Of a DNA stretch of 64,000 bases, positions 1-64,000 are shown piece by piece (the stretch's first letter is position 1; each line of letters starts with the position of its first letter). Under the pieces are notes generated by a model. The model searched no databases. It was not told where the DNA came from and saw nothing but the letters and a program-made list of their open reading frames with translations. The DNA is from Rhodobacter sp. NTK016B (GTDB lineage Bacteria; Pseudomonadota; Alphaproteobacteria; Rhodobacterales; Rhodobacteraceae). The translations under genes were made by a program, and so were the position numbers. The stretch spans positions 62,001 through 126,000 of the forward strand of contig NZ_JAFKOK010000001.1 of the NCBI RefSeq assembly GCF_017303295.1. Direction: 5' to 3'.

Positions 1-903
1 GCGCAGGCAGATGGTGGCGTAAAGCATGATGATGAATGCCACGAGGATGAAGCCGTATTCCTCGGCCGCAACGGCGATGACGAAATCGGTATGCGCATCG
101 GGCAGCTGCCATTTCACCTGCCCCTCGCCCACGCCCATGCCCCACAGGCCGCCCTCCTGAATGGCCGAGGTGGCGTAGCCGATCTGCGACCGGGCGTCGA
201 TCTCGGAGGACAGGAAGGCATCGATGCGCCGCGCGAAGTGTTCCGACGCGCTGTAAGCCACAACGCCGCCGCCCACCACCGCGCCCGCAAGCCCGAGGAT
301 GATGACGATCGACGCGCCCGAGACGAAATACATCGCCCCCCAGCCGAACAGCACCAGCGCCGATTGCCCGAAATCGGGCTGGATCACCAACAGGCCAACC
401 GTGGCCAGCGTCACGCCCAGCGACATCAGCCGTCCGGGTGGCGCGTTCAGGTCCTGTCCGGCGGCCAGAAGCCAGCCCGCGGTCACAGCAAGGCATGGCT
501 TGATGAACTCTGAGGGCTGCAGCGTGATGACGCGCAGGTTCAGCCAGCGTGTCGCACCCTTGCCCAGATCGGTCCCCACGAAGGGCAGCGCCAGAAGCAG
601 CACGAAACCGATGGCGAAGCCCAGCACTGCCCAGCGGCGGATCGTCTCGGGGCTGCGCATCGACACGAACAGCATCACGCTGACGCTGACTGCGGCAAAG
701 ACCGCGTGGCGCTGGAAATAATAGAACGGCGGCAAATGGTTGCGCGTCGCCAGCGGCGGTGACGAGGCCAGCGCCAGCAACAACCCTATGGCAACAAGAA
801 GAAGAACGCTCGAGATCGTCCAGCGATCGACCGTGCGCCACCAGCGCGACAGCACCGGCTCGCCCGTCTGGGCGGGGATGCTGCCATGAACCATTTCCGT
901 CAT
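1..903 (-). CDS. ftsW: Lipid II polymerase / division protein FtsW, 3' part missing
   Basis: This is the N-terminal ~300 residues of a SEDS-family peptidoglycan polymerase that works with a class B PBP at the division septum. The reading frame starts at the ATG at 903 (MTEMVHGSIP) and runs off the window edge. It shows several hydrophobic membrane segments and SEDS signatures: the loop TDLGKGATRWLN followed by LQPSEFIKP, then VIQPDFGQS, and FVIAVAAEEYGFI near the truncated end. Its place next to murD fits the dcw cluster of Rhodobacterales, where murG and murC usually follow. Truncation is due only to the window edge. RodA is the alternative paralogue, but the murD neighbourhood favours FtsW. 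Confidence 0.93.
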   Translation of the reverse strand, partial: MTEMVHGSIPAQTGEPVLSRWWRTVDRWTISSVLLLVAIGLLLALASSPPLATRNHLPPFYYFQRHAVFAAVSVSVMLFVSMRSPETIRRWAVLGFAIGFVLLLALPFVGTDLGKGATRWLNLRVITLQPSEFIKPCLAVTAGWLLAAGQDLNAPPGRLMSLGVTLATVGLLVIQPDFGQSALVLFGWGAMYFVSGASIVIILGLAGAVVGGGVVAYSASEHFARRIDAFLSSEIDARSQIGYATSAIQEGGLWGMGVGEGQVKWQLPDAHTDFVIAVAAEEYGFILVAFIIMLYATICLR

Positions 904-1028
904 GACTGTCCTGCTCGATCTGCCGGTAACCGGCCTGCCTGTTACGCCCGGTATTCCGGGTCGTTACCCGCCATGATAGCGCGCGCAGCCGGACCTGGCC
1001 AGTCCCGTTACCGCCCCCGCATTTAGGC

Positions 1029-1970
1029 TCAGCGGCGACGTGCCCACAGATCGGCGGAATAGAGCACCAGCGCGCCCCATATCATCGGGAACGCCCACAG
1101 CTTGGCGCCCTCGAACGGTTCGCCGAACAGGAACACGGCGATCAGGAAGATGCAGGTCGGCGCGATGTATTGCATCAGGCCAATTGTCGTCAGCCGCAGC
1201 CGCTTGGCGCCGTTGGCATAAAGCATCAGCGGCACCGCCGTGACCACGCCGCACCCCATCAACAGCGCAATGTCGCGCCCGCCCGTGGCGCCGAATGCCA
1301 GCGTGCCCTCCCCGCCCAGCCAGCCCAGATAGCCCAGCGCAAAGGGCGACAGCAGCATCACCTCCAGCGCGAAGCTCTGGTTCGGGCCGATGGGCAGCGC
1401 CCGCTTGGCCAGCGCGTAAAAGCCCCAGCTCACCGTCAGTGCCAGAGACAAGATCGGCAGGCGCCCGGCCTCGATGGTCAGGATCACCACCGCCAGCGCA
1501 GCCAGCGCCACCGCCGCCCATTGCAGCGGCGAAAGTCGCTCGCGCAGCACCAAAGCCGCCAGCAAGACCGAGAAGATCGGGTTGATGTAATAGCCCAGCG
1601 CCGCCGACATCGCCTGCCCCGAGGCGATGGAATACAGATAAACACCCCAGTTGCACGAAACCAGCGCGGCGGTCAGCGCCGCCATGCCCAGCATCCGGAC
1701 ATCACGCATCGCCCGCCCCAGGCTGCGCAGCCGCCCCGTGGCCCACAGCACCGCCAGCGCCAGCGGCACCGACCAGATAACACGATGCGCCAGAACCTCG
1801 GGCACCGCGACATGATCGAGCAGCCGCAGGTAAAGCGGCAGCGCGCCCCAGAGCAGATACGCCGACAGCGCCAACAGGAATCCGGCCAGCGAATCGCCGT
1901 CCAGCGCGCGGGAATCGTCAGCCGGTTCTGGCCGGAGCGAAGCGGTCAGGGGCGCCTGCGTCGCGCGCAT
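1029..1970 (-). CDS. rarD: EamA/RarD-type membrane transporter
   Basis: A 313-residue multi-pass protein of the EamA drug/metabolite transporter superfamily, closest to RarD (features such as SAYLLWGALPLYLRLLDHV, the HRVIWSVP segment and a late MQYIAPTCIFLIAVF). RarD substrates are not well established. The frame is open much further upstream into murD, but I place the start at the ATG at 1970 because a GGAG lies 8 bases before it and the family homology begins soon after. This start codon and its Shine-Dalgarno lie inside a copy of the window's intergenic repeat, so the repeat appears to supply the translation start. It sits between murD and ftsW on the same strand. Confidence 0.85.
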   Translation of the reverse strand: MRATQAPLTASLRPEPADDSRALDGDSLAGFLLALSAYLLWGALPLYLRLLDHVAVPEVLAHRVIWSVPLALAVLWATGRLRSLGRAMRDVRMLGMAALTAALVSCNWGVYLYSIASGQAMSAALGYYINPIFSVLLAALVLRERLSPLQWAAVALAALAVVILTIEAGRLPILSLALTVSWGFYALAKRALPIGPNQSFALEVMLLSPFALGYLGWLGGEGTLAFGATGGRDIALLMGCGVVTAVPLMLYANGAKRLRLTTIGLMQYIAPTCIFLIAVFLFGEPFEGAKLWAFPMIWGALVLYSADLWARRR

Positions 1971-2037
1971 CTTTGTTCTCCAAATATCCCGAGGGGGGCG
2001 TGCGACAGCACGCGGGGGGCGAGCAGCCCCCCTCCCC
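1969..2037. repeat. Intergenic repeat family, copy A (overlaps rarD start)
   Basis: Copy of a family seen at least eight times here. The outer part reads ATCTTTGTTCTCCAAATATC followed by CCGAGGGGGG; the inner part ends in a G-run/C-run hairpin (GGGGGGC, then GCCCCCC). Read on the minus strand it gives GATATTTGGAGAACAAAGATG, of which GGAG and ATG act as the rarD ribosome binding site and start codon. Confidence 0.75.
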
Positions 2038-2052
2038 GATCGACATCCGGAC

Positions 2053-3441
2053 TTACGCCCCGAGCAAGCCCTGCACAAGTGCAGTAAAATGCGCGCCGCG
2101 TTTCTCGAAATCCGGATATTGATCGAAACTTGCCGCCGCCGGGGCCAGCAGCACCACATCGCCCGGCTCGGCCTCGGCGCTGGCGCGGGCGACGGCATTC
2201 TCCATCGTCTCGCAGATCTCGTGCGGGGTGGCGCCCAGTTGCAGCGCGAAGTCCCGCGCCGAATGGCCGATCATGTAGGCCTTGACGACAGAGCCCAGAT
2301 GCGGCGCCAGCGAAGCGATGCCGCCGTCCTTGCCCAAGCCCCCGGCGATCCAGCGGATGCGCGGGAAGGCCTGCAGCGCCTTGGCCGCCGAATCGACATT
2401 GGTGGCCTTGGAATCGTTGACGAACCGCACGCCGTCGCGCTCGCCCACCAGTTGGCTGCGATGCGGCAGGCCCTGAAAGCTGGCCAGCCCCGCCTCGATC
2501 TGTCGGGGCGCCAGACCCAGAGCGCGCACGGCGGCATAGGCTGCGCAGGCATTCTGGTGGTTATGCGCGCCCGGCAGACCCGCCAGCGGGCGCAGGTCGA
2601 TGGCATGGACCTGCCGCCCGCCACGCCATTCGCCCAGAAAGCCCTTGCGCGCCGCGACAGACCAGCCCGGCCCCTGCAGCTTCTGCCCCGACGAGATGCG
2701 GATCACCCGGCTATCGGCGGCGCCCTGCCCCAGCTGCATGGCAAGATAACGGCCCTCGGCCTCGTCGACACCGATCACCGCGCGTTCGGGCGCGCCCTCG
2801 GAAAAGAGCCGCCGCTTGGCCGCGAAATAGCCGCCCATGCCGCCATGTCGGTCCAGATGGTCGGGCGAGAGATTGGTGAAGACCGCGACATCGGGGGCAA
2901 GACGGCGGGCAAGGTCGGTCTGGTAGCTCGACAGCTCAAGCACCACGACCCCGTCTTCGCCCGGCAGGTCGATGGACAGAACGCCGGTGCCGATATTGCC
3001 CGCCATGCGCACCTCGCGCCCGGCCTCTTCCAGCAGGTGCGCGATCAGCGCGGTGGTGGTGCTTTTGCCGTTCGAGCCGGTGACGCAGACCACGCGCGGC
3101 GCGTCGTCATTGTCGCCTAGCGCCTGAAAGAACAGCGAGATGTCATTGTCGACCGGAACGCCCGCCGCGCTGGCGGCGGCGATGACGGGATGGGGCGCGG
3201 GGTAGAGATGCGGGATGCCGGGCGAGGTGATGAGCGCGGCAAGATCCTCGACCGCGCCGGGTTTCGTCAGATCCACCGGCGTGAAGCCCTCGGCCTCGGC
3301 CTTGGCGCGGCCTTCGGGGCTGTCATCCCAGGCGCAGACCTCGGCCCCACCCGCCTTGAGCGCGACGCAGGTCGCAAGCCCCGAGCGCCCGAGACCCAGA
3401 ACGCCCACACGGCGGCCTTCAAACCCTTGAACAGCAATCAT
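2053..3441 (-). CDS. murD: UDP-N-acetylmuramoylalanine--D-glutamate ligase MurD
   Basis: Cytoplasmic ATP-dependent ligase that adds D-glutamate to UDP-MurNAc-L-Ala in peptidoglycan precursor synthesis. The 462-residue protein has the usual length. An N-terminal Gly-rich nucleotide-type fold is seen at residues 13-21 (GVLGLGRSG), the Mur-ligase ATP loop [11 protein letters not shown] at about 120-130, [11 protein letters not shown] in the central domain, and the C-terminal ligase domain with [12 protein letters not shown]. It is followed on the same strand by rarD and ftsW, consistent with the dcw cluster, although an intergenic repeat separates it from rarD. Confidence 0.97.
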
Positions 3442-3533
3442 TTCCCATACCCCGTCCGGTGATGGCCGAACGCTATCGCAGGGCGCTGCAAAGCACCAGA
3501 GGCGCTGCGTGTTTCGAACGAAAGGGGGGAAAG

Positions 3534-3610
3534 TGGCGCGGTTGACGGGGCTCGAACCCGCGACCCCCGGCGTGACAGGCCGGTACTCTAACCAACTGAG
3601 CTACAACCGC
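3534..3610 (-). tRNA. tRNA-Asp (GTC), copy 1
   Basis: A 77-nt cloverleaf on the minus strand beginning GCGGTTGTAGCTCAG and ending CAACCGCGCCA, with an encoded CCA. The acceptor stem GCGGTTG/CAACCGC pairs fully, and the anticodon loop CTGTCAC gives GTC (Asp). It is identical to the copy at 5850-5926, and the identity extends about 31 bases upstream into the promoter. No convincing intrinsic terminator is visible downstream. Confidence 0.97.
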
Positions 3611-3731
3611 GCGTAGGGGGTCATCTAGAGGGCGCGCCGGGGGGCGTCAAGCGGGAAATGTGACTTCGGGCGGACGAAGTTGCACGGTCGGGTTCAGCCC
3701 CGACGCGCCCTCTTGATGACCCCTACGCGCG
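3608..3731. repeat. 34-bp inverted repeat linking tRNA-Asp leader and DUF1127 3' end
   Basis: Left arm 3608-3642 and right arm 3698-3731 are reverse complements apart from one extra G and two substitutions, with a spacer of about 55 bases. The left arm covers the 5' edge of tRNA-Asp and its -10/spacer region. The right arm codes the C-terminus of the DUF1127 protein. Confidence 0.85.
3622..3650 (-). promoter_or_regulatory. Sigma-70-type promoter of tRNA-Asp copy 1
   Basis: On the minus strand a TTGACG -35 box (3645-3650) and a TAGATG -10 box (3622-3627) are separated by exactly 17 bases; the tRNA 5' end lies 11 bases beyond the -10 box. The second tRNA-Asp gene has the same arrangement with TTGACC. 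Confidence 0.8.
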
Positions 3732-3930
3732 ACTTGGTAAAGGCCCGCGCCACATCGGCCCGGGTCAGGCCCATATCGGCCAGCCTTTCATCGGGCATGT
3801 CGCGCAGTTTCATCTTCTGGCGGAAGTTGGCGTCGATCTCGAACAGCCAGTCAAGCAGGCGCCCTCCGGTCGAGCGGCGGGGCGCCATTGTGCGGGTGGC
3901 GGCGGGGGTGTTGGTGTCGAGGACGGTCAT
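3694..3930 (-). CDS. Small DUF1127 protein
   Basis: A 78-residue basic protein starting MTVLDTNTPAATR and ending in a DUF1127 domain: FRQKMKLRDMPDERLADMGL, then RADVARAF and an Arg/Lys-rich tail. Short Arg-rich DUF1127 proteins in alphaproteobacteria have been linked to RNA turnover and to phosphate and carbon metabolism, but this one is uncharacterised. The start at 3930 is preceded by GGAGAG at good spacing; an upstream in-frame extension to 4005 is less likely. Its last eleven codons (3697-3731) form the right arm of a near-perfect inverted repeat with the tRNA-Asp promoter downstream, so its transcript would end in a long hairpin. Confidence 0.85.
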   Translation of the reverse strand: MTVLDTNTPAATRTMAPRRSTGGRLLDWLFEIDANFRQKMKLRDMPDERLADMGLTRADVARAFTKSRVGVIKRARRG

Positions 3931-4039
3931 GGCACTCTCCGGTTCGGGTTGCGATGAAGACAGCATGCCCCTGCCCCGCAAAGCCGCCGTCAGAGCGGCG
4001 CGCAAAGCCCCGCCTTCAGCGCAAGAATTCCGTAAAATC

Positions 4040-4059
4040 GGCGCGTTGGACGGGGCTCG
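4040..4059 (-). other. Possible tRNA-Asp 3'-end remnant
   Basis: Twenty bases matching 18 of the 20 bases at the 3' end of both tRNA-Asp genes (GGCGCG, two changed bases, ACGGGGCTCG on the plus strand), in the same orientation. It lies between the two full tRNA genes, just upstream of the regulator gene. A 3'-end tRNA fragment is what an old attachment site would leave, but no integrase is present and chance similarity cannot be excluded. Confidence 0.4.
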
Positions 4060-4130
4060 TTGAGGCTTCGCCGGATCGCGCGCGGGGAAGATGCGTTGAC
4101 CCTTCCGCCTTGCCGAGCTCTTATCGGCCC

Positions 4131-5783
4131 ATGAGCACCGCGATCCTGCTTCATCTGCACGGCCTGTTGCGAATCGAGCGCGACGGTGCGCCCGTCGCGG
4201 GGCTGCCGCGGCGGGGACAGGGCTTGGTGGCGTATCTCGCCTGTCAGCCCGGTATGCGCGCCGAGCGCGGCTTCATCGCCGATCTGCTCTGGTCGGACCG
4301 CGCCGAGGAACAGGCGCGCGCCTCGCTCCGGCAGGAATTGTCGGTGCTGCGGCGGCATCTGCCGGGGATCGTGGGCGCGAACCGGCAGCATGTCTGGCTG
4401 GACAGCGATCGCGTGACACTGGCCCCCGGAAAGGGCGAATTGCTGCAGGGCTTCGACCTGCCCTCGGAAGGGTTCGAAGACTGGCTGCGCGCCGCACGAC
4501 AGAGCGGGTCGGATGCCGCCCCCGCGCCCATCGCCCCCGAAGGCATACCCGCCTTCGCCGCCCGCGACCGTCCGATGCTGGCCGTCCTGCCCTTTGACGA
4601 GCTTGGCGCCGCGCAGGACGACATGTTCGCCGACGGCGTGGTTGAAGAGATCACCGGCGCGCTGAGCCGCGTGCACGATTTCCACGTCATCGCCCGGCAA
4701 TCGGCCTTTGCCCTGCCCGGCGGCCCGGTCTCGGCCACGCAGGCGGCTTCGGTTCTGGGGGCGGATTACGTGGTCGAGGGCAGCGTGCGTCGCGCGGGCG
4801 AGCGGGTGCGCATCAGCGTGCAGCTTGTCGCGGGCGAGGACGGGCGCACGCTGTGGACCGAGCGTTTCGATGACCGGCTGGACGACCTGTTCGACCTGCA
4901 GGACCGCATCGCGCAGAAGGTCGCGGGCCAGTTGTCACCCAGCCTGCGCGCCGCCGAAATCGCCCGCGCGCGCAGCCACGCACCTGAAGATCGCTCGGTC
5001 TATGAACTCTACCTGACCGCGCTGCCGAAATTCTGGATCAGCACCAAGCCCGCGATCGAAGAGGCTATCGCGCTGCTCGACACGGCCTTGGCGCGCGACG
5101 CCGATTACGTCCCTGCGCTGGCCTTCAAGGCTTGGGCACATGCCAGTCTGGCAGTCTATATGTGGTCGACCACGCCCGAGGCCGAATTCGACCGCGCACT
5201 GACCCTCGCCAACCATGCGGCGGCGCTGGCCGGCGATCACGCGCCATCGCTGGTGGCGGTGTCGGGCGCCTATGCCTTTTGCGCCGAGGATGCGGCCTTG
5301 GGGCGCGATTTCGCGCTGCGGGCGCTCGCTATCGATCCCAACAATGCGTGGGGCTGGATGCGGCTGGGCTGGGCGCGGTTCTACGAAGGCGATCTCGACG
5401 GCGTACTGACCGCCATCGACCGCGCTGAATCGCTCAGCCCGCTGGACCCGTTCCGCTTCAACATGATGCTCGCCCGCGCGGCAGCGATGCGCGAGCGTGG
5501 CGCCGTCACCGAAGCCATCGCGCTGACCCGCGAGGCGATGCGCGCCAAGCCCGACCTGACATGGGCACGGCGCACGCTGATCGGCACGCTGCTGGCCGGG
5601 GGGCTGGATGATGAGGCGGCGGAAGAGATGAAGCGCCTGATGGCCGATCACCCCGATGTCACGCCCGAAATGTTCCTGCAGGCAAGCCCGCGTGCACTGC
5701 GGCAAGGGTCGCATGGGCAGGTCTATCTCGACCGGTTCCAAAGCCTGGGAATGTCGGCCCTGCGCTTCGGCCCCAAGGGGTGA
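4131..5783 (+). CDS. SARP-like / TolB-like / TPR regulatory protein
   Basis: A 550-residue protein with three visible parts. Residues 1 to ~120 resemble the winged-helix N-terminus of SARP/LuxR-type activators (LHGLLRIERDGAPV, LLWSDRAEEQARASLRQELS). Residues ~150-280 are a TolB/FlgO-like domain typical of adenylate-cyclase-associated regulators (MLAVLPFDELG, DDMFADGVVEEIT, LGADYVVEGSVRR, LWTERFDDRLDDLF). The remainder is TPR-like (RALAIDPNNAWGWMRLGWA). No cyclase catalytic domain is seen, so I infer a transcriptional or scaffold role; the ligand is unknown. The frame is open back to 3888, antisense to the DUF1127 gene, but homology starts at the ATG at 4131. It lies between the two tRNA-Asp copies. 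Confidence 0.8.
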   Translation: MSTAILLHLHGLLRIERDGAPVAGLPRRGQGLVAYLACQPGMRAERGFIADLLWSDRAEEQARASLRQELSVLRRHLPGIVGANRQHVWLDSDRVTLAPGKGELLQGFDLPSEGFEDWLRAARQSGSDAAPAPIAPEGIPAFAARDRPMLAVLPFDELGAAQDDMFADGVVEEITGALSRVHDFHVIARQSAFALPGGPVSATQAASVLGADYVVEGSVRRAGERVRISVQLVAGEDGRTLWTERFDDRLDDLFDLQDRIAQKVAGQLSPSLRAAEIARARSHAPEDRSVYELYLTALPKFWISTKPAIEEAIALLDTALARDADYVPALAFKAWAHASLAVYMWSTTPEAEFDRALTLANHAAALAGDHAPSLVAVSGAYAFCAEDAALGRDFALRALAIDPNNAWGWMRLGWARFYEGDLDGVLTAIDRAESLSPLDPFRFNMMLARAAAMRERGAVTEAIALTREAMRAKPDLTWARRTLIGTLLAGGLDDEAAEEMKRLMADHPDVTPEMFLQASPRALRQGSHGQVYLDRFQSLGMSALRFGPKG

Positions 5784-5805
5784 TTTGCAAGGGCTGATTT
5801 GCGCT

Positions 5806-5838
5806 CAGGGCAAAAAGAAAGGCCCCTGAGGGGCCTTG
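5806..5838 (-). terminator. Intrinsic terminator after tRNA-Asp copy 2
   Basis: Read on the minus strand, a GGCCCCT/AGGGGCC hairpin is followed by TTTCTTTTT, immediately downstream of the tRNA-Asp CCA end at 5850. Confidence 0.8.
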
Positions 5839-5849
5839 AGGAAGCTTAA

Positions 5850-5926
5850 TGGCGCGGTTGACGGGGCTCGAACCCGCGACCCCCGGCGTGACAGGCCGGT
5901 ACTCTAACCAACTGAGCTACAACCGC
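5850..5926 (-). tRNA. tRNA-Asp (GTC), copy 2
   Basis: Identical over 77 nt to the tRNA-Asp at 3534-3610, with encoded CCA and anticodon GTC. The identity continues upstream to 5957 (108 bp in total, 5850-5957 against 3534-3641), covering the -10 box. Both copies lie in direct orientation 2.3 kb apart. Confidence 0.97.
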
Positions 5927-5937
5927 GCGTAGGGGGT

Positions 5938-5966
5938 CATCTAGAGGGCGCGCCGGGTGAGGTCAA
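5938..5966 (-). promoter_or_regulatory. Sigma-70-type promoter of tRNA-Asp copy 2
   Basis: On the minus strand TTGACC (5961-5966), a 17-base spacer, then TAGATG (5938-5943), followed by the tRNA 5' end. Confidence 0.8.
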
Positions 5967-6011
5967 TCCCAAAATTGCGCCAATCTGCGTCATGCCAATC
6001 TTGCGCCGCGC

Positions 6012-6809
6012 CTATGCCAGCCGCCGACGCTCGCGCCACGAGTTCCAGCCCAGAAGCGCCAGATAGGCGAGGTCCGACAGCGCCAGCACGATCCACGGCC
6101 GCGAGATCAGCGCGCCCGCATAGACCACCATCGCCACCATCACCAGCACCGCCCGCTTGCGCGGAATGCGCACCGATTTGAGCGACGGCGTCGGCAGGCG
6201 CGAGATCATCAAGAGCCCCACGCTGCCCACATAGACCCCGGCGGCGACCGGGATCTCGCGCAGGTCGATCCAGCCCGCCAGCGTCAGGTAGATGGGCAAA
6301 AGCGCCAGCATCGCCCCCGCGGGTGCCGGGACACCGACGAAATGCGCCCGTCCCGGCGGCGGCGGCGCGTTGCGGTTGACGTTGAAGCGCGCAAGCCGAA
6401 GGCAGGCGCACAGCACATAGACCAGCACAAGAAGCCATCCCAGCCCCGGCCAGCCCTGCAGCACGAAGATATAGACAAAGAGACCGGGCGCCACGCCGAA
6501 GCAGACGAAATCGCTGAGCGAATCGAGCTCGGCGCCGAAATGGCTGGCGGCATTGAGCTTGCGCGCCAGCAGCCCGTCGATCCCGTCGATGAGCGCGGCC
6601 AGAACCAGCAGCCCCGCCGCCGCCTCGAACGACCCCGACAGGGCGTAACGCATCGAGGTCAGGCCCGCGCAAAGCCCCAGCAGAGTGACGATGTTGGGCA
6701 ACAGCTGCACCAGCGGCAGTGAACGGCGGTCGGCCTGTTCCGCGCCGGTTTCATCCAATCCGGTATCGGGGGCCTCGGGCGTTTCGTTGTTTGGGGACTG
6801 CTCTGTCAT
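6012..6809 (-). CDS. pssA: CDP-diacylglycerol--serine O-phosphatidyltransferase
   Basis: Membrane enzyme that makes phosphatidylserine from CDP-diacylglycerol and serine, the step before phosphatidylethanolamine. The 265-residue protein has a polar N-terminus of about 30 residues, then hydrophobic segments. The CDP-alcohol phosphotransferase motif is intact at residues 75-100: DGIDGLLAR, eight residues, then G and the two downstream Asp in ELDSLSD. It begins 2 bases after the psd stop codon, so psd and pssA are one transcript, psd first. Confidence 0.95.
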   Translation of the reverse strand: MTEQSPNNETPEAPDTGLDETGAEQADRRSLPLVQLLPNIVTLLGLCAGLTSMRYALSGSFEAAAGLLVLAALIDGIDGLLARKLNAASHFGAELDSLSDFVCFGVAPGLFVYIFVLQGWPGLGWLLVLVYVLCACLRLARFNVNRNAPPPPGRAHFVGVPAPAGAMLALLPIYLTLAGWIDLREIPVAAGVYVGSVGLLMISRLPTPSLKSVRIPRKRAVLVMVAMVVYAGALISRPWIVLALSDLAYLALLGWNSWRERRRLA

Positions 6810-6811
6810 GG

Positions 6812-7522
6812 TTAGCGGATCTCTGCCATGCGGCGCGGCTCATCCGTCGTCAGATCGGCCAGCACCGTCTCGCCTGCGACCATCGCCTGCCCCAGCGACA
6901 CCAGCGGCTCGACCCCTTCGGGCAGATAGACATCCAGCCTCGAGCCGAAGCGGATCATGCCGAAGCGCTCACCCGTTTCCAGCACGTCGCCCGGCTTCAC
7001 GTCGCAGACGATACGCCGCGCCACCAGACCGGCGATCTGCACCACGGCCAGCTGCCGCCCGTCGGCCATGCGCAACGCCACGGAATTGCGCTCGTTATCG
7101 ACCGAAGCCTTGTCGAGCGACGCATTCAGGAACTTGCCGGGCCGGTAGCCGACCGCCGTGATCTCGCCGGCGATGGGCAGCCGGTTCACATGGCAGTTGA
7201 AGACATTCATGAAGACGCTGACCCGCGTGAGCGGCGTCTCGCCCATGCCCAGCTCGGCGGGCGGCGCGGCGGGTTCGATGAGCGAGACGACGCCATCGGC
7301 GGGGCTGACGATCAGCCCGTCGCGCGTGGGCGTCTGACGGTCGGGATCGCGGAAGAAGTAATAGCACCAGATCGTCAGGATGACGCCCAGCCAGCCCAGC
7401 GGCTGCCAGATCAGGAACAGGACCAGCGTGACGGCGGCGAAAATCCCGATGAAGGGATAGCCCTCGCGGTGCACCGGCTTGATGACGGCGTTTAGGATCG
7501 AATCATGCGACGGCTCGGGCAT
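6812..7522 (-). CDS. psd: Phosphatidylserine decarboxylase
   Basis: Pyruvoyl-dependent enzyme converting phosphatidylserine to phosphatidylethanolamine. At 236 residues it is of the shorter type common in alphaproteobacteria. An N-terminal membrane segment (residues ~25-55) precedes the catalytic part, with SPADGVV at ~73 and [12 protein letters not shown] at ~105. The self-cleavage site is Gly193-Ser194 in [13 protein letters not shown]. An AAGGAGA ribosome binding site precedes the ATG at 7522. It is the first gene of the psd-pssA operon. Confidence 0.96.
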
Positions 7523-7627
7523 CGGGTCTCCTTGGGATGCGTACAGAATGTTCTAGCCCGATCGCGCGCCAAGGCAAAACCGCCATCGCAGCGTAACCGG
7601 CAAAGATTGAACGTTGATTACCGGGCT

Positions 7628-8218
7628 TCACGCCCCTTGCAGGCGCGATTCGATCAGCGCCGCAGCCTGCGCGACGGCGGCCTCGACGCTCAGATCCGAG
7701 GTGTCCAGAAGCACCGCGTCCGGGGCCGGTTTCAGCGGCGCATCGGCGCGGTTCATGTCGCGCGCGTCGCGCTCTTTCACCTCGGCCAGCACCTGCGCCG
7801 CGTCGCCGCCCACTTCCAGCCAGCGGCGATGCGCGCGCACTTCCGGGCTGGCGGTGACGAACAGCTTCACCTCGGCCTCGGGGCAGATCACCGTGCCGAT
7901 ATCGCGCCCGTCCAGAACCGCGCCGCCCTCTCGCCGGGCGAAGTCGCGCTGAAAGGCCACCAGCGCCGCGCGCACCTCGGGGATCGCCGCGACCCGGCTC
8001 GCCGCGGCCCCGGCTTCGAGACTGCGCAGATCGCCGCGCGCCAGATCGGCGGGCTCCAGCCCCCGCGCCGCCGCCACCGCGTCGCCGCCCTTGGCGCCGA
8101 CCGCGCGGTACAACAGCCCGGTATCCAGATGCGCCAGCCCGAAGCGCGCGGCCAGCGCCTTGCTGATCGTGCCCTTGCCCGCCGCCGCCGGGCCGTCCAC
8201 TGCCACCGTGAAGATCAT
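7628..8218 (-). CDS. cmk: Cytidylate kinase
   Basis: Cytoplasmic (d)CMP kinase in pyrimidine nucleotide supply, 196 residues. The P-loop is [10 protein letters not shown] at residues 7-16; [10 protein letters not shown] and [14 protein letters not shown]-like segments (here [14 protein letters not shown]) are typical of Cmk. I choose the ATG at 8218, preceded by GGGGAA, over an upstream in-frame TTG at 8230. It follows aroA and a small membrane protein on the same strand; aroA-cmk proximity is common in bacteria, but here an intergenic repeat interrupts the run. Confidence 0.95.
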
Positions 8219-8276
8219 CGCATTCCCCAATCTTGCGCCCTTCTACCCGGCCCGGGCGCGGCGGGAAACCCGCCCC

Positions 8277-8338
8277 ATCTTTGTTCCACAAATATCCCGG
8301 GGGGTGAGGCCGCAGGCCGAGGGGGGCAGCGCCCCCCT
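8277..8338. repeat. Intergenic repeat family, copy B
   Basis: Outer part ATCTTTGTTCCACAAATATC, then CCGGGGGGTGAGGCCGCAGG, then a GGGGGGCAGCGCCCCCC hairpin. It lies between the membrane-protein gene and cmk. Confidence 0.8.
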
Positions 8339-8843
8339 ACTCGGCCCCTCTCCTACGCATCCGCCGCATGCTGGCGCGGATCGCCAGCACCAGAGCCAGC
8401 GCCAGGATCGCGAACTTGCCCTGCGTGAAGGCGCTGGCCGCGAAGATATCCGCGGGGCGCACCCAGTCGGGCCCGGCCTCAAGCATCCGCTGCACCAGCA
8501 TGTTCTCGCCCCAGTCGAGCGCGACATAGCCCATCGCCGCCATCATGCAGACCGTGCCGAAAGCGCCGTGAAGGGGACGCATCCACCACAGAAGGCAAAG
8601 CCCCATCAGCGCCGGAAACAGCGTGTCGGTCCAGAAGATCGGGCCTTCATACAACGCGAAACCCTCGGGCGTGAGCGCGCGCAGAAGCCCGCGCGCCTGC
8701 GCAAGGTCATAGCCCGTCACCCGCAGGTCGTAGGGCAAAAGCCCCCCCGATTTTTCCAGCAATCGCTGGCCCAGCACCACGACCAGATACAAATAGACCG
8801 CCAGCGTCACCAGCGGCAGCCCCCAGGAAATCGCCCGTTTCAC
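8337..8843 (-). CDS. Small integral membrane protein, function unknown
   Basis: A 168-residue protein I cannot assign to a function. It has an N-terminal membrane segment (residues ~5-27), two central ones ([15 protein letters not shown] and [14 protein letters not shown]) and a C-terminal one ([13 protein letters not shown]) followed by an Arg-rich cytoplasmic tail. Its ATG overlaps the aroA stop codon by 4 bases (ATGA), so it is translationally coupled to aroA. The stop codon lies at the edge of repeat copy B. Confidence 0.8.
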
Positions 8844-10186
8844 GGCGCGACCCGTTCGATCCGCGCCCCCAGCGCCGCCATCAGCGGCTCGAAAACCGGG
8901 AACGAGGTGGCAATCGGCGCGCCGTCATCGACCGTGACGGGCTGATCGGCCACCAGCCCCAGCACAAGGAACGACATCGCGATCCGGTGGTCGAGACGGC
9001 TTTCGCAGGTGGCGCCCCCCGGCACGCGCCCGGTGCCGTGGATCGTGAAGGTATCCTCGGTTTCCTCGAGCCGCACACCGCAGGCTTCAAGACCCCGCGC
9101 CATCGCGTCGATCCGGTCGCTTTCCTTGACGCGCAGCTCCTTGACGCCGCGCATCACCGTCGTGCCCTCGGCCATCGCCGCGACGACCGACAGGATCGGG
9201 AATTCGTCGATCATCGAGGCCGCGCGGTCGGCGGGCGTGGTCGCGCCCTTCAGCGCGGGCGTGTATTTCACCCGCAGATCCGCGACCGGCTCGCCGCCCT
9301 CGTCGCGCGGATTCTCGAAGGCGATATTGGCGCCCATCTCGATCAGCGTCGCATAGAGTCCGTCGCGCGTCGGGTTGCGCGAAACCCCGGGCACGGTGAT
9401 TTCCGATCCCGGCACCAGAAGCGCCGCACAGACCGGGAACGCGGCCGAGGACGGATCGCGCGGCACCGCGACGCTTTGTCCGGTCAGTTCGGGCTGGCCG
9501 GTGAGGGTGATTACGCGGCCATCGGGCGTGTCGGTGACATCGACCTCAGCGCCGAAGCCGCGCAGCATCCGCTCGGTATGGTCGCGGGTGGGTTCGGGCT
9601 CGATCACCACGGTTTTGCCGGGCGCATTCAGCCCTGCCAGCAGCACCGCGGATTTCACCTGCGCCGAGGGCATCGGCAGCGTGTAGCGCACCGGCACCGG
9701 CTCGGCCGCGCCCACCAGCGTCAGCGGCAGCCGACCACCCGCGCGCCCGACGGCCCGCGCGCCGAACAGCGCCAGCGGGTCGGTGATGCGCCCCATGGGC
9801 CGCTTGTTGAGGCTGGCATCGCCCGTGAAGGTGGCGGCGATCGGCGTCGTCGCCATCGCCCCCATGATCAGCCGCACGCCGGTGCCCGAATTGCCGCAAT
9901 CGATCACCTGAGACGGCTCGGCGAAACCACCCACGCCCACGCCGTTCACGCGCCAGTCGCCCTCGGCCACGCGGGTGACGGTGGCCCCGAAGGCCCGCAT
10001 CGCCTTGGCGGTGTCGATCACGTCCTCGCCTTCCAGCAGGCCCGTAATATGGGTCTCGCCGACCGAGAGCGCGCCGAGGATCAGCGCGCGGTGGCTGATC
10101 GATTTGTCGCCCGGCACCTCGGCCACGCCGGCAAGCGGTCCCGATTTATGGGCGATCATCGGGATCGGGGTCGAATGGGCGGACAT
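8840..10186 (-). CDS. aroA: 3-phosphoshikimate 1-carboxyvinyltransferase (EPSP synthase)
   Basis: Shikimate-pathway enzyme that joins PEP to shikimate 3-phosphate. The 448-residue protein has the substrate-binding [10 protein letters not shown] at residues 25-34, GNSGTGVRL at 98-106, the RPMGRITDP segment and the C-terminal ESDRI motif. The overall sequence resembles the alphaproteobacterial (CP4-like) class, but the position corresponding to CP4 Ala100 is Gly101 (GNSGTG rather than GNAATG), the residue found in glyphosate-sensitive enzymes. I start at the ATG at 10186, preceded by GAGGT, not at the in-frame ATG at 10207. It is coupled to the downstream membrane-protein gene. Confidence 0.95.
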
Positions 10187-10236
10187 CGGGACCTCACAGC
10201 GCTGCATCTGGCGCGGTCATAGCGCAGCGGGTTTGC

Positions 10237-11454
10237 TCATGCCAGCCCCGCCAGCCTGAGCCCCGCCCCGGCCAGGGCCGCGCCCAGAATAAGCATCCCC
10301 GGCCCGGCCTTGAGCAGGAAGGCCGCGATCAGGGCCAGCGCGGTCAGACCCGCGGCCCAGGGGTCGAACGCCCCGGCGGGCCAGAGCGCGTGCAGCGCGA
10401 ACCACAGCGCCAGGTTGGCGATCACCCCCACCACCGCGGCCGTTACCGCCTGCAAAGCGCCCGCCAGCGCCGGGCTGTGGCGAAGCCGCTCGGCATGGGG
10501 GGCCAGCGCGAAGATCCACAGGAAACAGGGCGCGAACGTGACCCAGGTGGTGATCAGCGCGGCCAGCGTGGCGAGCCCCAGCCCGCCCGCCTGCCAGCCC
10601 GCCATGAAGCCCACGAATTGCGTGACCATGATCAGCGGGCCGGGCGTGGTCTCGGCCATCGCCAGCCCGTCCAGCATCTGCCCCGGCGCCAGCCAGCCAT
10701 GCGTCTCGACCGCCGCCTGCGCGACCCAGGCCAGCACCGCATAGGCGCCGCCGAAGGTCAGCACCGCCATCTGGCTGAAGAACCACGCAACCTGCGTGAG
10801 CACATCCTGCGACCCGAGGGTCAGCGCCAGCCCCGCTACCGGCACGAGCCAGAGCGCGGCCCAGATCAGCGCCGTGCGTCCCGTCGATCCCTGCGCCGGC
10901 GGCACGCTGCCCTTTGCCTTGGGCGCGCGCGCATAGCCGAAAGCGGCGGCGCCCAGCACCACCAGCGGAAAGGGAAGGTCGAACACGAAGAGCGCCGTGA
11001 AGGCGCCAGCGGCGATCACCAGCGCGGCGGGGCCTTTGAGCGCCTTGCGCCCGATCCGCCAGAGCGCCTGCGCGACGATGGCGATCACGGCGGCTTTCAG
11101 GCCGAAGAACGCGCCCTCAATCCACGCGACATCGCCCGCAAGCACATAGACCCAGCTCAGCGCCATGATGGCGACGATGCCGGGCAGCACGAACAGCCCG
11201 CCCGCGATCACTCCGCCCTTCCAGCCACTGCGCAGCCAGCCGATATAGGTGGCAAGCTGCATCGCCTCGGGTCCGGGCAGGAGCATGCAGAAATTGAGCG
11301 CGTGCAGGAAGCGGTCCTCGTCGATCCAACGGCGCGCCTCGACGCATTCGCGGTGCATCAGCGCGATCTGCCCCGCCGGGCCGCCAAAGCTGAGAAGCCC
11401 TATCCGGGCCCAGACCCCGAGATCGGCGCGCAGGTCGGGGGGCGGTCTGGTCAT
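10237..11454 (-). CDS. chrA: Chromate efflux transporter ChrA
   Basis: Inner-membrane CHR-family transporter of about 405 residues with two homologous halves, as in the long-chain ChrA type. The N-terminal half has LLSFGGPAGQIALMHRE, then LNFCMLLPGPEAMQLATYIGW; the C-terminal half has VLTFGGAYAVLAWVAQ and AETTPGPLIMVTQFVGF. Each is the expected FGG ... PGP signature. The predicted role is proton-coupled chromate export; substrate is inferred from family. The start at 11454 (MTRPPPDLRADLG) has GGAG upstream; the frame remains open further upstream without homology. Confidence 0.92.
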   Translation of the reverse strand: MTRPPPDLRADLGVWARIGLLSFGGPAGQIALMHRECVEARRWIDEDRFLHALNFCMLLPGPEAMQLATYIGWLRSGWKGGVIAGGLFVLPGIVAIMALSWVYVLAGDVAWIEGAFFGLKAAVIAIVAQALWRIGRKALKGPAALVIAAGAFTALFVFDLPFPLVVLGAAAFGYARAPKAKGSVPPAQGSTGRTALIWAALWLVPVAGLALTLGSQDVLTQVAWFFSQMAVLTFGGAYAVLAWVAQAAVETHGWLAPGQMLDGLAMAETTPGPLIMVTQFVGFMAGWQAGGLGLATLAALITTWVTFAPCFLWIFALAPHAERLRHSPALAGALQAVTAAVVGVIANLALWFALHALWPAGAFDPWAAGLTALALIAAFLLKAGPGMLILGAALAGAGLRLAGLA

Positions 11455-11616
11455 GCGGGGCGGCTCCGTGAGAATGTGGTGCAAGGGTCGGGGCGTGTGC
11501 CCTGTGATACCGCCACAGGTGGCCCGGTTGGACGACATTTCCGTGACAGTCTTTTACGGGTTCACCATCGCGCCGCGCCGGGATTAGGATCGCGGCGCTT
11601 TCATGGACCCGTTGTG

Positions 11617-12213
11617 ATGCCCTTAGACACCTTCCTCGCGCTTCTGACCTTCGCTTTCGTGGCCTCGATGACCCCCGGCCCCAACAACGTGATGCTGCTG
11701 AGTTCCGGCGTCAATTTCGGCGTCGCGCGGACGGTGCCGCATATGGCGGGGATCACGCTGGGCTTTTCGCTGATGATCGGGCTGGTGGGGCTGGGCGTGG
11801 CGGGGCTGTTCACCGCCTGGCCACCCGCGCGCATGGTGCTGACATGGGTGTCGGTGGCCTATCTTCTGTGGCTGGCGTGGAAAATCGCCCGCTCGGCGCC
11901 GCCTTCGGGCACGGTCGAGGCCGGGGCGCGGCCGCTCACCTTCCTGCAGGCGGCGGGGTTCCAATGGGTCAACCCCAAGGGCTGGACTGCAGCACTGACG
12001 GCGAACGCGCTTTACGCGCCGGGGTCTGACCTGCCCTCGGTCGTGATTGTAGTGGGCGCCTTCGCGATGGTCTCGGTGCTGTCGGTCTCGGTCTGGACGG
12101 TGCTGGGGCGCGGGCTGCGGACATTCCTGCAAGACAGGCGGCGGTTGCGGGTCTTCAACACGGTGATGGCCCTGACGCTGATCGCGTCGCTCTATCCAGT
12201 GCTGTTCGGCTGA
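11617..12213 (+). CDS. LysE/RhtB-family amino-acid exporter
   Basis: A 198-residue membrane protein of the LysE translocator family. The family signature is near the N-terminus: FVASMTPGPNNVMLLSSGVN. Further segments include GITLGFSLMIGLVGLG and QWVNPKGWTAALTA. The substrate is probably an amino acid or similar metabolite, but cannot be told from sequence. The ATG at 11617 is where family homology begins; an in-frame GTG lies directly before it, and no strong Shine-Dalgarno is visible. It is divergent from chrA with about 160 bases between. Confidence 0.88.
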   Translation: MPLDTFLALLTFAFVASMTPGPNNVMLLSSGVNFGVARTVPHMAGITLGFSLMIGLVGLGVAGLFTAWPPARMVLTWVSVAYLLWLAWKIARSAPPSGTVEAGARPLTFLQAAGFQWVNPKGWTAALTANALYAPGSDLPSVVIVVGAFAMVSVLSVSVWTVLGRGLRTFLQDRRRLRVFNTVMALTLIASLYPVLFG

Positions 12214-12219
12214 GGGGAC

Positions 12220-12334
12220 GGTGCGTGCACAGCACGCACCCTACGCCGTTGCGTAGGGGCTGCCGGCCTCTAGTCACTGTTCATTTGCTTTATGAACCTG
12301 TGCTCGGCTGTAGGGTGCGTGCTGTGCACGCACC
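12220..12334. repeat. 115-bp inverted-repeat element
   Basis: Two 25-bp perfect inverted arms (12220-12244 and 12310-12334) beginning GGTGCGTGCACAGCACGCAC and ending CCTAC, each itself a dyad. They enclose about 65 bases. It sits between the convergent LysE-type gene and rpoH, so it looks like a REP/BIME- or MITE-like palindromic element and may act as a bidirectional transcription stop. Confidence 0.75.
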
Positions 12335-12340
12335 GCTCGT

Positions 12341-13231
12341 TCACGCCGAGATCATGCCTTTTTCCAGCGCGATCTCTTTCATTCGCGCCTGCAACTTCTC
12401 GAAGGCGCGAACCTCGATCTGGCGGATCCGCTCGCGCGAGACGCTGTACTTGCCGCTCAGATCTTCCAGCGTTACCGGCGGCTCGGCCAGTCGGCGCTCG
12501 GTCAGGATGTCGCGCTCGCGCTCGTTGAGCACATCCATCGCCTCCATCAGCATCCCTTGCCGCGCTTCGAACTCGTCACGCTCGGCGTAATCGTTGGCCT
12601 GATCGGCATCGGTATCCTCGAGCCAGTCCTGCCACGAGGCCGAGCCCTCTTCGCCGCCCACCGTCACATTGAGCGACGCGTCCGACCCCGCGAGGCGGCG
12701 GTTCATGTCGACCACCTCCTGCTCGGTGACCGACAGATCCTCGGCCAGCTGCTTGACGTTTTCGGGGCGCAGATCGCCCTCTTCGATGGCGCCGATCCGG
12801 GCCTTGGCCTTGCGCAGGTTGAAGAACAGCTTCTTCTGCGCCGAGGTCGTGCCCAGCTTCACCATCGACCACGAGCGCAGGATGTATTCCTGAATCGAGG
12901 CACGGATCCACCACATGGCATAGGTGGCCAGCCGAAAGCCTTTCTCGGGATCGAAGCGCTTGACGGCCTGCATCAGGCCCACATTGGCTTCGGAAATCAC
13001 CTCGGCCTGCGGCAGGCCGTAGCCGCGATAGCCCATGGCGATCTTCGCCGCGAGCCGCAGATGCGAGGTGACGAGCTTGTGCGCCGCGCCCGTGTCCTGA
13101 TGGTCCACCCAGCGCTTTGCCAACATGTATTCTTCCTCGGGCTCCAGCATCGGAAACCGCCGGATCTCTTGAAGATAGCGGTTCATCCCCTGTTCGGGGC
13201 TGGGGGCGGGAAGGCTGGTGTAATCGGCCAC
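12341..13231 (-). CDS. rpoH: RNA polymerase heat-shock sigma factor RpoH
   Basis: Group 3 sigma factor directing heat-shock (and in Rhodobacterales singlet-oxygen) regulons; 296 residues, usual length. Region 2 has LVTSHLRLAAKIAMGYRGYG and FRLATYAMWWIRASIQEYIL. The RpoH-box QKKLFFNLRK is present at residues ~133-142. Region 4 carries SGKYSVSRERIRQIEVRAFE. The start codon is GTG at 13231 with AAAGGAGA upstream. A promoter fitting both sigma-70 and RpoH patterns lies about 70 bases upstream. Rhodobacterales often have two RpoH paralogues; which one this is cannot be settled by eye. Confidence 0.95.
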   Translation of the reverse strand: MADYTSLPAPSPEQGMNRYLQEIRRFPMLEPEEEYMLAKRWVDHQDTGAAHKLVTSHLRLAAKIAMGYRGYGLPQAEVISEANVGLMQAVKRFDPEKGFRLATYAMWWIRASIQEYILRSWSMVKLGTTSAQKKLFFNLRKAKARIGAIEEGDLRPENVKQLAEDLSVTEQEVVDMNRRLAGSDASLNVTVGGEEGSASWQDWLEDTDADQANDYAERDEFEARQGMLMEAMDVLNERERDILTERRLAEPPVTLEDLSGKYSVSRERIRQIEVRAFEKLQARMKEIALEKGMISA

Positions 13232-13300
13232 CGGGTGTGTTCTCCTTTCAGGATCCTCTACGGGTTACACGGGATATGCCCCGAAATCCGTCGGAATTTT

Positions 13301-13330
13301 TATCTAGGGACGCGCAAACGTCGATTCAAG
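13301..13330 (-). promoter_or_regulatory. rpoH promoter, sigma-70 and possibly RpoH type
   Basis: On the minus strand TTGAAT (13324-13329), a 17-base spacer and TAGATA (13301-13306) fit sigma-70. The same stretch reads CTTGAA, 15 bases, CCCTAGATA, resembling a heat-shock promoter. This would allow autoregulation. Confidence 0.55.
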
Positions 13331-13375
13331 CGGATGGTTCCCCGCAGGCTGCAAGCCCGCGGCGTCCGCGTCAGA

Positions 13376-14809
13376 TCACAGAACGGGGCTGATCATCGCC
13401 GCGATGTTACACAAAAGCCGGTGCGGCAGCGACCAGTTCGCCACGCTTTCAGCGCTGACCGCCGGGGCTTCGGCGGCATAATCGGATTGGCGGGCGCGGA
13501 TTGTCGCCGTAACGGCTTCGTCCGCGATCAGCAGCGAATTCTCGAAATTCAGCTCGAAACTGCGGCGGTCGAGATTGGCCGAGCCGACCAGCGACAGCTG
13601 CCCGTCGACGGTCAGTGTCTTGGCGTGCAAAAGCCCCGGCGTGAATTCCCGCAGCACGACGCCCGCCTGCAGCAGCCCCGGCCATGACGAGCGGCTGGCC
13701 CAGCCCACCATGCGCGAATCGTTGCGTGCGGGCACGATCAGCGTGACCGAGACCCCCCGGATCGCCGTGGCGCGAAGCTGCTCGGCAAGCCCCGCCGTGG
13801 GCACGAAATAGGGCGTGGAAATCACCACCTCGCGCCGGGCCGAGGCCAGAAGCAACCCCACCACGTCAGGCACCGCGCCGGGCGACAGGTCGGGGCCGGT
13901 GCCGAAGACCAGTGCCGGGAATCCGTCGGGCATGGCGTCGGGCGCCTCGTCCAGCATCGCTGCGATGTCGTCGCCGCCCTGCCCCATCCAATCGGCGACG
14001 AACAGCGCCTGCTGCTGCCACGCGACCGGGCCCTCGACGCGCAGCATGATATCGACCCAGGGCGCGAATTTCGCTTTCGGCAGGAAGGCCGCGTCGGCGC
14101 AATTCTGGCTGCCGATATGAGCGATGCGACCGTCGATCACGAAAAGCTTGCGGTGATTGCGGATATCGACCCGGCCCAGAGCCAGCCGCGCGAAGGCCCA
14201 GCTGGTATCGAAGGCGATGCCGGTCTTGACGCCTGCCGCCTGCATCTCGCGCCAATGGCTTGAGCGCGGCAGCTTGCGCGAGCCCAGCCCGTCGACCATC
14301 GCGCGGCAGGCGACCCCACGCCGGGCGGCGCGGGCCATGGCCTGCATCAGCCTTTGGCCATTGCCGTCGTCGAGCCAGATATAGACGAGCACATGAACGC
14401 TTTCGCGCGCCGCATCGATATCGGCGATCAGCGCCGATACCGCGTCATCGCTATCGCCCATCAGCCGCGCCGCATTCCCCGGGAGCGTGGCAAATCCGTT
14501 GACCGCCTCGGCCCGCGCGAAGGCCGCACGGCCCCGATCCGGCGGATCGACGCGGCCCAGGCCCGGCGGGCTTACCGGCAGCGACGCGCGGGTGTCGCGC
14601 AGCTTCAGCGCGCGGCGACGGCCCGGGCTGACCTCGCCCAGGAGAAGGTAAAGCGCGACCCCCAGCGCCGGGATCGCCAGAATCACCAGCACCCAGGCCA
14701 GCCGCGATGCCGGGTCGCGCCCGGGCCGCGACAGGGCCCGCACCATCGTACCGGCCTGCAACACGTAATGCACACTGGCGGTAATCGCCACGAGCGTGCC
14801 GGTTTCCAT
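13376..14809 (-). CDS. cls: Cardiolipin synthase (phospholipase D family)
   Basis: Membrane enzyme that condenses phosphatidyl donors to cardiolipin. The 477-residue protein starts METGTLVAITASV with two N-terminal membrane segments, then two phospholipase-D domains with complete HKD motifs: NHRKLFVIDG (about residue 233) and LHAKTLTVDG (about 397), each followed by a GS-N pattern (GSQNCAD, GSANLDRRS). Length and architecture match ClsA-type enzymes. It lies 71 bases downstream of the JmjC oxygenase gene on the same strand, so the two may be cotranscribed. Confidence 0.92.
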   Translation of the reverse strand: METGTLVAITASVHYVLQAGTMVRALSRPGRDPASRLAWVLVILAIPALGVALYLLLGEVSPGRRRALKLRDTRASLPVSPPGLGRVDPPDRGRAAFARAEAVNGFATLPGNAARLMGDSDDAVSALIADIDAARESVHVLVYIWLDDGNGQRLMQAMARAARRGVACRAMVDGLGSRKLPRSSHWREMQAAGVKTGIAFDTSWAFARLALGRVDIRNHRKLFVIDGRIAHIGSQNCADAAFLPKAKFAPWVDIMLRVEGPVAWQQQALFVADWMGQGGDDIAAMLDEAPDAMPDGFPALVFGTGPDLSPGAVPDVVGLLLASARREVVISTPYFVPTAGLAEQLRATAIRGVSVTLIVPARNDSRMVGWASRSSWPGLLQAGVVLREFTPGLLHAKTLTVDGQLSLVGSANLDRRSFELNFENSLLIADEAVTATIRARQSDYAAEAPAVSAESVANWSLPHRLLCNIAAMISPVL

Positions 14810-14880
14810 CGTCGTCTCCGTCCGGTCTGAAAGGGGCGGGTCCTTGTTGGTCAGGTTGCGGGCGGATGTCCAGACCGGCC

Positions 14881-16077
14881 TCAGCCGATGAAGAGCACGC
14901 CCTCGCCCACCAGCCGCCGCGCCATGACCGCCTGCCCTGCCTCGTCCAGATCGCCGGGCAGGTCACCGACCACGAAGCCCTCCGAGCTCAGTGCCGCGCG
15001 CAGGGTTTCGGCGACATGCAGCGGGAAGGTGATCTCGGAGCCATAGACCGAAAGCGCGACCTCGTCTTCGGTCTCGACGATGGCGTGGATCAGGTCAGGG
15101 CGACGGCGCAGACGGGTGCCCGGCGCAATCGCCTCGGCGCTGAATTGCTGGAACAGCTGCCCCGGCACGACGGGCACGCGGCGCCCCCGATAATTTTCCG
15201 CCGCGGCGGCAAGGGTCGCGTCGGGATCGATCCGGTCGGCGGCGCGGCGCAAGAGGCCCGCCAGCGTCTCGCGCGCGTCGGCGCGGTCGAAATCGCCATT
15301 GGCGAAACCCGGCGGCACCGCGCGGCGGAAATCCAGATCGCTCAGCGCCAGCCGCGAGACGGCATCGACCACCAGCTCGATCCAGCGTTGCGACAGCAGC
15401 CCCGTGGTGATGTGCAAAGACAGCTCTTCGGTCGCGCGCGCGTCATGCACCACCCCCCTCGGCACGTAGCACATATCGCCCGCATGCAGCGTAAAGGTGT
15501 CGATCAGCTTTCCGGCCTCGAACCCGTCGGGGCTGAACGCCTGACTGCGCAGCGGCAGCTCAAGATCGCTTTCATAGATGTTCCACGTCTTCGACCCGGC
15601 AGTCTGCAGCACGATCACGTCATGGCTGTCGTAATGGGTCTTGAAGCCCTGCGCGTCGGGCGGGGTGAAATAGATATTGGTCTGCAGATCGCAGCTGAAG
15701 ACCGTCTCCAGCGAACGGCAATAGGCGGCAAGCTTGGGCAAACGCTTCTGCAAGCCCGGCAGCACGATCGTCGCCCCCTCGGCGAAGTTCTTCACCACCC
15801 GCACCGGGTCGGCAAAGCCATTGGGGGTGATATAGTCGTCATTGGTGATCGTGCGGTCCTTCTGAACGAGGTTCAGCTCGTCCCCCGGAATCTGCATCTG
15901 CGTGAGCACCTGATCGATATCGCCCAGCGACAGGACCCGGGAGTAATAATCGGGATCGTCGCGGCGGATGACGAGATGCTTCTTCTCAAAATACTCGGCG
16001 AAAAACGTGTCTGGCGTGACCGGCGCGATCGCCGTCGCAAAATCCATGGCGGCAGGGGCGGCTGTGTTATCTTTCAT
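14881..16077 (-). CDS. JmjC/cupin-4 Fe(II)/2-oxoglutarate oxygenase
   Basis: A 398-residue member of the cupin-4/JmjC family, which includes the bacterial arginyl-hydroxylase YcfD (RoxA) acting on ribosomal protein L16. The metal triad is visible as His148-x-Asp150 (KTHYDSHDV) and His211 (PRGVVHDA); a conserved VLQTAGSKTWNIY follows the first two ligands, as in YcfD. The C-terminal ~170 residues would be a dimerisation/winged-helix region. The ATG at 16077 is preceded by GTGAG; an in-frame TTG precedes it. It diverges from a gene for a small Tat-exported repeat protein 128 bases away, which suggests that protein as a substrate. The target is unproven; a ribosomal protein is the alternative. 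Confidence 0.85.
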   Translation of the reverse strand: MKDNTAAPAAMDFATAIAPVTPDTFFAEYFEKKHLVIRRDDPDYYSRVLSLGDIDQVLTQMQIPGDELNLVQKDRTITNDDYITPNGFADPVRVVKNFAEGATIVLPGLQKRLPKLAAYCRSLETVFSCDLQTNIYFTPPDAQGFKTHYDSHDVIVLQTAGSKTWNIYESDLELPLRSQAFSPDGFEAGKLIDTFTLHAGDMCYVPRGVVHDARATEELSLHITTGLLSQRWIELVVDAVSRLALSDLDFRRAVPPGFANGDFDRADARETLAGLLRRAADRIDPDATLAAAAENYRGRRVPVVPGQLFQQFSAEAIAPGTRLRRRPDLIHAIVETEDEVALSVYGSEITFPLHVAETLRAALSSEGFVVGDLPGDLDEAGQAVMARRLVGEGVLFIG

Positions 16078-16205
16078 CAAAAACTCACTTTAATAGCCGG
16101 TTTCCCCAACTGAGGCGTTGACCGGAGAACGAAGTTGACCCAACGTAGCTCTATTAGAAGCATTCCAGACTACAGTGATACAACAAGAGCCAGAGGACCA
16201 GTGCA

Positions 16206-16529
16206 ATGGCAGACACGCCGAAAAAAGATCGCAAGACCCTGAAGGACGACGAGATCATCACCCGTCGCGGCATCGGACGTCGTTCGCTTCTTCTGGGCGC
16301 CTTCGGCGGCGGGGCGCTGGTCGCGACGGCGGCGCTGGCGGCCTCGGACAGTGACCCCTCGGATCCGGCCGGCCGTGGCTATTCGGGCATGACCGACAAT
16401 GACGATGGCTCGTATGCCGACGCGTCCGGCCGCGGTCGCGGTTCGGGCGGCTATTCGACCGGGATCACCGATTCGGACAACGGCTCGGTCTATGACCAGC
16501 CGGGACAGGGTCGCGGCGGCACCGACTGA
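16206..16529 (+). CDS. Tat-exported TDSD-repeat protein 1
   Basis: A 107-residue protein I do not recognise. Residues 12-25 (LKDDEIITRRGIG) lead into a twin-arginine signal RRSLLLGAFGGG and a hydrophobic stretch ending ATAALA, a plausible signal peptidase site before ASDSD. The mature part has three degenerate repeats: SDSDPSDPAGRG, TDNDDGSYADASGRGRG and TDSDNGSVYDQPGQGRG. The D-x-D-x-G-x-Y-x-D pattern resembles a calcium-binding loop and the tail is Arg-Gly rich. GAGGA precedes the ATG at 16206. It is divergent from the JmjC oxygenase, is followed by a strong terminator and has a paralogue at 16772. Function unknown; a post-translationally modified exported peptide is my inference. Confidence 0.75.
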   Translation: MADTPKKDRKTLKDDEIITRRGIGRRSLLLGAFGGGALVATAALAASDSDPSDPAGRGYSGMTDNDDGSYADASGRGRGSGGYSTGITDSDNGSVYDQPGQGRGGTD

Positions 16530-16564
16530 TCGCGCCACGCCGGACTATGACTGACAACACCGGA

Positions 16565-16590
16565 ACGGACCCTTCGCGGGTCCGTTTTTC
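16565..16590 (+). terminator. Intrinsic terminator after TDSD-repeat gene 1
   Basis: Stem ACGGACCC / GGGTCCGT with a five-base TTCGC loop, followed by TTTTC. It separates the two TDSD-repeat genes into different transcripts. Confidence 0.85.
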
Positions 16591-16771
16591 GTTGCGCGGC
16601 ACGGCGGGTCGAAGGCCGAACGCGCGCGCGACGCCTCGGTCCGCGCCACCATAGCCCCGCCCCCGGCGAAACACGGGTGTCACAAGCCCGATCACGCGCG
16701 CGAAACACTTGACCGAAAACGATTTCCCGGCCAAAGTTACCACGTTGAAACATATTATTGAGAGCAAACAC

Positions 16772-17113
16772 ATGTCAGACGCAGCCAAATCCAAAAAAGC
16801 CACGCTGACGGATTCCGAAATCACGACCAGCCGCGGTTTCGGCCGTCGCGCCTTCCTGCTGGGCACCTTCGGGGGCACCGCGGCGCTGGCCGGTTGCGTC
16901 GAGACGACGACGATCCGCAGCTCGGGCGTTACCGACAGCGATCTGGGCGCCTATGCCGACCCGGTCGGCGGCGGGCGCGGACGCAGCGGCATCACCGACA
17001 GCGATGTCGGCGCCTATGCCGATCCCGTGGGCCGCGGGCGGGGCCGCCGGGCCTGCACCGACAGCGACCTCGGCTCGTATGCCGACCCGGTGGGCGGCGG
17101 TCGCCGCTGCTGA
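16772..17113 (+). CDS. Tat-exported TDSD-repeat lipoprotein 2
   Basis: A 113-residue paralogue of the preceding gene. The leader LTDSEITTSRGFGRRAFLLG is 16/24 identical to that of protein 1 around the twin-arginine motif. Here the signal ends ALAGC, a lipobox, so a Tat-exported lipoprotein is predicted. The mature part carries three clear repeats of about 21 residues: VTDSDLGAYADPVGGGRGR, ITDSDVGAYADPVGRGRGR and CTDSDLGSYADPVGGGRR, with Cys at the lipobox, before repeat 3 and at the C-terminus. GAGAG lies upstream of the ATG at 16772; an in-frame ATG at 16709 is less likely. The stop abuts the rluD stop with no gap. I know of no function for this family. Confidence 0.75.
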   Translation: MSDAAKSKKATLTDSEITTSRGFGRRAFLLGTFGGTAALAGCVETTTIRSSGVTDSDLGAYADPVGGGRGRSGITDSDVGAYADPVGRGRGRRACTDSDLGSYADPVGGGRRC

Positions 17114-18178
17114 TCAGCGCTTCAGGGCCGCGATCAGATCGCTGAAATCAACAGGGAGCGGCGACCGGAAGGTCAGCCGCTCTTTGCTTGCCGGATGTTC
17201 GAATCCCAGCGTTGCCGCGTGCAGCGCCTGACGTGGAAAGGCGGCGATCGCCTCGGCGCCGCCTGCGGGCAACGCGGCAGGCGATGGCTTGCGCCGCCCG
17301 CCATAAACCGGATCGCCCACCAGCCCATGCCCCACATGCGCCATATGGACGCGGATCTGGTGCGTGCGCCCGGTTTCCAGACGGCATTCCATCAGCGCCA
17401 CCTGCGGCGGGCTGCCGAAGCTCTCCAGCACCCGCGCCCGCGTTACCGCGTGACGGCCCCGGTCGAAGAATACCGCCTGTTTCTGCCGTTCATGCCGATG
17501 CCGGTCCAGCCGCGTCTGGATCTTCAGCACCCCGCCCGGATCGAAGCTGGTGCCCTTGACGCCCTTCAGCCGCGGGTCGCCCGCATCGGGAACCCCGTAG
17601 ACCAGCGCCTGATAGGCCCGCTCGACACTATGCGCCTCGAATTGCGCGGCAAGGCCGTGATGCGCACGGTCGGTCTTGGCCACGACCAACAACCCCGACG
17701 TGTCCTTGTCGATCCGGTGCACGATGCCCGGCCGCTTGGCCCCGCCGATCCCCGACAGCGTGTCGCCGCAATGATGCAACAGCGCGTTCACCAGCGTGCC
17801 CCGCGGCGTGCCGGGCGCCGGATGCACGACCATCCCGGCGGGCTTGTCGATGACGATCAGATCGTCATCCTCATAAACCACGTTCAGCGCGATATCTTCC
17901 GGTTGCGCCTCAAGCTCGACGGCAGCTTCGACGGTCAGGACAATCTCCTCGCCCTCGGCCACCTTGGTCTTGGCATTGCTCAGCACCTCGCCCGCGCGCG
18001 ACACCGCGCCCTCGGCGATCATCTTGGCGATGCGCGAACGCGACAGCGCCGCCGCCTCTGGCACGTCGCGGGCCAAAGCCTTATCAAGGCGGTCGGGCGG
18101 GTTCGCGCCGATCACCACCACGATCTCGAGGGAGTCCTCCTCCATGCCTTCCGGTAACACGTCTTCCGACGATGACAT
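17114..18178 (-). CDS. rluD: 23S rRNA pseudouridine synthase, RluD/RluC family
   Basis: RluA-family pseudouridine synthase modifying 23S rRNA, 354 residues. An N-terminal S4 RNA-binding domain (RLDKALARDVPEAAALSRSRIAKMI) is followed by the catalytic domain with RPGIVHRIDKDTSGLLVVAK (catalytic Asp in the RID triplet) and LETGRTHQIRVHMAH. Two in-frame ATGs are possible, 18178 (GGGAG 8 bases upstream) and 18145 (GGAAG close upstream); I prefer 18178. It overlaps the divergent DUF6476 gene head to head, and its stop touches that of the second TDSD-repeat gene. RluD is the best label; RluC cannot be excluded. Confidence 0.9.
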   Translation of the reverse strand: MSSSEDVLPEGMEEDSLEIVVVIGANPPDRLDKALARDVPEAAALSRSRIAKMIAEGAVSRAGEVLSNAKTKVAEGEEIVLTVEAAVELEAQPEDIALNVVYEDDDLIVIDKPAGMVVHPAPGTPRGTLVNALLHHCGDTLSGIGGAKRPGIVHRIDKDTSGLLVVAKTDRAHHGLAAQFEAHSVERAYQALVYGVPDAGDPRLKGVKGTSFDPGGVLKIQTRLDRHRHERQKQAVFFDRGRHAVTRARVLESFGSPPQVALMECRLETGRTHQIRVHMAHVGHGLVGDPVYGGRRKPSPAALPAGGAEAIAAFPRQALHAATLGFEHPASKERLTFRSPLPVDFSDLIAALKR

Positions 18179-18461
18179 GCCTGCGCTCCCTGCGGATCTG
18201 CGGTTTCTGAAAATTCTGGTCACCACGCTGATGGTGGTGATGATTGTCGGCCTTCTAACCATCGTCGGGCTGCTTGTCACGCGGCTGGGTGGTTCCGAGC
18301 GTCTTCCCACCCTGCCCGACAGCGTGATCCTGCCCGAGGGCGCCGCCCCCGCCGCCGTCACCTTCGCGCGCGACTGGCTGGTTGTGGTGACCGATGCGGG
18401 CGAGATCCTGCTCTACGGTCCCGAGGGCGGCGCCCCCGTCAGCACGACCGCCCTGCCCTGA
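18144..18461 (+). CDS. DUF6476 single-pass membrane protein
   Basis: A 105-residue protein matching the DUF6476 family, which as far as I know is confined to Rhodobacterales and close relatives and has no known function. The conserved core is MPALPADLRFLKILVTTLM followed by a membrane segment (about residues 24-47) and a periplasmic domain with FARDWLVVVTDAGEILLY. I choose the ATG at 18144 because GAGGGAG lies 9 bases upstream; the second in-frame ATG at 18177 lacks a ribosome binding site. With this start it overlaps rluD by 35 bases in head-to-head orientation. Confidence 0.75.
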   Translation: MPSGNTSSDDDMPALPADLRFLKILVTTLMVVMIVGLLTIVGLLVTRLGGSERLPTLPDSVILPEGAAPAAVTFARDWLVVVTDAGEILLYGPEGGAPVSTTALP

Positions 18462-18465
18462 GCGC

Positions 18466-18527
18466 ATCTTTAATCCGGAAATATCCCGGGGGGTGAGGCC
18501 ACAGGCCGAGGGGGGCAGCGCCCCCCT
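18466..18527. repeat. Intergenic repeat family, copy C
   Basis: Outer part ATCTTTAATCCGGAAATATC, then CCGGGGGGTGAGGCCACAGG and a GGGGGGCAGCGCCCCCC hairpin. It lies between the convergent DUF6476 gene and trmB, where a transcription stop would be expected. Confidence 0.8.
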
Positions 18528-18561
18528 TACTTGACGCCGGGCTCGACACGCCGCCGCCCGG

Positions 18562-19296
18562 TCAGGGCTTGCGGAAGGTCATGTATTGCGGCACCCGCCC
18601 CTCGCGCAGCGCTTTCTGCTCGTAGCGGGTGGAATACCAGTCCGCCCAGGGCTCACCCGTGTCACGCTCCAGGACGAAACCCGCTTGCGGCACTTCTTCC
18701 AGCGTCTGGCGCGCGTAATCGGGGATGTCGGTCGCGACGCGGAATTCGGCGCCCGGTTTGCAGGCGCCGAACAGCGGCTGCAGATGCTCGGGCGTGACGA
18801 AGCGGCGGCGGTGATGGCGCGCCTTGGGCCACGGATCGGGGTAGTTCAGGAACACCTTTTCCAGTACCGCCTCGGGCAGCACGTCAAACAGGTCGCGCAC
18901 ATCGCCGGGATGCAGTGTCAGGCGCGGGCACGGCGTTTCGCGCAGCTGATATAGCGCCATCGCCACGCCGTTGACGAACGGCTCGCAGCCGATATAGCGC
19001 ACGCCGGGATTGGCATGGGCCATATGCACCATATGCTCGCCGCCACCGAACCCGACTTCCAGCCAGAGCGGCCCGTCCCCCGGCAGCGCCGCCTGCAGAT
19101 CAAGCAGGTGCCGCTCGGGATTTTCGTCGATGGACACGCCGCGCAGCCGCAACGCGGGCAGATCCTCGGACAGGTAGCGCCGTTGCGCGGGGCGCAGGGT
19201 CTTGCCATGCACGCGGCCATAGAAATTGCGGTTGGTCCGCAGGGCGGCCAGCGCGGGATGCGGCGGCAGGTCGGGTTTCGGGGTTTCGTCGCTCAT
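18562..19296 (-). CDS. trmB: tRNA (guanine-N7-)-methyltransferase
   Basis: SAM-dependent enzyme forming m7G46 in tRNA, 244 residues. The SAM-binding motif is LEVGFGGGEHMVHMA; YIGCEPFVNGVA, FLNYPDPWPKARHHRRRFV and the C-terminal EPWADWYSTRYEQKAL are TrmB hallmarks. I choose the ATG at 19296 (MSDETPKPD); the frame stays open 20 codons further without homology. It follows irr and rlmJ on the same strand, 87 bases after rlmJ. Confidence 0.95.
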   Translation of the reverse strand: MSDETPKPDLPPHPALAALRTNRNFYGRVHGKTLRPAQRRYLSEDLPALRLRGVSIDENPERHLLDLQAALPGDGPLWLEVGFGGGEHMVHMAHANPGVRYIGCEPFVNGVAMALYQLRETPCPRLTLHPGDVRDLFDVLPEAVLEKVFLNYPDPWPKARHHRRRFVTPEHLQPLFGACKPGAEFRVATDIPDYARQTLEEVPQAGFVLERDTGEPWADWYSTRYEQKALREGRVPQYMTFRKP

Positions 19297-19383
19297 GGCG
19301 CGGCCAATAGCCTCGCACGCGCCGCATCGCAAGGCTTTGGCGCGCGGCGGAGGCAAAAGGCTCCGGCCCGCTGCCGTGTTCGC

Positions 19384-20160
19384 CTACAGGGCGTCGAACA
19401 AACGGCCCAGCCGCGCGGCCTCTTCGGCCATGCCCCAGGGCGGATTAACCACGAACATCCCCGAGCCGACCATCCGGTGGCCGTCGCGCGCGGGCGGAAA
19501 GCGGACTTCGTGGCACAACGCGCCCGGATGCGCCGTCACCAGTTGCGCGACCATTGCCCGGTGACGGCCATCGGTCAGGATCGGATACCACAGCATCAGG
19601 ATGCCCACATTCCACTTCCGCGCCACCTGCGCGAAGAGCTTGGGCATGCGGTCGTAATCCTCGGTGGTCTCGTAGGAGGGATCGACCAGCATCAGCCCGC
19701 GCCGAGGCATCGGCGGCGTCAGTTCCTGGATCTTGGCGAAACCGTCAGCCTTGTGCACCCGCACCGGCAATTCCGCCATCGCCTGCGCCAGGGCCGCGTG
19801 TTCCTGCGGATGCGCCTCGGCCAGATGCAGCGAATCGCTGTCGCGCAGGCTGAGCGCGGCGATCATCGGCGAGCCGGGATAGGCATCGGCGCCGCGCGCC
19901 AGCCGCACGCGCTCGAGGATCTTGCGATAGGGATGCTCGGGGTCGATCCGCGCTTCCAGCCGCCCGATCCCCTGCGCCGCCTCGCCGGTCTTCACCGCCT
20001 CAGGCGCCGACAGGTCGTAAAGCCCGCGCCCGGCATGGCTTTCAATATAGGTGAGCGGCTTGTCCTTGGCGGTCAGATAATCCAGCACCCACGCAAGCAG
20101 CGCGTGCTTATGGACATCCGCCAGATTCCCGGCGTGGTAAAGATGCTGATAGGACAGCAT
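19384..20160 (-). CDS. rlmJ: 23S rRNA (adenine-2030-N6)-methyltransferase RlmJ
   Basis: A 258-residue RlmJ-family N6-adenine methyltransferase acting on naked 23S rRNA. It begins MLSYQHLYHAGNLADVHKH, the RlmJ signature, with YIESHAGRGLYDL as the SAM-binding loop. The catalytic motif reads DPSYE where E. coli RlmJ has DPPYE, so the second proline is replaced by serine. The start codon lies 18 bases after the irr stop, suggesting cotranscription with irr. Confidence 0.9.
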   Translation of the reverse strand: MLSYQHLYHAGNLADVHKHALLAWVLDYLTAKDKPLTYIESHAGRGLYDLSAPEAVKTGEAAQGIGRLEARIDPEHPYRKILERVRLARGADAYPGSPMIAALSLRDSDSLHLAEAHPQEHAALAQAMAELPVRVHKADGFAKIQELTPPMPRRGLMLVDPSYETTEDYDRMPKLFAQVARKWNVGILMLWYPILTDGRHRAMVAQLVTAHPGALCHEVRFPPARDGHRMVGSGMFVVNPPWGMAEEAARLGRLFDAL

Positions 20161-20178
20161 GTGTCCCGGCCCCGCCCC

Positions 20179-20619
20179 TCAGGCCTTGCGGCGCAGGCGA
20201 ATGACCACGTCCACGCGCGCCACTTCGCAGCCCTCGGGCGGCTCGGGCAGGCGCATGATTTCCAGCTGGTCGGCCGGGGCGTCGGTCAGGCTCTGGCTGT
20301 CTTCCCAGAAATAATGCGGGTGATCGTCGATCCGCGTGTCGAAATAGGACCGCGAGGCATCGACGGTGATCTCGTTGAGAAGCCCCGCCGAGCAGAACGC
20401 GCGCAGCGTGTTGTAGACTGTGGCAAGCGAGACCTTCTCACCGCTGTCGCTGGCCGCGGCGAACAGGCTCTCTGCGGTGACATGGCGGTTGCGCCCGTCG
20501 CCCATCAGCAACGCCGCAAGCGTCAGCCGCTGGCGGGTCGGCCGAAGCCCGGCCTCTGTCAGCCAAATCGAGGCGCGCTCCTGCGCCAGCCGGTTCTGGG
20601 AAGCGAAATCGGTACTCAT
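20179..20619 (-). CDS. irr: Fur-family iron response regulator Irr
   Basis: A 146-residue Fur-superfamily repressor. The N-terminal winged helix reads [16 protein letters not shown], then [11 protein letters not shown] and [19 protein letters not shown]. The C-terminal domain has [17 protein letters not shown]; rhizobial Irr has a His triplet here, whereas this protein has His-Pro-His, which may alter haem response. Irr controls haem and iron genes when iron is low. It is divergent from fabA, the arrangement typical for irr in alphaproteobacteria, which supports Irr over Fur, Mur or Zur. Confidence 0.88.
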
Positions 20620-20789
20620 GCCCCCTTATAAGGCGCGAAGGCGGCGAGATTCAATGGGGGCGCAACAAACCGCCCGTCACAGAGCATCGCTTCGCCGCGC
20701 CGCCTCGCTGCTGCTGCTGCCCCTGCGCTTGTCAGTGCGGATGGGGGAATGCTACACGGAATGAACCCTCAGCAAAGGACCGAAAATCG

Positions 20790-21299
20790 ATGTCGCAATA
20801 CCCCACCCGTTTCGACAAGGACGCCCTTTTGGCCTGCGCCCGGGGCGAATTGTTCGGCCCGGGCAATGCGCAGCTCCCGGCGCCGCCGATGCTGATGATG
20901 GACCGCATCACCGATATCTCGGGCGATGGCGGGCTGCACGGCAAGGGCCATGTCGTAGCCGAATTCGACATCACGCCGGATCTGTGGTTCTTCGACTGCC
21001 ATTTCCCCGGCAACCCGATCATGCCCGGCTGCCTTGGCCTTGACGGCCTGTGGCAGCTTACCGGCTTCAACTTGGGCTGGCGCGGCTGGCAGGGGCGCGG
21101 CTACGCGCTCGGCGTGGGCGAGGTGAAACTCACCGGCATGGTGCGCCCCGACCGCAAGATGCTGACCTACAAGGTCGATTTCACCAAGGCCGTGCAGACC
21201 CGCCGGCTGACCATGGGCGTGGCCGACGGCATCGTCGAGGCCGATGGCGAGGTGATCTATCAGGTCAAGGACATGAAGGTCGCCCTGAGCGAAAGCTGA
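20790..21299 (+). CDS. fabA: 3-hydroxydecanoyl-ACP dehydratase/isomerase FabA
   Basis: Bifunctional dehydratase/isomerase that introduces the cis double bond in anaerobic unsaturated fatty acid synthesis. At 169 residues it has normal length. Catalytic His71 lies in [14 protein letters not shown] and Asp85 in [10 protein letters not shown]. The start ATG at 20790 follows the divergent irr by 170 bases. The partner fabB and fabI lie 7.5 kb downstream on the same strand instead of immediately after fabA. Confidence 0.97.
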
Positions 21300-21317
21300 G
21301 GGATCAGGACAAAAGAA

Positions 21318-21382
21318 GGGGGCTGTCTGCCCCCTCTTGGCCTGCGGCCAATTCACCCCCGAGGATATTTTCAGAACAAAGA
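21318..21382. repeat. Intergenic repeat family, copy D (inverted)
   Basis: Minus-orientation copy: plus strand GGGGGCTGTCTGCCCCC hairpin, a central TTGGCCTGCGGCCAA palindrome, then CACCCCCGAGGATATTTTCA and GAACAAAGA. It faces copy E 28 bases away. Confidence 0.8.
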
Positions 21383-21410
21383 CGGGACGATTAACGCGCT
21401 TTTGACGCGG

Positions 21411-21473
21411 CATCTTTGTTCCAAAAATATCCCGGGGGTGAGACGCGCCAGCGTCGAGGGGGCAGCGCCCCCT
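21411..21473. repeat. Intergenic repeat family, copy E
   Basis: Plus-orientation copy: ATCTTTGTTCCAAAAATATC, then CCGGGGGTGAGACGCGCCAG and GGGGGCAGCGCCCCC. It forms an inverted pair with copy D between the convergent fabA and metK. Confidence 0.8.
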
Positions 21474-21486
21474 GCGACGGCGGACT

Positions 21487-22653
21487 TCAGACAGACGCTT
21501 TGAGCGTGTCGATGAGGTCGGTCTTTTCCCACGAGAAACCGCCATCCGCATCCGGCGCGCGGCCGAAATGGCCATAGGCCGCCGTGCGCTGGAAGATCGG
21601 TTTGTTGAGGCCCAGATGGGTACGGATGCCGCGCGGGGTCAGGTCCATGCTTTTGGCGACCGCGTGTTCGATCGCCTCGTCGGGGACCGTACCGGTGCCG
21701 TGGGTGTCGATATAGATCGACAGCGGGCGCGCGACGCCGATGGCGTAGCTGAGCTGCAGCGTGCAGCGTTTGGCTAGCCCTGAAGCGACGACGTTCTTGG
21801 CAAGGTAGCGCGCGGCATAGGCAGCCGAGCGGTCGACCTTGGTCGGATCCTTGCCCGAGAAGGCGCCGCCGCCATGCGGGGCCGCGCCGCCATAGGTGTC
21901 GACGATGATCTTGCGGCCGGTCAGGCCCGCATCGCCATCGGGGCCGCCGATCACGAATTTGCCCGTCGGGTTCACGTGCCAGACGCTGTCGGGCAGGATC
22001 CAGCCTTCGGGCAGGACTTCGTGGAAATAGGGCGTGACGATCTGCTTCACGTCGTCCGAGGTCAGCGCCGGGTCGAGATGCTGGGTCGACAGCACGATCG
22101 ACGACACGCCGACCGGCTTGTTATCGACGTATTTCACGGTGAGCTGCGACTTGGCGTCGGGGCCGAGCTGAGGCTCGGTGCCGTTCTTGCGCACTTCGGC
22201 CAGTCGCTTGAGGATCGCATGCGCATAGAGGATCGGCGCCGGCATGAGTTCGGGCGTCTCGTCGGTGGCGTAACCGAACATGATGCCCTGATCGCCCGCG
22301 CCTTCGTCCTTGTTGCCCGACGCGTCCACGCCCTGGGCGATATCGGCCGATTGCGCGTGCAGGTAGCTGTCGACGCTCAGATTGGCCCAGTGAAAGCCGT
22401 CCTGTTCGTAGCCGATATCGCGCACGCAGTCGCGGGCGATGTCTTCGACCCGCTGGATGACGCTGGCCGGGCCGCGCACCTCGCCACCGATAATGACGCG
22501 GTCGGTGGTGGCGAAGGTTTCGCAGGCGACGCGGCTTTGCGGGTCTTCGGCGAGGAAGGCATCGAGGATGGCGTCGGAAATCCGGTCACAGACCTTGTCC
22601 GGATGCCCCTCGGACACGGATTCCGAGGTGAAGACGTAGTTCGAACGGCTCAT
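21487..22653 (-). CDS. metK: S-adenosylmethionine synthetase
   Basis: Makes SAM from methionine and ATP; 388 residues. Signatures: [21 protein letters not shown] at the N-terminus, [12 protein letters not shown] (methionine/ATP site) and [19 protein letters not shown] (P-loop-like). The ATG at 22653 is the true start; an in-frame GTG at 22686 lies inside the riboswitch. The gene is predicted to be repressed when SAM or SAH binds the riboswitch and hides the ribosome binding site. Confidence 0.97.
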
Positions 22654-22662
22654 GGGATTGGG

Positions 22663-22706
22663 TGCTCCATTGGTGTCGCCCGTCACGCCAGGAAGCCGTT
22701 GTGACG
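22663..22706 (-). promoter_or_regulatory. SAM/SAH riboswitch upstream of metK
   Basis: On the minus strand the stem CGTCAC / GTGACG encloses AACGGCTTCCTGGC, followed after a short linker by TGGAGCA, which carries the GGAG ribosome binding site. This matches the SAM/SAH riboswitch consensus (GTCACAACGGCTTCCTGGCG and a pseudoknot with the downstream GGAGCA) described upstream of metK in Rhodobacterales. Ligand binding is expected to sequester GGAG and lower metK translation. Confidence 0.93.
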
Positions 22707-22750
22707 GGGGTAAGAACGGCTAACGCGCCCCCGGAGGGACGTCAATTGCT

Positions 22751-24310
22751 TTATGTGTCGCTTTTGTCGCGCTTGGTAAAGGCACGGGCCCGGCGCCGAA
22801 CCCCTCCTGCGGCGATCAGAAGCGCCATGCCGAGGCTCAGGCCCGCATACCATGGCAGGTCGCCGATGCGGGTATAGGGCGTGGGCGGCAGCGCGCCGGG
22901 CAGCGCCGCGTCGAGCGCGCCCATCTGTCCCATCGGCAGCGCGGCGGTGATCCGGCCATGCGCATCGACCATTGCCGAGATGCCGGTATTGGCCACGCGC
23001 GCCAGCGGCAGGCCGGTTTCGATGGCGCGCAGCCGGGCCTGAGCAAAATGCTGGAACGGGCCGATCCGCTCGCCGAACCATGCGTCATTGGTCGATTGCA
23101 GCAGCCAGTCGGGCCGCTCGGTGCCACGCAGGTTGCGGGGGAAGACGGCCTCGTAGCAGATCAGCGGCAAGGCGCGACCGGCGGGGCCCAGATCCATCAG
23201 CTCGGGCCCCGGGCCGGGCGTATAGCCCGAGAGCATCCGCGCGGCGAGCCCGCCCCAGCCCTGCCGCGCCGCCCAGTCGCCGATGATCGGGATATATTCG
23301 CCGAAGGGCACGAGGTGATGTTTGTCGTAGGTGGCCTGCACCCTGCCCTCGGTATCGATAAGGGCGAGAGAATTGAAATACTGGCCGCGCGGGTTCTGGC
23401 GCTGGATGCCGATCACGCTGGGCACCCCGCTGGCGGCGGCGATCATCTCAAGCCCGTCGCCGGGACGGTCGAGCAGGAAGGGCGCCGAGGTTTCCGGCCA
23501 CAGGATCAGATCGGGGGACGCGCCGAGCGCCGGATCGGCGGGCGCGGCAGAGAGGTCGAGATGGCGCTCGAAGAAGGGCCGCACGAGGTCGCGCTGCCAT
23601 TTGAGGTCTTGCGGCACATTCGCCTGAACAAGGCGCAAGATCTGGCCCGGCCCGTCGGGCAGCGGCTGGGCGAGACGTTGCGCACCCCAGGCCCAGGCGC
23701 CGCCCAGAGCGAGGGGGGCGACGATCAGGGCGGCGACGGCGCGCAGCCACGCGCCCTGCCCTGCCCGGGTGGCGGCAACCGCCAGCGCGGCGGCAAGGCT
23801 GAGCGTCAGCCCGCTGAGCAGAAGCGGCCCGCCCAGTGCGGCGATCTGATCGACCGGCGTACCGACCCAGATATGGCCGCTCAGCGCCCAGGGGAAGCCG
23901 GTGAACAGGATGCCGCGCAGGGCCTCGAAGGCCAGCAGGGCGAAGGCCCCGCGCCAGATCCGGGCACTGAGGCGCGGGCTGGAGCGGCCGGCAAGCCAGA
24001 GCGGCACGGCCCAGAACAGCGCCATGCCGCCGGCCATGAGCAACAGCGCGAACGGCGCCATCCACGCGGTGCTGGCCGCATCGACGAGGAAAGGATCGAC
24101 GATCCAGATCATGACCGGCCCGAACTGCCCCAGCCCGGCCAACAGCGCGCGTCGGAAGACAGCGCCGGGGGTGGGCGCCCGCGCCGTGACCCAGAGGATC
24201 AGCGCGATCCCTGCCAGCGCCAGCGGCCACAGCCCCCATGGCGCCTGCCCGGTGGCGGCGAGCGCCCCGGCGGCGAGGGCGATCAGGAACGGGAGCAGGC
24301 GTTGCGCCAT
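22751..24310 (-). CDS. lnt: Apolipoprotein N-acyltransferase
   Basis: Inner-membrane enzyme that adds the third acyl chain to lipoproteins; 519 residues. The N-terminal ~200 residues form several membrane segments (LIALAAGALAATGQAPWGLW and others); the C-terminal nitrilase domain shows the catalytic triad Glu in LWPETSAPF, Lys in YDKHHLVPFGEY and Cys in LICYEAVFP. It follows corC by 9 bases and ends the miaB-phoH-ybeY-corC-lnt run. Confidence 0.96.
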   Translation of the reverse strand: MAQRLLPFLIALAAGALAATGQAPWGLWPLALAGIALILWVTARAPTPGAVFRRALLAGLGQFGPVMIWIVDPFLVDAASTAWMAPFALLLMAGGMALFWAVPLWLAGRSSPRLSARIWRGAFALLAFEALRGILFTGFPWALSGHIWVGTPVDQIAALGGPLLLSGLTLSLAAALAVAATRAGQGAWLRAVAALIVAPLALGGAWAWGAQRLAQPLPDGPGQILRLVQANVPQDLKWQRDLVRPFFERHLDLSAAPADPALGASPDLILWPETSAPFLLDRPGDGLEMIAAASGVPSVIGIQRQNPRGQYFNSLALIDTEGRVQATYDKHHLVPFGEYIPIIGDWAARQGWGGLAARMLSGYTPGPGPELMDLGPAGRALPLICYEAVFPRNLRGTERPDWLLQSTNDAWFGERIGPFQHFAQARLRAIETGLPLARVANTGISAMVDAHGRITAALPMGQMGALDAALPGALPPTPYTRIGDLPWYAGLSLGMALLIAAGGVRRRARAFTKRDKSDT

Positions 24311-24319
24311 GGGGTGCTT

Positions 24320-25354
24320 TCAGGCCCGGTCGGCGGCTCTGGCGTCGTCGGGGGCCGGGGGGACCGGCATGTCGGAGGACGGCGTATCGGAGGACGGCGT
24401 ATCGGCTTCGGACGGCGCGAGGGCGCGCTGGCCGTTGCGCTCAGCCAGTCTGTCACCCGATTGCTCGCCGTGATCACTGGCCCCTGCGCGACGCAAGCGT
24501 ACGCGTTTGACGCGACGGGGATCGGCGTCGAGCACTTCGATCTCGTGCCCGGCCGGATGGTCGATAACCTCGCCACGCGCGGGCACGCGGCCCAGAAGGA
24601 CGTAGACCACGCCCCCCATCGTGTCGATTTCCTCATCCTCGATCCCGTCGCGCAGGTCGATGCCCAGCGCTTCGTGCAGATCGTCAAGCATGGCACGAGC
24701 CTGAATGAGCCAGGTGTCCTCGGATTCCTCGGACCACAGATGCTCGTCTTCGGTGTCGTGCTCGTCGTCGATCTGACCCACGACCTGTTCGAGCAGATCC
24801 TCGATCGTCACCAGCCCGTCGACGCCGCCATATTCGTCGATGACCAGCGCCATATGCGTGCGTTCGGTCTGCATCTTCTGCAACAGCACGATCAGCGGCA
24901 TCGAGGGCGGTACATAGAGCATCGGGCGCAGCAGCGCCGCGATATCGACCTCGCCGCCCAGATCGAAGCCGCGTTTGAGCACCAGATCCTTGAGCAGCAA
25001 CAGCCCGATCGGCCTGTCGAGCGTTTCGGAATAGACGGGCAGACGCGAGAAACCGGACTCCCGGAACACGTCGATCAGGTCTTCGCGCCCGATATCTTCG
25101 GGAATTGCGACGATCTCGGCCTTTGGAATGGAGACGTCCGCGACGCGCAAGCGTCGCAGGTTGGCTAGCCCCGGAAGGACTTGGCGCATCGAGGTGCTCA
25201 GGGCGTTCTCGGCTTCGCTTTGTGCCTCATGCGGCGTGAGGGCCTCGAACAAACGGGCCAGCAATCCCCTGTGTCCTGAATTGCCGTCGGTACTCTGGTC
25301 GTCGCCATCGGCGCTATCGACCGATGCGGGCGCCCCCGAAGTGATGTCGCTCAT
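24320..25354 (-). CDS. corC: CBS-domain CorC/HlyC-type protein
   Basis: A 344-residue cytosolic protein with two CBS domains (LPVYSETLDRPIGLLLLKDL and MALVIDEYGGVDGLVTIED) and a C-terminal CorC_HlyC/transporter-associated domain (ALGIDLRDGIEDEEIDTMGG). CorC proteins are implicated in Mg/Co efflux. The last ~45 residues are a low-complexity polar tail that includes a direct repeat (ADTPSSDTPSSDMP), from a 15-bp tandem duplication near 24370-24400. It sits between ybeY and lnt, the standard order. Confidence 0.92.
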   Translation of the reverse strand: MSDITSGAPASVDSADGDDQSTDGNSGHRGLLARLFEALTPHEAQSEAENALSTSMRQVLPGLANLRRLRVADVSIPKAEIVAIPEDIGREDLIDVFRESGFSRLPVYSETLDRPIGLLLLKDLVLKRGFDLGGEVDIAALLRPMLYVPPSMPLIVLLQKMQTERTHMALVIDEYGGVDGLVTIEDLLEQVVGQIDDEHDTEDEHLWSEESEDTWLIQARAMLDDLHEALGIDLRDGIEDEEIDTMGGVVYVLLGRVPARGEVIDHPAGHEIEVLDADPRRVKRVRLRRAGASDHGEQSGDRLAERNGQRALAPSEADTPSSDTPSSDMPVPPAPDDARAADRA

Positions 25355-25378
25355 GGGTCCTTTCCAACTGGTTTCCCG

Positions 25379-25921
25379 TCAATCGACCCCGGCCACGCCA
25401 TGTGGCAGGCCCGAATCATCGGTTGCATATGGGTCGGCAATGCCTAGCTTCGCAAGGATCTCGACCTCGGTTTTTTCCATCAAGGCCGCATCTTCGTCGG
25501 TTTCATGATCATATCCGAGTAAATGAAGCGTTGAATGGACGATCAGATGAGTGGCGTGGTCGGCAGCGCTTTTACCCTGCTCGCGGGCTTCGCGCGTGCA
25601 GGTCTCGAGGGCCAGCGCGATATCGCCCAGCATTTCGGGATCCTCGGGCGTGCCGGTTTCGGGCGCCTCGGGCGCGCCGCCGGGCGTGTCGGGCGACAGG
25701 TCCCATGTCGGCCATGACAGCACGTTTGTCGGTTTGTCCTTGGCGCGGAACTGGGCGTTCAGACCGCGGATGCGGGCGTCATCACAGGCCAGCAGGCTGA
25801 TCTCGACAAGCGCCGGGTCATGGCCCAGATGCGTCAGTGTGGCCCCGCAGGCGCGGGGCGCAAGCGCGTCGAGATCCAGAGGACCCCATCGTTCATCTTC
25901 GGTGACAAGCTCGACCGGCAT
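25379..25921 (-). CDS. ybeY: Endoribonuclease YbeY
   Basis: Zinc-dependent single-strand RNase in 16S rRNA 3'-end maturation and ribosome quality control. The 180-residue protein starts MPVELVTEDERW, the usual alphaproteobacterial start; the frame extends to an ATG at 25975, but that adds residues outside the family. The zinc site is complete: HSTLHLLGYDHE (His-x3-His-x5-His). An acidic insert of ~25 residues (LSPDTPGGAPEAPETGTP) precedes the EMLGDIALA segment. It follows phoH, as is common. Confidence 0.93.
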   Translation of the reverse strand: MPVELVTEDERWGPLDLDALAPRACGATLTHLGHDPALVEISLLACDDARIRGLNAQFRAKDKPTNVLSWPTWDLSPDTPGGAPEAPETGTPEDPEMLGDIALALETCTREAREQGKSAADHATHLIVHSTLHLLGYDHETDEDAALMEKTEVEILAKLGIADPYATDDSGLPHGVAGVD

Positions 25922-25998
25922 GGGTCCAAGGTAATCCGCGTTGGCCCCCGATACCAGAGGGGCAACGGCGCGCATGGCAAGAGCGCGCCGTTCTGAGG

Positions 25999-27069
25999 TC
26001 AGACCTGCGCCGGCGACTGGCGGTCATAGGCTTCGATGATCCGCGCAACCAGCGGGTGGCGCACGACATCGACAGCGGTGAAATAGGTGAAGCCGATACC
26101 CTTCACGCCCTGCAGGATACGCTCGGCGGCGACGAGGCCCGAGGTCTGCCCGCGCGGCAGGTCGACCTGCGTGCGGTCGCCGGTGATCGCCATATGCGAG
26201 CCCTCGCCCAGACGGGTCAGGAACATCTTCATCTGCAGTTCGGTCGCGTTTTGCGCCTCATCAAGCACGACGAATGCGTTCGACAGGGTCCGCCCGCGCA
26301 TGAAGGCCAGCGGCGCGATCTCGATGCGCTTTTCTTCCAGCAGCTTCTGCAGCGTCTTGGCCGGAAGGAAGTCGTTCAGCGCGTCATAGAGCGGCTGCAT
26401 GTAGGGATCGACTTTTTCCTTCATGTCGCCGGGCAGATAGCCCAGCTTCTCGCCCGCCTCGACCGCCGGACGCGACAGGATGATCCGGTCGACATGGCCC
26501 TCGACGAAATGATGCACGGCGGCGGCGACGGCGATATAGGTCTTGCCGGTGCCCGCAGGACCGATGCCGAAATTCAGCTCGTGCTCGAACAGCGATTTCG
26601 CATAATCCTGCTGCGCCTTGGTGCGCGGCGCCACATGCTTCTTGCGGGTGCGGATCTCGACCTGCCCGGTGCGGAACATCTCGAGCTGTTTCTCACCCTT
26701 CTCCCCGGCCGACAGACGCACGGCACCATCGACATCGCCGGGTTCGACGGCCTTGCCGCCCTTGAGACGGGCATAGAGCGATTTGAGCGTTTCGGCAGCG
26801 CGCGCGCGGGCATGTTCTTCGCCCATGATGTGCAGCTGGTTTCCCCGGTGGATGATCTGGACGCCAAGATCTTCCTCGAGCTTGACCAGATTGCGGTCGT
26901 ATTCCCCGCACAGATCGACAAGCAATCGGTTATCGGCGAATTCAAGCAGGGTCTGCATGGCGTCGCCGGTACTGGGCGGGGGGGTCAGCGCGCTGATGCC
27001 CAAATGGCTCTCCTCTCTGGCCGTGTCCCGTGATGGGTCCTGCGATGGATCCGGTGGGAATAGGTTCAT
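25999..27069 (-). CDS. phoH: PhoH-family ATPase
   Basis: A 356-residue PhoH-like P-loop ATPase, probably involved in RNA metabolism together with YbeY. The N-terminal part (residues ~35-100) resembles a KH-type nucleic-acid-binding fold (LEEDLGVQIIHRGNQLHIMG). Walker A is GPAGTGKT; Walker B lies in AFVVLDEAQNAT; MAITGDRTQVDLPRG is the downstream family motif. Start chosen at the ATG at 27069 with AGGG upstream; the frame is open far upstream over miaB without homology. Confidence 0.95.
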   Translation of the reverse strand: MNLFPPDPSQDPSRDTAREESHLGISALTPPPSTGDAMQTLLEFADNRLLVDLCGEYDRNLVKLEEDLGVQIIHRGNQLHIMGEEHARARAAETLKSLYARLKGGKAVEPGDVDGAVRLSAGEKGEKQLEMFRTGQVEIRTRKKHVAPRTKAQQDYAKSLFEHELNFGIGPAGTGKTYIAVAAAVHHFVEGHVDRIILSRPAVEAGEKLGYLPGDMKEKVDPYMQPLYDALNDFLPAKTLQKLLEEKRIEIAPLAFMRGRTLSNAFVVLDEAQNATELQMKMFLTRLGEGSHMAITGDRTQVDLPRGQTSGLVAAERILQGVKGIGFTYFTAVDVVRHPLVARIIEAYDRQSPAQV

Positions 27070-27166
27070 GCTGCCCTGCCAATGCTTGTCTCGCAAGCAA
27101 CGTTTGGATGACATCCTGCGGTGGAACGCGGAAAGGTGAGAAACTGTTCCGTGGCGATGCAGAAAT

Positions 27167-27189
27167 GCGACATCTGGTGCAGATGTCGC
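27167..27189. other. Perfect 9-bp dyad upstream of phoH
   Basis: GCGACATCT and AGATGTCGC separated by GGTGC, about 100 bases upstream of the phoH start in the phoH-miaB gap. It could be an operator or a structure in the leader RNA; it lacks a T-tract, so it is not an ordinary terminator. Confidence 0.5.
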
Positions 27190-27277
27190 GAGGACCCACA
27201 ACAAATCCACGCAACAGAGGCACGGCGCTTGACGAAGACGCCAGACCCCGCTGGAATCGCGCCGGCCGCCCCTTCGC

Positions 27278-28609
27278 TCACGCGGGCACGGGGGCCAGTT
27301 CGCCCGACAGCGAATTGGGCGCACTGCCGGTGATCCGCACGCGGCGCAGCTCGCCCGGCTTGGCGTCGCAATCGCCGACATGGACGGCGTGCAGATAGTC
27401 GGACTTGCCGACCATCTGGCCCGGCAGGCGGCCCTTTTTCTCGAACAACACACTGACCTCGCGCCCGACCTGCGCCAGTTGCGCGGCCTTTTGCTGCTCG
27501 GTGATGAGCGCCTGCAAGCGGTGAAGACGCTCGTCCAGCACCGGCTCTGGCAGGACGGGGCGTTCCGCGGCCGGGGTGCCGGGGCGTGCGGAGTACTTGA
27601 AGGTAAAGGCCGAATGATAACCCACCGCCCGCACGAGGCTGAGCGTATCCTCGAAATCCTGATCCGTCTCGCCGGGGAAACCCACGATGAAATCGCCCGA
27701 CAGCGCCAGATCGGGACGCGCGGCGCGCAGCCGCTCGATCAGCCGCAGGTAATCCTGCGCGGTGTGCTTGCGGTTCATCGCCTTCAGCACGCGGTCCGAG
27801 CCCGATTGCACGGGCAGATGCAGATACGGCATCAGCTTGGCCTCGTCGCCATGCGCGGCGATCAGGTCCTCGGTCATGTCGTTGGGATGGCTGGTCGTGT
27901 AGCGGATGCGCCAAAGCCCGTCGATCTCGGCCAGAGCGCGGACCAGCCGGGCCAGCGTCCATGTCCCGTCCGCACCTTCGCCATGGTAGCCATTCACGTT
28001 CTGGCCCAGCAGCGTGATCTCGCGCACGCCGCGCTCGACCAGATCGCGCGCCTCGCGCAGAAGACGGTCGGCCGGGCGGCTGACCTCGGCGCCGCGGGTA
28101 TAGGGGACCACGCAGAAGGCGCAGAACTTGTCGCAGCCTTCCTGCACCGTCAGGAAGGCGGTCGGGCCCCGGCTGGCACGCGGGCCTTTTGGCAGGCGCT
28201 CGAACTTGTCTTCCTCGGGGAAGTCGGTATCGACCGGACGGGCGCCGGCGCGGGCCGCCTGCTCCATCGCGGGCAGGCGATGATAGGTCTGCGGCCCGAC
28301 GACCAGATCGACCACGGGCGCGCGTTTGAGGATCTCTTCCCCCTCGGCCTGCGCGACGCAGCCAGCGATGCCGATTTTCAGCTCGGGATTGGCGTCTTTC
28401 AGCGGGCGCAGACGCCCCAGCTCGGAATAGACCTTTTCGGCGGCCTTCTCGCGGATATGGCAGGTATTGAGCAGGATCATGTCCGCATCGTCGGCGCGGT
28501 CGGTCGTGACATAGCCGTTCGCGCCCATGGCCTCGGCCATGCGCTCGCTGTCATAGACGTTCATCTGGCAGCCGTAGGTCTTGATGAAAAGCTTCTTCGG
28601 CGCGGTCAT
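27278..28609 (-). CDS. miaB: tRNA-2-methylthio-N6-dimethylallyladenosine synthase MiaB
   Basis: Radical-SAM methylthiotransferase acting on A37 of tRNAs that read UNN codons; 443 residues. The N-terminal domain carries the cluster cysteines in [16 protein letters not shown] and [10 protein letters not shown]; the radical SAM motif is CDKFCAFC; the TRAM domain is C-terminal. It is divergent from fabB and precedes phoH on the same strand. Confidence 0.96.
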
Positions 28610-28822
28610 GGGTCAATCCTGTCGCTGGATGGCGCGCATGTAACTCTTATCGCTGCCCGCATCAACCGAGGGGAACGGCGCGATGAGCGCCCGCAAGGGG
28701 GCGAAAAGCGTCCTCGCGCGCCCATTTGCAATAAACCGGTAGCAATTTGGCGCAAGGATAAGTACATCCCCCCCGCAAGAGAATGGGCCCGAAGACCGGG
28801 TCGCGAAGCACAGGGAGTCTTC

Positions 28823-30052
28823 ATGCGCCGTGTTGTCATCACCGGTATCGGCATCATCTCGCCCATCGGGAACTCCGCCGCCGAGGTCGACGCCAGCCTG
28901 CGCGCGGGGAAATCCGGCATCGTCGCCGCGCCGGAATACACCGAGCGCGGCTTCCGCAGCCAGGTGCAGGGGATGCCGCAGATCGACCTTGCCGCGCATA
29001 TCGACAAGCGCGACCTGCGTTTCATGGGCGCGGGTGCGGCGTATAACTTCCTCGCCATGCAGCAGGCGATCGCCGATAGCGGGCTTGAGGACAAAGACGT
29101 CTCGAACGAACGCACCGGCCTGATCACCGGCTCGGGCGGGCCGTCGACGGCCAATCTGTTCGTCGCCCACAACACCGTGGTCGAAAAGGGCTCGCCCAAG
29201 CGGATGGGGCCGTTCATGGTCACGCGCTGCATGTCGTCGACCAATTCGGCCTGTCTGGCGACGCCGTTCAAGATCAAGGGCGTGAATTATTCGATCACCT
29301 CGGCCTGTTCGACCAGTGCGCATTGCATCGGCAACGGGGTCGAACAGATCCAGATGAACAAGCAGGACATCGTGTTCGCGGGCGGCGGGGAAGAGCTGGA
29401 CTGGACGCTGTCGTGCCTGTTCGACGCGATGGGCGCGATGTCGTCGAAATACAACGATACGCCGCAGCAGGCCTCGCGCCCCTTCGACGCGACGCGGGAC
29501 GGTTTCGTCATCGCCGGCGGTGGCGGGGTCGTGGTGCTGGAAGAACTGGAACACGCCAAGGCGCGCGGCGCGAAGATCTATGCCGAGGTGACGGGCTATG
29601 GCGCGACCTCGGACGGCCACGACATGGTAGCGCCGTCGGGCGAAGGCGGCGAGCGGTCGATGAAGCTGGCGATCGGCACCCTGCCCGAGGGTCGCAAGGT
29701 CACCTACATCAACGCGCATGGCACCTCGACGCCCGCAGGCGACGTGACCGAGATCAAGGCCGTGCGCCGCGTCTTCGGCGAAGAGAACCCGCCGCCCGTG
29801 GCCTCGACCAAGTCGATGACCGGGCACAGCCTCGGCGCGACCGGCGTGCATGAGGCGATCTATTCGCTTCTGATGATGCAGGGCAATTACATCGCACCGT
29901 CGATCAACGTCACGCAGCTGGATCCCGAGATCCGCCCGCACGAGGTCGTCACCGAGCTGCGCGAGAATGTCGAGCACGATTCGGTGCTGTCCAACAGCTT
30001 CGGCTTCGGCGGCACCAACGCGACGCTGGTCATGTCGAAATACCGTTCGTAA
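28823..30052 (+). CDS. fabB: Beta-ketoacyl-ACP synthase I
   Basis: Condensing enzyme needed for unsaturated fatty acid elongation, 409 residues. The Cys-His-His site is complete: Cys162 in SACSTSAHC, His in [12 protein letters not shown] and His in [13 protein letters not shown]. The start at 28823 follows GGGAG. A 14-bp tandem duplication spans the stop codon (30044-30071) just before fabI. fabB-fabI form an operon. Confidence 0.97.
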
Positions 30053-30071
30053 CTCTGCGTTCGTAACTCTG
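30044..30071. repeat. 14-bp tandem duplication across the fabB stop codon
   Basis: Two consecutive copies of CGTTCGTAACTCTG. The first contains the fabB TAA stop; the second puts another TAA in the fabB-fabI gap and lengthens the spacer before the fabI ribosome binding site. Confidence 0.9.
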
Positions 30072-30083
30072 GGAGAACCGGTC

Positions 30084-30872
30084 ATGGCCGATCTGATGAA
30101 GGGCAAGCGCGGCTTGGTCATGGGCGTGGCCAATGAACGCTCGATCGCATGGGGCATTGCCTCGGCGCTGGCCGCCGAGGGGGCCGAGCTGGCCTTCAGC
30201 TATCAGGGCGATGCGTTCGGCAAGCGGGTCGAGCCGCTGGCGGCGTCGCTCGGCGCGGATTTTCTGGTCGATGTCGATGTGACCAGCGACGAAAGCCTTG
30301 ATGCCGCCTTCGGCGCGATCAAGGACCGCTGGGGCAGCATCGACTTCCTGATCCACGCCATCGCCTATTCCGACAAGTCGGAACTGGCGGGCCGGTTCAC
30401 CAATACAACGCGCGCCAACTTCAAGAATTCGCTGGATATTTCCTGCTATTCCTTCATCGACGTGTCGCGTCGCGCGGCTGAGCTGATGCCCGAGGGCGGC
30501 TCGCTGATCACGCTGACCTATGGCGGCTCGAACCGGGTGACGCCGTATTACAACGTGATGGGCGTGGCCAAGGCAGCGCTGGAAGCATCCGTCCGCTATC
30601 TGGCCAACGATCTGGGTCCGCAGGCGATCCGCGTCAACGCGATCTCGCCCGGCCCGATGAAGACGCTGGCGGGCGCAGCCATTGGCGGCGCGCGCAAGAC
30701 CTTCCGTCACACCGAAGCCAATTCGCCGCTGCGCCACAACGCGACGCTGGAATCGGTGGGCGGCGCGGCGGTCTATCTGTGCTCGGATTACGGCGCCTGC
30801 ACCACGGGCGACATCCTGATGGTCGATTCGGGCTACCATGTTCTGGGCATGCCCCAGCCCGAGGCGCTGTAA
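30084..30872 (+). CDS. fabI: Enoyl-ACP reductase FabI (NADH)
   Basis: Short-chain dehydrogenase-type enoyl-ACP reductase, 262 residues, final step of fatty acid elongation. The nucleotide loop is GVANERSIAWGIA; catalytic Tyr156 and Lys163 are in YYNVMGVAK, with Tyr146 as in E. coli. GGGAG precedes the ATG at 30084. It is cotranscribed with fabB, 31 bases downstream. Confidence 0.97.
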   Translation: MADLMKGKRGLVMGVANERSIAWGIASALAAEGAELAFSYQGDAFGKRVEPLAASLGADFLVDVDVTSDESLDAAFGAIKDRWGSIDFLIHAIAYSDKSELAGRFTNTTRANFKNSLDISCYSFIDVSRRAAELMPEGGSLITLTYGGSNRVTPYYNVMGVAKAALEASVRYLANDLGPQAIRVNAISPGPMKTLAGAAIGGARKTFRHTEANSPLRHNATLESVGGAAVYLCSDYGACTTGDILMVDSGYHVLGMPQPEAL

Positions 30873-30876
30873 GCGC

Positions 30877-31422
30877 TCAACGGATCGTCAGGCTTTCGTA
30901 AAGCGCGCCGGCATCCTCATGGATGTCGGCATATTGCTCGGCCCCGCTGCGGGTGAAGCCCTCAACCGTCAGCTCGACCACCTCCCCTGATCCCAGCGGA
31001 CACAGCACGCCTGTTACATCCTTGGGCAGCGGCTCTTGCCCGCGCGGCGCGCCGCTGCTGAGAGCCTGAAAGCCGTGGCACCAGCGGCCCGCGACGTCGG
31101 TGTCGTAGTCTTCGAACAGCGCTTCGGCATAGCCTGCCTCGCCCATCATCGCGGCGTGCTCGGCCAGACGCCGGGCGATCGTGTCGGTGGCCACCCCGCC
31201 CGTCCACGGATGCAGCCGGATCGAGGCGCGCAGCCAGTTATCCGGCCCGATCCGGCGCTCGGCGCTCTGGCCATCCGGATCGACCTGCCACGCCCCACCC
31301 GGCAGCGTCACGCGGGCCGCACCGGCACTCAGGCTTTGCCCCGAGGCGGCGGAAGCAGCCGTGAGAAAGATGGCAAACAGCGCGGTCCCAGACAGCGCGC
31401 GGGCGGTGGCAATGTGGCGCAT
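30877..31422 (-). CDS. Secreted protein, function unknown
   Basis: A 181-residue protein with an N-terminal signal peptide (ALSGTALFAIFLTAASAAS, cleavage near residue 28) and no domain I recognise. The mature part includes LPGGAWQVDPDG, WLRASIRLHPW and two Cys (GRWCHGFQ and TGVLCPLG) that could form a disulphide in the periplasm. GGGGGA lies before the ATG at 31422. Its stop lies 4 bases from the convergent fabI stop. Confidence 0.7.
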   Translation of the reverse strand: MRHIATARALSGTALFAIFLTAASAASGQSLSAGAARVTLPGGAWQVDPDGQSAERRIGPDNWLRASIRLHPWTGGVATDTIARRLAEHAAMMGEAGYAEALFEDYDTDVAGRWCHGFQALSSGAPRGQEPLPKDVTGVLCPLGSGEVVELTVEGFTRSGAEQYADIHEDAGALYESLTIR

Positions 31423-31542
31423 GGTGACGTCCCCCGAAGAAATCTGTCAATCAATGAGGATAGATTGGCCCGCCCGCCCGTCTCGCGCAAATCAAACGCC
31501 CGTGCCGGGAGGGACACGGCGCCCGGCCCCAAGGCGCGCTAT

Positions 31543-31573
31543 AAAAAAGGGCGGCCCCGAAGGACCGCCCTTT
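31543..31573 (-). terminator. Intrinsic terminator of idh
   Basis: Read on the minus strand, AAAGGGCGGTCC and GGGGCCGCCC form a stem around TTC(G), followed by TTTTTT. It lies 20 bases past the idh stop. Confidence 0.8.
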
Positions 31574-31593
31574 CATGTCTGCAACCGGATTTA

Positions 31594-33789
31594 TCAGCCG
31601 ATGATGTTGTTGAGCGTGCTCGATGGGCGCATCACCGCCGCGACCTTGGCTTCGTCGGGCAGGTAATAGCCGCCCAGATCAGCGGGCGAGCCTTCGGCCG
31701 CGTGGATCTCGGCCACGATCTTGTCTTCGTTCTCGACCAGCGCCTTGGCAATCGGCGCGAAGGCATCGGCAAGCGCCTTGTCCTCGGTCTGCGCGGCCAT
31801 CGCTTCGGCCCAGTAACGCGCGAAGTAGTAATGCGAGGTGCGGTTGTCGTTCTGACCGACGCGACCCTTGGGGCCGTCATCGTTATCGAGCACCTTCTGC
31901 GTCGCCACGTCGATGGCTTTGCCCATGATCGCGCCCGCGGCATTGCCCTTCGACTCGCTCAGGAAGCTGAAGCTTTCGCCCAGCGCGCAGAACTCGCCAA
32001 GGCTGTCCCAGCGCAGGTGGCTTTCTTCCAGAACCTGCTGAACGTGCTTGGGCGCGGTGCCGCCGGCGCCGGTTTCGAACATGCCGCCGCCCTGCATCAG
32101 CTTGACGATCGACAGCATCTTGGCCGAGGTGCCCAGTTCGAGGATCGGGAACAGGTCGGTCAGGTAGTCGCGCAGCACGTTGCCGGTGATGGTGACGCAA
32201 TCCTGCCCCTTCACCATGGTTTCCAGCGTGAAGCGGGTGGCTTCGCGCGGCGCCATGATCGGGATCTCGACCCCGGCCTCTTTCAGCGCGGGCTCGACAT
32301 ACTTGATCAGTTCGGCGTCATGCGCCCGGTTCTTGTCGAGCCAGAACGCCGCCGAGCCGGTCGCCTTGAAGCGCGCCACGCCCAGCGCGATCCAGTCGAG
32401 GATCGGCGCTTTCTTGGCCGTCGACGAGCGCCAGATATCGCCCGCCTCGACCGCGTGGCTGTGCAGCACCTCGCCCGAATCCAGCACGATCTCGACTTTG
32501 CCCTTGGCGGCGATCTCGAACGTCGTCGGATGCGAGCCGTATTCTTCGGCCTTCTGCGCCATCAGGCCCACATTCGACACCGAGCCACAGGTCGTGACGT
32601 CGAGTTTGCCGTGTTCCTTGAAATATTCGATCGTCTCGTCATAGACGCCCGCATAGCAATTGTCGGGGATGCAGCAGACGGTGTCGGCTTCCTTGCCGTC
32701 AGGCCCCCAGCCCTTGCCGCCCGCGCGGATCAGCGCAGGCATCGAGGCGTCGATGATCACGTCCGAGGGGACATGAAGGTTGGTGACGCCCTTGTCCGAG
32801 TTGACCATGTACATCGGCGGCTGCGCGTCCATCGCGGCCTTGTAATCGGCCTCGAGCGCGGCATTGCCCTTGATCTTGTTTTCCAGATCCGCCAGCCCCG
32901 AATTGGGGTTCCAGCCCAGCGCGTCCAGCTCGGCGCCGTGCTTGGCGATGAAGTCTTCCAGATAGACCTTGACGAAATGGCCGAACAGGATCGGGTCCGA
33001 GACCTTCATCATCGTAGCCTTCAGGTGCACCGAGAACAGCACGCCCGGTTCGATCGCGGCGATTTCCTGACGGATGAAGGCTTCAAGCGCGCGCGCCGAC
33101 AGGAAGGTCGCGTCGACGACTTCGCCCTCAAGGTATTTCAGGCCCGATTTCAGCACCGTCTCAGCGCCGTCCTCGGCGGTAAAGACGATCTTCGCGCCCC
33201 CCGCCTGAGCCGCGGTGATGGTGGCCGATTTTTCGTTGGCGAAGAAGTCGTTGCCATCCATCGAGGCCACGCGGGTCTTCGAGTCTTTCGACCAGTCGCC
33301 CATCCGGTGCGGGTTGGCCATGGCGTATTGCTTGACCGGCTTGGCGGCGCGGCGATCCGAGTTGCCTTCGCGCAGGACCGGGTTCACCGCCGAGCCCTTC
33401 ACGGCGTCATAGCGTGCGCGGGCCTCTTTCTCGGCATCGGTCTTGGGCTCGTAGGGGTAATTGGGGATCGCGAAGCCCTTGGCTTGCAATTCCTTGATCG
33501 CGGCGGTCAGCTGCGGCATCGAGGCCGAGATATTCGGCAGCTTGATGACATTGGCCGACGGCGTCTTCACCAGCTCGCCCAACCAGGCCAGATCGTCGGA
33601 AACGCGCTGCTCTTCGGTCAGATAATCGGAAAACAGCGCGAGGATCCGCCCGGCGACCGAGATATCGCGGGTCTCGACCGAGATCCCGGCCTTGTCGGCG
33701 AAAGCGCGGATGATCGGCTCGAGCGAGGCACGGGCCAGTTCGGGGGCCTCGTCCACCTTGGTGTAGATGATGTCGGGGGTATCGGTCAT
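31594..33789 (-). CDS. Isocitrate dehydrogenase (NADP), monomeric type
   Basis: A 731-residue monomeric NADP-dependent isocitrate dehydrogenase (IDH-II), unrelated in length to the ~420-residue dimeric enzyme; TCA cycle, isocitrate to 2-oxoglutarate. Family stretches: [16 protein letters not shown] at the N-terminus, [31 protein letters not shown], and [23 protein letters not shown] near the C-terminus. The ATG at 33789 has GAGGA 8 bases upstream; the frame continues 55 codons further without homology. It is transcribed alone and ends at a strong terminator. Confidence 0.95.
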
Positions 33790-33944
33790 GTGCTGGTCCT
33801 CTGCAGGTCTCTGGCGGCGCTGTATCGGCGGCGCCCGGCCTCGGCGCGCAGGCACGCTGGGTTCCGGGCGACGGGAATCTCGCGGCAGCTTGATACGCCG
33901 CACGCTATGCGCTTCCTGACCGAAAAACCCGCCTCCGTCAAGCG

Positions 33945-33965
33945 TTGTGTACAATGGTATACTAA
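33945..33965. promoter_or_regulatory. AT-rich dyad upstream of idh
   Basis: In otherwise GC-rich DNA, the hexamers GTGTAC and GTATAC lie side by side (GTGTACAATGGTATAC) about 160 bases upstream of the idh start. This resembles a GntR-type operator or part of a promoter. The assignment is tentative. The rest of the 33790-34038 gap shows nothing else that I can name. Confidence 0.3.
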
Positions 33966-34038
33966 AATAGCGCCCCTCAGCCGTCCCTCACGGCACGAAA
34001 CCGCCCGTGGGCCTTACCGGCGGCACCTGTGCCGCTTT

Positions 34039-34809
34039 TCACAGCGTCGCGTCGAGAAAGCCCAACAGGCCCTGCCAGCTATCGGCATCCGCCGCCGCGT
34101 CGTAATCGCGGCTGCCGGGCACGGTGAAAGCATGGCGCACATTGCCATAGATCCGCGCATCATGCGCGACACCTGCCTCGCGCAGCCCGATCAGCAGCGC
34201 GGCCAGCTCTTCGGGCCCCGAGACCGGGTCGGCCGAGCCGTGCCACAGCATCACCGGCCCCGAAACCTGCGCGTAATCCTGCCCCTCGGGCAGACCCAGA
34301 CCACCATGGAAGATGCCGAACCCGTCCAGACCGGCCCCGGCCCGCGCCGCTTCCAGCGCAGCACTGCCGCCGAAACAATAGCCGATCAGCACCTGCCCCG
34401 CCCCGGCGCCCGGCAATCCGTCTGCCGCAGCCATCGCCGCGTCCAGTCGCGCGCGCAGCACCGCCCGGTCCGCCAGAAGCGCACCCGACAAGCGGCGATA
34501 ATCCTCCATCCCCTGCGGATCGGCCTCGACGCCATAGAGATCCAGCGCCACGGCGGTATACCCTTCCGCCGCCAGCATCGCCGCGCGCTCGCGCTCGTAC
34601 TCGGTCAGCCCGTCCCAGTCGTGGACGATCATCACCAAGCCGCGCGACGCCACGGCGTCATCGCGCGTGACCACCCCCTCGAACCGCGTCCCGTCCACGC
34701 TGTAAGCCAACGCCTCGCGCACGATCTCGGCCCGGGCCGGCAACGCCGCCCCGCCCGCCGCTATCGCCGCCAGCGTGATACCTGCGATTCTTCCCGTCAT
34801 GTCGTGCAT
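34039..34809 (-). CDS. Dienelactone hydrolase family protein, exported
   Basis: A 256-residue alpha/beta hydrolase of the DLH family. An N-terminal signal-like segment (IAGITLAAIAAGGAALPARA) suggests periplasmic location. The nucleophile is Cys in IGYCFGGSAAL; Asp in WHGSADPVSG and His in NVRHAFTVPGS complete the triad. GGGGAGG precedes the ATG at 34809. The substrate is unknown; an aromatic-degradation role is not supported by neighbours. Confidence 0.85.
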   Translation of the reverse strand: MHDMTGRIAGITLAAIAAGGAALPARAEIVREALAYSVDGTRFEGVVTRDDAVASRGLVMIVHDWDGLTEYERERAAMLAAEGYTAVALDLYGVEADPQGMEDYRRLSGALLADRAVLRARLDAAMAAADGLPGAGAGQVLIGYCFGGSAALEAARAGAGLDGFGIFHGGLGLPEGQDYAQVSGPVMLWHGSADPVSGPEELAALLIGLREAGVAHDARIYGNVRHAFTVPGSRDYDAAADADSWQGLLGFLDATL

Positions 34810-34862
34810 TCCATCCTCCCCGTTTTCGATCCCGAACCCTGCTTTGCAGATAGCGCCCCTTC

Positions 34863-34956
34863 ATCTTTGATCCAGAAGTATCCCGGGGGCGGCGGCACGC
34901 CGGCGGGGGCAGAGCCCCCGAGGCGCCGGGCGGGGCTCGATGCCCCGCCCGGCGCC
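34863..34956. repeat. Intergenic repeat copy F plus a 15-bp hairpin
   Basis: ATCTTTGATCCAGAAGTATC, then CCGGGGGCGGCGGCACGCCG and GGGGGCAGAGCCCCC. Immediately after is a perfect 15-bp inverted repeat (34922-34936 and 34942-34956, GGCGCCGGGCGGGGC with a TCGAT loop). It lies in the divergent gap between the hydrolase and SMR genes. Confidence 0.75.
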
Positions 34957-35015
34957 CCTTCCCCTTGCCGCGCGAAGCTGCGACAGAGGGACAAACGCCA
35001 AGGAACGAGGCTGCG

Positions 35016-35345
35016 ATGCACTGGGTCTATCTTCTCACCGCGATCTTCTTCGAAACCGTGGGCACCACCGCGCTCAAGGCCTCGGCGGGCTTTACCCGGC
35101 TCGGCCCCTCGCTGCTGGTGGTGGTGGCCTACGGGGCCTCGTTCTGGCTGTTGGCGATGGTGCTCAAGGTGATGCCGGTGGGAATCGCCTATGCGGTCTG
35201 GTCGGGGGCGGGCATCGTCCTGATCTCGGCCATCGGTTTCGTGATTTTCGGCCAGCGACTCGACCTGCCCGCGATCCTCGGGATCGTGCTGATCATGGCG
35301 GGTATTCTGATCATCAACCTGTTCTCCAACGCGACCCCGCACTGA
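35016..35345 (+). CDS. Small multidrug resistance (SMR) transporter
   Basis: A 109-residue four-helix SMR protein (EmrE/SugE family) that exports cationic compounds or guanidinium. The essential membrane Glu is in FFETVGTTALKAS (residue 13); IAYAVWSGAGIVLI matches the conserved helix 3 motif. ACGAGG precedes the ATG at 35016. The YitT gene follows 30 bases later and is probably cotranscribed. EmrE versus guanidinium-exporter subtype cannot be resolved here. Confidence 0.9.
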   Translation: MHWVYLLTAIFFETVGTTALKASAGFTRLGPSLLVVVAYGASFWLLAMVLKVMPVGIAYAVWSGAGIVLISAIGFVIFGQRLDLPAILGIVLIMAGILIINLFSNATPH

Positions 35346-35375
35346 CCCCAACCTTCCGATCTGAGAGCCTGCCCG

Positions 35376-35981
35376 ATGACCGACCCCGCCCGCCATTCGC
35401 TGTTCGAAGACATTCAGGGTATCGCCTTCGGCTCGGCCATGGCGGCGTTTTCGGTGACGATCCTGACCCATCTGGGGCTGATCACCGGCCAGACGGCGGG
35501 GCTGGCGGTGCTGATCTCGTATCTCACGGGCTGGAGCTTCGGGATCGTGTTCTTCGTGATCAACCTGCCGTTCTACTGGTTCGGCTACCGGCGCTTCGGG
35601 CTTGCCTTCACCGTCAAGACCTTCTGCGCCGTGGCGCTCTTGTCCGTGCTGAACCTGCTTGCCCCCGACTGGATCGCCTTCGAGCGGCTGAATGTCGCGG
35701 CGGGCGCGGTTCTGTTCGGCATGGTCTGCGGCACCGGGCTGATCGCCCTCTTTCGCCACGGCGCAAGCCTTGGCGGCGTGGGCATCGTCGCCCTCGCCGT
35801 GCAAGATCGCTGGGGCTGGCGCGCGGGCTGGGTGCAGCTTGGTTTCGACGCCGCGCTGTTCGGGCTGGCGCTGGCGCTGTTGCCCGACTGGCGGCTGATC
35901 GCGTGGTCGGCAATGGGGGCGCTGGTGGTCAATTCCGTGATCGCCATCAATCACCGCCGCGACCGCTACATCGCGACCTGA
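35376..35981 (+). CDS. YitT-family membrane protein, copy 1
   Basis: A 201-residue integral membrane protein of the YitT (DUF161) family, transport function unproven. It starts MTDPARHSLFEDIQG and has about five membrane segments; GLIALFRHGASLGGVGIVAL and the C-terminal VVNSVIAINHRRDRYIA are shared with the paralogue at 37428. It follows the SMR gene. The following reductase gene is convergent, 32 bases away. Confidence 0.85.
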   Translation: MTDPARHSLFEDIQGIAFGSAMAAFSVTILTHLGLITGQTAGLAVLISYLTGWSFGIVFFVINLPFYWFGYRRFGLAFTVKTFCAVALLSVLNLLAPDWIAFERLNVAAGAVLFGMVCGTGLIALFRHGASLGGVGIVALAVQDRWGWRAGWVQLGFDAALFGLALALLPDWRLIAWSAMGALVVNSVIAINHRRDRYIAT

Positions 35982-36013
35982 GCCCCGTCAGACTTTGTCT
36001 TCAGCCTTAGTCG

Positions 36014-36556
36014 TCAGCCCGTCTGGGCGCGGGCATAGGTCGTCTGCACGAACCCGTTCTCCCACGAACGCGTTTCGACCAGCCTGAGCGGCACGCGCCC
36101 GGTCTCGCCGAAAAGCGGGCGCCCGCCGCCCAGAAGCAGCGGCACGCGGGTCACGGTCAGCCGGTCGACGAGGCCCGCGCGCAGGAAACTGGTGATGATC
36201 TGGCCGCCATCGACATAGACCCGACCGATCCCGGCCGCACCCAACTCGTCCATCACCGCCTCGGGGCTGGCGCGGCTGACCCGCGCCCGCCCGGGTAGCG
36301 GCGCGGGCAATTCGGTCCCGAGGCTTTGCGACAGCACAATCACCGGCACCTCATAGGGCCAGTCGGGAAAGCCGCGCAGCGTTTCGAAGGTACCGGCCCC
36401 CATGACGATGGCGTCGATCCCCGTCATGAAGGCGCCGTAGCCGAAATCCTCGCCCTCGGGCACCGGCATCGTGGTGAGCCAGTCGATCCCGCCTTTCGGA
36501 TCGGCGATATAGCCATCAAGCGTGGCTGCGATGAAGACGTGACATTCGGGGCGCAT
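36014..36556 (-). CDS. RibD-C / dihydrofolate-reductase-like protein, copy 1
   Basis: A 180-residue single-domain reductase of the RibD C-terminal/YwjB-like family. It shows HVFIAATLDGYIADPKGGIDWL, VMGAGTFETLRGFPDWPYEVP, RVYVDGGQIITSFLRAGLVDRL and VPLLLGGGRPLF. The family binds NADPH; the substrate is unknown. A paralogue lies directly upstream on the same strand (36626-37165), and YitT paralogues flank the pair. Confidence 0.87.
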   Translation of the reverse strand: MRPECHVFIAATLDGYIADPKGGIDWLTTMPVPEGEDFGYGAFMTGIDAIVMGAGTFETLRGFPDWPYEVPVIVLSQSLGTELPAPLPGRARVSRASPEAVMDELGAAGIGRVYVDGGQIITSFLRAGLVDRLTVTRVPLLLGGGRPLFGETGRVPLRLVETRSWENGFVQTTYARAQTG

Positions 36557-36625
36557 GCCGTCTGTTTAGGTCCCCGCGCGGCGATGGGCAACCGCCCGGG
36601 GGCCCGCCCCTGCCCGACCCAGCCG

Positions 36626-37165
36626 TCAGGGGATGACCTGATAGATCGATTGCACAAAGCCATGCGGCCAGCTTCGCGTGTCGAGATGGATCATGTATTG
36701 CGGCCCGGGATCGGTGAAAAGCGGCACGCCTGCGCCCAGCAGCACGGGCAGCCGGGTCAGCGTCATTCGCTGCACCAGACCGTCGCGCAGACAGCTCGAG
36801 ATCAGCTGCCCGCCATCCAGATAGACACGTTTCGCGCCCCCCTGCGCCAGCTGCGACAGCGCCGCTTCAGGCGTGTCGTCAAGAATGGTCACCCGGTTGC
36901 GCAGCGCGGGCGGCACGTCGCGCTGGGACAGGCTGGCCGACAAAACGGTGACCGGCTTGTCATAGGGCCAGTCGCGATAGTCCAGAAGCGAGCGAAAGGT
37001 ATTGGCGCCGATCAGCAGGCAATCGACGCGATCATAGAAAGCGGCGTAGCCGTGATCCTCGTCATCCGGAGCGGGCAACATCACCAGCCAGTCAAGCCCG
37101 CCCGCCACGTCGGCGATATAGCCGTCAAGGGACATGGCGATGAAAACATGGACTTCGGGCAGCAT
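36626..37165 (-). CDS. RibD-C / dihydrofolate-reductase-like protein, copy 2
   Basis: A 179-residue paralogue of the gene at 36014. Corresponding motifs are HVFIAMSLDGYIADVAGGLDW, LLIGANTFRSLLDYRDWPYD, RVYLDGGQLISSCLRDGLVQ and LPVLLGAGVPLF. The ATG at 37165 is where homology begins. It diverges from the second YitT gene across a 262-base gap; that gap holds a 15-bp tandem repeat of CTGGGCATGTCCGGG type near 37336-37365 and no gene. Confidence 0.85.
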   Translation of the reverse strand: MLPEVHVFIAMSLDGYIADVAGGLDWLVMLPAPDDEDHGYAAFYDRVDCLLIGANTFRSLLDYRDWPYDKPVTVLSASLSQRDVPPALRNRVTILDDTPEAALSQLAQGGAKRVYLDGGQLISSCLRDGLVQRMTLTRLPVLLGAGVPLFTDPGPQYMIHLDTRSWPHGFVQSIYQVIP

Positions 37166-37427
37166 GACGGGCCTGATTGACGGGGCTTGGTGAAGCCAAA
37201 GCGGGGCGGCAAAGCCCTTCGAGGGCCAGAGTCGGCGGAACGACGCCAGCATCGCCGCCAGACCTTGCATCGAGGTAAACGGAAACGCGGTTACCCACGG
37301 CGCACGCCCTCTTGCCCGCATAGCTCGCTCCCGACTGGGCATGTCCGGGCTGGGCATGTCCCGGATGCATGGCAAGCATTCGCGCCCTGCACTGGCCTTT
37401 CGCGCTGCGCCGCGGCATATTCAGGTC

Positions 37428-38042
37428 ATGATTGCTGACCCATCGACCGACCCGCATTATACCTTGTTCGAGGATATCCAGGGCCTCGTCGTCGCCTCGG
37501 CGCAGGCGGCTCTGGGCATCCACCTGCTACGTGCCGCCGGGCTGATGACCGGCGGCACGGCGGGATTCGCACTGCTCGTGGCCTACGGCATGGGCTGGAA
37601 TTTCTCGCTGGTCTTTTTCGCGCTCAACATCCCCTTTTTCGCGCTGGCCTGGTGGCTGCGCGGCCCGGTCTTTTGCGCGAAAAGCCTCGGCACCGTGACG
37701 CTGGTCTCGCTGATGGCCGAGGCGCTCAAACCGCTCATGGGGATCAGCGCGATCCACCCGGGCGCGGCGGCGGTGCTGTTCGGGGTCAGCGCGGGCGTCG
37801 GATTGCTGGGCCTCTTTCGCCATTCCGGCAGCCTTGGTGGCGTGTCGATCGTCGCGATGATCCTGCAAGACCGCTTCGGCATTCGTGCCGGGGTGACGCA
37901 GCTTGCTCACGATCTGGCCCTTTTCGCGCTGGCGGCGGCGATCCTGCCGCTCGACCGCGTACTGTGGTCGCTGCTGGGCGCGGTGATCCTGAACGCGGTG
38001 ATCGCACTCAATCACCGCCGCGACTGGTACGTCATGCGCTGA
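37428..38042 (+). CDS. YitT-family membrane protein, copy 2
   Basis: A 204-residue paralogue of the protein at 35376: both have HxLFEDIQG near the N-terminus, GLLGLFRHSGSLGGVSIVAM in the middle and NAVIALNHRRDWYVM at the end. About five membrane segments are visible. AGG precedes the ATG at 37428. typA begins 83 bases downstream on the same strand. Confidence 0.85.
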   Translation: MIADPSTDPHYTLFEDIQGLVVASAQAALGIHLLRAAGLMTGGTAGFALLVAYGMGWNFSLVFFALNIPFFALAWWLRGPVFCAKSLGTVTLVSLMAEALKPLMGISAIHPGAAAVLFGVSAGVGLLGLFRHSGSLGGVSIVAMILQDRFGIRAGVTQLAHDLALFALAAAILPLDRVLWSLLGAVILNAVIALNHRRDWYVMR

Positions 38043-38125
38043 TCGGTCGCCTTGGACCGCGAACGCGACTCGCCAAAGCCACAAAGCTGTTGTATGCGCG
38101 GCAGCGCAGCAAACAGGACAGTTCC

Positions 38126-39946
38126 ATGGACCTTCGCAATATTGCGATCATCGCGCACGTCGACCACGGCAAGACCACCCTTGTCGATGAGCTTCTGAAA
38201 CAATCCGGCGTTTATCGCGAAGGCCAGGCCGTCACCGAGCGCGCCATGGATTCCAACGACCTCGAACGCGAGCGCGGGATCACCATCCTTGCCAAGGCGA
38301 CCTCGGTCGAATGGAAGGGCACGCGGATCAACATCGTCGACACCCCCGGCCACGCCGATTTCGGCGGCGAGGTCGAGCGCATCCTGTCGATGGTGGACGG
38401 CGTGTGCCTTCTGGTCGATGCGGCCGAAGGACCGATGCCGCAGACGAAATTCGTGACCTCGAAAGCGCTGGCGCTGGGTCTGAAGCCGATCGTCGTGCTC
38501 AACAAGGTCGACAAACCCGCCGCCGAGCCCGACCGCGCGCTCGACGAGGTGTTCGACCTCTTCGCCAATCTCGGCGCCTCGGACGAACAGCTCGATTTCC
38601 CGGTCCTCTATGCCTCGGGGATCAATGGCTGGGCCGATGACGAACTCGACGGGCCGCGCAAGGACATGACGGCGCTGTTCGAAATGGTGGTCCGCCATGT
38701 TGAGCCGCCCAAGCAGATCGCCGCCGCGAACGAGCCCTTCCGCATGCTCGCCACCACGCTGGGCGCGGACCCGTTCATCGGCCGCATCCTGACCGGCCGG
38801 GTCGAAGCGGGCACGCTGAAGGTTGGCACCACGCTCAAGGCGCTCTCGCGCACCGGCGAGCGGATCGAACAGTTCCGCGTGACCAAGATCCTCGCCTTCC
38901 GCGGTCTCGGACAGCAACCCATCGACGAGGCCATCGCGGGCGATATCGTCTCGCTCGCGGGCATGACCAAGGCCACTGTGGCGGACACGCTGTGCGACCC
39001 GGTGGTCGACACCCCGATCGACGCGCAGCCGATCGACCCGCCGACCATCTCGGTCACCTTCGGTATCAACGACAGCCCGCTGGCCGGACGCGACGGCTCG
39101 AAGGTGCAGTCGCGCGTGATCCGCGAGCGGCTGATGAAAGAAGCCGAATCCAACGTCGCCATCAGGATCGACGACACGCCGGGCGGCGAGGCGTTCATCG
39201 TCTCGGGGCGCGGCGAATTGCAGATGGGCGTGCTGATCGAGAACATGCGCCGCGAAGGCTTCGAGCTGTCGATCTCGCGCCCGCGCGTGATCTTCCGCGA
39301 CGAAGACGGCCAGCGCATGGAGCCGGTCGAAGAAGCGATCATCGATGTCGATGACGAATATTCGGGCGCGGTGATCGAGAAGCTGACGGGCCCGCGCAAG
39401 GGCGATCTGGTCGAGATGAAACCGGCAGGCGCCGGCAAGACCCGGATCGTTGCGCATGTCCCCTCGCGCGGGCTGATCGGCTATCAGGGCGAGTTCATGA
39501 CCGATACCCGTGGCACCGGCGTGCTTAACCGCCTGTTCCATTCCTGGGCGCCGTACAAGGGCCCGATCCAGGGCCGCCGCCAGGGCGTGCTGATCTCGAT
39601 GGAGAACGGCGTTTCGGTGGCTTACGCGCTGTGGAACCTCGAAGATCGTGGCAAGATGTTCATCGGCGCGCAGGAACAGATCTACGAGGGCATGATCATC
39701 GGCGAGCATTCGCGCGACAACGATCTCGAAGTGAACCCGCTCAAGGGCAAGAAACTGACCAACGTGCGCGCCTCGGGCACCGATGACGCAGTGCGCCTGA
39801 CGCCGCCAGTTATCATGTCGCTGGAACAGTCGATCGCCTATATCGACGACGACGAACTGGTCGAGGTGACGCCGAAATCGATCCGCTTGCGCAAACGCTA
39901 TCTCGATCCGCACGAGCGCAAGCGCAAGGCGAAGACCGAAGGCTGA
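38126..39946 (+). CDS. typA: Ribosome-associated GTPase TypA/BipA
   Basis: A 606-residue translational GTPase that helps ribosome assembly and stress adaptation. G1 is AHVDHGKTT (residues 10-18), switch [17 protein letters not shown]4 LNKVDKP, followed by EF-Tu-like domain 2, EF-G-like domains and the TypA-specific C-terminal domain ([15 protein letters not shown] and [19 protein letters not shown]). AGGA precedes the ATG at 38126. The G/H repeats follow and the H copy ends in a terminator-like hairpin with a T-run. Confidence 0.96.
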
Positions 39947-39994
39947 GGGTAAACCGCGCGGCGCACATCCGGCGCTGCCGTGGGAACCAAAACG

Positions 39995-40082
39995 AGGGGG
40001 CTGCGCGCCCCCTCGCGCTCCCAGCGCCAAAGGGGGACACGCCCCCCTTTGGAAACCCCGTGGATATTTCTGGATCAAAGAT
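39995..40082. repeat. Intergenic repeat family, copy G (inverted, long)
   Basis: Minus-orientation copy: plus strand GGGGGCTGCGCGCCCCC, an extra AAAGGGGG...CCCCCCTTT hairpin, then GTGGATATTTCTGGATCAAA and GAT. It faces copy H 26 bases downstream, after typA. Confidence 0.75.
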
Positions 40083-40107
40083 GCCGTTAAGGCTTTGTTC
40101 ACCGCGC

Positions 40108-40175
40108 ATATTGGATCTGAAAATATCCTGGGGGTGAGGCCGCAAGGCCGAGGGGGCAAGGCCCCCCTTTTTCCA
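40108..40175. repeat. Intergenic repeat family, copy H with terminator-like end
   Basis: CATATTGGATCTGAAAATAT, then CCTGGGGGTGAGGCCGCAAG and a GGGGGC-AAG-GCCCCC hairpin followed by CTTTTTCC, which reads as an intrinsic terminator for typA transcription. Confidence 0.75.
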
Positions 40176-40243
40176 TTTCCGCTCGCCTTTACGCACAGAA
40201 TTTGGCATCAAGATCCCGTTAGCGCAAACGGCGGGAGGGAACG

Positions 40244-41200
40244 ATGCGGTGGGGAATTCTGGGAGCGGCGAAAATCGCCCGCACGGCGCTGATGCCGGCG
40301 CTCAACGCGGCGCGGGGCGCGGAATTCGCGGCACTCGCCACCGGATCTGAACGCAAGGCGCGAGCCTTTACCGAGGTCACACCGCATTTGAGGGTCCATG
40401 AAAGCTACGAGAGCCTGCTCGCCGATCCCGAGATCGATGCGATCTATATTCCCCTGCCCAACCATCTGCATGTCGACTGGACGCTCAGGGCGCTGGCTGC
40501 GGGCAAGCATGTGCTGTGCGAAAAGCCGCTGGCGCTCAGCGCGCCCGAGATCGACGCGGTAATCGCCGCGCGCGATGCCTCAGGGCTGATCTGCGCCGAG
40601 GGCTTCATGGTGTGCCATCATCCGCAATGGCACCGCGTGCGGCAGATGCTGGCCGACGGCGCCATCGGCGATCTGCGGCATGTCGAGGCCGCGTTCAGCT
40701 TCCATAACGACGATCCGGCCAATATCCGCAACCGCCCCGAAACCGGCGGCGGCGCGCTCTACGATATCGGCGTCTATCCCTGCGTCACCACGCGCTTCGC
40801 CACCGGAAAAGAGCCGGGCGCGATCCACGCGGCGTTGGAGGTCGAAAACGGCGTCGACACCATGGCGCGGGTCTGGGCCGAGTTCGACGGCTTCACCCTG
40901 TCTTTCTATTGCTCGACGCGGATGGCGCCCCATCAGCGCATCGCCTTTCACGGCACCAAAGGCGTCATCGAGTTGCGCGCACCGTTCAATGCGGGCGTTG
41001 CCGCCGCGGCCGAAGTGGTCTTGCGGCGCGGCTATGACGAGACGCGGATCGAGCGGTTCGAGCCGGTCGATCAATACCGGCTGATGGTCGAAGCGTTCGA
41101 GCGCAGCGCACTTGAGGGGGCGCCGTTCGATTGCCCGCTCGAATTCTCGCGCGGGAATGCGGCGATGATCGATGCCATTCGCGCGGCGGGCGGGCTGTGA
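40244..41200 (+). CDS. Gfo/Idh/MocA-family oxidoreductase
   Basis: A 318-residue NAD(P)-dependent sugar/inositol-type dehydrogenase. The Rossmann loop is GILGAAKIARTALMPAL; the catalytic Lys is in VLCEKPLAL; further family segments are AIYIPLPNHLHVDWTLRAL and GGGALYDIGVYPC. The substrate cannot be inferred from its unrelated neighbours. The start at 40244 is near GGGAGGGAAC. Confidence 0.9.
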   Translation: MRWGILGAAKIARTALMPALNAARGAEFAALATGSERKARAFTEVTPHLRVHESYESLLADPEIDAIYIPLPNHLHVDWTLRALAAGKHVLCEKPLALSAPEIDAVIAARDASGLICAEGFMVCHHPQWHRVRQMLADGAIGDLRHVEAAFSFHNDDPANIRNRPETGGGALYDIGVYPCVTTRFATGKEPGAIHAALEVENGVDTMARVWAEFDGFTLSFYCSTRMAPHQRIAFHGTKGVIELRAPFNAGVAAAAEVVLRRGYDETRIERFEPVDQYRLMVEAFERSALEGAPFDCPLEFSRGNAAMIDAIRAAGGL

Positions 41201-41273
41201 GCGGATCTCGGCCATAGGCAGGGCGGGTCGGAACCGCTAGGCTCGATCGCATCGTAAGCGACGGAGTTTATTC

Positions 41274-41675
41274 ATGCGTGTTCTTCTGATGATTGCCTGC
41301 CTTGCCCCCCTGCCCGCTTTCGCCGAAGCGGGGATCGCCTTCGTTCAGGCGCCCGAGATGTCCTCGGGCATGGCGGCGGGGGCTTCGCGCGGCGAAGCAA
41401 TTGATGCGGCGATTGCAGAATGCGTCGCGGGCGGCGCGATGGAAGAGGATTGCATCGTCACCAATTGGTGTGCGCCGGCGGGCTGGTCGATCGACATTTT
41501 CGCGCAGCATCGCGAGGGGTTGCACTGGCACGAAGTGGTTTGTGGCCTGCCGACGCGGGCGGTGGGCGAGATGGTAGCGCAAACGATGTGCGATCGCGGC
41601 GAACGGCCCGAACTGATCGAATGCCAGCTGGTTCAGGTTTATGACCACGAGGGCACGCCGCAGATGGAATACTGA
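41274..41675 (+). CDS. Small secreted cysteine-containing protein
   Basis: A 133-residue protein with a signal peptide (MRVLLMIACLAPLPAFA) and five Cys in the mature part. The stretch ASRGEAIDAAIAECVAGG, then DCIVTNWC resembles DUF4189-type repeats (alternating A/E-rich helix, C, GG, C), though the match is partial. Periplasmic, function unknown. It lies 73 bases after the oxidoreductase gene and upstream of pyc. Confidence 0.7.
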   Translation: MRVLLMIACLAPLPAFAEAGIAFVQAPEMSSGMAAGASRGEAIDAAIAECVAGGAMEEDCIVTNWCAPAGWSIDIFAQHREGLHWHEVVCGLPTRAVGEMVAQTMCDRGERPELIECQLVQVYDHEGTPQMEY

Positions 41676-41713
41676 ATGAAATAAACCCTTTGCATTGTAA
41701 CAAAATCTTGCAA

Positions 41714-41734
41714 TTCTGCCGCCGCACTGCAGAA
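41714..41734. promoter_or_regulatory. TTCTGC/GCAGAA inverted repeat upstream of pyc
   Basis: TTCTGC and GCAGAA separated by 9 bases, in an AT-richer stretch that also contains TTTGCATTG and CTTGCAATT. The right half GCACTGCAGAAAT recurs in the palindrome upstream of the TetR/TRAP operon. Possible binding site of a carbon-metabolism regulator; not proven. Confidence 0.4.
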
Positions 41735-41775
41735 ATCGGCCCAGCCTACAGGCCGATCCAGAGGGAGATGTCCGG

Positions 41776-44700
41776 ATGCCCGGTTTCAACAAGATCCTGA
41801 TTGCCAACCGTGGCGAGATCGCGATCCGCATCATGCGGGCCGCGAACGAGCTGGGCAAGAAAACGGTTGCCGTCTACGCCGAGGAAGACAAGCTGGGTCT
41901 GCACCGCTTCAAGGCGGACGAGGCTTACCGGATCGGCGAAGGGCTGGGCCCGGTCGCGGCCTATCTCTCGATCCCCGAGATCATTCGCGTCGCCAAGAAG
42001 GCGGGCGCGGATGCGATCCATCCGGGCTATGGCCTGCTCAGCGAGAACCCCGCGCTGGTCGATGCCTGCGTCGAGGCGGGCATCACCTTCATCGGCCCCA
42101 AGGCCGAGACGATGCGCGCGCTGGGTGACAAGGCAAGCGCGCGCAAGGTGGCGATCGAAGCGGGCGTGCCGGTGATCCCCGCGACCGAGGTTCTGGGCGA
42201 CGACATGGCCGAGATCCGGCGCATGGCCGATGAAGTGGGCTATCCGCTGATGCTGAAAGCCAGCCATGGTGGCGGCGGCCGCGGGATGCGTCCGATCCTG
42301 AGCGCGGACGAGCTTGAGACCAAGGTGCGTGAAGGGCGGCGCGAGGCCGAAGCCGCGTTCGGCAACGGCGAGGGCTATCTGGAAAAGATGATCCAGCGCG
42401 CGCGCCATGTCGAGGTGCAGCTGCTGGGCGACACCCATGGCAATCTCTATCATCTGTATGAGCGCGACTGCACCGTCCAGCGCCGCAACCAGAAGGTCGT
42501 CGAGCGCGCGCCCGCCCCCTATCTGAGCGACGCCCAGCGCGAGGAAGTCTGCGCGCTGGCGCTGAAGATTGGCCAGTCGGTCGGTTATCAATGCGCGGGC
42601 ACCGTCGAATTCCTGATGGATATGGATTCGGAGAAGTTCTACTTCATCGAGGTGAACCCCCGCGTTCAGGTCGAGCATACCGTCACCGAGGAAGTGACCG
42701 GCATCGACATCGTCAAGGCGCAGATCCGTGTCTGCGAAGGCGCGACGCTGGCCGAGGCCACGGGCACGCCCAGCCAGTCGGACGTGACGCTCTCGGGCAA
42801 TGCGCTGCAATGCAGGATCACCACCGAGGACCCGCTCAACAACTTCATCCCCGATTACGGTCGCCTGACTGCCTATCGTTCGGCCACCGGCATGGGGATC
42901 CGTCTGGATGGCGGCACCGCCTATGCGGGCGGGGTCATCACCCGGTTCTACGATTCGCTGCTGGTCAAGGTCACGGCCTGGGCCCCGACCCCGCAGGAAG
43001 CCATCGCGCGGATGGACCGGGCGCTGCGCGAGTTCCGTATCCGGGGCGTGTCCACCAACATCGCTTTCGTCGAGAACCTGCTCAAGCACCCGACCTTTCT
43101 CGCCGATCAGGCGACGACCAAGTTCATCGACACCACGCCCGAGCTGTTCACCTTCGAGACCCGGCGCGACCGGGGTACGAAGGTTCTGACCTATCTCGCG
43201 GACATCACCGTCAACGGACACCCCGAGACAGCAGGACGGACCCGTCCCGCGGCCCAGCCGCGCCCGCCCGTGGCCCCGGCGGCCCGCGTCGATACACCGC
43301 CACCCGGAACCCGCACGTTGCTGCAGGAAAAGGGCGCCAAGGCCGTGGCCGACTGGATGAAGGATCAGTCAAAGCTGCTGTTGACCGACACGACGATGCG
43401 CGACGCGCACCAGTCGCTGCTGGCGACCCGGATGCGGTCGATCGACATGATCCGCGTGGCGCCCGCCTATGCTGCGAACCTGCCCGAGCTGTTCTCGGTC
43501 GAATGCTGGGGCGGCGCGACCTTCGATGTGGCGTACCGGTTCTTGCAGGAATGTCCGTGGCAGCGCCTGCGCGACCTGCGCAAAGCAATGCCCAACCTGC
43601 TGACGCAGATGCTGCTGCGCGCCTCGAACGGCGTCGGCTATACCAACTATCCCGACAACGTAGTGCAGAGCTTTGTGGCGCAGGCCGCCGAGACCGGCGT
43701 CGATGTGTTCCGGGTCTTCGACAGCCTGAACTGGGTCGAGAACATGCGCGTCGCGATGGATGCGGTGATCGAGTCGGGCAAGATCTGCGAAGGCACGATC
43801 TGCTATACCTCGGATCTTCTGGACCCCGGCCAGCAGAAGTACACCGTTGATTATTATGTTAAAATGGCAAAGGAGCTGGAGGCGGCCGGCGCGCAGGTGC
43901 TGGGCGTGAAGGACATGGCAGGCGTGCTGAAAGCCCCCGCCGCCAAGGTTCTGTTCTCGGCTCTGAAGGATGCGGTCGACCTGCCCATCCATTTCCACAC
44001 CCATGACACCTCGGGCGCCGCCATCGCCACGATCATCGCCGCCGCCGATGCGGGCGTCGATTGCGTCGATGCCGCGATGGATGCGCTGTCGGGCAATACC
44101 AGCCAGCCGACGCTGGGCTCAGTCGTCGAAGCCTTCCGTCATACCGACCGCGATACCGGGATCAGCATGGGCGCGGTGCGCGAAATCTCGGATTACTGGG
44201 AACAGGTGCGCGCGCATTACGGTGCCTTCGAAACCGGCCAGCAGGCCCCCTCGTCCGAGGTCTATCTGCACGAAATGCCGGGCGGTCAGTTCACCAACCT
44301 CAAGGCGCAGGCCCGCTCGCTGGGTCTGGAAGAGCGCTGGCCCGACGTGGCGCGCGCCTATGCCGACGCCAACCAGATCTTCGGCGATATCGTCAAGGTG
44401 ACGCCGTCCTCGAAGGTGGTGGGCGACATGGCGCTGATGATGGTCAGCCAGGGCCTGAGCCGCAAGGATGTCGAGGATCCCAAGCGCGAGATGTCCTTCC
44501 CCGATTCGGTGATCGACATGCTCAAGGGCAATCTGGGTCAGCCCGAGGGCGGCTGGCCCGAGGGCATCACCCTGAAGGCGCTGAAGGGCGAGAAACCCTC
44601 GACCGAGCGTCCGGGCAAGCATCTGAAGCCGGTCGATCTCGACGAGATCCGCGCCGAGTTGTCGGCCAAGATCGACGATGTCGACTTCGACAACGAGGAT

Positions 44701-45219
44701 CTCAACGGCTACCTGATGTATCCCAAGGTCTTCACCGACTATATGGAACGCCACCTCGCCTATGGCCCGGTGCGCACGCTGCCCACATGGAACTTCTTCT
44801 ACGGCATGGAGCCGGGCGAAGAGATCACGGCTGAAATCGACCCCGGCAAGACGCTGGAAATCCGGCTGATCGCCGTGGGCGAGACGCAGGATGATGGTGA
44901 AGTGCGGGTGTTCTTCGAACTGAACGGCCAGCCTCGTACGATCCGGGTGCCCAACCGCAAGGTAAAGGCCACGCAGGCCGCGCGACCCAAGGCCGAGGAT
45001 ACGAACGAGAACCATGTCGGCGCGCCGATGCCGGGCTCGATCGCCTCGGTCGGTGTCAGCGTCGGTCAGAAAGTCAATGCGGGCGATCTGCTGCTGACCA
45101 TCGAGGCGATGAAGATGGAAACTGGCCTGCATGCCGAACGCGCGGCGACGGTGAAAGCCGTGCATGTGCAGCCGGGCGCGCAGATCGAAGCGCATGACCT
45201 GCTGATCGAGTTCGAGTAA
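41776..45219 (+). CDS. pyc: Pyruvate carboxylase
   Basis: Anaplerotic biotin enzyme turning pyruvate into oxaloacetate; 1147 residues, single-chain type. Order: biotin carboxylase domain (ILIANRGEIAIRI at residue 7; ATP-grasp loop KASHGGGGRGMR; FIEVNPRVQVEHTVTEEVTG), a Pro/Ala linker (~480-510), carboxyltransferase domain (LLTDTTMRDAHQSLLATRMR; FHTHDTSGA with the metal-binding His pair), tetramerisation region, and a C-terminal biotinyl domain with EAMKMET. GAGGGAG precedes the ATG at 41776. It ends at a strong terminator. Confidence 0.98.
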   Translation: MPGFNKILIANRGEIAIRIMRAANELGKKTVAVYAEEDKLGLHRFKADEAYRIGEGLGPVAAYLSIPEIIRVAKKAGADAIHPGYGLLSENPALVDACVEAGITFIGPKAETMRALGDKASARKVAIEAGVPVIPATEVLGDDMAEIRRMADEVGYPLMLKASHGGGGRGMRPILSADELETKVREGRREAEAAFGNGEGYLEKMIQRARHVEVQLLGDTHGNLYHLYERDCTVQRRNQKVVERAPAPYLSDAQREEVCALALKIGQSVGYQCAGTVEFLMDMDSEKFYFIEVNPRVQVEHTVTEEVTGIDIVKAQIRVCEGATLAEATGTPSQSDVTLSGNALQCRITTEDPLNNFIPDYGRLTAYRSATGMGIRLDGGTAYAGGVITRFYDSLLVKVTAWAPTPQEAIARMDRALREFRIRGVSTNIAFVENLLKHPTFLADQATTKFIDTTPELFTFETRRDRGTKVLTYLADITVNGHPETAGRTRPAAQPRPPVAPAARVDTPPPGTRTLLQEKGAKAVADWMKDQSKLLLTDTTMRDAHQSLLATRMRSIDMIRVAPAYAANLPELFSVECWGGATFDVAYRFLQECPWQRLRDLRKAMPNLLTQMLLRASNGVGYTNYPDNVVQSFVAQAAETGVDVFRVFDSLNWVENMRVAMDAVIESGKICEGTICYTSDLLDPGQQKYTVDYYVKMAKELEAAGAQVLGVKDMAGVLKAPAAKVLFSALKDAVDLPIHFHTHDTSGAAIATIIAAADAGVDCVDAAMDALSGNTSQPTLGSVVEAFRHTDRDTGISMGAVREISDYWEQVRAHYGAFETGQQAPSSEVYLHEMPGGQFTNLKAQARSLGLEERWPDVARAYADANQIFGDIVKVTPSSKVVGDMALMMVSQGLSRKDVEDPKREMSFPDSVIDMLKGNLGQPEGGWPEGITLKALKGEKPSTERPGKHLKPVDLDEIRAELSAKIDDVDFDNEDLNGYLMYPKVFTDYMERHLAYGPVRTLPTWNFFYGMEPGEEITAEIDPGKTLEIRLIAVGETQDDGEVRVFFELNGQPRTIRVPNRKVKATQAARPKAEDTNENHVGAPMPGSIASVGVSVGQKVNAGDLLLTIEAMKMETGLHAERAATVKAVHVQPGAQIEAHDLLIEFE

Positions 45220-45248
45220 GCGCCGTCAGAGCGTTTGCTGAGACACGA

Positions 45249-45276
45249 AAAGGGGGCGCCCGGCGCCCCCTTTTTT
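45249..45276 (+). terminator. Intrinsic terminator of pyc
   Basis: AGGGGGCGCC / GGCGCCCCC stem followed by TTTTTT. It may also stop the convergent csbD transcript. Confidence 0.85.
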
Positions 45277-45325
45277 GCATGGTTTTCAGATCAGGTTGGC
45301 CGGGACGACCCGGCATGCCGGATAA

Positions 45326-45523
45326 TCAGTGCTTGGCGTAGAACGCGTCGACTTCACGATCGGCTTCGTCCTTGGACTTGCCGTAGCGCTCCTGGATCTT
45401 GCCCGAGAGCTTGTCCTTGTGACCTTCGACGACGTCCAGGTCGTCATCCGTGAGCTTGCCCCACTGGACCTTGGCCTCGCCTTTGATCTGCTTCCATTTG
45501 CCTTCGACAGTGTCGCCGTTCAT
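45326..45523 (-). CDS. CsbD-family stress protein
   Basis: A 65-residue hydrophilic CsbD-like protein: MNGDTVEGKWKQIKGEAKVQ, then WGKLTDDDLDVVEGHKDKL and GKIQERYGKSKDEA. Such proteins accumulate in general stress and stationary phase; the biochemical role is unknown. The ATG at 45523 has GGAG upstream; the longer frame to 45610 covers the promoter. A GGAAC-N16-CGTT promoter about 50 bases upstream fits stress control. Confidence 0.92.
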   Translation of the reverse strand: MNGDTVEGKWKQIKGEAKVQWGKLTDDDLDVVEGHKDKLSGKIQERYGKSKDEADREVDAFYAKH

Positions 45524-45573
45524 GGAACCACTCCTTTGGTTTCTGCCGCAGAACATCTGCGGTTCGGGAACAA

Positions 45574-45598
45574 AACGCGTGGACTGACTTTCGGTTCC
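45574..45598 (-). promoter_or_regulatory. ECF/EcfG-like promoter of csbD
   Basis: On the minus strand GGAAC (45594-45598), 16 bases, then CGTT (45574-45577), matching the GGAAC-N16/17-CGTT consensus of alphaproteobacterial general-stress sigma factors. Confidence 0.55.
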
Positions 45599-45771
45599 CG
45601 GCCCGCACAACTCTCATGGGAACGTTATGCAGACCCTGAACACGGCATGTCCGCAGCGCGTGGCGCAGTGCTTTGGGCGAAATAAATGCGTTATATCAAG
45701 GGGAAGGGCGGCTAATCTGCCATTGCCGGACCACGGGGCACAAAATCCGCAGGTGGCGTGTTTTTTTCCTC

Positions 45772-45800
45772 TTGCAGGCCGCGCCGCCTTCGCCTAAATC
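45772..45800 (+). promoter_or_regulatory. Promoter of tRNA-Gly copy 1
   Basis: TTGCAG (45772-45777), 17 bases, TAAATC (45795-45800), 18 bases before the tRNA. The second tRNA-Gly has the same CTCTTGCAGGCC -35 context. Confidence 0.7.
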
Positions 45801-45818
45801 AGCGCCTACCAAACGGGT

Positions 45819-45893
45819 GCGGGCGTAGCTCAGGGGTAGAGCATAACCTTGCCAAGGTTAGGGTCGTGAGTTCGAATCTCATCGCCCGCTCCA
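45819..45893 (+). tRNA. tRNA-Gly (GCC), copy 1
   Basis: A 75-nt cloverleaf starting GCGGGCGTAGCTCAGGGGTA and ending CGCCCGCTCCA with encoded CCA. The anticodon loop TTGCCAA gives GCC (Gly). Identical to the gene at 48861. Confidence 0.97.
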
Positions 45894-45904
45894 ATTGGAC
45901 CAAA

Positions 45905-45936
45905 AGCGGCGGCCTTCGGGCCGCCGTTTTGTTTTG
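45905..45936 (+). terminator. Intrinsic terminator after tRNA-Gly copy 1
   Basis: CGGCGGCC / GGCCGCCG stem with TTCGG-type loop followed by TTTTGTTTT. It lies just before the convergent DUF2306 stop and may work in both directions. Confidence 0.8.
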
Positions 45937-45941
45937 CCGCG

Positions 45942-46541
45942 TCAGGCAGGCAACACAACCCGGCGGCGCTGCCAGTATTCCAGTATCGCCAGATTGATCA
46001 GCCAGCTTCCCCAGGCGGTCACGTCGTAGGTTTCCGTCACCGTCCAGCCCATCGCCACCAGCGGCCCCATGATCAGCCGCAGCGTGACGGCGGCGAAGGT
46101 CAGCGCGACCGAGCGCAGCATCCAGCGACGATGCGCGACAAGATCCCCGGCGCGCGCCCTGACGATACCCAGAGCCGTTGTCCCGATCCACGCCAGCGCC
46201 AGCACACCGAACCCCGCCTGTGCAAAGCCCGAGCCCTGAAACCCCGGCAACATTGCCAGCGATGCAACACCGCTCGCGACGATGGCCAGTGCATAGACGC
46301 GTCCGGTCCAGCGGTGCAAAGCCGGGCGCTTGCGACGCAGCCCCTGCCAGAGCTGAAACGGCGCGAGGCCGAGCGCGAGCGGCCCTGCGGTCATGTGGAC
46401 CCATGTCCCGACCGGCGCGCTGTCGAGGTAATGCAGCATATGCGGCATCGCCTCGGCCATCGGCAGTACGAGGAAACGCCACGATGCAAGCGCGATGATC
46501 AGCGAGAGGCTCCAGAAGAACCAGGCGAAGGGGCGGGTCAT
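45942..46541 (-). CDS. DUF2306 membrane protein
   Basis: A 199-residue integral membrane protein of the DUF2306 family, function unknown. It has about six hydrophobic segments, with HMTAGPLALGLAPFQLWQ, HRWTGRVYALAIVASG and AHRRWMLRSVALTFAAVTLR as family-type motifs. AAGGAGA precedes the ATG at 46541. The promoter region shared with the divergent TetR gene contains three copies of a TTGACACTGTCAA operator, so this gene is probably the target of that repressor. Confidence 0.82.
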   Translation of the reverse strand: MTRPFAWFFWSLSLIIALASWRFLVLPMAEAMPHMLHYLDSAPVGTWVHMTAGPLALGLAPFQLWQGLRRKRPALHRWTGRVYALAIVASGVASLAMLPGFQGSGFAQAGFGVLALAWIGTTALGIVRARAGDLVAHRRWMLRSVALTFAAVTLRLIMGPLVAMGWTVTETYDVTAWGSWLINLAILEYWQRRRVVLPA

Positions 46542-46551
46542 GGCGGTCTCC

Positions 46552-46623
46552 TTGACAGTGTAAAGCTGAGCCAAGTATGCGTCCAGGCTTGACACTGTCA
46601 AGGCCGAAACTTGACACTGTCAA
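46552..46623. promoter_or_regulatory. Triple TetR operator between DUF2306 and tetR genes
   Basis: Perfect palindrome TTGACACTGTCAA at 46589-46601 and 46611-46623, and a variant TTGACAGTGTAAA at 46552-46564. On the minus strand the middle site overlaps a TTGACA-N16-CATACT promoter for the DUF2306 gene. Confidence 0.75.
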
Positions 46624-46644
46624 ACAAACCCACCACAACGGGGC

Positions 46645-47202
46645 ATGACCCACGAGATCCCGACCCGAGACGCGCTGATCGAGGCTGGCATCGCCCTTTT
46701 GGCCGAGGGTGGCCCCGAGGCCCTGACCCTGCGCCGTGCCGCCGCCCGTGCGGGCGTGTCCCATGCCGCGCCCGCCCATCATTTCAAGGGATTACGCGGC
46801 CTGCAGACCGCCATCGCCATCCGCGCCTTCGCCCGGTTCAACCGCGCGATGGAGACGCATCGCGACGCCGCCGCCGATACGCCCTTCGACCGCCTGGCGG
46901 GGATCTGCGATGGCTATCTGGCCTTTGTCGACGGCCAGTTGGGGCTGTTCCACCTGATGTTCACCGCCGCCGACGTGGACCGCGACGATCCGGAATTCTG
47001 CGTCGAATCAGACCGCGCCTACAGCATCCTGCGCGCAGGCTGCGCCCCCTTCACCGGCGGCGCCGACTTGGTCTTCGAAGGCGCGGTCTGGAGCGCGGTG
47101 CACGGCTACGCGACCCTCGGCTTCACCCAGAAACGCGGACAGGCCGGGGGCGAAAACCCGCCCCCGTTCCGTGATCTTCTGCGGCTGATCGTGCCGTCCT
47201 GA
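46645..47202 (+). CDS. TetR-family transcriptional regulator
   Basis: A 185-residue TetR-type repressor. The HTH is ALTLRRAAARAGVSHAAPAHHFKGLRGL; the C-terminal domain (FDRLAGICDGYLAFVDGQLGLFHLMF) resembles the TetR_C_33/WHG type. It is divergent from the DUF2306 gene and presumably binds the TTGACACTGTCAA sites, controlling both genes. No strong Shine-Dalgarno is seen before the ATG at 46645. Confidence 0.88.
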   Translation: MTHEIPTRDALIEAGIALLAEGGPEALTLRRAAARAGVSHAAPAHHFKGLRGLQTAIAIRAFARFNRAMETHRDAAADTPFDRLAGICDGYLAFVDGQLGLFHLMFTAADVDRDDPEFCVESDRAYSILRAGCAPFTGGADLVFEGAVWSAVHGYATLGFTQKRGQAGGENPPPFRDLLRLIVPS

Positions 47203-47264
47203 CCAAACGAGGCTGATCGGACGAGGCTGATCGGACCGGCCAAGGCACACCGGAGCCGCGCGCC

Positions 47265-48026
47265 TCACTTCTTCCCGGTCAGCGCGAAATAGGCCCCTTG
47301 CGGGTCGATGCCCTGCAGAACCCACGCCCCGCCCGGCACCTCCATCGGTCCATTGACAATGCGCCCGCCCAGACCGGGGATCGCCGCCTGCGCCGCGTCG
47401 ATGCTGTCCACGCGAAAATAGACACCCCAGAACGGCGGCATGTCGGGTTGCGGTTGCCCCATGATACCACCGGCATCGCCCGCCCCTGCCGCGAAAAGCT
47501 GATAGGTGCCCATCGCGCCGATATCCATCGCGTCGCCCAGCCCCCAGCCGAAATGCTTGCGGTAAAAGGCGACCGCCCCCTGCGGATCCGAGGTCATCAA
47601 TTCATGCCACGCGCCATGCCCGGTCACCTCAGGCGCATAGGCGTCGCCGGTATCGCCCGGCAGCGGCTGCAGGATGCCGAAGACCGCGCCCTGCGGATCG
47701 GACAGGATGGCGAACCGTCCGGTCCCCGGCACATCCATTGGCGCGACGACCTGCCCGCCACCATCGGCCACCACGGCGGCAGCGGTGTCGTCGGCATTCT
47801 CGGTCGCGATGTAGAAACACCAATTGGGGGGAATCTCTGCGTCGTCCGGGGTCATCATCCCCGAGACATTCTTGTCACCGCATTTATTCAGGAAATAGCT
47901 CTGCGCGCCCATCGGCACCTCGGTCACTTCCCAGCCCAGAAGCGCGCCGTAAAACGCGCCCGAAGCCATGGGATCGGGGGTGGTCAATTCGTACCAGCAG
48001 GGCTGGCCTTGAACGGATCGGGTCAT
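47265..48026 (-). CDS. Two-domain VOC (glyoxalase/bleomycin-resistance) protein
   Basis: A 253-residue protein with two vicinal-oxygen-chelate domains: residues ~8-120 (PCWYELTTPDPMASGAFYGALLGW) and ~135-250 (AWHELMTSDPQGAVAFYRKHFGW). It resembles the 27-kDa CFP-30B-like family; the substrate is unknown. GAGGAG precedes the ATG at 48026. It is divergent from an HxlR regulator that probably controls it. Confidence 0.88.
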   Translation of the reverse strand: MTRSVQGQPCWYELTTPDPMASGAFYGALLGWEVTEVPMGAQSYFLNKCGDKNVSGMMTPDDAEIPPNWCFYIATENADDTAAAVVADGGGQVVAPMDVPGTGRFAILSDPQGAVFGILQPLPGDTGDAYAPEVTGHGAWHELMTSDPQGAVAFYRKHFGWGLGDAMDIGAMGTYQLFAAGAGDAGGIMGQPQPDMPPFWGVYFRVDSIDAAQAAIPGLGGRIVNGPMEVPGGAWVLQGIDPQGAYFALTGKK

Positions 48027-48098
48027 CGTCGCACTCCTCGGTTGGAAGATCTGCCGGGGCTGCGCCCGACTTAACGCCATCGACGCTGCGACAATCGC

Positions 48099-48111
48099 TT
48101 GCAAAAAGCAA
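48099..48111. promoter_or_regulatory. TTGC-AAAAA-GCAA dyad in the VOC/HxlR gap
   Basis: TTGCAAAAAGCAA followed by ACAATTGT within the 121-base divergent promoter region. A plausible HxlR operator by position; not proven. Confidence 0.4.
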
Positions 48112-48147
48112 CCAAACAATTGTAGAGTGAAAGCTTCAGGAGACCCC

Positions 48148-48792
48148 ATGTCGCGCAACGGCTATAACGAAGGCTGCCTTGCCGCCCACGCGCTCGACCT
48201 GATCGGCGACCGCTGGGCGCTTCTGGTGCTGCGCGAGCTGATGCTGGGACCCAAACGCTTCGGCCTGATCAAGGCGGGCCTGCCCGGGATCGCCACCAAT
48301 ATCCTGACCCGACGTCTCGAGGCGCTCGAAGCCTCGGGCCTGCTGCGCCACCACCGCCTGCCGCCCCCCGCCTCGGTCGCGGTCTATGAACTGACCGAAG
48401 CCGGACTTGCCACGCGCGACGTGATCGACGCGCTCTGCCGCTGGGGCGTGCAACAGCCGGGGCATGATCCGACGAAATTCATCTCGCCCACCGCCCTTAT
48501 GCTGTCGATGCGGGTGATGGTGCGCCCAGATCGGGTCACCAGCCCCATAGAGGCCGGGTTCATCATGGGCGACGAGCGTTTCACCGCCCGGCTGGACATG
48601 ACGGGCTTTACGCCCCGCCCCGCGCCGGGCGCCCTGCCCGCGCTCACCTTCTCCGGCAGCGGCAATACGCTCGCCATCGCGGTCTACGGACCTTCACCGG
48701 TGGCGCCGCTTGCAGCGGGCGGCGTGATCGGCCTTGCGGGCGATCCGGACACGGCGCAGCGTTTCGTCGATGCGTTTCGACTGGGCGCGTGA
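48148..48792 (+). CDS. HxlR-family transcriptional regulator
   Basis: A 214-residue protein whose N-terminal ~100 residues are an HxlR winged helix: EGCLAAHALDLIGDRWALLV, LGPKRFGLIKAGLPGIATN and LTRRLEALEASGLLRHHRL. The redox-active N-terminal Cys typical of the family is present (Cys9). The C-terminal ~100 residues are an extra SCP2-like or ligand-binding region. AGGAGA precedes the ATG at 48148; an upstream in-frame GTG is less likely. Divergent from the VOC gene. Confidence 0.9.
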   Translation: MSRNGYNEGCLAAHALDLIGDRWALLVLRELMLGPKRFGLIKAGLPGIATNILTRRLEALEASGLLRHHRLPPPASVAVYELTEAGLATRDVIDALCRWGVQQPGHDPTKFISPTALMLSMRVMVRPDRVTSPIEAGFIMGDERFTARLDMTGFTPRPAPGALPALTFSGSGNTLAIAVYGPSPVAPLAAGGVIGLAGDPDTAQRFVDAFRLGA

Positions 48793-48820
48793 TTTTCGCA
48801 CCAGAATGGCGCCCATGCTC

Positions 48821-48849
48821 TTGCAGGCCCCGAAACCCGGTGCTAAACG
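48821..48849 (+). promoter_or_regulatory. Promoter of tRNA-Gly copy 2
   Basis: TTGCAG (48821-48826), 17 bases, TAAACG (48844-48849), shortly before the tRNA. It overlaps nothing and follows the HxlR stop. Confidence 0.7.
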
Positions 48850-48860
48850 GCGGCCATCGA

Positions 48861-48935
48861 GCGGGCGTAGCTCAGGGGTAGAGCATAACCTTGCCAAGGT
48901 TAGGGTCGTGAGTTCGAATCTCATCGCCCGCTCCA
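48861..48935 (+). tRNA. tRNA-Gly (GCC), copy 2
   Basis: Identical over 75 nt to the tRNA-Gly at 45819-45893, including the encoded CCA; anticodon GCC. Confidence 0.97.
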
Positions 48936-48939
48936 GAAC

Positions 48940-48971
48940 AAAAGGCCGGATCCTTCGGGGTCCGGCCTTTT
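48940..48971 (+). terminator. Intrinsic terminator after tRNA-Gly copy 2
   Basis: AAAAGGCCGGATCC / GGGTCCGGCCTTTT stem around TTCG, symmetrical with A- and T-runs, so probably bidirectional. Confidence 0.85.
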
Positions 48972-49108
48972 GCGTTGACCGCTGCGGTAACGCCGGACCG
49001 CCGCGCGCCGCAAGCGCGCTTGAGTCGCCCGAGACCTGCAGGGCAGCGCCCTGCCGGACGAGGGCGAAACCGCTCACCCGTTGCCCGCGACATGGCTTGG
49101 CGCGCCCC

Positions 49109-50215
49109 CTAACCCGAGAGAATGTCGAGCAGCGCGAACCCATCCGACAGATGCACCATCTCGGCCCGCGCGCCCTCGGCAATCACGCCGCGATCGCTCA
49201 GCCCCAAAAGCTCGGCCGGGCGCCGCGTCATCATCGCCAACGCCTCGGCGGCGTCGAGCCCGGCCTCGGCAATCATCCAGCGAAGCGCCTGCGGCATCGA
49301 CACATCCGCCCCCGCCAGCGTGCCGTCCTCAAGCGTCAGCCGTCCCGCGCGGCGATGGATCGTGCGACCGCCCAGATCGAACGCCGTCAGATCCGTTCCC
49401 GCCACCGCCATCGCGTCGGTGACGGCGAAAACCCTCTCTCCCGCCTGCCGCGCCGCCAGCCGAAAGGGCGTGCGCGCGACATGGATGCCGTCGGGGATGA
49501 TCCCCATGGCCACGCCACTGTCGAGCGCCGCCCCGACCAGACCGGGCGCGCGATGCGTGAGCGGCGACATGGCATTGAACAGATGCGTCACGCAGCACGC
49601 GCCCGCCGCAAACGCCGCGCGTGCCGTGTCCTCGCAACAATCGCTGTGCCCCAACGACACGACAATGCCCGACTCGGCCAGCGCCGCGATCTGTCCCGGC
49701 GTCGCGGCTTCGGGCGCCAGCGTGACCATCAGCGCGGGCAATGCGCGGGACGCGTCGAGCAACAGCGCCAGATCCCCATCGTCCATTCGCCGGATAAGCG
49801 CAGGATCATGCGCACCGTGGCGCTTCGGGTCGAGATGAGGACCTTCCAGATGCAGCCCGAGGAAACCGGGCAGACCCGCCTTCGCCGCACGGATCCCCGC
49901 CGCGATCACCGCTTGCGTAGTCGCGGGCGCGGCGGTGATCAGCGTCGGCAGAAGCCCGAGGGTTCCCAAGCCCCGATGCGCCGCGCAGATCCGGCGCAGC
50001 GCCTCGTCGGGATCGCCCTGCCCCAACAGCGACCCGCCCCCGCCATTGACCTGCAGATCGACGAAACCCGGCGCGACAATCCCGCCCCCCAGATCTGCGC
50101 CCTGCCCGTCATCCGCGCGCAGACCGGCGATGCGGCCGTGCTCGGCCACCACGGCCAGCCCGTCCCGCAGGCACCAGCCATCGAAGACACGCGCGCCGCG
50201 CCAGATCTGTTGCAT
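49109..50215 (-). CDS. nagA: N-acetylglucosamine-6-phosphate deacetylase
   Basis: Amidohydrolase that deacetylates GlcNAc-6-P in amino-sugar and cell-wall recycling; 368 residues. Motifs: PGFVDLQVNGGGG, LHLEGPHLDPKRHGAH, VSLGHSDC (metal His), THLFNAMSPLTHR, IIPDGIHV and FAVTDAMAVAG (catalytic Asp). No nagB or nagR is nearby. It is transcribed alone. Confidence 0.95.
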   Translation of the reverse strand: MQQIWRGARVFDGWCLRDGLAVVAEHGRIAGLRADDGQGADLGGGIVAPGFVDLQVNGGGGSLLGQGDPDEALRRICAAHRGLGTLGLLPTLITAAPATTQAVIAAGIRAAKAGLPGFLGLHLEGPHLDPKRHGAHDPALIRRMDDGDLALLLDASRALPALMVTLAPEAATPGQIAALAESGIVVSLGHSDCCEDTARAAFAAGACCVTHLFNAMSPLTHRAPGLVGAALDSGVAMGIIPDGIHVARTPFRLAARQAGERVFAVTDAMAVAGTDLTAFDLGGRTIHRRAGRLTLEDGTLAGADVSMPQALRWMIAEAGLDAAEALAMMTRRPAELLGLSDRGVIAEGARAEMVHLSDGFALLDILSG

Positions 50216-50301
50216 GAAAGCTCCTGTCCTTGCGTCGCGCGGAGCTAACCATGAAATCGGCGCCTTGTCACAGAGGGCGCGCCCCGGCGAGGCACGCGCG
50301 C

Positions 50302-50399
50302 CGTGAGTATTTGAAGCAGAATGAAGGCGCCGATCTTTATCCGACTATTCGTAACCATGCGCGCCGCGCTGCTTCACTTTGCTTCAAATACTCAGCCGA
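50302..50399. repeat. Inverted pair of GAGTATTTGAAGC elements
   Basis: GAGTATTTGAAGCAGAATGA at 50302 and, 60 bases on, the reverse complement form CTTTGCTTCAAATACTC ending at 50399. The 22-bp arms differ at two positions. They lie between nagA and the end of urtE and look like a small mobile or REP-like repeat. The rest of 50216-50421 has no gene. Confidence 0.65.
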
Positions 50400-50421
50400 C
50401 CGCGAAGCCGGGCGCATGCCT

Positions 50422-51123
50422 TCAGACGGTGAGCCAGCGGCGCAGATCGGCGTCTTTCTCAACGATGTCGGTCTTGTCCCCTGCCATCACCGCCTCGCCG
50501 CGGTCGAGAACCACGAAGCGATCGGCAAGGGCGCTGGCGAAATCGAAATATTGTTCCACCAGCACCACCGCCATCCCGTATTGATCGCGCAGGTATTCGA
50601 TGGCGCGGCCGATATCCTTGATGATCGACGGCTGGATGCCCTCGGTCGGCTCATCGAGGACCAGAAGACGCGGCTGCATGACCATCGCGCGGCCGATGGC
50701 GAGTTGCTGTTGCTGGCCGCCCGACAGGTCGCCGCCGCGGCGGTTCATCATCTGCAAAAGCACGGGGAAGAGTTCGAACACAGCGTCGGGCGTCTTTCGC
50801 TGGCCGCGCGGCAAGGTGGCGTAGGCGGCTTCGAGATTCTCACGCACGCTGAGCAGCGGGAAAATCTCGCGCCCCTGCGGGACATAGGCGATGCCGCGTT
50901 TGGCGCGTTCGGGCGGCGAGAGCCGGCCTATCGCCTCGCCCTTCCAGGTGATCGTGCCGCCCGAGGCCGGGTGCCGACCGACGATGGCGCGCATGAGCGA
51001 GGTCTTCCCCACTCCGTTGCGCCCGAGCACCGTGGTGATCTGGCCTTCCTCGGCGGTGAGCGAGATCCCCTTGAGCGCCTGCGCGGCGCCGTAATGCAGG
51101 GTCAGATCCTTGATTTCCAGCAT
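50422..51123 (-). CDS. urtE: Urea ABC transporter ATP-binding protein UrtE
   Basis: A 233-residue ABC ATPase of the branched-chain/urea type. Walker A GRNGVGKTSL, ABC signature LSGGQQQQLAIGRAM, Walker B LLVLDEPTEGIQPSI. It follows urtD by 3 bases and ends the urtABCDE operon. Confidence 0.93.
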   Translation of the reverse strand: MLEIKDLTLHYGAAQALKGISLTAEEGQITTVLGRNGVGKTSLMRAIVGRHPASGGTITWKGEAIGRLSPPERAKRGIAYVPQGREIFPLLSVRENLEAAYATLPRGQRKTPDAVFELFPVLLQMMNRRGGDLSGGQQQQLAIGRAMVMQPRLLVLDEPTEGIQPSIIKDIGRAIEYLRDQYGMAVVLVEQYFDFASALADRFVVLDRGEAVMAGDKTDIVEKDADLRRWLTV

Positions 51124-51126
51124 GTC

Positions 51127-51864
51127 TCAGCGCCCCAGATAGACTTCGATGACATCGTCGCGCGCCGACACATGGTCGAGCGAGCCTTCGGCCAGCACCG
51201 AGCCCTGATGCAGCACCGTCACCCGGCAATCCAGCGCACGGACGAAATCCATGTCGTGTTCGACCACGATCACCGTGCGCTGCCCGGCGATGGATTTCAG
51301 CAGCTCGGCGGTTTCCATCGTTTCGGCATCGGTCATCCCCGCCGCCGGTTCGTCGACCAGCAGAAGGTCGGGTTCCTGTGCCAGCAGCATGCCGATTTCC
51401 AGCCATTGCTTCTGGCCGTGGCTGAGATTGGCGGCATCCTCGGCCCGCAGATGGGTCAGGCGGATCTGGTCGAGCAGCGCCGTCACCCGCGCCTCTTCGG
51501 CCTTGCCTGTGCGGTGGAACAGCGTGGCGAAGACCCCGCGCGGGGCTTTCAGGGCCAGACGGATGTTGTCTTCGACCGTATGGGTTTCGAACACCGTGGG
51601 CTTCTGGAATTTCCGCCCGATGCCGAGATTGGCGACCGAGGCCTCGTCCATCCGGGTCAGGTCGGTAGACATGTTCCACAAAACCTCGCCGCCATCGGGA
51701 CGGGTTTTGCCGGTGATGATGTCCATCATCGTCGTCTTGCCCGCACCGTTGGGGCCGATCACCGCCCTGAGTTCGCCCTTGTCCACCGACAGGGTCAGGT
51801 TGTTGATCGCCTTGAAGCCGTCGAAGCTGCGATGCACGCCGTCGAGAAAGAGTTGCGCGCTCAT
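51127..51864 (-). CDS. urtD: Urea ABC transporter ATP-binding protein UrtD
   Basis: A 245-residue ABC ATPase, second nucleotide-binding subunit. Walker A GPNGAGKTTMM, a signature degenerate to LSHGQKQWLEIG as usual for UrtD, and Walker B LLLVDEPAAGMTD. The ATG at 51864 overlaps the urtC stop by 4 bases. Confidence 0.93.
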   Translation of the reverse strand: MSAQLFLDGVHRSFDGFKAINNLTLSVDKGELRAVIGPNGAGKTTMMDIITGKTRPDGGEVLWNMSTDLTRMDEASVANLGIGRKFQKPTVFETHTVEDNIRLALKAPRGVFATLFHRTGKAEEARVTALLDQIRLTHLRAEDAANLSHGQKQWLEIGMLLAQEPDLLLVDEPAAGMTDAETMETAELLKSIAGQRTVIVVEHDMDFVRALDCRVTVLHQGSVLAEGSLDHVSARDDVIEVYLGR

Positions 51865-52970
51865 GCCGGGGTCTCCGTATTGGGATCTGGCGCCGGTTTG
51901 CGGCGCAGCCGTAGCTTCTCGACAAGGCCCAGCAGGCCGTTGGGCATCCACAGCACCACGATGATGAAGAGCGCGCCCAGCGCAAAGAGCCACAGATCGG
52001 GGAAATTGGCGGTGAGCCAGCTTTCGACCGCCACCACGACCAGCGCCCCGATGGCTGCGCCGACCAGCGTGCCGCGTCCGCCCAGCGCCACCCAGACGAC
52101 GATCTCGATGGAATTGGCGGGGGCGAATTCGCCGGGATTGATAATGCCGACCTGCGGCACATAGAGCGCCCCGGCGAGGCCCGCCATCATCGCCGAGACG
52201 GTGAAGACGAAGACCGAGTAGTTCTCGACCCGGTAGCCCATGAAGCGGGTGCGGCTTTCGGCGTCGCGCACGGCCACCAGCACCTTGCCCGCCTTGGACA
52301 CGGTGATCGCCTTGGCGATCAGCAGACAGGCCGCCAGCGCGATGGCCGTCAGCACGAAAAGCGCGATGCGGGTCGAGGGGGCGGACAGCGAAAAGCCCAG
52401 CACGTCGCGGAAATCGGTCAGGCCGTTATTACCGCCAAAGCCCATCTCGTTGCGGAAAAAAGCCAGAAGCAGCGCGAAGGTCAGTGCCTGCGTGATGATC
52501 GACAGATAGACACCGGACACGCGCGAGCGGAAGGCGAACCAGCCAAAGACGAAGGCCAGCGCCCCGGGGACCAGCAGCGCCATCACGGCGGCGAAGGGGA
52601 ACCAGTCGAAGCCGTACCAGAACCATGGCAGTTCGTTCCAACCTAGGAAGACCATGAAATCGGGCAGGTCCGGGTTGGCATAGACGCCGCGCGCGCCGAT
52701 TTCGCGCATCAGGTGCATGCCGATGGCATAGCCCCCCAGCGCGAAGAAGGCGCCGTGGCCCAGCGACAGGATGCCCGCATAGCCCCAGCACAGATCGAGC
52801 GCGACGGCGAGGATCGCGTAGCACAGATACTTGCCCATCAGCGGGATCAGGTAGCTGGGGATCGACAGGGCCGAGCCCTGATCGAGTGTCGAGGCGATGG
52901 GCACCAGTACGGTGACGATGAAGAGCGCGGCCAGAAACAGGCCCATGCGCAGGTCGATGAGTTTGCTCAT
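51861..52970 (-). CDS. urtC: Urea ABC transporter permease UrtC
   Basis: A 369-residue permease of the LivM type with about ten membrane segments. Typical stretches: LCWGYAGILSLGHGAFFALGGYA, RSRVSGVYLSIITQALTFA and GALYVPQVGIINPGEF. It starts 4 bases after the urtB stop and is coupled to urtD. Confidence 0.94.
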   Translation of the reverse strand: MSKLIDLRMGLFLAALFIVTVLVPIASTLDQGSALSIPSYLIPLMGKYLCYAILAVALDLCWGYAGILSLGHGAFFALGGYAIGMHLMREIGARGVYANPDLPDFMVFLGWNELPWFWYGFDWFPFAAVMALLVPGALAFVFGWFAFRSRVSGVYLSIITQALTFALLLAFFRNEMGFGGNNGLTDFRDVLGFSLSAPSTRIALFVLTAIALAACLLIAKAITVSKAGKVLVAVRDAESRTRFMGYRVENYSVFVFTVSAMMAGLAGALYVPQVGIINPGEFAPANSIEIVVWVALGGRGTLVGAAIGALVVVAVESWLTANFPDLWLFALGALFIIVVLWMPNGLLGLVEKLRLRRKPAPDPNTETPA

Positions 52971-52974
52971 GGTG

Positions 52975-54585
52975 TCAGCCCTCGGCGGCGCGGCCGCGTT
53001 GCGGGAACAGACCGCGCGGACGTTTCTGGATGAAGAGAATGATGAAGATCAGGATCAGGATCTTGCCCAGAACGGCGCCAGCCCAGGGTTCGAGGAACTT
53101 GTTGGCCACGCCGAGGCTCATCGCCGCAGCCAGCGTGCCCCAGAGGTTTCCCACCCCGCCGAACACCACGACAAGGAAGCTGTCGATGATGTAGCTCTGC
53201 CCGAGATTGGGCGACACGTTGTCGATCTGGCTCAGCGCCACGCCTGCAAGCCCGGCGATGCCCGCGCCCAGACCGAAGGTCAGCGCGTCGACACGGCCGG
53301 TGCGGATGCCCAGATTGGCGGCCATGGCGCGGTTTTGCGTGACCGCGCGCATCTGCAAGCCCATGGCCGAATAGCGCATCGTCAGAAGCAGGCCGAAGAA
53401 CACGGTAAGCGAGAAGATGACGATCGCCACGCGCGGCCATGTCACCGTCATCTCGCCCAGCTGAAAGGCGCCTGACATCCAGTCGGGGGTGCCGACCTCG
53501 CGGTTGGTGGGGCCGAAGACCGAGCGCACCGCCTGCTGCAGGATCAGGCTGACGCCCCAAGTCGCCAGCAGGGTTTCCAGCGGGCGGCCATAGAGATGGC
53601 GCACGATGCCGCGTTCGATGGCGACACCGACGGCGCCGACGAAGAGAAAGGCGAGCGGTACGGCGATAGCCAGAGACCAGCCGAAATACTCGGGCGCGTG
53701 GGTGCGGATCGTCTCTTGCACCAGAAAGGTCGTATAGGCGCCCAGCATCACCAGCTCGCCATGGGCAAGGTTGATCACGCCCATCACGCCGAAGGTGATC
53801 GCAAGCCCGATCGCGGCCAGCAGCAGCACCGATCCCAGCGACAGGCCGAACCACAGGTTCTGCGCCTGCCCCCACAAGGCCTGACGGCGTTCGGCGGCTT
53901 CGATGGCATCGGCGACGGCGGCGGCCAGCGCGGGATCCTCGGCGGCGCGGTAGGCGTTGAGGGTCGATTGCACGGTCAGTGCCGAGGCGCCCGAGATCAC
54001 CGCAACCGCGTCGAGCTTGGTGTCGGTATCGGCATCCGAGGCAAGGATTGTCGCGGCATGAGCCAGCGTCTGCGCTTCACGGATATAGTCCAGTTCCTCG
54101 GCCTGCATCGCGGCGTCGAGTGCGTCGAGCTGCTCAACGGCGGGGCTGCGCAGGGCAGCTTCGGCGGCGGCGAGACGGCGCGCGGGATCGGGGTCGCGCA
54201 GGGTCATCACGCCCATCGCCGTACGGATCGTCCGGCGCAGGCTGTTGTTGACGCGGATACGCTCAGTCGCGCGGCGGCCCAGCTCGCCCAGATCTTCGCC
54301 GGTCAGCGCATCGGTGCCGGTGGGCGCGCGGCGGGTGCCGCCGACGATGACGATCCGGCCATCGGAATTGCGTTGCTCAAGCTCGCCTTCGAGCAAAGCC
54401 TCGAGCACCGCAAGCGCGCGGGGATCGCCGGTAGCGGCGATCTCGGCCACCACGGCGGCGCGGTCGTCATAGCTGCCAGCGGGCAGCTGGGTGACCAGTT
54501 CTTCAAGGGTTTGGGCAGAGGCTGCGAGGGGCGTGAGCATCGCCAGGCACAGCGCCACGAGACGCAGGAATGGGCGCAAAAGCAT
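52975..54585 (-). CDS. urtB: Urea ABC transporter permease UrtB
   Basis: A 536-residue LivH-type permease with a long N-terminal periplasmic extension (signal peptide residues 1-25, MLLRPFLRLVALCLAMLTPL; Ala/Glu-rich helical region to ~235) typical of UrtB and absent from plain LivH proteins. The membrane domain has GVMGVINLAHGELVMLGAYT and LETLLATWGVSLILQQ. The start at 54585 has GGGGA upstream. A 200-base gap with a terminator-like hairpin separates it from urtA. Confidence 0.94.
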   Translation of the reverse strand: MLLRPFLRLVALCLAMLTPLAASAQTLEELVTQLPAGSYDDRAAVVAEIAATGDPRALAVLEALLEGELEQRNSDGRIVIVGGTRRAPTGTDALTGEDLGELGRRATERIRVNNSLRRTIRTAMGVMTLRDPDPARRLAAAEAALRSPAVEQLDALDAAMQAEELDYIREAQTLAHAATILASDADTDTKLDAVAVISGASALTVQSTLNAYRAAEDPALAAAVADAIEAAERRQALWGQAQNLWFGLSLGSVLLLAAIGLAITFGVMGVINLAHGELVMLGAYTTFLVQETIRTHAPEYFGWSLAIAVPLAFLFVGAVGVAIERGIVRHLYGRPLETLLATWGVSLILQQAVRSVFGPTNREVGTPDWMSGAFQLGEMTVTWPRVAIVIFSLTVFFGLLLTMRYSAMGLQMRAVTQNRAMAANLGIRTGRVDALTFGLGAGIAGLAGVALSQIDNVSPNLGQSYIIDSFLVVVFGGVGNLWGTLAAAMSLGVANKFLEPWAGAVLGKILILIFIILFIQKRPRGLFPQRGRAAEG

Positions 54586-54741
54586 GAAGTCCCCGGAATT
54601 CGGTGCGGCGGCGTGCGATCGGGCGACGGCGCGGGCACCTGGTCTGTCTGGGCCGGGCACCCGGTCCGGGCGCGCCGACACGAAGTCTGGGCGGAGGCGC
54701 CGGGCGGATCATCCGCGCGGCGCGGTTTCGGGCTCTGGGCT

Positions 54742-54776
54742 GAAAAAGCCGGGGAAGGCGCACGAACCTCCCCCGG
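54742..54776 (-). terminator. Intrinsic terminator/attenuator between urtA and urtB
   Basis: On the minus strand CCGGGGGAGG and CCTTCCCCGG pair around an eight-base loop and are followed by CTTTTTC, directly after the urtA stop. It would let urtA be made in excess of the downstream transporter subunits. Confidence 0.75.
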
Positions 54777-54786
54777 TCACAGGGAG

Positions 54787-56064
54787 TTATTCAGCCGCTT
54801 CCGAGCCGCCGCAGGTGCCGGTCTCGGTGTTGAAGTTGCCGCAAGACAGCGGCGCGCGCCAATCCGAGATGAGCGGCGCGGAATCTTCCACGAAGTCCGA
54901 CCATTCATCGCCCAGCACGAGGCCCGAGGTTTCCCACACGACGTCGAACTGGCCGTCATCCTGAATCTCGCCGATCAGCACGGGCTTGGTGATGTGGTGG
55001 TTCGCCCCCATCGAGCTGATGCCGCCCGTCAGGTTCGGAACCGCAACGCCGACCATCGCGTCGATGACGGCGTCCGCATCGGTGGTGCCGGCGGCCTCGA
55101 CGGCGTCGACCCACATGTTGAAGCCGATGTAATGGGCTTCCATCGGGTCGTTGGTCACGCGGCTGTCGTCGCCGATATAGGCGTGCCACGCATCGATGAA
55201 GTCGAGGTTTTCATCGGTATCGACCGACATGAAGTAGTTCCACGCGGCGAGGTGGCCGACCAGCGGGCCGGTATCGATGCCCGCGAGTTCCTCTTCACCC
55301 ACCGAGAAGGCGATGACAGGGATATCCTCGGCCGAGATGCCCTGCGCGGCCAGCTCGTTGTAGAACGGTACGTTGGCGTCGCCGTTGATGGTCGAGACCA
55401 CGGCGGCGGGACGTCCGGTCGAGCCGAAGTCGCGGATTTCCGAAACGATGGTCTGCCAGTCGGAATGGCCGAACGGGGTGTAGTTGATGATGATGTCTTC
55501 CGCCGCCACGCCCTGCGCCATCAGATAGGCTTCGAGGATCTGGTTCGTGGTGCGCGGATAGACGTAGTCGGTGCCCGCGAGGTAGAAACGCTCGACCCCG
55601 TTCTCAAGCAGGTAATCGACGGCGGGGATCGCCTGCTGGTTCGGCGCAGCGCCGGTATAGAAGACGTTGCGCTGCGATTCCTGCCCTTCGTACTGGACCG
55701 GGTAGAACAGGATCGAGTTCAGCTCTTCGAAGACCGGCAGCACGGATTTGCGCGACACCGAGGTCCAGCAGCCGAACACCGCCGCGACGCCGTCACCCTC
55801 GATCAGCTCGCGCGCCAGTTCGGCAAAGCGCGGCCAGTCCGAGGCCGGATCGACGACCACGGCTTCCAGCGGACGGCCCAGCACGCCGCCTTCCTCGTTC
55901 TGTTGCTCGATGAGCATCAACATGACATCGCGCAGCGTGGTTTCCGAAATGGCCATCGTCCCCGACAGCGAATGCAGGATCCCGACGCGGATCGGATCTT
56001 CCTGAGCGGCAGCTCCGGTGGCGACACCCGCGCACAATGCGGTGGTAAGCAGCAACTTTTTCAT
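54787..56064 (-). CDS. urtA: Urea ABC transporter substrate-binding protein UrtA
   Basis: A 425-residue periplasmic binding protein. Signal peptide MKKLLLTTALCAGVATGAAA; mature protein starts near QEDPIRVGILHSLSG. UrtA hallmarks include GTMAISETTLRDVMLMLIEQQN, VFGCWTSVSRKSVLPVFEE, LFYPVQYEGQESQRNVFYTG and GTDYVYPRTTNQI. It is the first gene of urtABCDE. The 367-base region upstream (56065-56431), shared with the divergent SbcD-like gene, has no gene; I see only a small GCCCAA-TCC-TTGGGC hairpin and no clear NtrC or sigma-54 site. Confidence 0.96.
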   Translation of the reverse strand: MKKLLLTTALCAGVATGAAAQEDPIRVGILHSLSGTMAISETTLRDVMLMLIEQQNEEGGVLGRPLEAVVVDPASDWPRFAELARELIEGDGVAAVFGCWTSVSRKSVLPVFEELNSILFYPVQYEGQESQRNVFYTGAAPNQQAIPAVDYLLENGVERFYLAGTDYVYPRTTNQILEAYLMAQGVAAEDIIINYTPFGHSDWQTIVSEIRDFGSTGRPAAVVSTINGDANVPFYNELAAQGISAEDIPVIAFSVGEEELAGIDTGPLVGHLAAWNYFMSVDTDENLDFIDAWHAYIGDDSRVTNDPMEAHYIGFNMWVDAVEAAGTTDADAVIDAMVGVAVPNLTGGISSMGANHHITKPVLIGEIQDDGQFDVVWETSGLVLGDEWSDFVEDSAPLISDWRAPLSCGNFNTETGTCGGSEAAE

Positions 56065-56431
56065 AAGTCCCCAGTCCTGTTGTGTTTTTTACCATTGTTG
56101 CCCGTTTGCGGCCGACGGCCTGCCCGGGACGAATACGTTGGCCGGACGGCGCACCGCCCTGCGCAACGCTAGGGTCCGGTGCGGTCGGATGAGGCGAAAT
56201 TACGGTCGCTTTCGGCACCCGAAGCCGGGTTTGCCCAATCCTTGGGCGGCGCAGGCCTTACGTCGCGGCAATTCTGGGCGCGCAAACCATGCTGTGACGC
56301 GGAATTGTTCGACCTGACGCATTGATGTCTTGCAGAATCATGTTCACCCGCGCCGCGCCGACCTTGCCGCCGGGCGCGATTTCCCCCACCGTGCGGCCAG
56401 ATCCAGACAACGCCCGGATGTGCCGCGATTC

Positions 56432-57559
56432 ATGGCCGACGCCTTTACCTTCCTTCACTCAGCCGACCTGCATCTGGGCCGACGCTTCGGCAATCTGCCC
56501 GAGGATCTGCGCGGGCGCCTGATCGAGGCCCGCCACCAGATCATCGCCCGTCTTGCGCAGGCGGCGCGCGATCACGGCGCGGGCCACATCCTGCTGGCGG
56601 GCGACACGTTCGACACCGAAACACCGGCGGAAACGACGCTCAGGCAGGCGCTGCATCAGGTGGCCGACGATCCGGCGCTGACATGGTGGCTGTTGCCCGG
56701 GAACCACGATTCCCTCGGGGCCGAGGCGCTTTGGGACTCGCTGGCACGGCAGGCGCCGGACAATCTGCGGCTGCTGACGCGCGAGGCGCCCGAGGCGATC
56801 GCGCCCGGAGTCACGCTGCTGCCCGCGCCGCTGCCCCGCCGCCATGCCGGGCGCGACCTGACCGCATGGATGGCCGATGCCGCGACGCCCGAGGGCGATC
56901 TGCGGCTGGGTCTGGCGCATGGCGGCATCCAGAGCTTTTCCGAAGATACCCGCGACGAGGGCATCATCCCGCCCGATCGCGCGCAAAGTGCGGGCCTTGC
57001 CTATCTGGCCCTTGGTGACTGGCACGGGCAGAAACAGGTCGGCCCCCGCACCGCCTATAGCGGCACCCCGGAATTCGAGGAATTCCGCCATACCGGCCGC
57101 GGCGCCTGTCTGGTCGTCACGCTGACGGGCGACGCGCCGGTACTGAAGCCGGTCGAGACGGGTGCGTTCCACTGGGCCGAGGCCCCGCTCGATCTGGTGC
57201 CGGGACAGGATGCGCCCGCGGCTCTGGACGCGCTGCTGCCACCACCGGGCGCCGCGCGGCGCGATCACCTGTTGCGCATCGCCGCGCGTGGCCGGGCGAC
57301 CTTGGAGACCCAGCAGGCCCTGCGCTCCGCCGCGCGTCAGGCCGAACCCGATTTTGCGCATTTCCGGCTGGATACCGCGATGCTGGATACCGAGATTACC
57401 GAGGCCGATCTCGACCAGCTCGACCATGGCGGCGCGCTCAGGGCCGCAGCCGACCGGTTGGCCGGGCAAGCCAGCGACACCGCGCTGGCCGAAGCCGAGC
57501 GGCGGATCGCGTCGGGGGCGCTCAACCGGCTCTATTCCTATCTGGCGGACGAGACATGA
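56432..57559 (+). CDS. SbcD/YhaO-like metallophosphoesterase (DNA repair)
   Basis: A 375-residue calcineurin-type nuclease subunit. Metal-binding motifs are in order: FLHSADLHLGRRFG (DxH), LLAGDTFDTE (GDxxD-like), LLPGNHDSL (GNHD), LAHGGIQSF and ALGDWHGQKQ (GHxH-like, here GDWH). The length and the directly coupled ATPase fit SbcCD or the YhaO/YhaN pair. The start at 56432 is chosen because homology begins there. The stop overlaps the next start by 4 bases. Confidence 0.88.
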   Translation: MADAFTFLHSADLHLGRRFGNLPEDLRGRLIEARHQIIARLAQAARDHGAGHILLAGDTFDTETPAETTLRQALHQVADDPALTWWLLPGNHDSLGAEALWDSLARQAPDNLRLLTREAPEAIAPGVTLLPAPLPRRHAGRDLTAWMADAATPEGDLRLGLAHGGIQSFSEDTRDEGIIPPDRAQSAGLAYLALGDWHGQKQVGPRTAYSGTPEFEEFRHTGRGACLVVTLTGDAPVLKPVETGAFHWAEAPLDLVPGQDAPAALDALLPPPGAARRDHLLRIAARGRATLETQQALRSAARQAEPDFAHFRLDTAMLDTEITEADLDQLDHGGALRAAADRLAGQASDTALAEAERRIASGALNRLYSYLADET

Positions 57560-60141
57560 AGATCCGCGCGGTCACACTCAACGATGTGCGCCAGTTCAGC
57601 CGCCCGGTGCGAGTGAGCGGCATCGGCGACGGCGTCAACGTGCTGTCGGCGCCCAATGAAACCGGCAAATCCACGCTGTTCGACGCGATCCAATACGCGC
57701 TGTTCGTCAAGCATACCTCCAAACCCAGTGCGAACAAATTCACCCTGACCCCAAATATCGGCGGCAATCCCGAAGTGACGCTGGAAATCGAGCAGGACGG
57801 CGCGCGGCTGGAGATCCGCAAGCGCTGGGGTCGGCAGGCCCATGCCGAGGTCTGGCGCAACGGCGCGCTGGTGGCCAAGGCCGACGAGGCCGAAGCGATG
57901 ATCGCCGCCCTGACCACGCCACCGGAAAAGGGCGGGCCGACGGGTTTGCTGTGGGTGCGGCAGGGGCTGACCGAATTCGCCGAAAAAGACGCGCTGGAGA
58001 AATCCTCGCGCGCCAATCTGTTGTCTTCGGTAACCGACGAGATCGAGACGATGACCGGCGGCAAGCGGATGGACCGGGCGCTGGCGCGCGCGCGCGAAGA
58101 CCGCGACCGGCTGGTGACAACGCGCGGAGCCAAGGCAGGCGGACCGCTGGACGCGGCCGAGAAGGACGTCACGGCGCTGTCGTCGGAAGCCGAAGAGCTG
58201 TCCGCGCGCGCCGCAAGGCTGCGCGAGGCGCTGGAGACGCGGCGGGTCAAGCGCCGCTCGCTTGGCGCGCTGACCGAGCCGGACGAGGTCGCGCTGCGCA
58301 GCACCCGGTTGCAACAGGCGCAGGCCGCGTTCGACGCCGCCGACCGCCACGCCGCACAATTGCAGATGACCGAGCAGCGCTTGCAGAACGCGGCGCTGAC
58401 CCATCGGACGCTCGACGACCAGCGCACCAGCCGCGACCGGACCCAAGCGCAGGTCGCGCAACTGGCCCGCGCGCTGGACGACGCCACCCAGCGGGCCGAA
58501 TCCGCGCAGGCCAAGGCCGACGAAACCGAGGCCGCGCTGACCAAGGCGGGCGACGCGGAACAGGCCGCCCGTGCGGCCCTGCAACAGGCCGAGGCGCAAG
58601 TTCAGGTCGCGCAGGACACACTGATCTGGCAGGAAAACGACAAGCGCCGCGCCGCGTTGCAGGCGGATCTGGCGCAGGCCGAGGCGCTTGCAAAGACCCT
58701 GCCCGACCTGCGCAAGGCGGCGGAAACCGGCCCCGATGCGGCGCAGCTCGATGCGATCGACAAGGCTGCGCGCGAGCTGGCCGTGGCGCAGGATCTGGCC
58801 GAGGCCGCGGCGCCGCGCATCGCTTTCGACGCCGAACCCGGCGCGCCCGATTTGCATCTCGACGGCACGCCGCTGGGGCGCGAGCCGCGCAGCGTGGCGC
58901 GCGACAGCACGCTCGATCTGCCGGGGCTGGGACGGCTCAGGATCCTGCCCGCCTCGGGCGATCTGGACACGCGGGCGGCGCGGGCGCGCGACGCGCTGGC
59001 CTCGGCTCTGACGCGCGCGGGCGCAACCGCGGCCGACGGCGCGCGGGCAGCGGCGCGCGCACGGATCGAGGCCGGGCAATCGCTGCGCGCCGCGACCGAA
59101 GACCTGCGCCGCCTCGCCCCGGAGGGGATCGACGCGCTCAGAGCCGAGATCGCGCGCCTTGCCCCCACCGGCAACACGCCGACCGATGCCCCGTCTCTGC
59201 CCGACGCGCAAACCGCGCGCGAGACGGCGCGCAAGGCCGAGGCCGACGCGCAGATCGTCACCTCGGGCGCACGGACCGTACGCGACCATGCGCGCGAGGC
59301 CGCGATTGGCGCGCGGCATGATCGCGACGCGCTGGCCCGGCGGCTTGAGGAAGCGCGCGCGCATCTGGCCGGGCTGCCTGACAGCGCCGGTATGGCCGAA
59401 GCGCTGGCGGCCGCGCAGACCGAGTTGACCGAGGCGGAGAGCGCCCGCGACGCGCTGCGCGCGGCGGCGCCCGACCTGGACGCAAGCCGCGCCGCGCTGA
59501 CCCGCGCGCAATCGGTCATGCGCGGCGCCGAGGACGAAGCGAACGCGTTGCAGCGCGACCTTGCCGCGCTCGATGCCACCGTGGCCACGCTGTCGGGCGA
59601 AGGGATCGAAGAAACGCTGGCCGACACGCAGTTGCGGCTGGCCCGGGCCGAGCGACGGCGCGACGCGCTGCGCCACGAGGTTGACGTGCTGAACGCGCTG
59701 ATCGAGGCGCTGGAAGCGGCGCAATCTTCGGCCCGCGACCGGTATTTCGAGCCGGTTCTGGCCGAACTCAGGCCGATGCTGCGCCTTCTGTGGCCCGGCG
59801 CCGAGCTGCGCTTCGACGGCGACAGTTTGCTGCCGGTCGAGCTGATCCGGGACGGCCACACCGAGGCCATCGGCACGCTGTCGGGCGGCACGCGCGAGCA
59901 GATTTCGCTGCTGGTACGGCTGGCCTTTGCGCGGCTTCTGGCGCGGCAGGGTCAGCACGCGCCGGTGATTCTGGACGATGCTCTGGTCTTCACCGATGAC
60001 GAGCGGATGGAGGCGATGTTCGACGCCCTGCACGCGCAGTCGGGCGACCTGCAGATCCTTGTGCTGAGCTGCCGCAACCGCGCGCTGCGGCAACTGGGCG
60101 GCACCAAGCTGGCTTTCGAAGACCTGCCAAACCCCGGCTAA
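57556..60141 (+). CDS. SbcC/YhaN-like coiled-coil ATPase
   Basis: An 861-residue SMC/Rad50-like ATPase. Walker A is APNETGKSTLFDA (A-x4-GKS), typical of YhaN; a Q-loop-like LLWVRQGLTEF follows at ~135. Two long Ala/Glu/Arg coiled-coil regions (about 190-410 and 500-740) flank a middle domain. The C-terminus has LSGGTREQISLLVRLAFA and Walker B PVILDDALVFTD. No zinc-hook CxxC is visible in the coil apex, unlike classical SbcC. Coupled by a 4-base overlap to the nuclease subunit; presumed role is DNA end processing or repair. Confidence 0.85.
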   Translation: MKIRAVTLNDVRQFSRPVRVSGIGDGVNVLSAPNETGKSTLFDAIQYALFVKHTSKPSANKFTLTPNIGGNPEVTLEIEQDGARLEIRKRWGRQAHAEVWRNGALVAKADEAEAMIAALTTPPEKGGPTGLLWVRQGLTEFAEKDALEKSSRANLLSSVTDEIETMTGGKRMDRALARAREDRDRLVTTRGAKAGGPLDAAEKDVTALSSEAEELSARAARLREALETRRVKRRSLGALTEPDEVALRSTRLQQAQAAFDAADRHAAQLQMTEQRLQNAALTHRTLDDQRTSRDRTQAQVAQLARALDDATQRAESAQAKADETEAALTKAGDAEQAARAALQQAEAQVQVAQDTLIWQENDKRRAALQADLAQAEALAKTLPDLRKAAETGPDAAQLDAIDKAARELAVAQDLAEAAAPRIAFDAEPGAPDLHLDGTPLGREPRSVARDSTLDLPGLGRLRILPASGDLDTRAARARDALASALTRAGATAADGARAAARARIEAGQSLRAATEDLRRLAPEGIDALRAEIARLAPTGNTPTDAPSLPDAQTARETARKAEADAQIVTSGARTVRDHAREAAIGARHDRDALARRLEEARAHLAGLPDSAGMAEALAAAQTELTEAESARDALRAAAPDLDASRAALTRAQSVMRGAEDEANALQRDLAALDATVATLSGEGIEETLADTQLRLARAERRRDALRHEVDVLNALIEALEAAQSSARDRYFEPVLAELRPMLRLLWPGAELRFDGDSLLPVELIRDGHTEAIGTLSGGTREQISLLVRLAFARLLARQGQHAPVILDDALVFTDDERMEAMFDALHAQSGDLQILVLSCRNRALRQLGGTKLAFEDLPNPG

Positions 60142-60145
60142 ACCC

Positions 60146-60164
60146 TTTTCTGCACTGCAGAAAA
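60146..60164. promoter_or_regulatory. TTTTCTGCA-C-TGCAGAAAA palindrome
   Basis: Near-perfect 19-bp palindrome 85 bases upstream of the TetR gene; its right half recurs upstream of pyc (GCACTGCAGAAA). Likely a transcription-factor site of unknown identity. Confidence 0.5.
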
Positions 60165-60193
60165 TCACGTCACGCTTGACAGGTAGCGCTTTC

Positions 60194-60221
60194 TTGTCAG
60201 AGTTAATCAGGCGATTAATTA
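60194..60221 (+). promoter_or_regulatory. Putative promoter/operator of the TetR-TRAP operon
   Basis: TTGTCA, 16 bases, TAATTA, overlapping a TTAATC-AGGC-GATTAA dyad (60203-60218) that is a plausible TetR operator. An upstream TTGACA at 60176 is an alternative -35. Confidence 0.45.
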
Positions 60222-60248
60222 ACGATTGCTTCGAGGGAGGAGAGCCCC

Positions 60249-60920
60249 GTGTCGAAATCCGCGACCCAGCGGTCCGAGCGCGCATTCGAGCGTGGCGAGG
60301 CGCAGGAGGCGATCCTCGACGCGGCCGAGATCGCCTTTGCCGCGAGCGGCTTTCACGGCGCCACGACCCGCGCCATAGCCGAGGGCGCGGGCGCGAATGC
60401 CGCGCTGATCCATTACTATTTCGGCTCGAAGGAAGCGCTGTTCGAAGCGGTGATCGCCCGGCGCTCGGGCGCGATCAACCAAGAGCGCCGCGACCGGCTG
60501 GCGGCGCTGCACAAGGCGGGGGCGGTCACGCTGGAAGCCGTGATCGACGCGCTGTTGCGTCCGACGGTCACGCTGGGCCACGATTCGGCGCGCGGCGGGG
60601 CGCATTTCACGCGGCTCCTGAGCCATGTGGCCTCGGGGACGGATGAGCGCTCGGTCCGTATCACCAGCACCTATTACGATGCCATTGCGCGCGTCTTCAT
60701 CGACGAATTGATGGCCACGGCGCCGGGACTCGACCGGGCGGCGGCGGTGCGCGGCTACCTGAACGCGGTCGCCATCGGCATCTCGCTGATGGCGCCGACC
60801 GGGCGGCGGCAGATGCTGTCGGACGGCGTGCTGCGCGAAGAGGATGTCGATGCCATGCTCGACGCGGCGGTACGTTTCATCGCGGTCGGGATCCGGGCGC
60901 TGGCGCGCCCGTCCGGCTGA
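60249..60920 (+). CDS. TetR-family regulator of the TRAP operon
   Basis: A 223-residue TetR protein with the HTH ATTRAIAEGAGANAALIHYY followed by FGSKEALFEAVIARR, and a C-terminal ligand domain (TetR_C-type). The start codon is GTG at 60249 with a strong AGGAGA. It is followed 72 bases later by dctP on the same strand, so it probably autoregulates and controls the TRAP genes. The inducer is unknown. Confidence 0.88.
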   Translation: MSKSATQRSERAFERGEAQEAILDAAEIAFAASGFHGATTRAIAEGAGANAALIHYYFGSKEALFEAVIARRSGAINQERRDRLAALHKAGAVTLEAVIDALLRPTVTLGHDSARGGAHFTRLLSHVASGTDERSVRITSTYYDAIARVFIDELMATAPGLDRAAAVRGYLNAVAIGISLMAPTGRRQMLSDGVLREEDVDAMLDAAVRFIAVGIRALARPSG

Positions 60921-60992
60921 GACCCGCAAGAGGAATACCAAACGCCATCCCCCGAAGAGACGGGCATGGCGCATCAGAGGAGGAGAGAGACG

Positions 60993-62069
60993 ATGACACG
61001 GACAATCAGACGCCTGATGGCAGGCACGGCCCTGGCAGGGGCCATCGGCGGCGCGCTTGCGGCGCCCGCGATGGCCGAGACGATCCCGATCACGGTGGTC
61101 AACGGCCACCCGCCGATCTTCCTGTGGGTCAAGCACCTGTCCGAGACCTTCATCCCCGCCGTCGACGCGGCGCTCGAAGGGACCGATTACAGCATCGACT
61201 GGACCGAGGCCTATGGCGGCTCGCTCGCGGCGGTGGGCGGCGAGCTGGACGCGATCGAGGACGGGCTGGCCGAGATCGCGGTGATCCCCACGGTCTTCAT
61301 GCCCAACAAGCTGATGCTGCAGAACGTCACCTACAACACACCCTTCGGCCCGGCCGAGGCGCAGCAGGTTATGGACGCGATGGAGACACTCTACGCGCAG
61401 ATCCCCGGCATGTCGGAAAGCTGGAACGCCTATGACGCCGAGTATCTGGGCGGCGGTTTCGCGCTGGACAATTACCTGCTGATGACCAACTTCCCCGTCA
61501 CCTCGATCGACGATCTGGAAGGCCATCGCATCGCCGCGCCGGGACCGGCGGTGAACTGGCTGGAAGGCACGGGCGCGGTGGGCGTCGCGGGCAACCTGAC
61601 GACCTATTACAACGATCTGCAGACCGGGGTCTTTGACGGCGTCATCGTCTTCCCGACCGCCGCCGCTCCGGCCCGCCTGCACGAAGTCGCGCCCTATGTC
61701 ACCGTGACCAATTTCGGCGCACAATCGGCGGGCGGTGTCGTCGCCTCGCAAAGCTGGCTGGAAAGCCAGCCACAAGAGGTGCAGGACGCGCTGCGCGCGG
61801 GCGCCACGGCGTTCCAGGAGGCCTATATCGCCGAGCAGGCCGAGCGGGTCGCGGCGGCGATGGCGACCATTGCCCCCGATGAAGAGCACCTGCACACGCT
61901 CGCGCCCGAAGAGCGCGCCCGCTGGGCCGCCGCGCTGCCGGATATCGCCGGCACCTGGGCCGCGGCGGCGGACGAGATGGGCCTTCCGGGGACCGAAGTG
62001 CTGACCACCTATGTCGAGACGCTGCAGGCGGCGGGCGCCGATCTGGGCCGCGACTGGTCGCAGCGCTGA
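60993..62069 (+). CDS. dctP: TRAP transporter substrate-binding protein DctP
   Basis: A 358-residue periplasmic solute-binding protein. Signal peptide MTRTIRRLMAGTALAGAIGG through APAMA; mature start near ETIPITVVNGHPP. TRAP-P segments: AVGGELDAIEDGLAEIAVIP, PFGPAEAQQVMDAMETLY, HRIAAPGPAVNWLEG and VASQSWLESQPQEVQDAL. GGAGGAGAG precedes the ATG at 60993. The substrate is unknown; the IFLWVKHLSETF pattern is of a C4-dicarboxylate/organic-acid-type DctP subgroup. Confidence 0.9.
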   Translation: MTRTIRRLMAGTALAGAIGGALAAPAMAETIPITVVNGHPPIFLWVKHLSETFIPAVDAALEGTDYSIDWTEAYGGSLAAVGGELDAIEDGLAEIAVIPTVFMPNKLMLQNVTYNTPFGPAEAQQVMDAMETLYAQIPGMSESWNAYDAEYLGGGFALDNYLLMTNFPVTSIDDLEGHRIAAPGPAVNWLEGTGAVGVAGNLTTYYNDLQTGVFDGVIVFPTAAAPARLHEVAPYVTVTNFGAQSAGGVVASQSWLESQPQEVQDALRAGATAFQEAYIAEQAERVAAAMATIAPDEEHLHTLAPEERARWAAALPDIAGTWAAAADEMGLPGTEVLTTYVETLQAAGADLGRDWSQR

Positions 62070-62139
62070 GTTGACCGATAGCGGGGGCCGTGTTCCGGCC
62101 CCCGTCCCTTTCTTCCGACCCGAGACCACCGGAGCATTC

Positions 62140-62694
62140 ATGGCCTCGCTCGCTACCCTGACCACGGGCATCGCCCCGCTCGACGCTTTCGCGCGGCTCG
62201 TCGACCGCGTGACCGCGCTGCTGTCCGCGCTTGGCACGGCGCTGATCCTCGGCGTCATGCTGCTGATCTCGGTCGATGTGATCGGACGTTTCTTCTTCGG
62301 CGCGCCGATCGCCGGCGTGCCCGAGATGGTGGCGATGTCGATCCTTGCCATCGTCTTCTTGCAGGTCGCCAACACCACCGCGCGCGGCAAGCTGACCCGG
62401 TCGGACGCGGCGCTGAGCTTCCTGAGCCGCCGCAGCGCGCGGCTGGGGGATGCGGCGGATGCGATCCTGCATCTGGCGGGCGCGGTGCTGATGGGGGCAT
62501 TGCTGTCGGCCTTCTGGCCGCAATTTCAACGCTCCTATGGGCGCGGCGACATGGTTGGCACGGTCGGCCAGTTCCGCGCGCCGATCTGGCCGGTCCATGG
62601 CATCGTCGTGGTCGGCGCGGCGCTGATGGTGCTGGTCTTCGCGCTGATGGCGCTGATGCTGGCGATCCGCGCGATCCGGGGGGCGCGGACATGA
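62140..62694 (+). CDS. dctQ: TRAP transporter small membrane subunit DctQ
   Basis: A 184-residue four-helix DctQ protein: LGTALILGVMLLISVDVIGR, FFFGAPIAGVPEMVAMSILA and the C-terminal membrane segment. GGAG precedes the ATG at 62140. The stop overlaps the dctM start (ATGA), so the two are translationally coupled. Confidence 0.9.
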   Translation: MASLATLTTGIAPLDAFARLVDRVTALLSALGTALILGVMLLISVDVIGRFFFGAPIAGVPEMVAMSILAIVFLQVANTTARGKLTRSDAALSFLSRRSARLGDAADAILHLAGAVLMGALLSAFWPQFQRSYGRGDMVGTVGQFRAPIWPVHGIVVVGAALMVLVFALMALMLAIRAIRGART

Positions 62695-64000
62695 GCGGCG
62701 TCGAGATCGGGCTGTGGTCGCTCGTGGGCATTCTGGGCCTGATCTGGCTGGGAATGCATGTGTCGATCGCGCTGGCGCTGACCTCGTTCGTGGGGATCTG
62801 GGCGCTCAGGGACAATCCGCAATACGCCTCGCGGATGCTGGCGCTGGCGACGCGGGAATCGATCAGTTCCTACCTATTCGGCGTGGTGCCGCTGTTCGTG
62901 CTGATGGGACTGGTCGTCAGCCGCGCCGATATCGGGCGCGATACGTTCGACGTCGCCAACCGCGCGCTGGGGCGGCTGAAGGGCGGGCTGGGCATGGCGA
63001 CCGTCGGCGCCAACGCGATCTTCGCGGCGATCACCGGGATTTCCATCGCTTCGGCTGCAGTCTTCACCAAGGTAGCGGTGCCCGAAATGATGCGCATCGG
63101 CCATACGGCGAAGTTTGCCACGGGCGTTGTGGCGGGGTCGTCGGTGCTGGGCATGCTGATCCCTCCCTCGCTGCTGCTGATCCTTTACGGCATCATCGCC
63201 GAGCAATCGGTGGGCTTTCTGTTCGTCGCGGGGATCGGGCCGGGGCTGGTGCTGACCCTTGCCTATATCGTCGGCATCGCGCTGTTGGTGCGCTTCGCGC
63301 CCGGCTTCACCGGCGTGCCCCAACCCGCGCCAGCCGCAAGCCATGAAGGCTCGCTCGCCGTCGACACCCTGACCAAGCTCGCGCCGATTGCGGCGCTTAT
63401 CGCGCTGGTGCTGGGCGGGATCTATGGCGGCGTCTTCACCCCGACCGAGGCCGGGGCCATCGGCGCGCTCGGTGCGATCGTCATCGCCGGGATCAAGCGG
63501 CGGATCGGACCGCGCGTGCTTTGGCAGGTGACGCTGGAAACCGGGCATATCACCGCCTCGATCTGCTTTCTGATCGTCGCCGCAACGATGTATTCGCGCT
63601 TCCTGTCGCTGTCGGGCCTGCCCGCCTTCGTCACCGAATGGGCCATTGCACAGGATCTGGGGCCGACGGGCTTCGTGCTGCTCTTCTGCGCGATCCTGAT
63701 CGTGCTGGGCACGATTCTGGACAGCTCGTCCATCCTGCTGATCACCCTGCCGCTGGTCCTGCCCATCGCCACGGCGATGCAGATCGACCTGATCTGGTTC
63801 GGCATCGTCACCGTTCTGGCGGTCGAGATCGGGCTGTTGACGCCCCCGCTCGGCCTGTCGGTCTATGTCATCAAGGGCGCGCTGGACGATCCCGCGATTT
63901 CGCTGGGCGATGTGTTTCGCGGTGCCCTTCCCTTCGCGGCCATCATGCTGTTCGTGCTGCTGCTGCTCGTCTTCTTTCCCGTCATCTCGACGGGCCTGCT
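62691..64000 (+). CDS. dctM: TRAP transporter large membrane subunit DctM, 3' end missing
   Basis: The first ~436 residues of a DctM permease, cut by the window end just before the expected stop. About twelve membrane segments are present; typical stretches are VPLFVLMGLVVSRADIGRD, NAIFAAITGISIASAAVFTK, GVVAGSSVLGMLIPPSLLL, GVFTPTEAGAIGALG and LGTILDSSSILLITLPLVLP. Coupled to dctQ by a 4-base overlap. Confidence 0.93.
   Translation, partial: MSGVEIGLWSLVGILGLIWLGMHVSIALALTSFVGIWALRDNPQYASRMLALATRESISSYLFGVVPLFVLMGLVVSRADIGRDTFDVANRALGRLKGGLGMATVGANAIFAAITGISIASAAVFTKVAVPEMMRIGHTAKFATGVVAGSSVLGMLIPPSLLLILYGIIAEQSVGFLFVAGIGPGLVLTLAYIVGIALLVRFAPGFTGVPQPAPAASHEGSLAVDTLTKLAPIAALIALVLGGIYGGVFTPTEAGAIGALGAIVIAGIKRRIGPRVLWQVTLETGHITASICFLIVAATMYSRFLSLSGLPAFVTEWAIAQDLGPTGFVLLFCAILIVLGTILDSSSILLITLPLVLPIATAMQIDLIWFGIVTVLAVEIGLLTPPLGLSVYVIKGALDDPAISLGDVFRGALPFAAIMLFVLLLLVFFPVISTGL

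Follow-up and report, generated by a model that had tools for sequence, protein, structure and literature searches.

Tailoring of ribosomal peptides by JmjC enzymes is known from biphenomycin-type RiPP pathways, in which BipG and PbsQ act (PMC12707348, PMC12257519). As described there, these are multi-enzyme antibiotic pathways with a protease and an MFS transporter, and the target is an Orn made from Arg within a single core. An RRE survey reported RRE-like domains fused to JmjC (PF08007) as well as bacterial JmjC homologues in RiPP-like neighbourhoods (PMC12710340). For Asp, SmaO is described as the aspartyl beta-hydroxylase of a graspetide pathway, in which SmaO and SmaX oxidise the residue in two steps (cited in PMC13097080). 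Ribosomal proteins are targets as well: the ROX enzymes NO66 and MINA53 are reported to hydroxylate His residues of Rpl8 and Rpl27a and to act in demethylation too, and YcfD is the arginyl hydroxylase of L16.

Here we describe a locus in which a ROX-type JmjC gene lies beside two genes, A and B, for repeat proteins with Tat-type signals; no description of such a pairing was found in open-licence PMC literature (best-ranked matches, title and start of abstract). Its features are listed below by their position in the window, the 64,000-nucleotide stretch of Rhodobacter sp. NTK016B DNA that was analysed.

14881..16077, minus strand: gene for a ROX-type JmjC (cupin-4, JmjC_2) Fe(II)/2-oxoglutarate oxygenase, 398 aa, triad H148, D150, H211
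16081..16205, no strand given: divergent intergenic region between the JmjC gene and gene A, presumed from its position to hold promoters for both strands
16206..16529, plus strand: repeat protein A, 107 aa, with a Tat signal, an AxA-type cleavage site (by eye) and three degenerate units
16239..16256, plus strand: leader motif LKDDEI of A, 13 residues ahead of RR (read from sequence)
16278..16283, plus strand: twin-arginine pair of A, in GRRSLLLG (read from sequence)
16344..16526, plus strand: repeat region of A (SDSDPSDP..., TDNDDGSYAD..., TDSDNGSVYDQ...)
16564..16589, plus strand: intrinsic-terminator-like stem AACGGACCC / GGGTCCGTT with a T run, 3' of gene A (by eye)
16772..17113, plus strand: repeat protein B, 113 aa from ATG, of Tat lipoprotein type, with three TDSDxGxYADPxGxGR units and a C-terminal Cys
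16805..16822, plus strand: leader motif LTDSEI of B, 13 residues ahead of RR (read from sequence)
16844..16849, plus strand: twin-arginine pair of B, in GRRAFLLG (read from sequence)
16886..16897, plus strand: lipobox LAGC of B, after a hydrophobic stretch (read from sequence)
16931..17110, plus strand: three tandem units of B, proposed as substrate sites (tandem-repeat period and unit alignment)

The layout given in the initial annotation, a JmjC gene on the minus strand divergent from two Tat-signal repeat genes on the plus strand, was confirmed, and A and B are paralogous (53% identity, with GRR and then a hydrophobic stretch in both). The open frame of the oxygenase (14881-16080, minus strand) gives 399 aa from a TTG and 398 aa from the ATG one codon on, at 16077; residues are numbered here on the 398-aa form. 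With that numbering the metal triad His148-x-Asp150...His211, already claimed as intact, is correctly placed and invariant in 43 aligned homologues, and also in 69 rows of the repeat-linked or strong group. The protein matches Pfam JmjC_2 (PF08007) at E 4.1e-24 (85 bits, curated cut-off 22), and its predicted structure has a confident ROX fold over the chain, including the C-terminal domain (model; VIA-align comparison). A consensus scan reported no sigma-70-like sites within the intergenic region 16081..16205, and the terminator-like stem at 16564..16589 is absent from the sites reported by consensus scan. A TatC gene is found in the same genome.

The small protein encoded back to back with the oxygenase had been described as made of TDSDxGxYADPxGxGRG repeats, with a paralogue following. 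The clean form of this repeat is in B, whose units appear in the DNA as a tandem repeat with a 63-bp period (2.8 copies, 81% matches, score 234), while A has three degenerate units only. The lipobox of B was not among the earlier claims. No known family in Pfam or NCBIfam covers the repeats of A, and for B only Pfam Tal-1A_2A was returned, at E 0.37 and under its cut-off. For 28 members of the repeat-protein group, Pfam gave two families with one member each and no profile covering the repeats; NCBIfam gave two Tat-signal models for the same set, and an adhesin model in two members (E 0.00098). An AF2 model of the repeat was of low confidence (pLDDT 54.9, pTM 0.50) and was set aside as evidence.

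From 185 repeat frames, 4 weak ones and 16 cut by the end of a stretch were removed, leaving 165, of which 163 have at least two units. The unit takes the form T-D-x-D-(x2-5)-D-P-x-G-x-G-R-G, with TDxD, the third Asp and GxGRG as constants: the third Asp lies at most 7 residues away in 932 of 933 TDxD units, xDxD is found upstream of 698 of 729 GxGRG sites, Pro directly follows the third Asp in 632 of 801 canonical units, and Arg16 is kept in 96% of 532 TDSDxG units, nearly matching the conservation of Asp—figures that are biased upward because the pattern used to choose the proteins itself fixes TDxD, DP and GxGRG for one unit or more. Units are spaced mainly 16-28 residues apart (maximum 47), arrays reach 14 near-identical units per protein, and of 21,543 repeat residues only 9 are Lys, 53 Glu and 99 His. 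Looser units (ADGDSGSWTDxxxCPRG) occur in some Rhodobacteraceae.

The check that accompanied the original proposal, whether the repeat proteins occur mostly without a linked cupin-4 gene, came out in its favour: co-occurrence is near-perfect and the genes are often adjacent. A repeat-motif scan of GTDB contigs matched at least 86 assemblies, and 84 of the 86 among the matches listed also hold a JmjC gene; repeats without JmjC were seen in the MAGs G811 and G814. The 11 repeat-bearing genomes of the family sample (394 genomes) are the same 11 that have a strong JmjC (Fisher p 1.3e-21); the 11 of the class sample (385 genomes) all fall within its 12 genomes with a strong JmjC (p 2.0e-20), as do the 5 of the Myxococcota sample (150 genomes) within its 6 (p 1.0e-8), kinship being ignored in all three values. 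A strong JmjC scores at least 300 bits, a cut set after viewing the two-peaked scores (best scores at least 313 or at most 187). It is present in all 26 distinct repeat-bearing genomes of the three samples; two genomes have it without detected repeats, and none of the 40 class genomes with weaker JmjC matches only has repeats. No repeat gene was detected with the strong JmjC of G609, where the contig ends just past it, of G934, or of the second copy in G733 (contig C15). Four false repeat matches were removed, in G002 and G039 (E 0.0036 and 0.0015) and in G214 and G375 (E 6.9e-4 and 5.9e-4). A uniform unit test gave 0 units in these four genomes and at least 3 in the 24 kept (overlapping matches, not true unit numbers), and a Tat-type segment was present in the kept genomes where read. 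No rows were removed from the class sample (cut 1e-4) or the Myxococcota sample. The sample counts are not independent because genomes are shared: G000 is in the family and class samples, the 86 scanned assemblies include several genomes of the class and Myxococcota samples, and the 40 relatives examined first overlap the later samples.

In all 59 stretches holding a JmjC gene there is a repeat frame at most 158 bp away, on the same strand in 55 (stop-to-stop frames), so that the RiPP-type arrangement of a (here candidate) dedicated substrate gene beside its modifying enzyme is found in 59 of 59. Among the matches listed, 57 of 116 repeat stretches have no JmjC within them; G807 and G963 carry JmjC and repeats on separate contigs. 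The pairing recurs in other families and in Myxococcota, and this recurrence, together with low dN/dS against P. marinus (Nei-Gojobori, one genome pair: JmjC 0.10, gene A 0.06, gene B 0.09), leads us to judge it as more than chance. An apparent occurrence in “Anaerolineae” (JANQQD) was rejected as probably mis-binned, its JmjC being separated by a branch length of 0 from the JmjC of an Alphaproteobacteria MAG. No candidate for a third component was retained, since the recurrent neighbours (names by eye) resemble housekeeping genes in local synteny; no recurring protease was noticed among them. A TatA-like gene adjoins three closely related Myxococcota loci.

Of 163 complete repeat proteins, 161 have a Tat-type RR (permissive regex), and 54 of those 161 a lipobox-type pattern. 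At E up to 0.01, the NCBIfam Tat models TIGR02811 and TIGR01409 matched 14 and 7 of 28 members, the one displayed score lying below its cut-off. The common segment noted before the RR of A and B is real (L-x-D-x-E-I, 13 residues ahead in both); the suggestion that it may do more than direct export gains support from the basal lineages but not from the derived clade. The former have a leader L-x-[DEN]-x-x-[IV] 12-13 residues ahead of RR: 17 of 17 proteins with a linked JmjC row among the basal ones carry it, against 0 of 15 controls (a small set, with some doubtful Tat signals). In the latter it is found in 0 of 65 proteins, and n-regions are short. It is also carried by 22 of 80 proteins from stretches with no JmjC represented on the tree. 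On this distribution we hold it evenly balanced whether the leader is recognized by the JmjC enzyme.

Like the BipG and PbsQ pathways, as reported, this locus has a JmjC-type oxygenase gene beside that of a ribosomal (here candidate) substrate and would involve side-chain hydroxylation of a leader-bearing peptide; the type of chemistry thus has precedent. Unlike them, it has one enzyme, repeated units, Tat-type signals and lipoprotein forms, and no other recurring enzyme was noticed. The JmjC cases of the RRE survey share a RiPP-like context, although the parts of the survey drawn on here name neither a repeat substrate nor Tat export. SmaO, in the account cited, shares the oxidation of Asp in a ribosomal peptide that we propose and differs in its graspetide context and in its second enzyme, SmaX. 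YcfD is the more distant in sequence and fold. NO66 and MINA53 are 25% identical to the present enzyme, which differs from them in its candidate dedicated partner protein with an export signal and in the scarcity of His in the partner repeats. Of the residues binding the substrate His (in MINA53, Tyr167 and Ser257), Tyr136 is kept here and Gly226 replaces Ser (alignment). Gly also stands at this position in 14 of 15 weaker bacterial JmjC homologues, so the change argues against the MINA53/NO66 mode only, and we rejected it as a clade-specific trait. Related JmjC genes are found in lanthipeptide and YcaO-like contexts, and in Streptomyces clavuligerus the gene of a relative (37% identical) lies next to that of a 48-residue peptide with two DxDPxDP units, no Arg and no Tat signal, whose leader, LEPDEI, is similar but fails the strict leader motif.

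Taken from sequence, the JmjC enzyme very probably modifies the repeat proteins. The precedent of Arg or His hydroxylation, invoked at first for this enzyme group, survives in part: His is an unlikely target given its rarity in the repeats, and Arg stays as a rival. This rarity, the near-constant Asp residues of the unit and the Arg-free S. clavuligerus relative that keeps DxDPxDP lead us to favour Asp, which we consider, by a modest measure, the probable target residue. The argument leans largely on that single Streptomyces peptide, and the conservation of Arg16 counts against it. That conservation would suit hydroxylation of the GxGRG Arg at C3 or C4 (compare YcfD on L16 or BipG on Arg-derived Orn), with Asp only shaping the unit, a reading we regard as unlikely in view of the Arg-free relative. 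We find it improbable that the proteins are multi-core RiPP precursors, with cores modified by the JmjC enzyme and freed by an envelope protease as signals, metallophores or antimicrobials of about 20 residues. The leader and core layout of the basal lineages, the lanthipeptide and YcaO-like clusters and the 48-residue Streptomyces partner all speak for such precursors, but the recurrent neighbours (names by eye) showed no protease or transporter family, the lipoprotein-type signals suggest that the intact protein is retained, and the spacing of units, mostly 16-28 residues, extends to 47.

Oxidation of the units might also take another course than stable hydroxylation, by Asp-Pro backbone cleavage, a step to aminomalonate or cross-linking. 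The frequent Pro after the third Asp agrees with this, as does the two-step oxidation of Asp by SmaO and SmaX in another RiPP (cited in PMC13097080); yet in many genomes no second enzyme was seen next to the pair, and the ROX enzymes named in the literature covered are described as hydroxylases (MINA53 and NO66 as demethylases too), which makes it very improbable in our estimation. There is, finally, a slight chance that the JmjC target lies elsewhere, for example in a ribosomal protein, and that the linkage reflects shared regulation or co-transfer. The nearest solved relatives do act on ribosomal proteins, but against this stand the near-perfect co-occurrence of JmjC and repeats in both search directions and the Gly in place of the His-binding Ser, general as that Gly is in weaker bacterial relatives.

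A two-part modification and export system, with Asp hydroxylation followed by Tat, is as a whole the probable reading. The JmjC enzyme, with its ROX fold, would take the repeat proteins as its dedicated substrates in the cytoplasm, oxidizing one Asp side chain per unit, most likely to 3-hydroxy-Asp; in the window lineage the N-terminal leader (L-x-D-x-x-I, 13 residues before the twin Arg) may aid substrate presentation. The modified proteins would exit via Tat, A being released to the periplasm and B anchored as a lipoprotein. The product would be an array of hydroxylated carboxylates, for which metal binding (Ca2+ or Fe3+) or envelope structuring is a plausible, if doubtful, function. As a tentative generalization, which we hold rather unlikely, there may be a class of exported proteins with Asp-rich arrays that carry 3-hydroxy-Asp in every unit before Tat export and form a metal-binding hydroxy-carboxylate polymer at the envelope, free or lipid-anchored, made by enzymes akin to RiPP-tailoring JmjC, in Alphaproteobacteria and Myxococcota and with a minimal relative in Streptomyces.

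The conserved pairing suggests an undescribed route of chemical protein modification before export, and brings together ribosomal peptide tailoring and Tat export, subjects seldom treated in common. It provides a testable candidate substrate for a bacterial JmjC group to which none was found assigned in the literature covered, one with a short unit that occurs in many copies. Should Asp be the hydroxylated residue, these proteins would represent a protein polymer of a new kind, probably able to bind metal, and prior modification in the cytoplasm would be a reason for small Gly-rich proteins to use Tat.

The window holds one oxygenase gene and two genes for small repeat proteins:

14881-16077, minus strand: JmjC_2 (cupin-4) protein of 398 residues, assigned by profile match, with H148/D150/H211
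16206-16529, plus strand: repeat protein A, whose three units are degenerate and whose end is, by eye, of the AxA type
16772-17113, plus strand: repeat protein B, with a LAGC lipobox and three clean units

A and B are 53% identical and have in common L-x-D-x-E-I, followed by GRR and a hydrophobic stretch. A has no Pfam or NCBIfam match and the sole Pfam match of B, Tal-1A_2A, lies below the cut-off (E 0.37); the repeats fall outside any curated family. The source is a Pararhodobacter-like alphaproteobacterium: on the tree, Pararhodobacter marinus supplies the closest JmjC, with 91% identity. The flanking genes tested by profile, of the cardiolipin-synthase type and for a pseudouridine synthase, look unrelated.

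A degenerate DNA pattern of the repeat unit was scanned over the GTDB contig set to avoid searching only near the enzyme, and gave at least 116 stretches, none longer than 8 kb. Repeat-profile frames were present in all 116 listed stretches, which represent 86 assemblies by accession prefix. Fifty-nine of the listed stretches, one per assembly, include a JmjC frame no more than 158 bp from the repeat frame, as measured stop to stop (true gene gaps can exceed this); the two share a strand in 55 and lie on opposite strands, like those of the window, in four. JmjC was also found in two further assemblies (LRRR, which is G015, and WVSN, which is G177), and 23 of the remaining 25 hold one of at least 313 bits elsewhere in the genome. 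The initial annotation had proposed looking for a linked cupin-4 gene beside homologues of the repeat proteins, and among the matches listed 84 of 86 assemblies possess a JmjC; none was found in the other two, the metagenome-assembled genomes (MAGs) G811 and G814. The JmjC of an "Anaerolineae" MAG has a branch length of 0 to that of an Alphaproteobacteria MAG (L186, L188), a probable case of mis-binning. Some genomes have additional repeat genes remote from JmjC. Judged by eye, such second loci lie near a TrkH-like gene in four Rhodobacteraceae (G177, G117, G410, G401; L114-L117), G026 has a curlin-like repeat gene (L055:4404-4985) close to a TDxD repeat gene that is large and unlinked, and a TatA-like gene is near the JmjC/repeat pair in three related Myxococcota MAGs (L148, L197, L211).

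Genome samples gave the same association. Among 40 relatives, all ten genomes with a JmjC match (E up to 1e-5) had repeat genes nearby; weak repeat matches in G002 and G039 were false. The repeat profile matched 13 of 394 family genomes (E up to 1e-3), of which G214 and G375 were discarded for having no units at the matched place, and the JmjC profile also matched 13 (E up to 1e-10), 11 of them at 431 bits or more; the 11 repeat-bearing genomes are exactly these 11. The other two, G282 (187 bits) and G318 (140 bits, two copies), showed no repeats. JmjC matches in 52 of 385 class genomes divide into 12 strong (at least 324 bits) and 40 weak ones (at most 164); the 11 repeat-bearing genomes all belong to the strong group, and the weak group yielded no repeat match. 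The exception, G609, has a contig that stops directly behind JmjC. An additional JmjC copy of G733 lies on a contig without repeat matches. In 150 Myxococcota, the five repeat-bearing genomes are all within the six with strong JmjC, G934 being the exception; JmjC and repeats are on separate contigs in G807 and G963. Fisher p values for family, class and Myxococcota are 1.3e-21, 2.0e-20 and 1.0e-8, uncorrected for kinship. With G000 belonging to two samples, the distinct repeat-bearing genomes total 26.

The segment before the twin arginines had been proposed to be more than an export signal. A leader motif, L-x-[DEN]-x-x-[IV] with L or I in first place, stands 12-13 residues before them in 17/17 proteins whose linked JmjC rows are basal (those of Rhodobacteraceae, Myxococcota and other Alphaproteobacteria) and in none of 15 control proteins, which favours that proposal; it does not extend to the derived clade (including Maricaulis, Oceanicaulis, Parasphingopyxis, Erythrobacter relatives and Hyphomonadaceae), where 0/65 linked proteins have the motif and n-regions are short. 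The motif occurs in 22/80 proteins from stretches that contribute no JmjC to the tree; LSASDI of L126, from Rhodobacteraceae, fails its strict form. The motif looks like an ancestral element, presumably for recognition, that was lost later.

Among complete homologues with at least two units, 161/163 carry a Tat-type RR by a permissive regular expression (the others being L124, which has GRRSS, and a fragment frame), and 54 of the 161 a lipobox-type pattern. Their repeat regions (21,543 residues) consist of 26.2% Gly, 13.6% Asp and 10.8% Arg, with only 9 Lys, 53 Glu and 99 His. The proteins were selected by a pattern containing TDxD, DP and GxGRG, which biases all the following conservation figures upward. 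Over 532 units anchored on TDSDxG, D10 is conserved in 99%, G13 in 96%, G15 in 99% and R16 in 96%. Anchoring on GxGRG, where Asp is not required, places xDxD within 13 residues upstream at 698/729 sites (12 residues at 630, 9 at 58); of 20 inspected among the 31 others, most are overlapping GRGRG registers. From TDxD, a third Asp follows within seven residues in 932/933. On these anchored counts, DxD plus the third Asp is the firmest element of the unit at sequence level, and Arg the second. Units are looser in some Rhodobacteraceae, e.g. ADGDSGSWTD then CPRG.

Streptomyces clavuligerus plasmids carry a JmjC with 37% identity across 95% of the query (locus L293:6775-8170). The gene directly before it encodes a peptide of 48 residues (WP_009999493.1), confined to 16 S. 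clavuligerus records in the plasmid collection searched. The peptide has neither Arg nor a Tat-type signal. Near its start is the leader-like LEPDEI, with Pro at the third place, followed by IADNDPSDPP and IADPDPFDPVI; the DxDPxDP therein is the same as TDSDPSDP, the short form that the unit can take in the proteobacterial proteins. Because this Arg-free peptide keeps DxDPxDP, this one case shifts the odds towards Asp, or its direct neighbours, as the JmjC target. The peptide and its JmjC look like a minimal pairing without Tat, possibly an unrecognised RiPP.

Further plasmid JmjC genes adjoin dissimilar short peptides, consistent with the family having a broader RiPP-like role. Three Streptomyces plasmids (L295, L296, L300) have a common RiPP-like cassette of a 43-49-residue peptide, JmjC_2 cupin, aldo/keto reductase and hypothetical protein; two of the peptides end GGTGKSDGND. 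By eye, JmjC_2 adjoins a LanM-like gene and a Nif11-type leader in G282 (L112), and two JmjC_2 genes lie within a YcaO/TfuA and radical-SAM-like cluster in G318 (L113). On small Acinetobacter and E. coli plasmids (L299, L301), possibly peptide cassettes, the neighbours of a JmjC_2 cupin are either an O-methyltransferase and an MFS gene or else an ABC transporter.

JmjC enzymes require Fe(II), 2OG and O2, and Tat is the route for cargo completed in the cytoplasm. The repeat proteins would be modified in the cytoplasm, then exported, and then anchored or released. Folding need not be invoked for export of A and B, since unstructured hydrophilic segments of 100-120 residues are tolerated behind a Tat signal according to a review (PMC6708511); arrays reaching 415 residues are a puzzle.

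JmjC tailoring of ribosomal peptides is described for BipG and PbsQ (PMC12707348, PMC12257519), and JmjC in RiPP-like contexts is remarked on in another paper (PMC12710340). No description of the repeat family, its JmjC link or the Tat route appeared among the open-licence papers listed. As a guess from composition, the repeat proteins might have a metal-binding or envelope-structural role.
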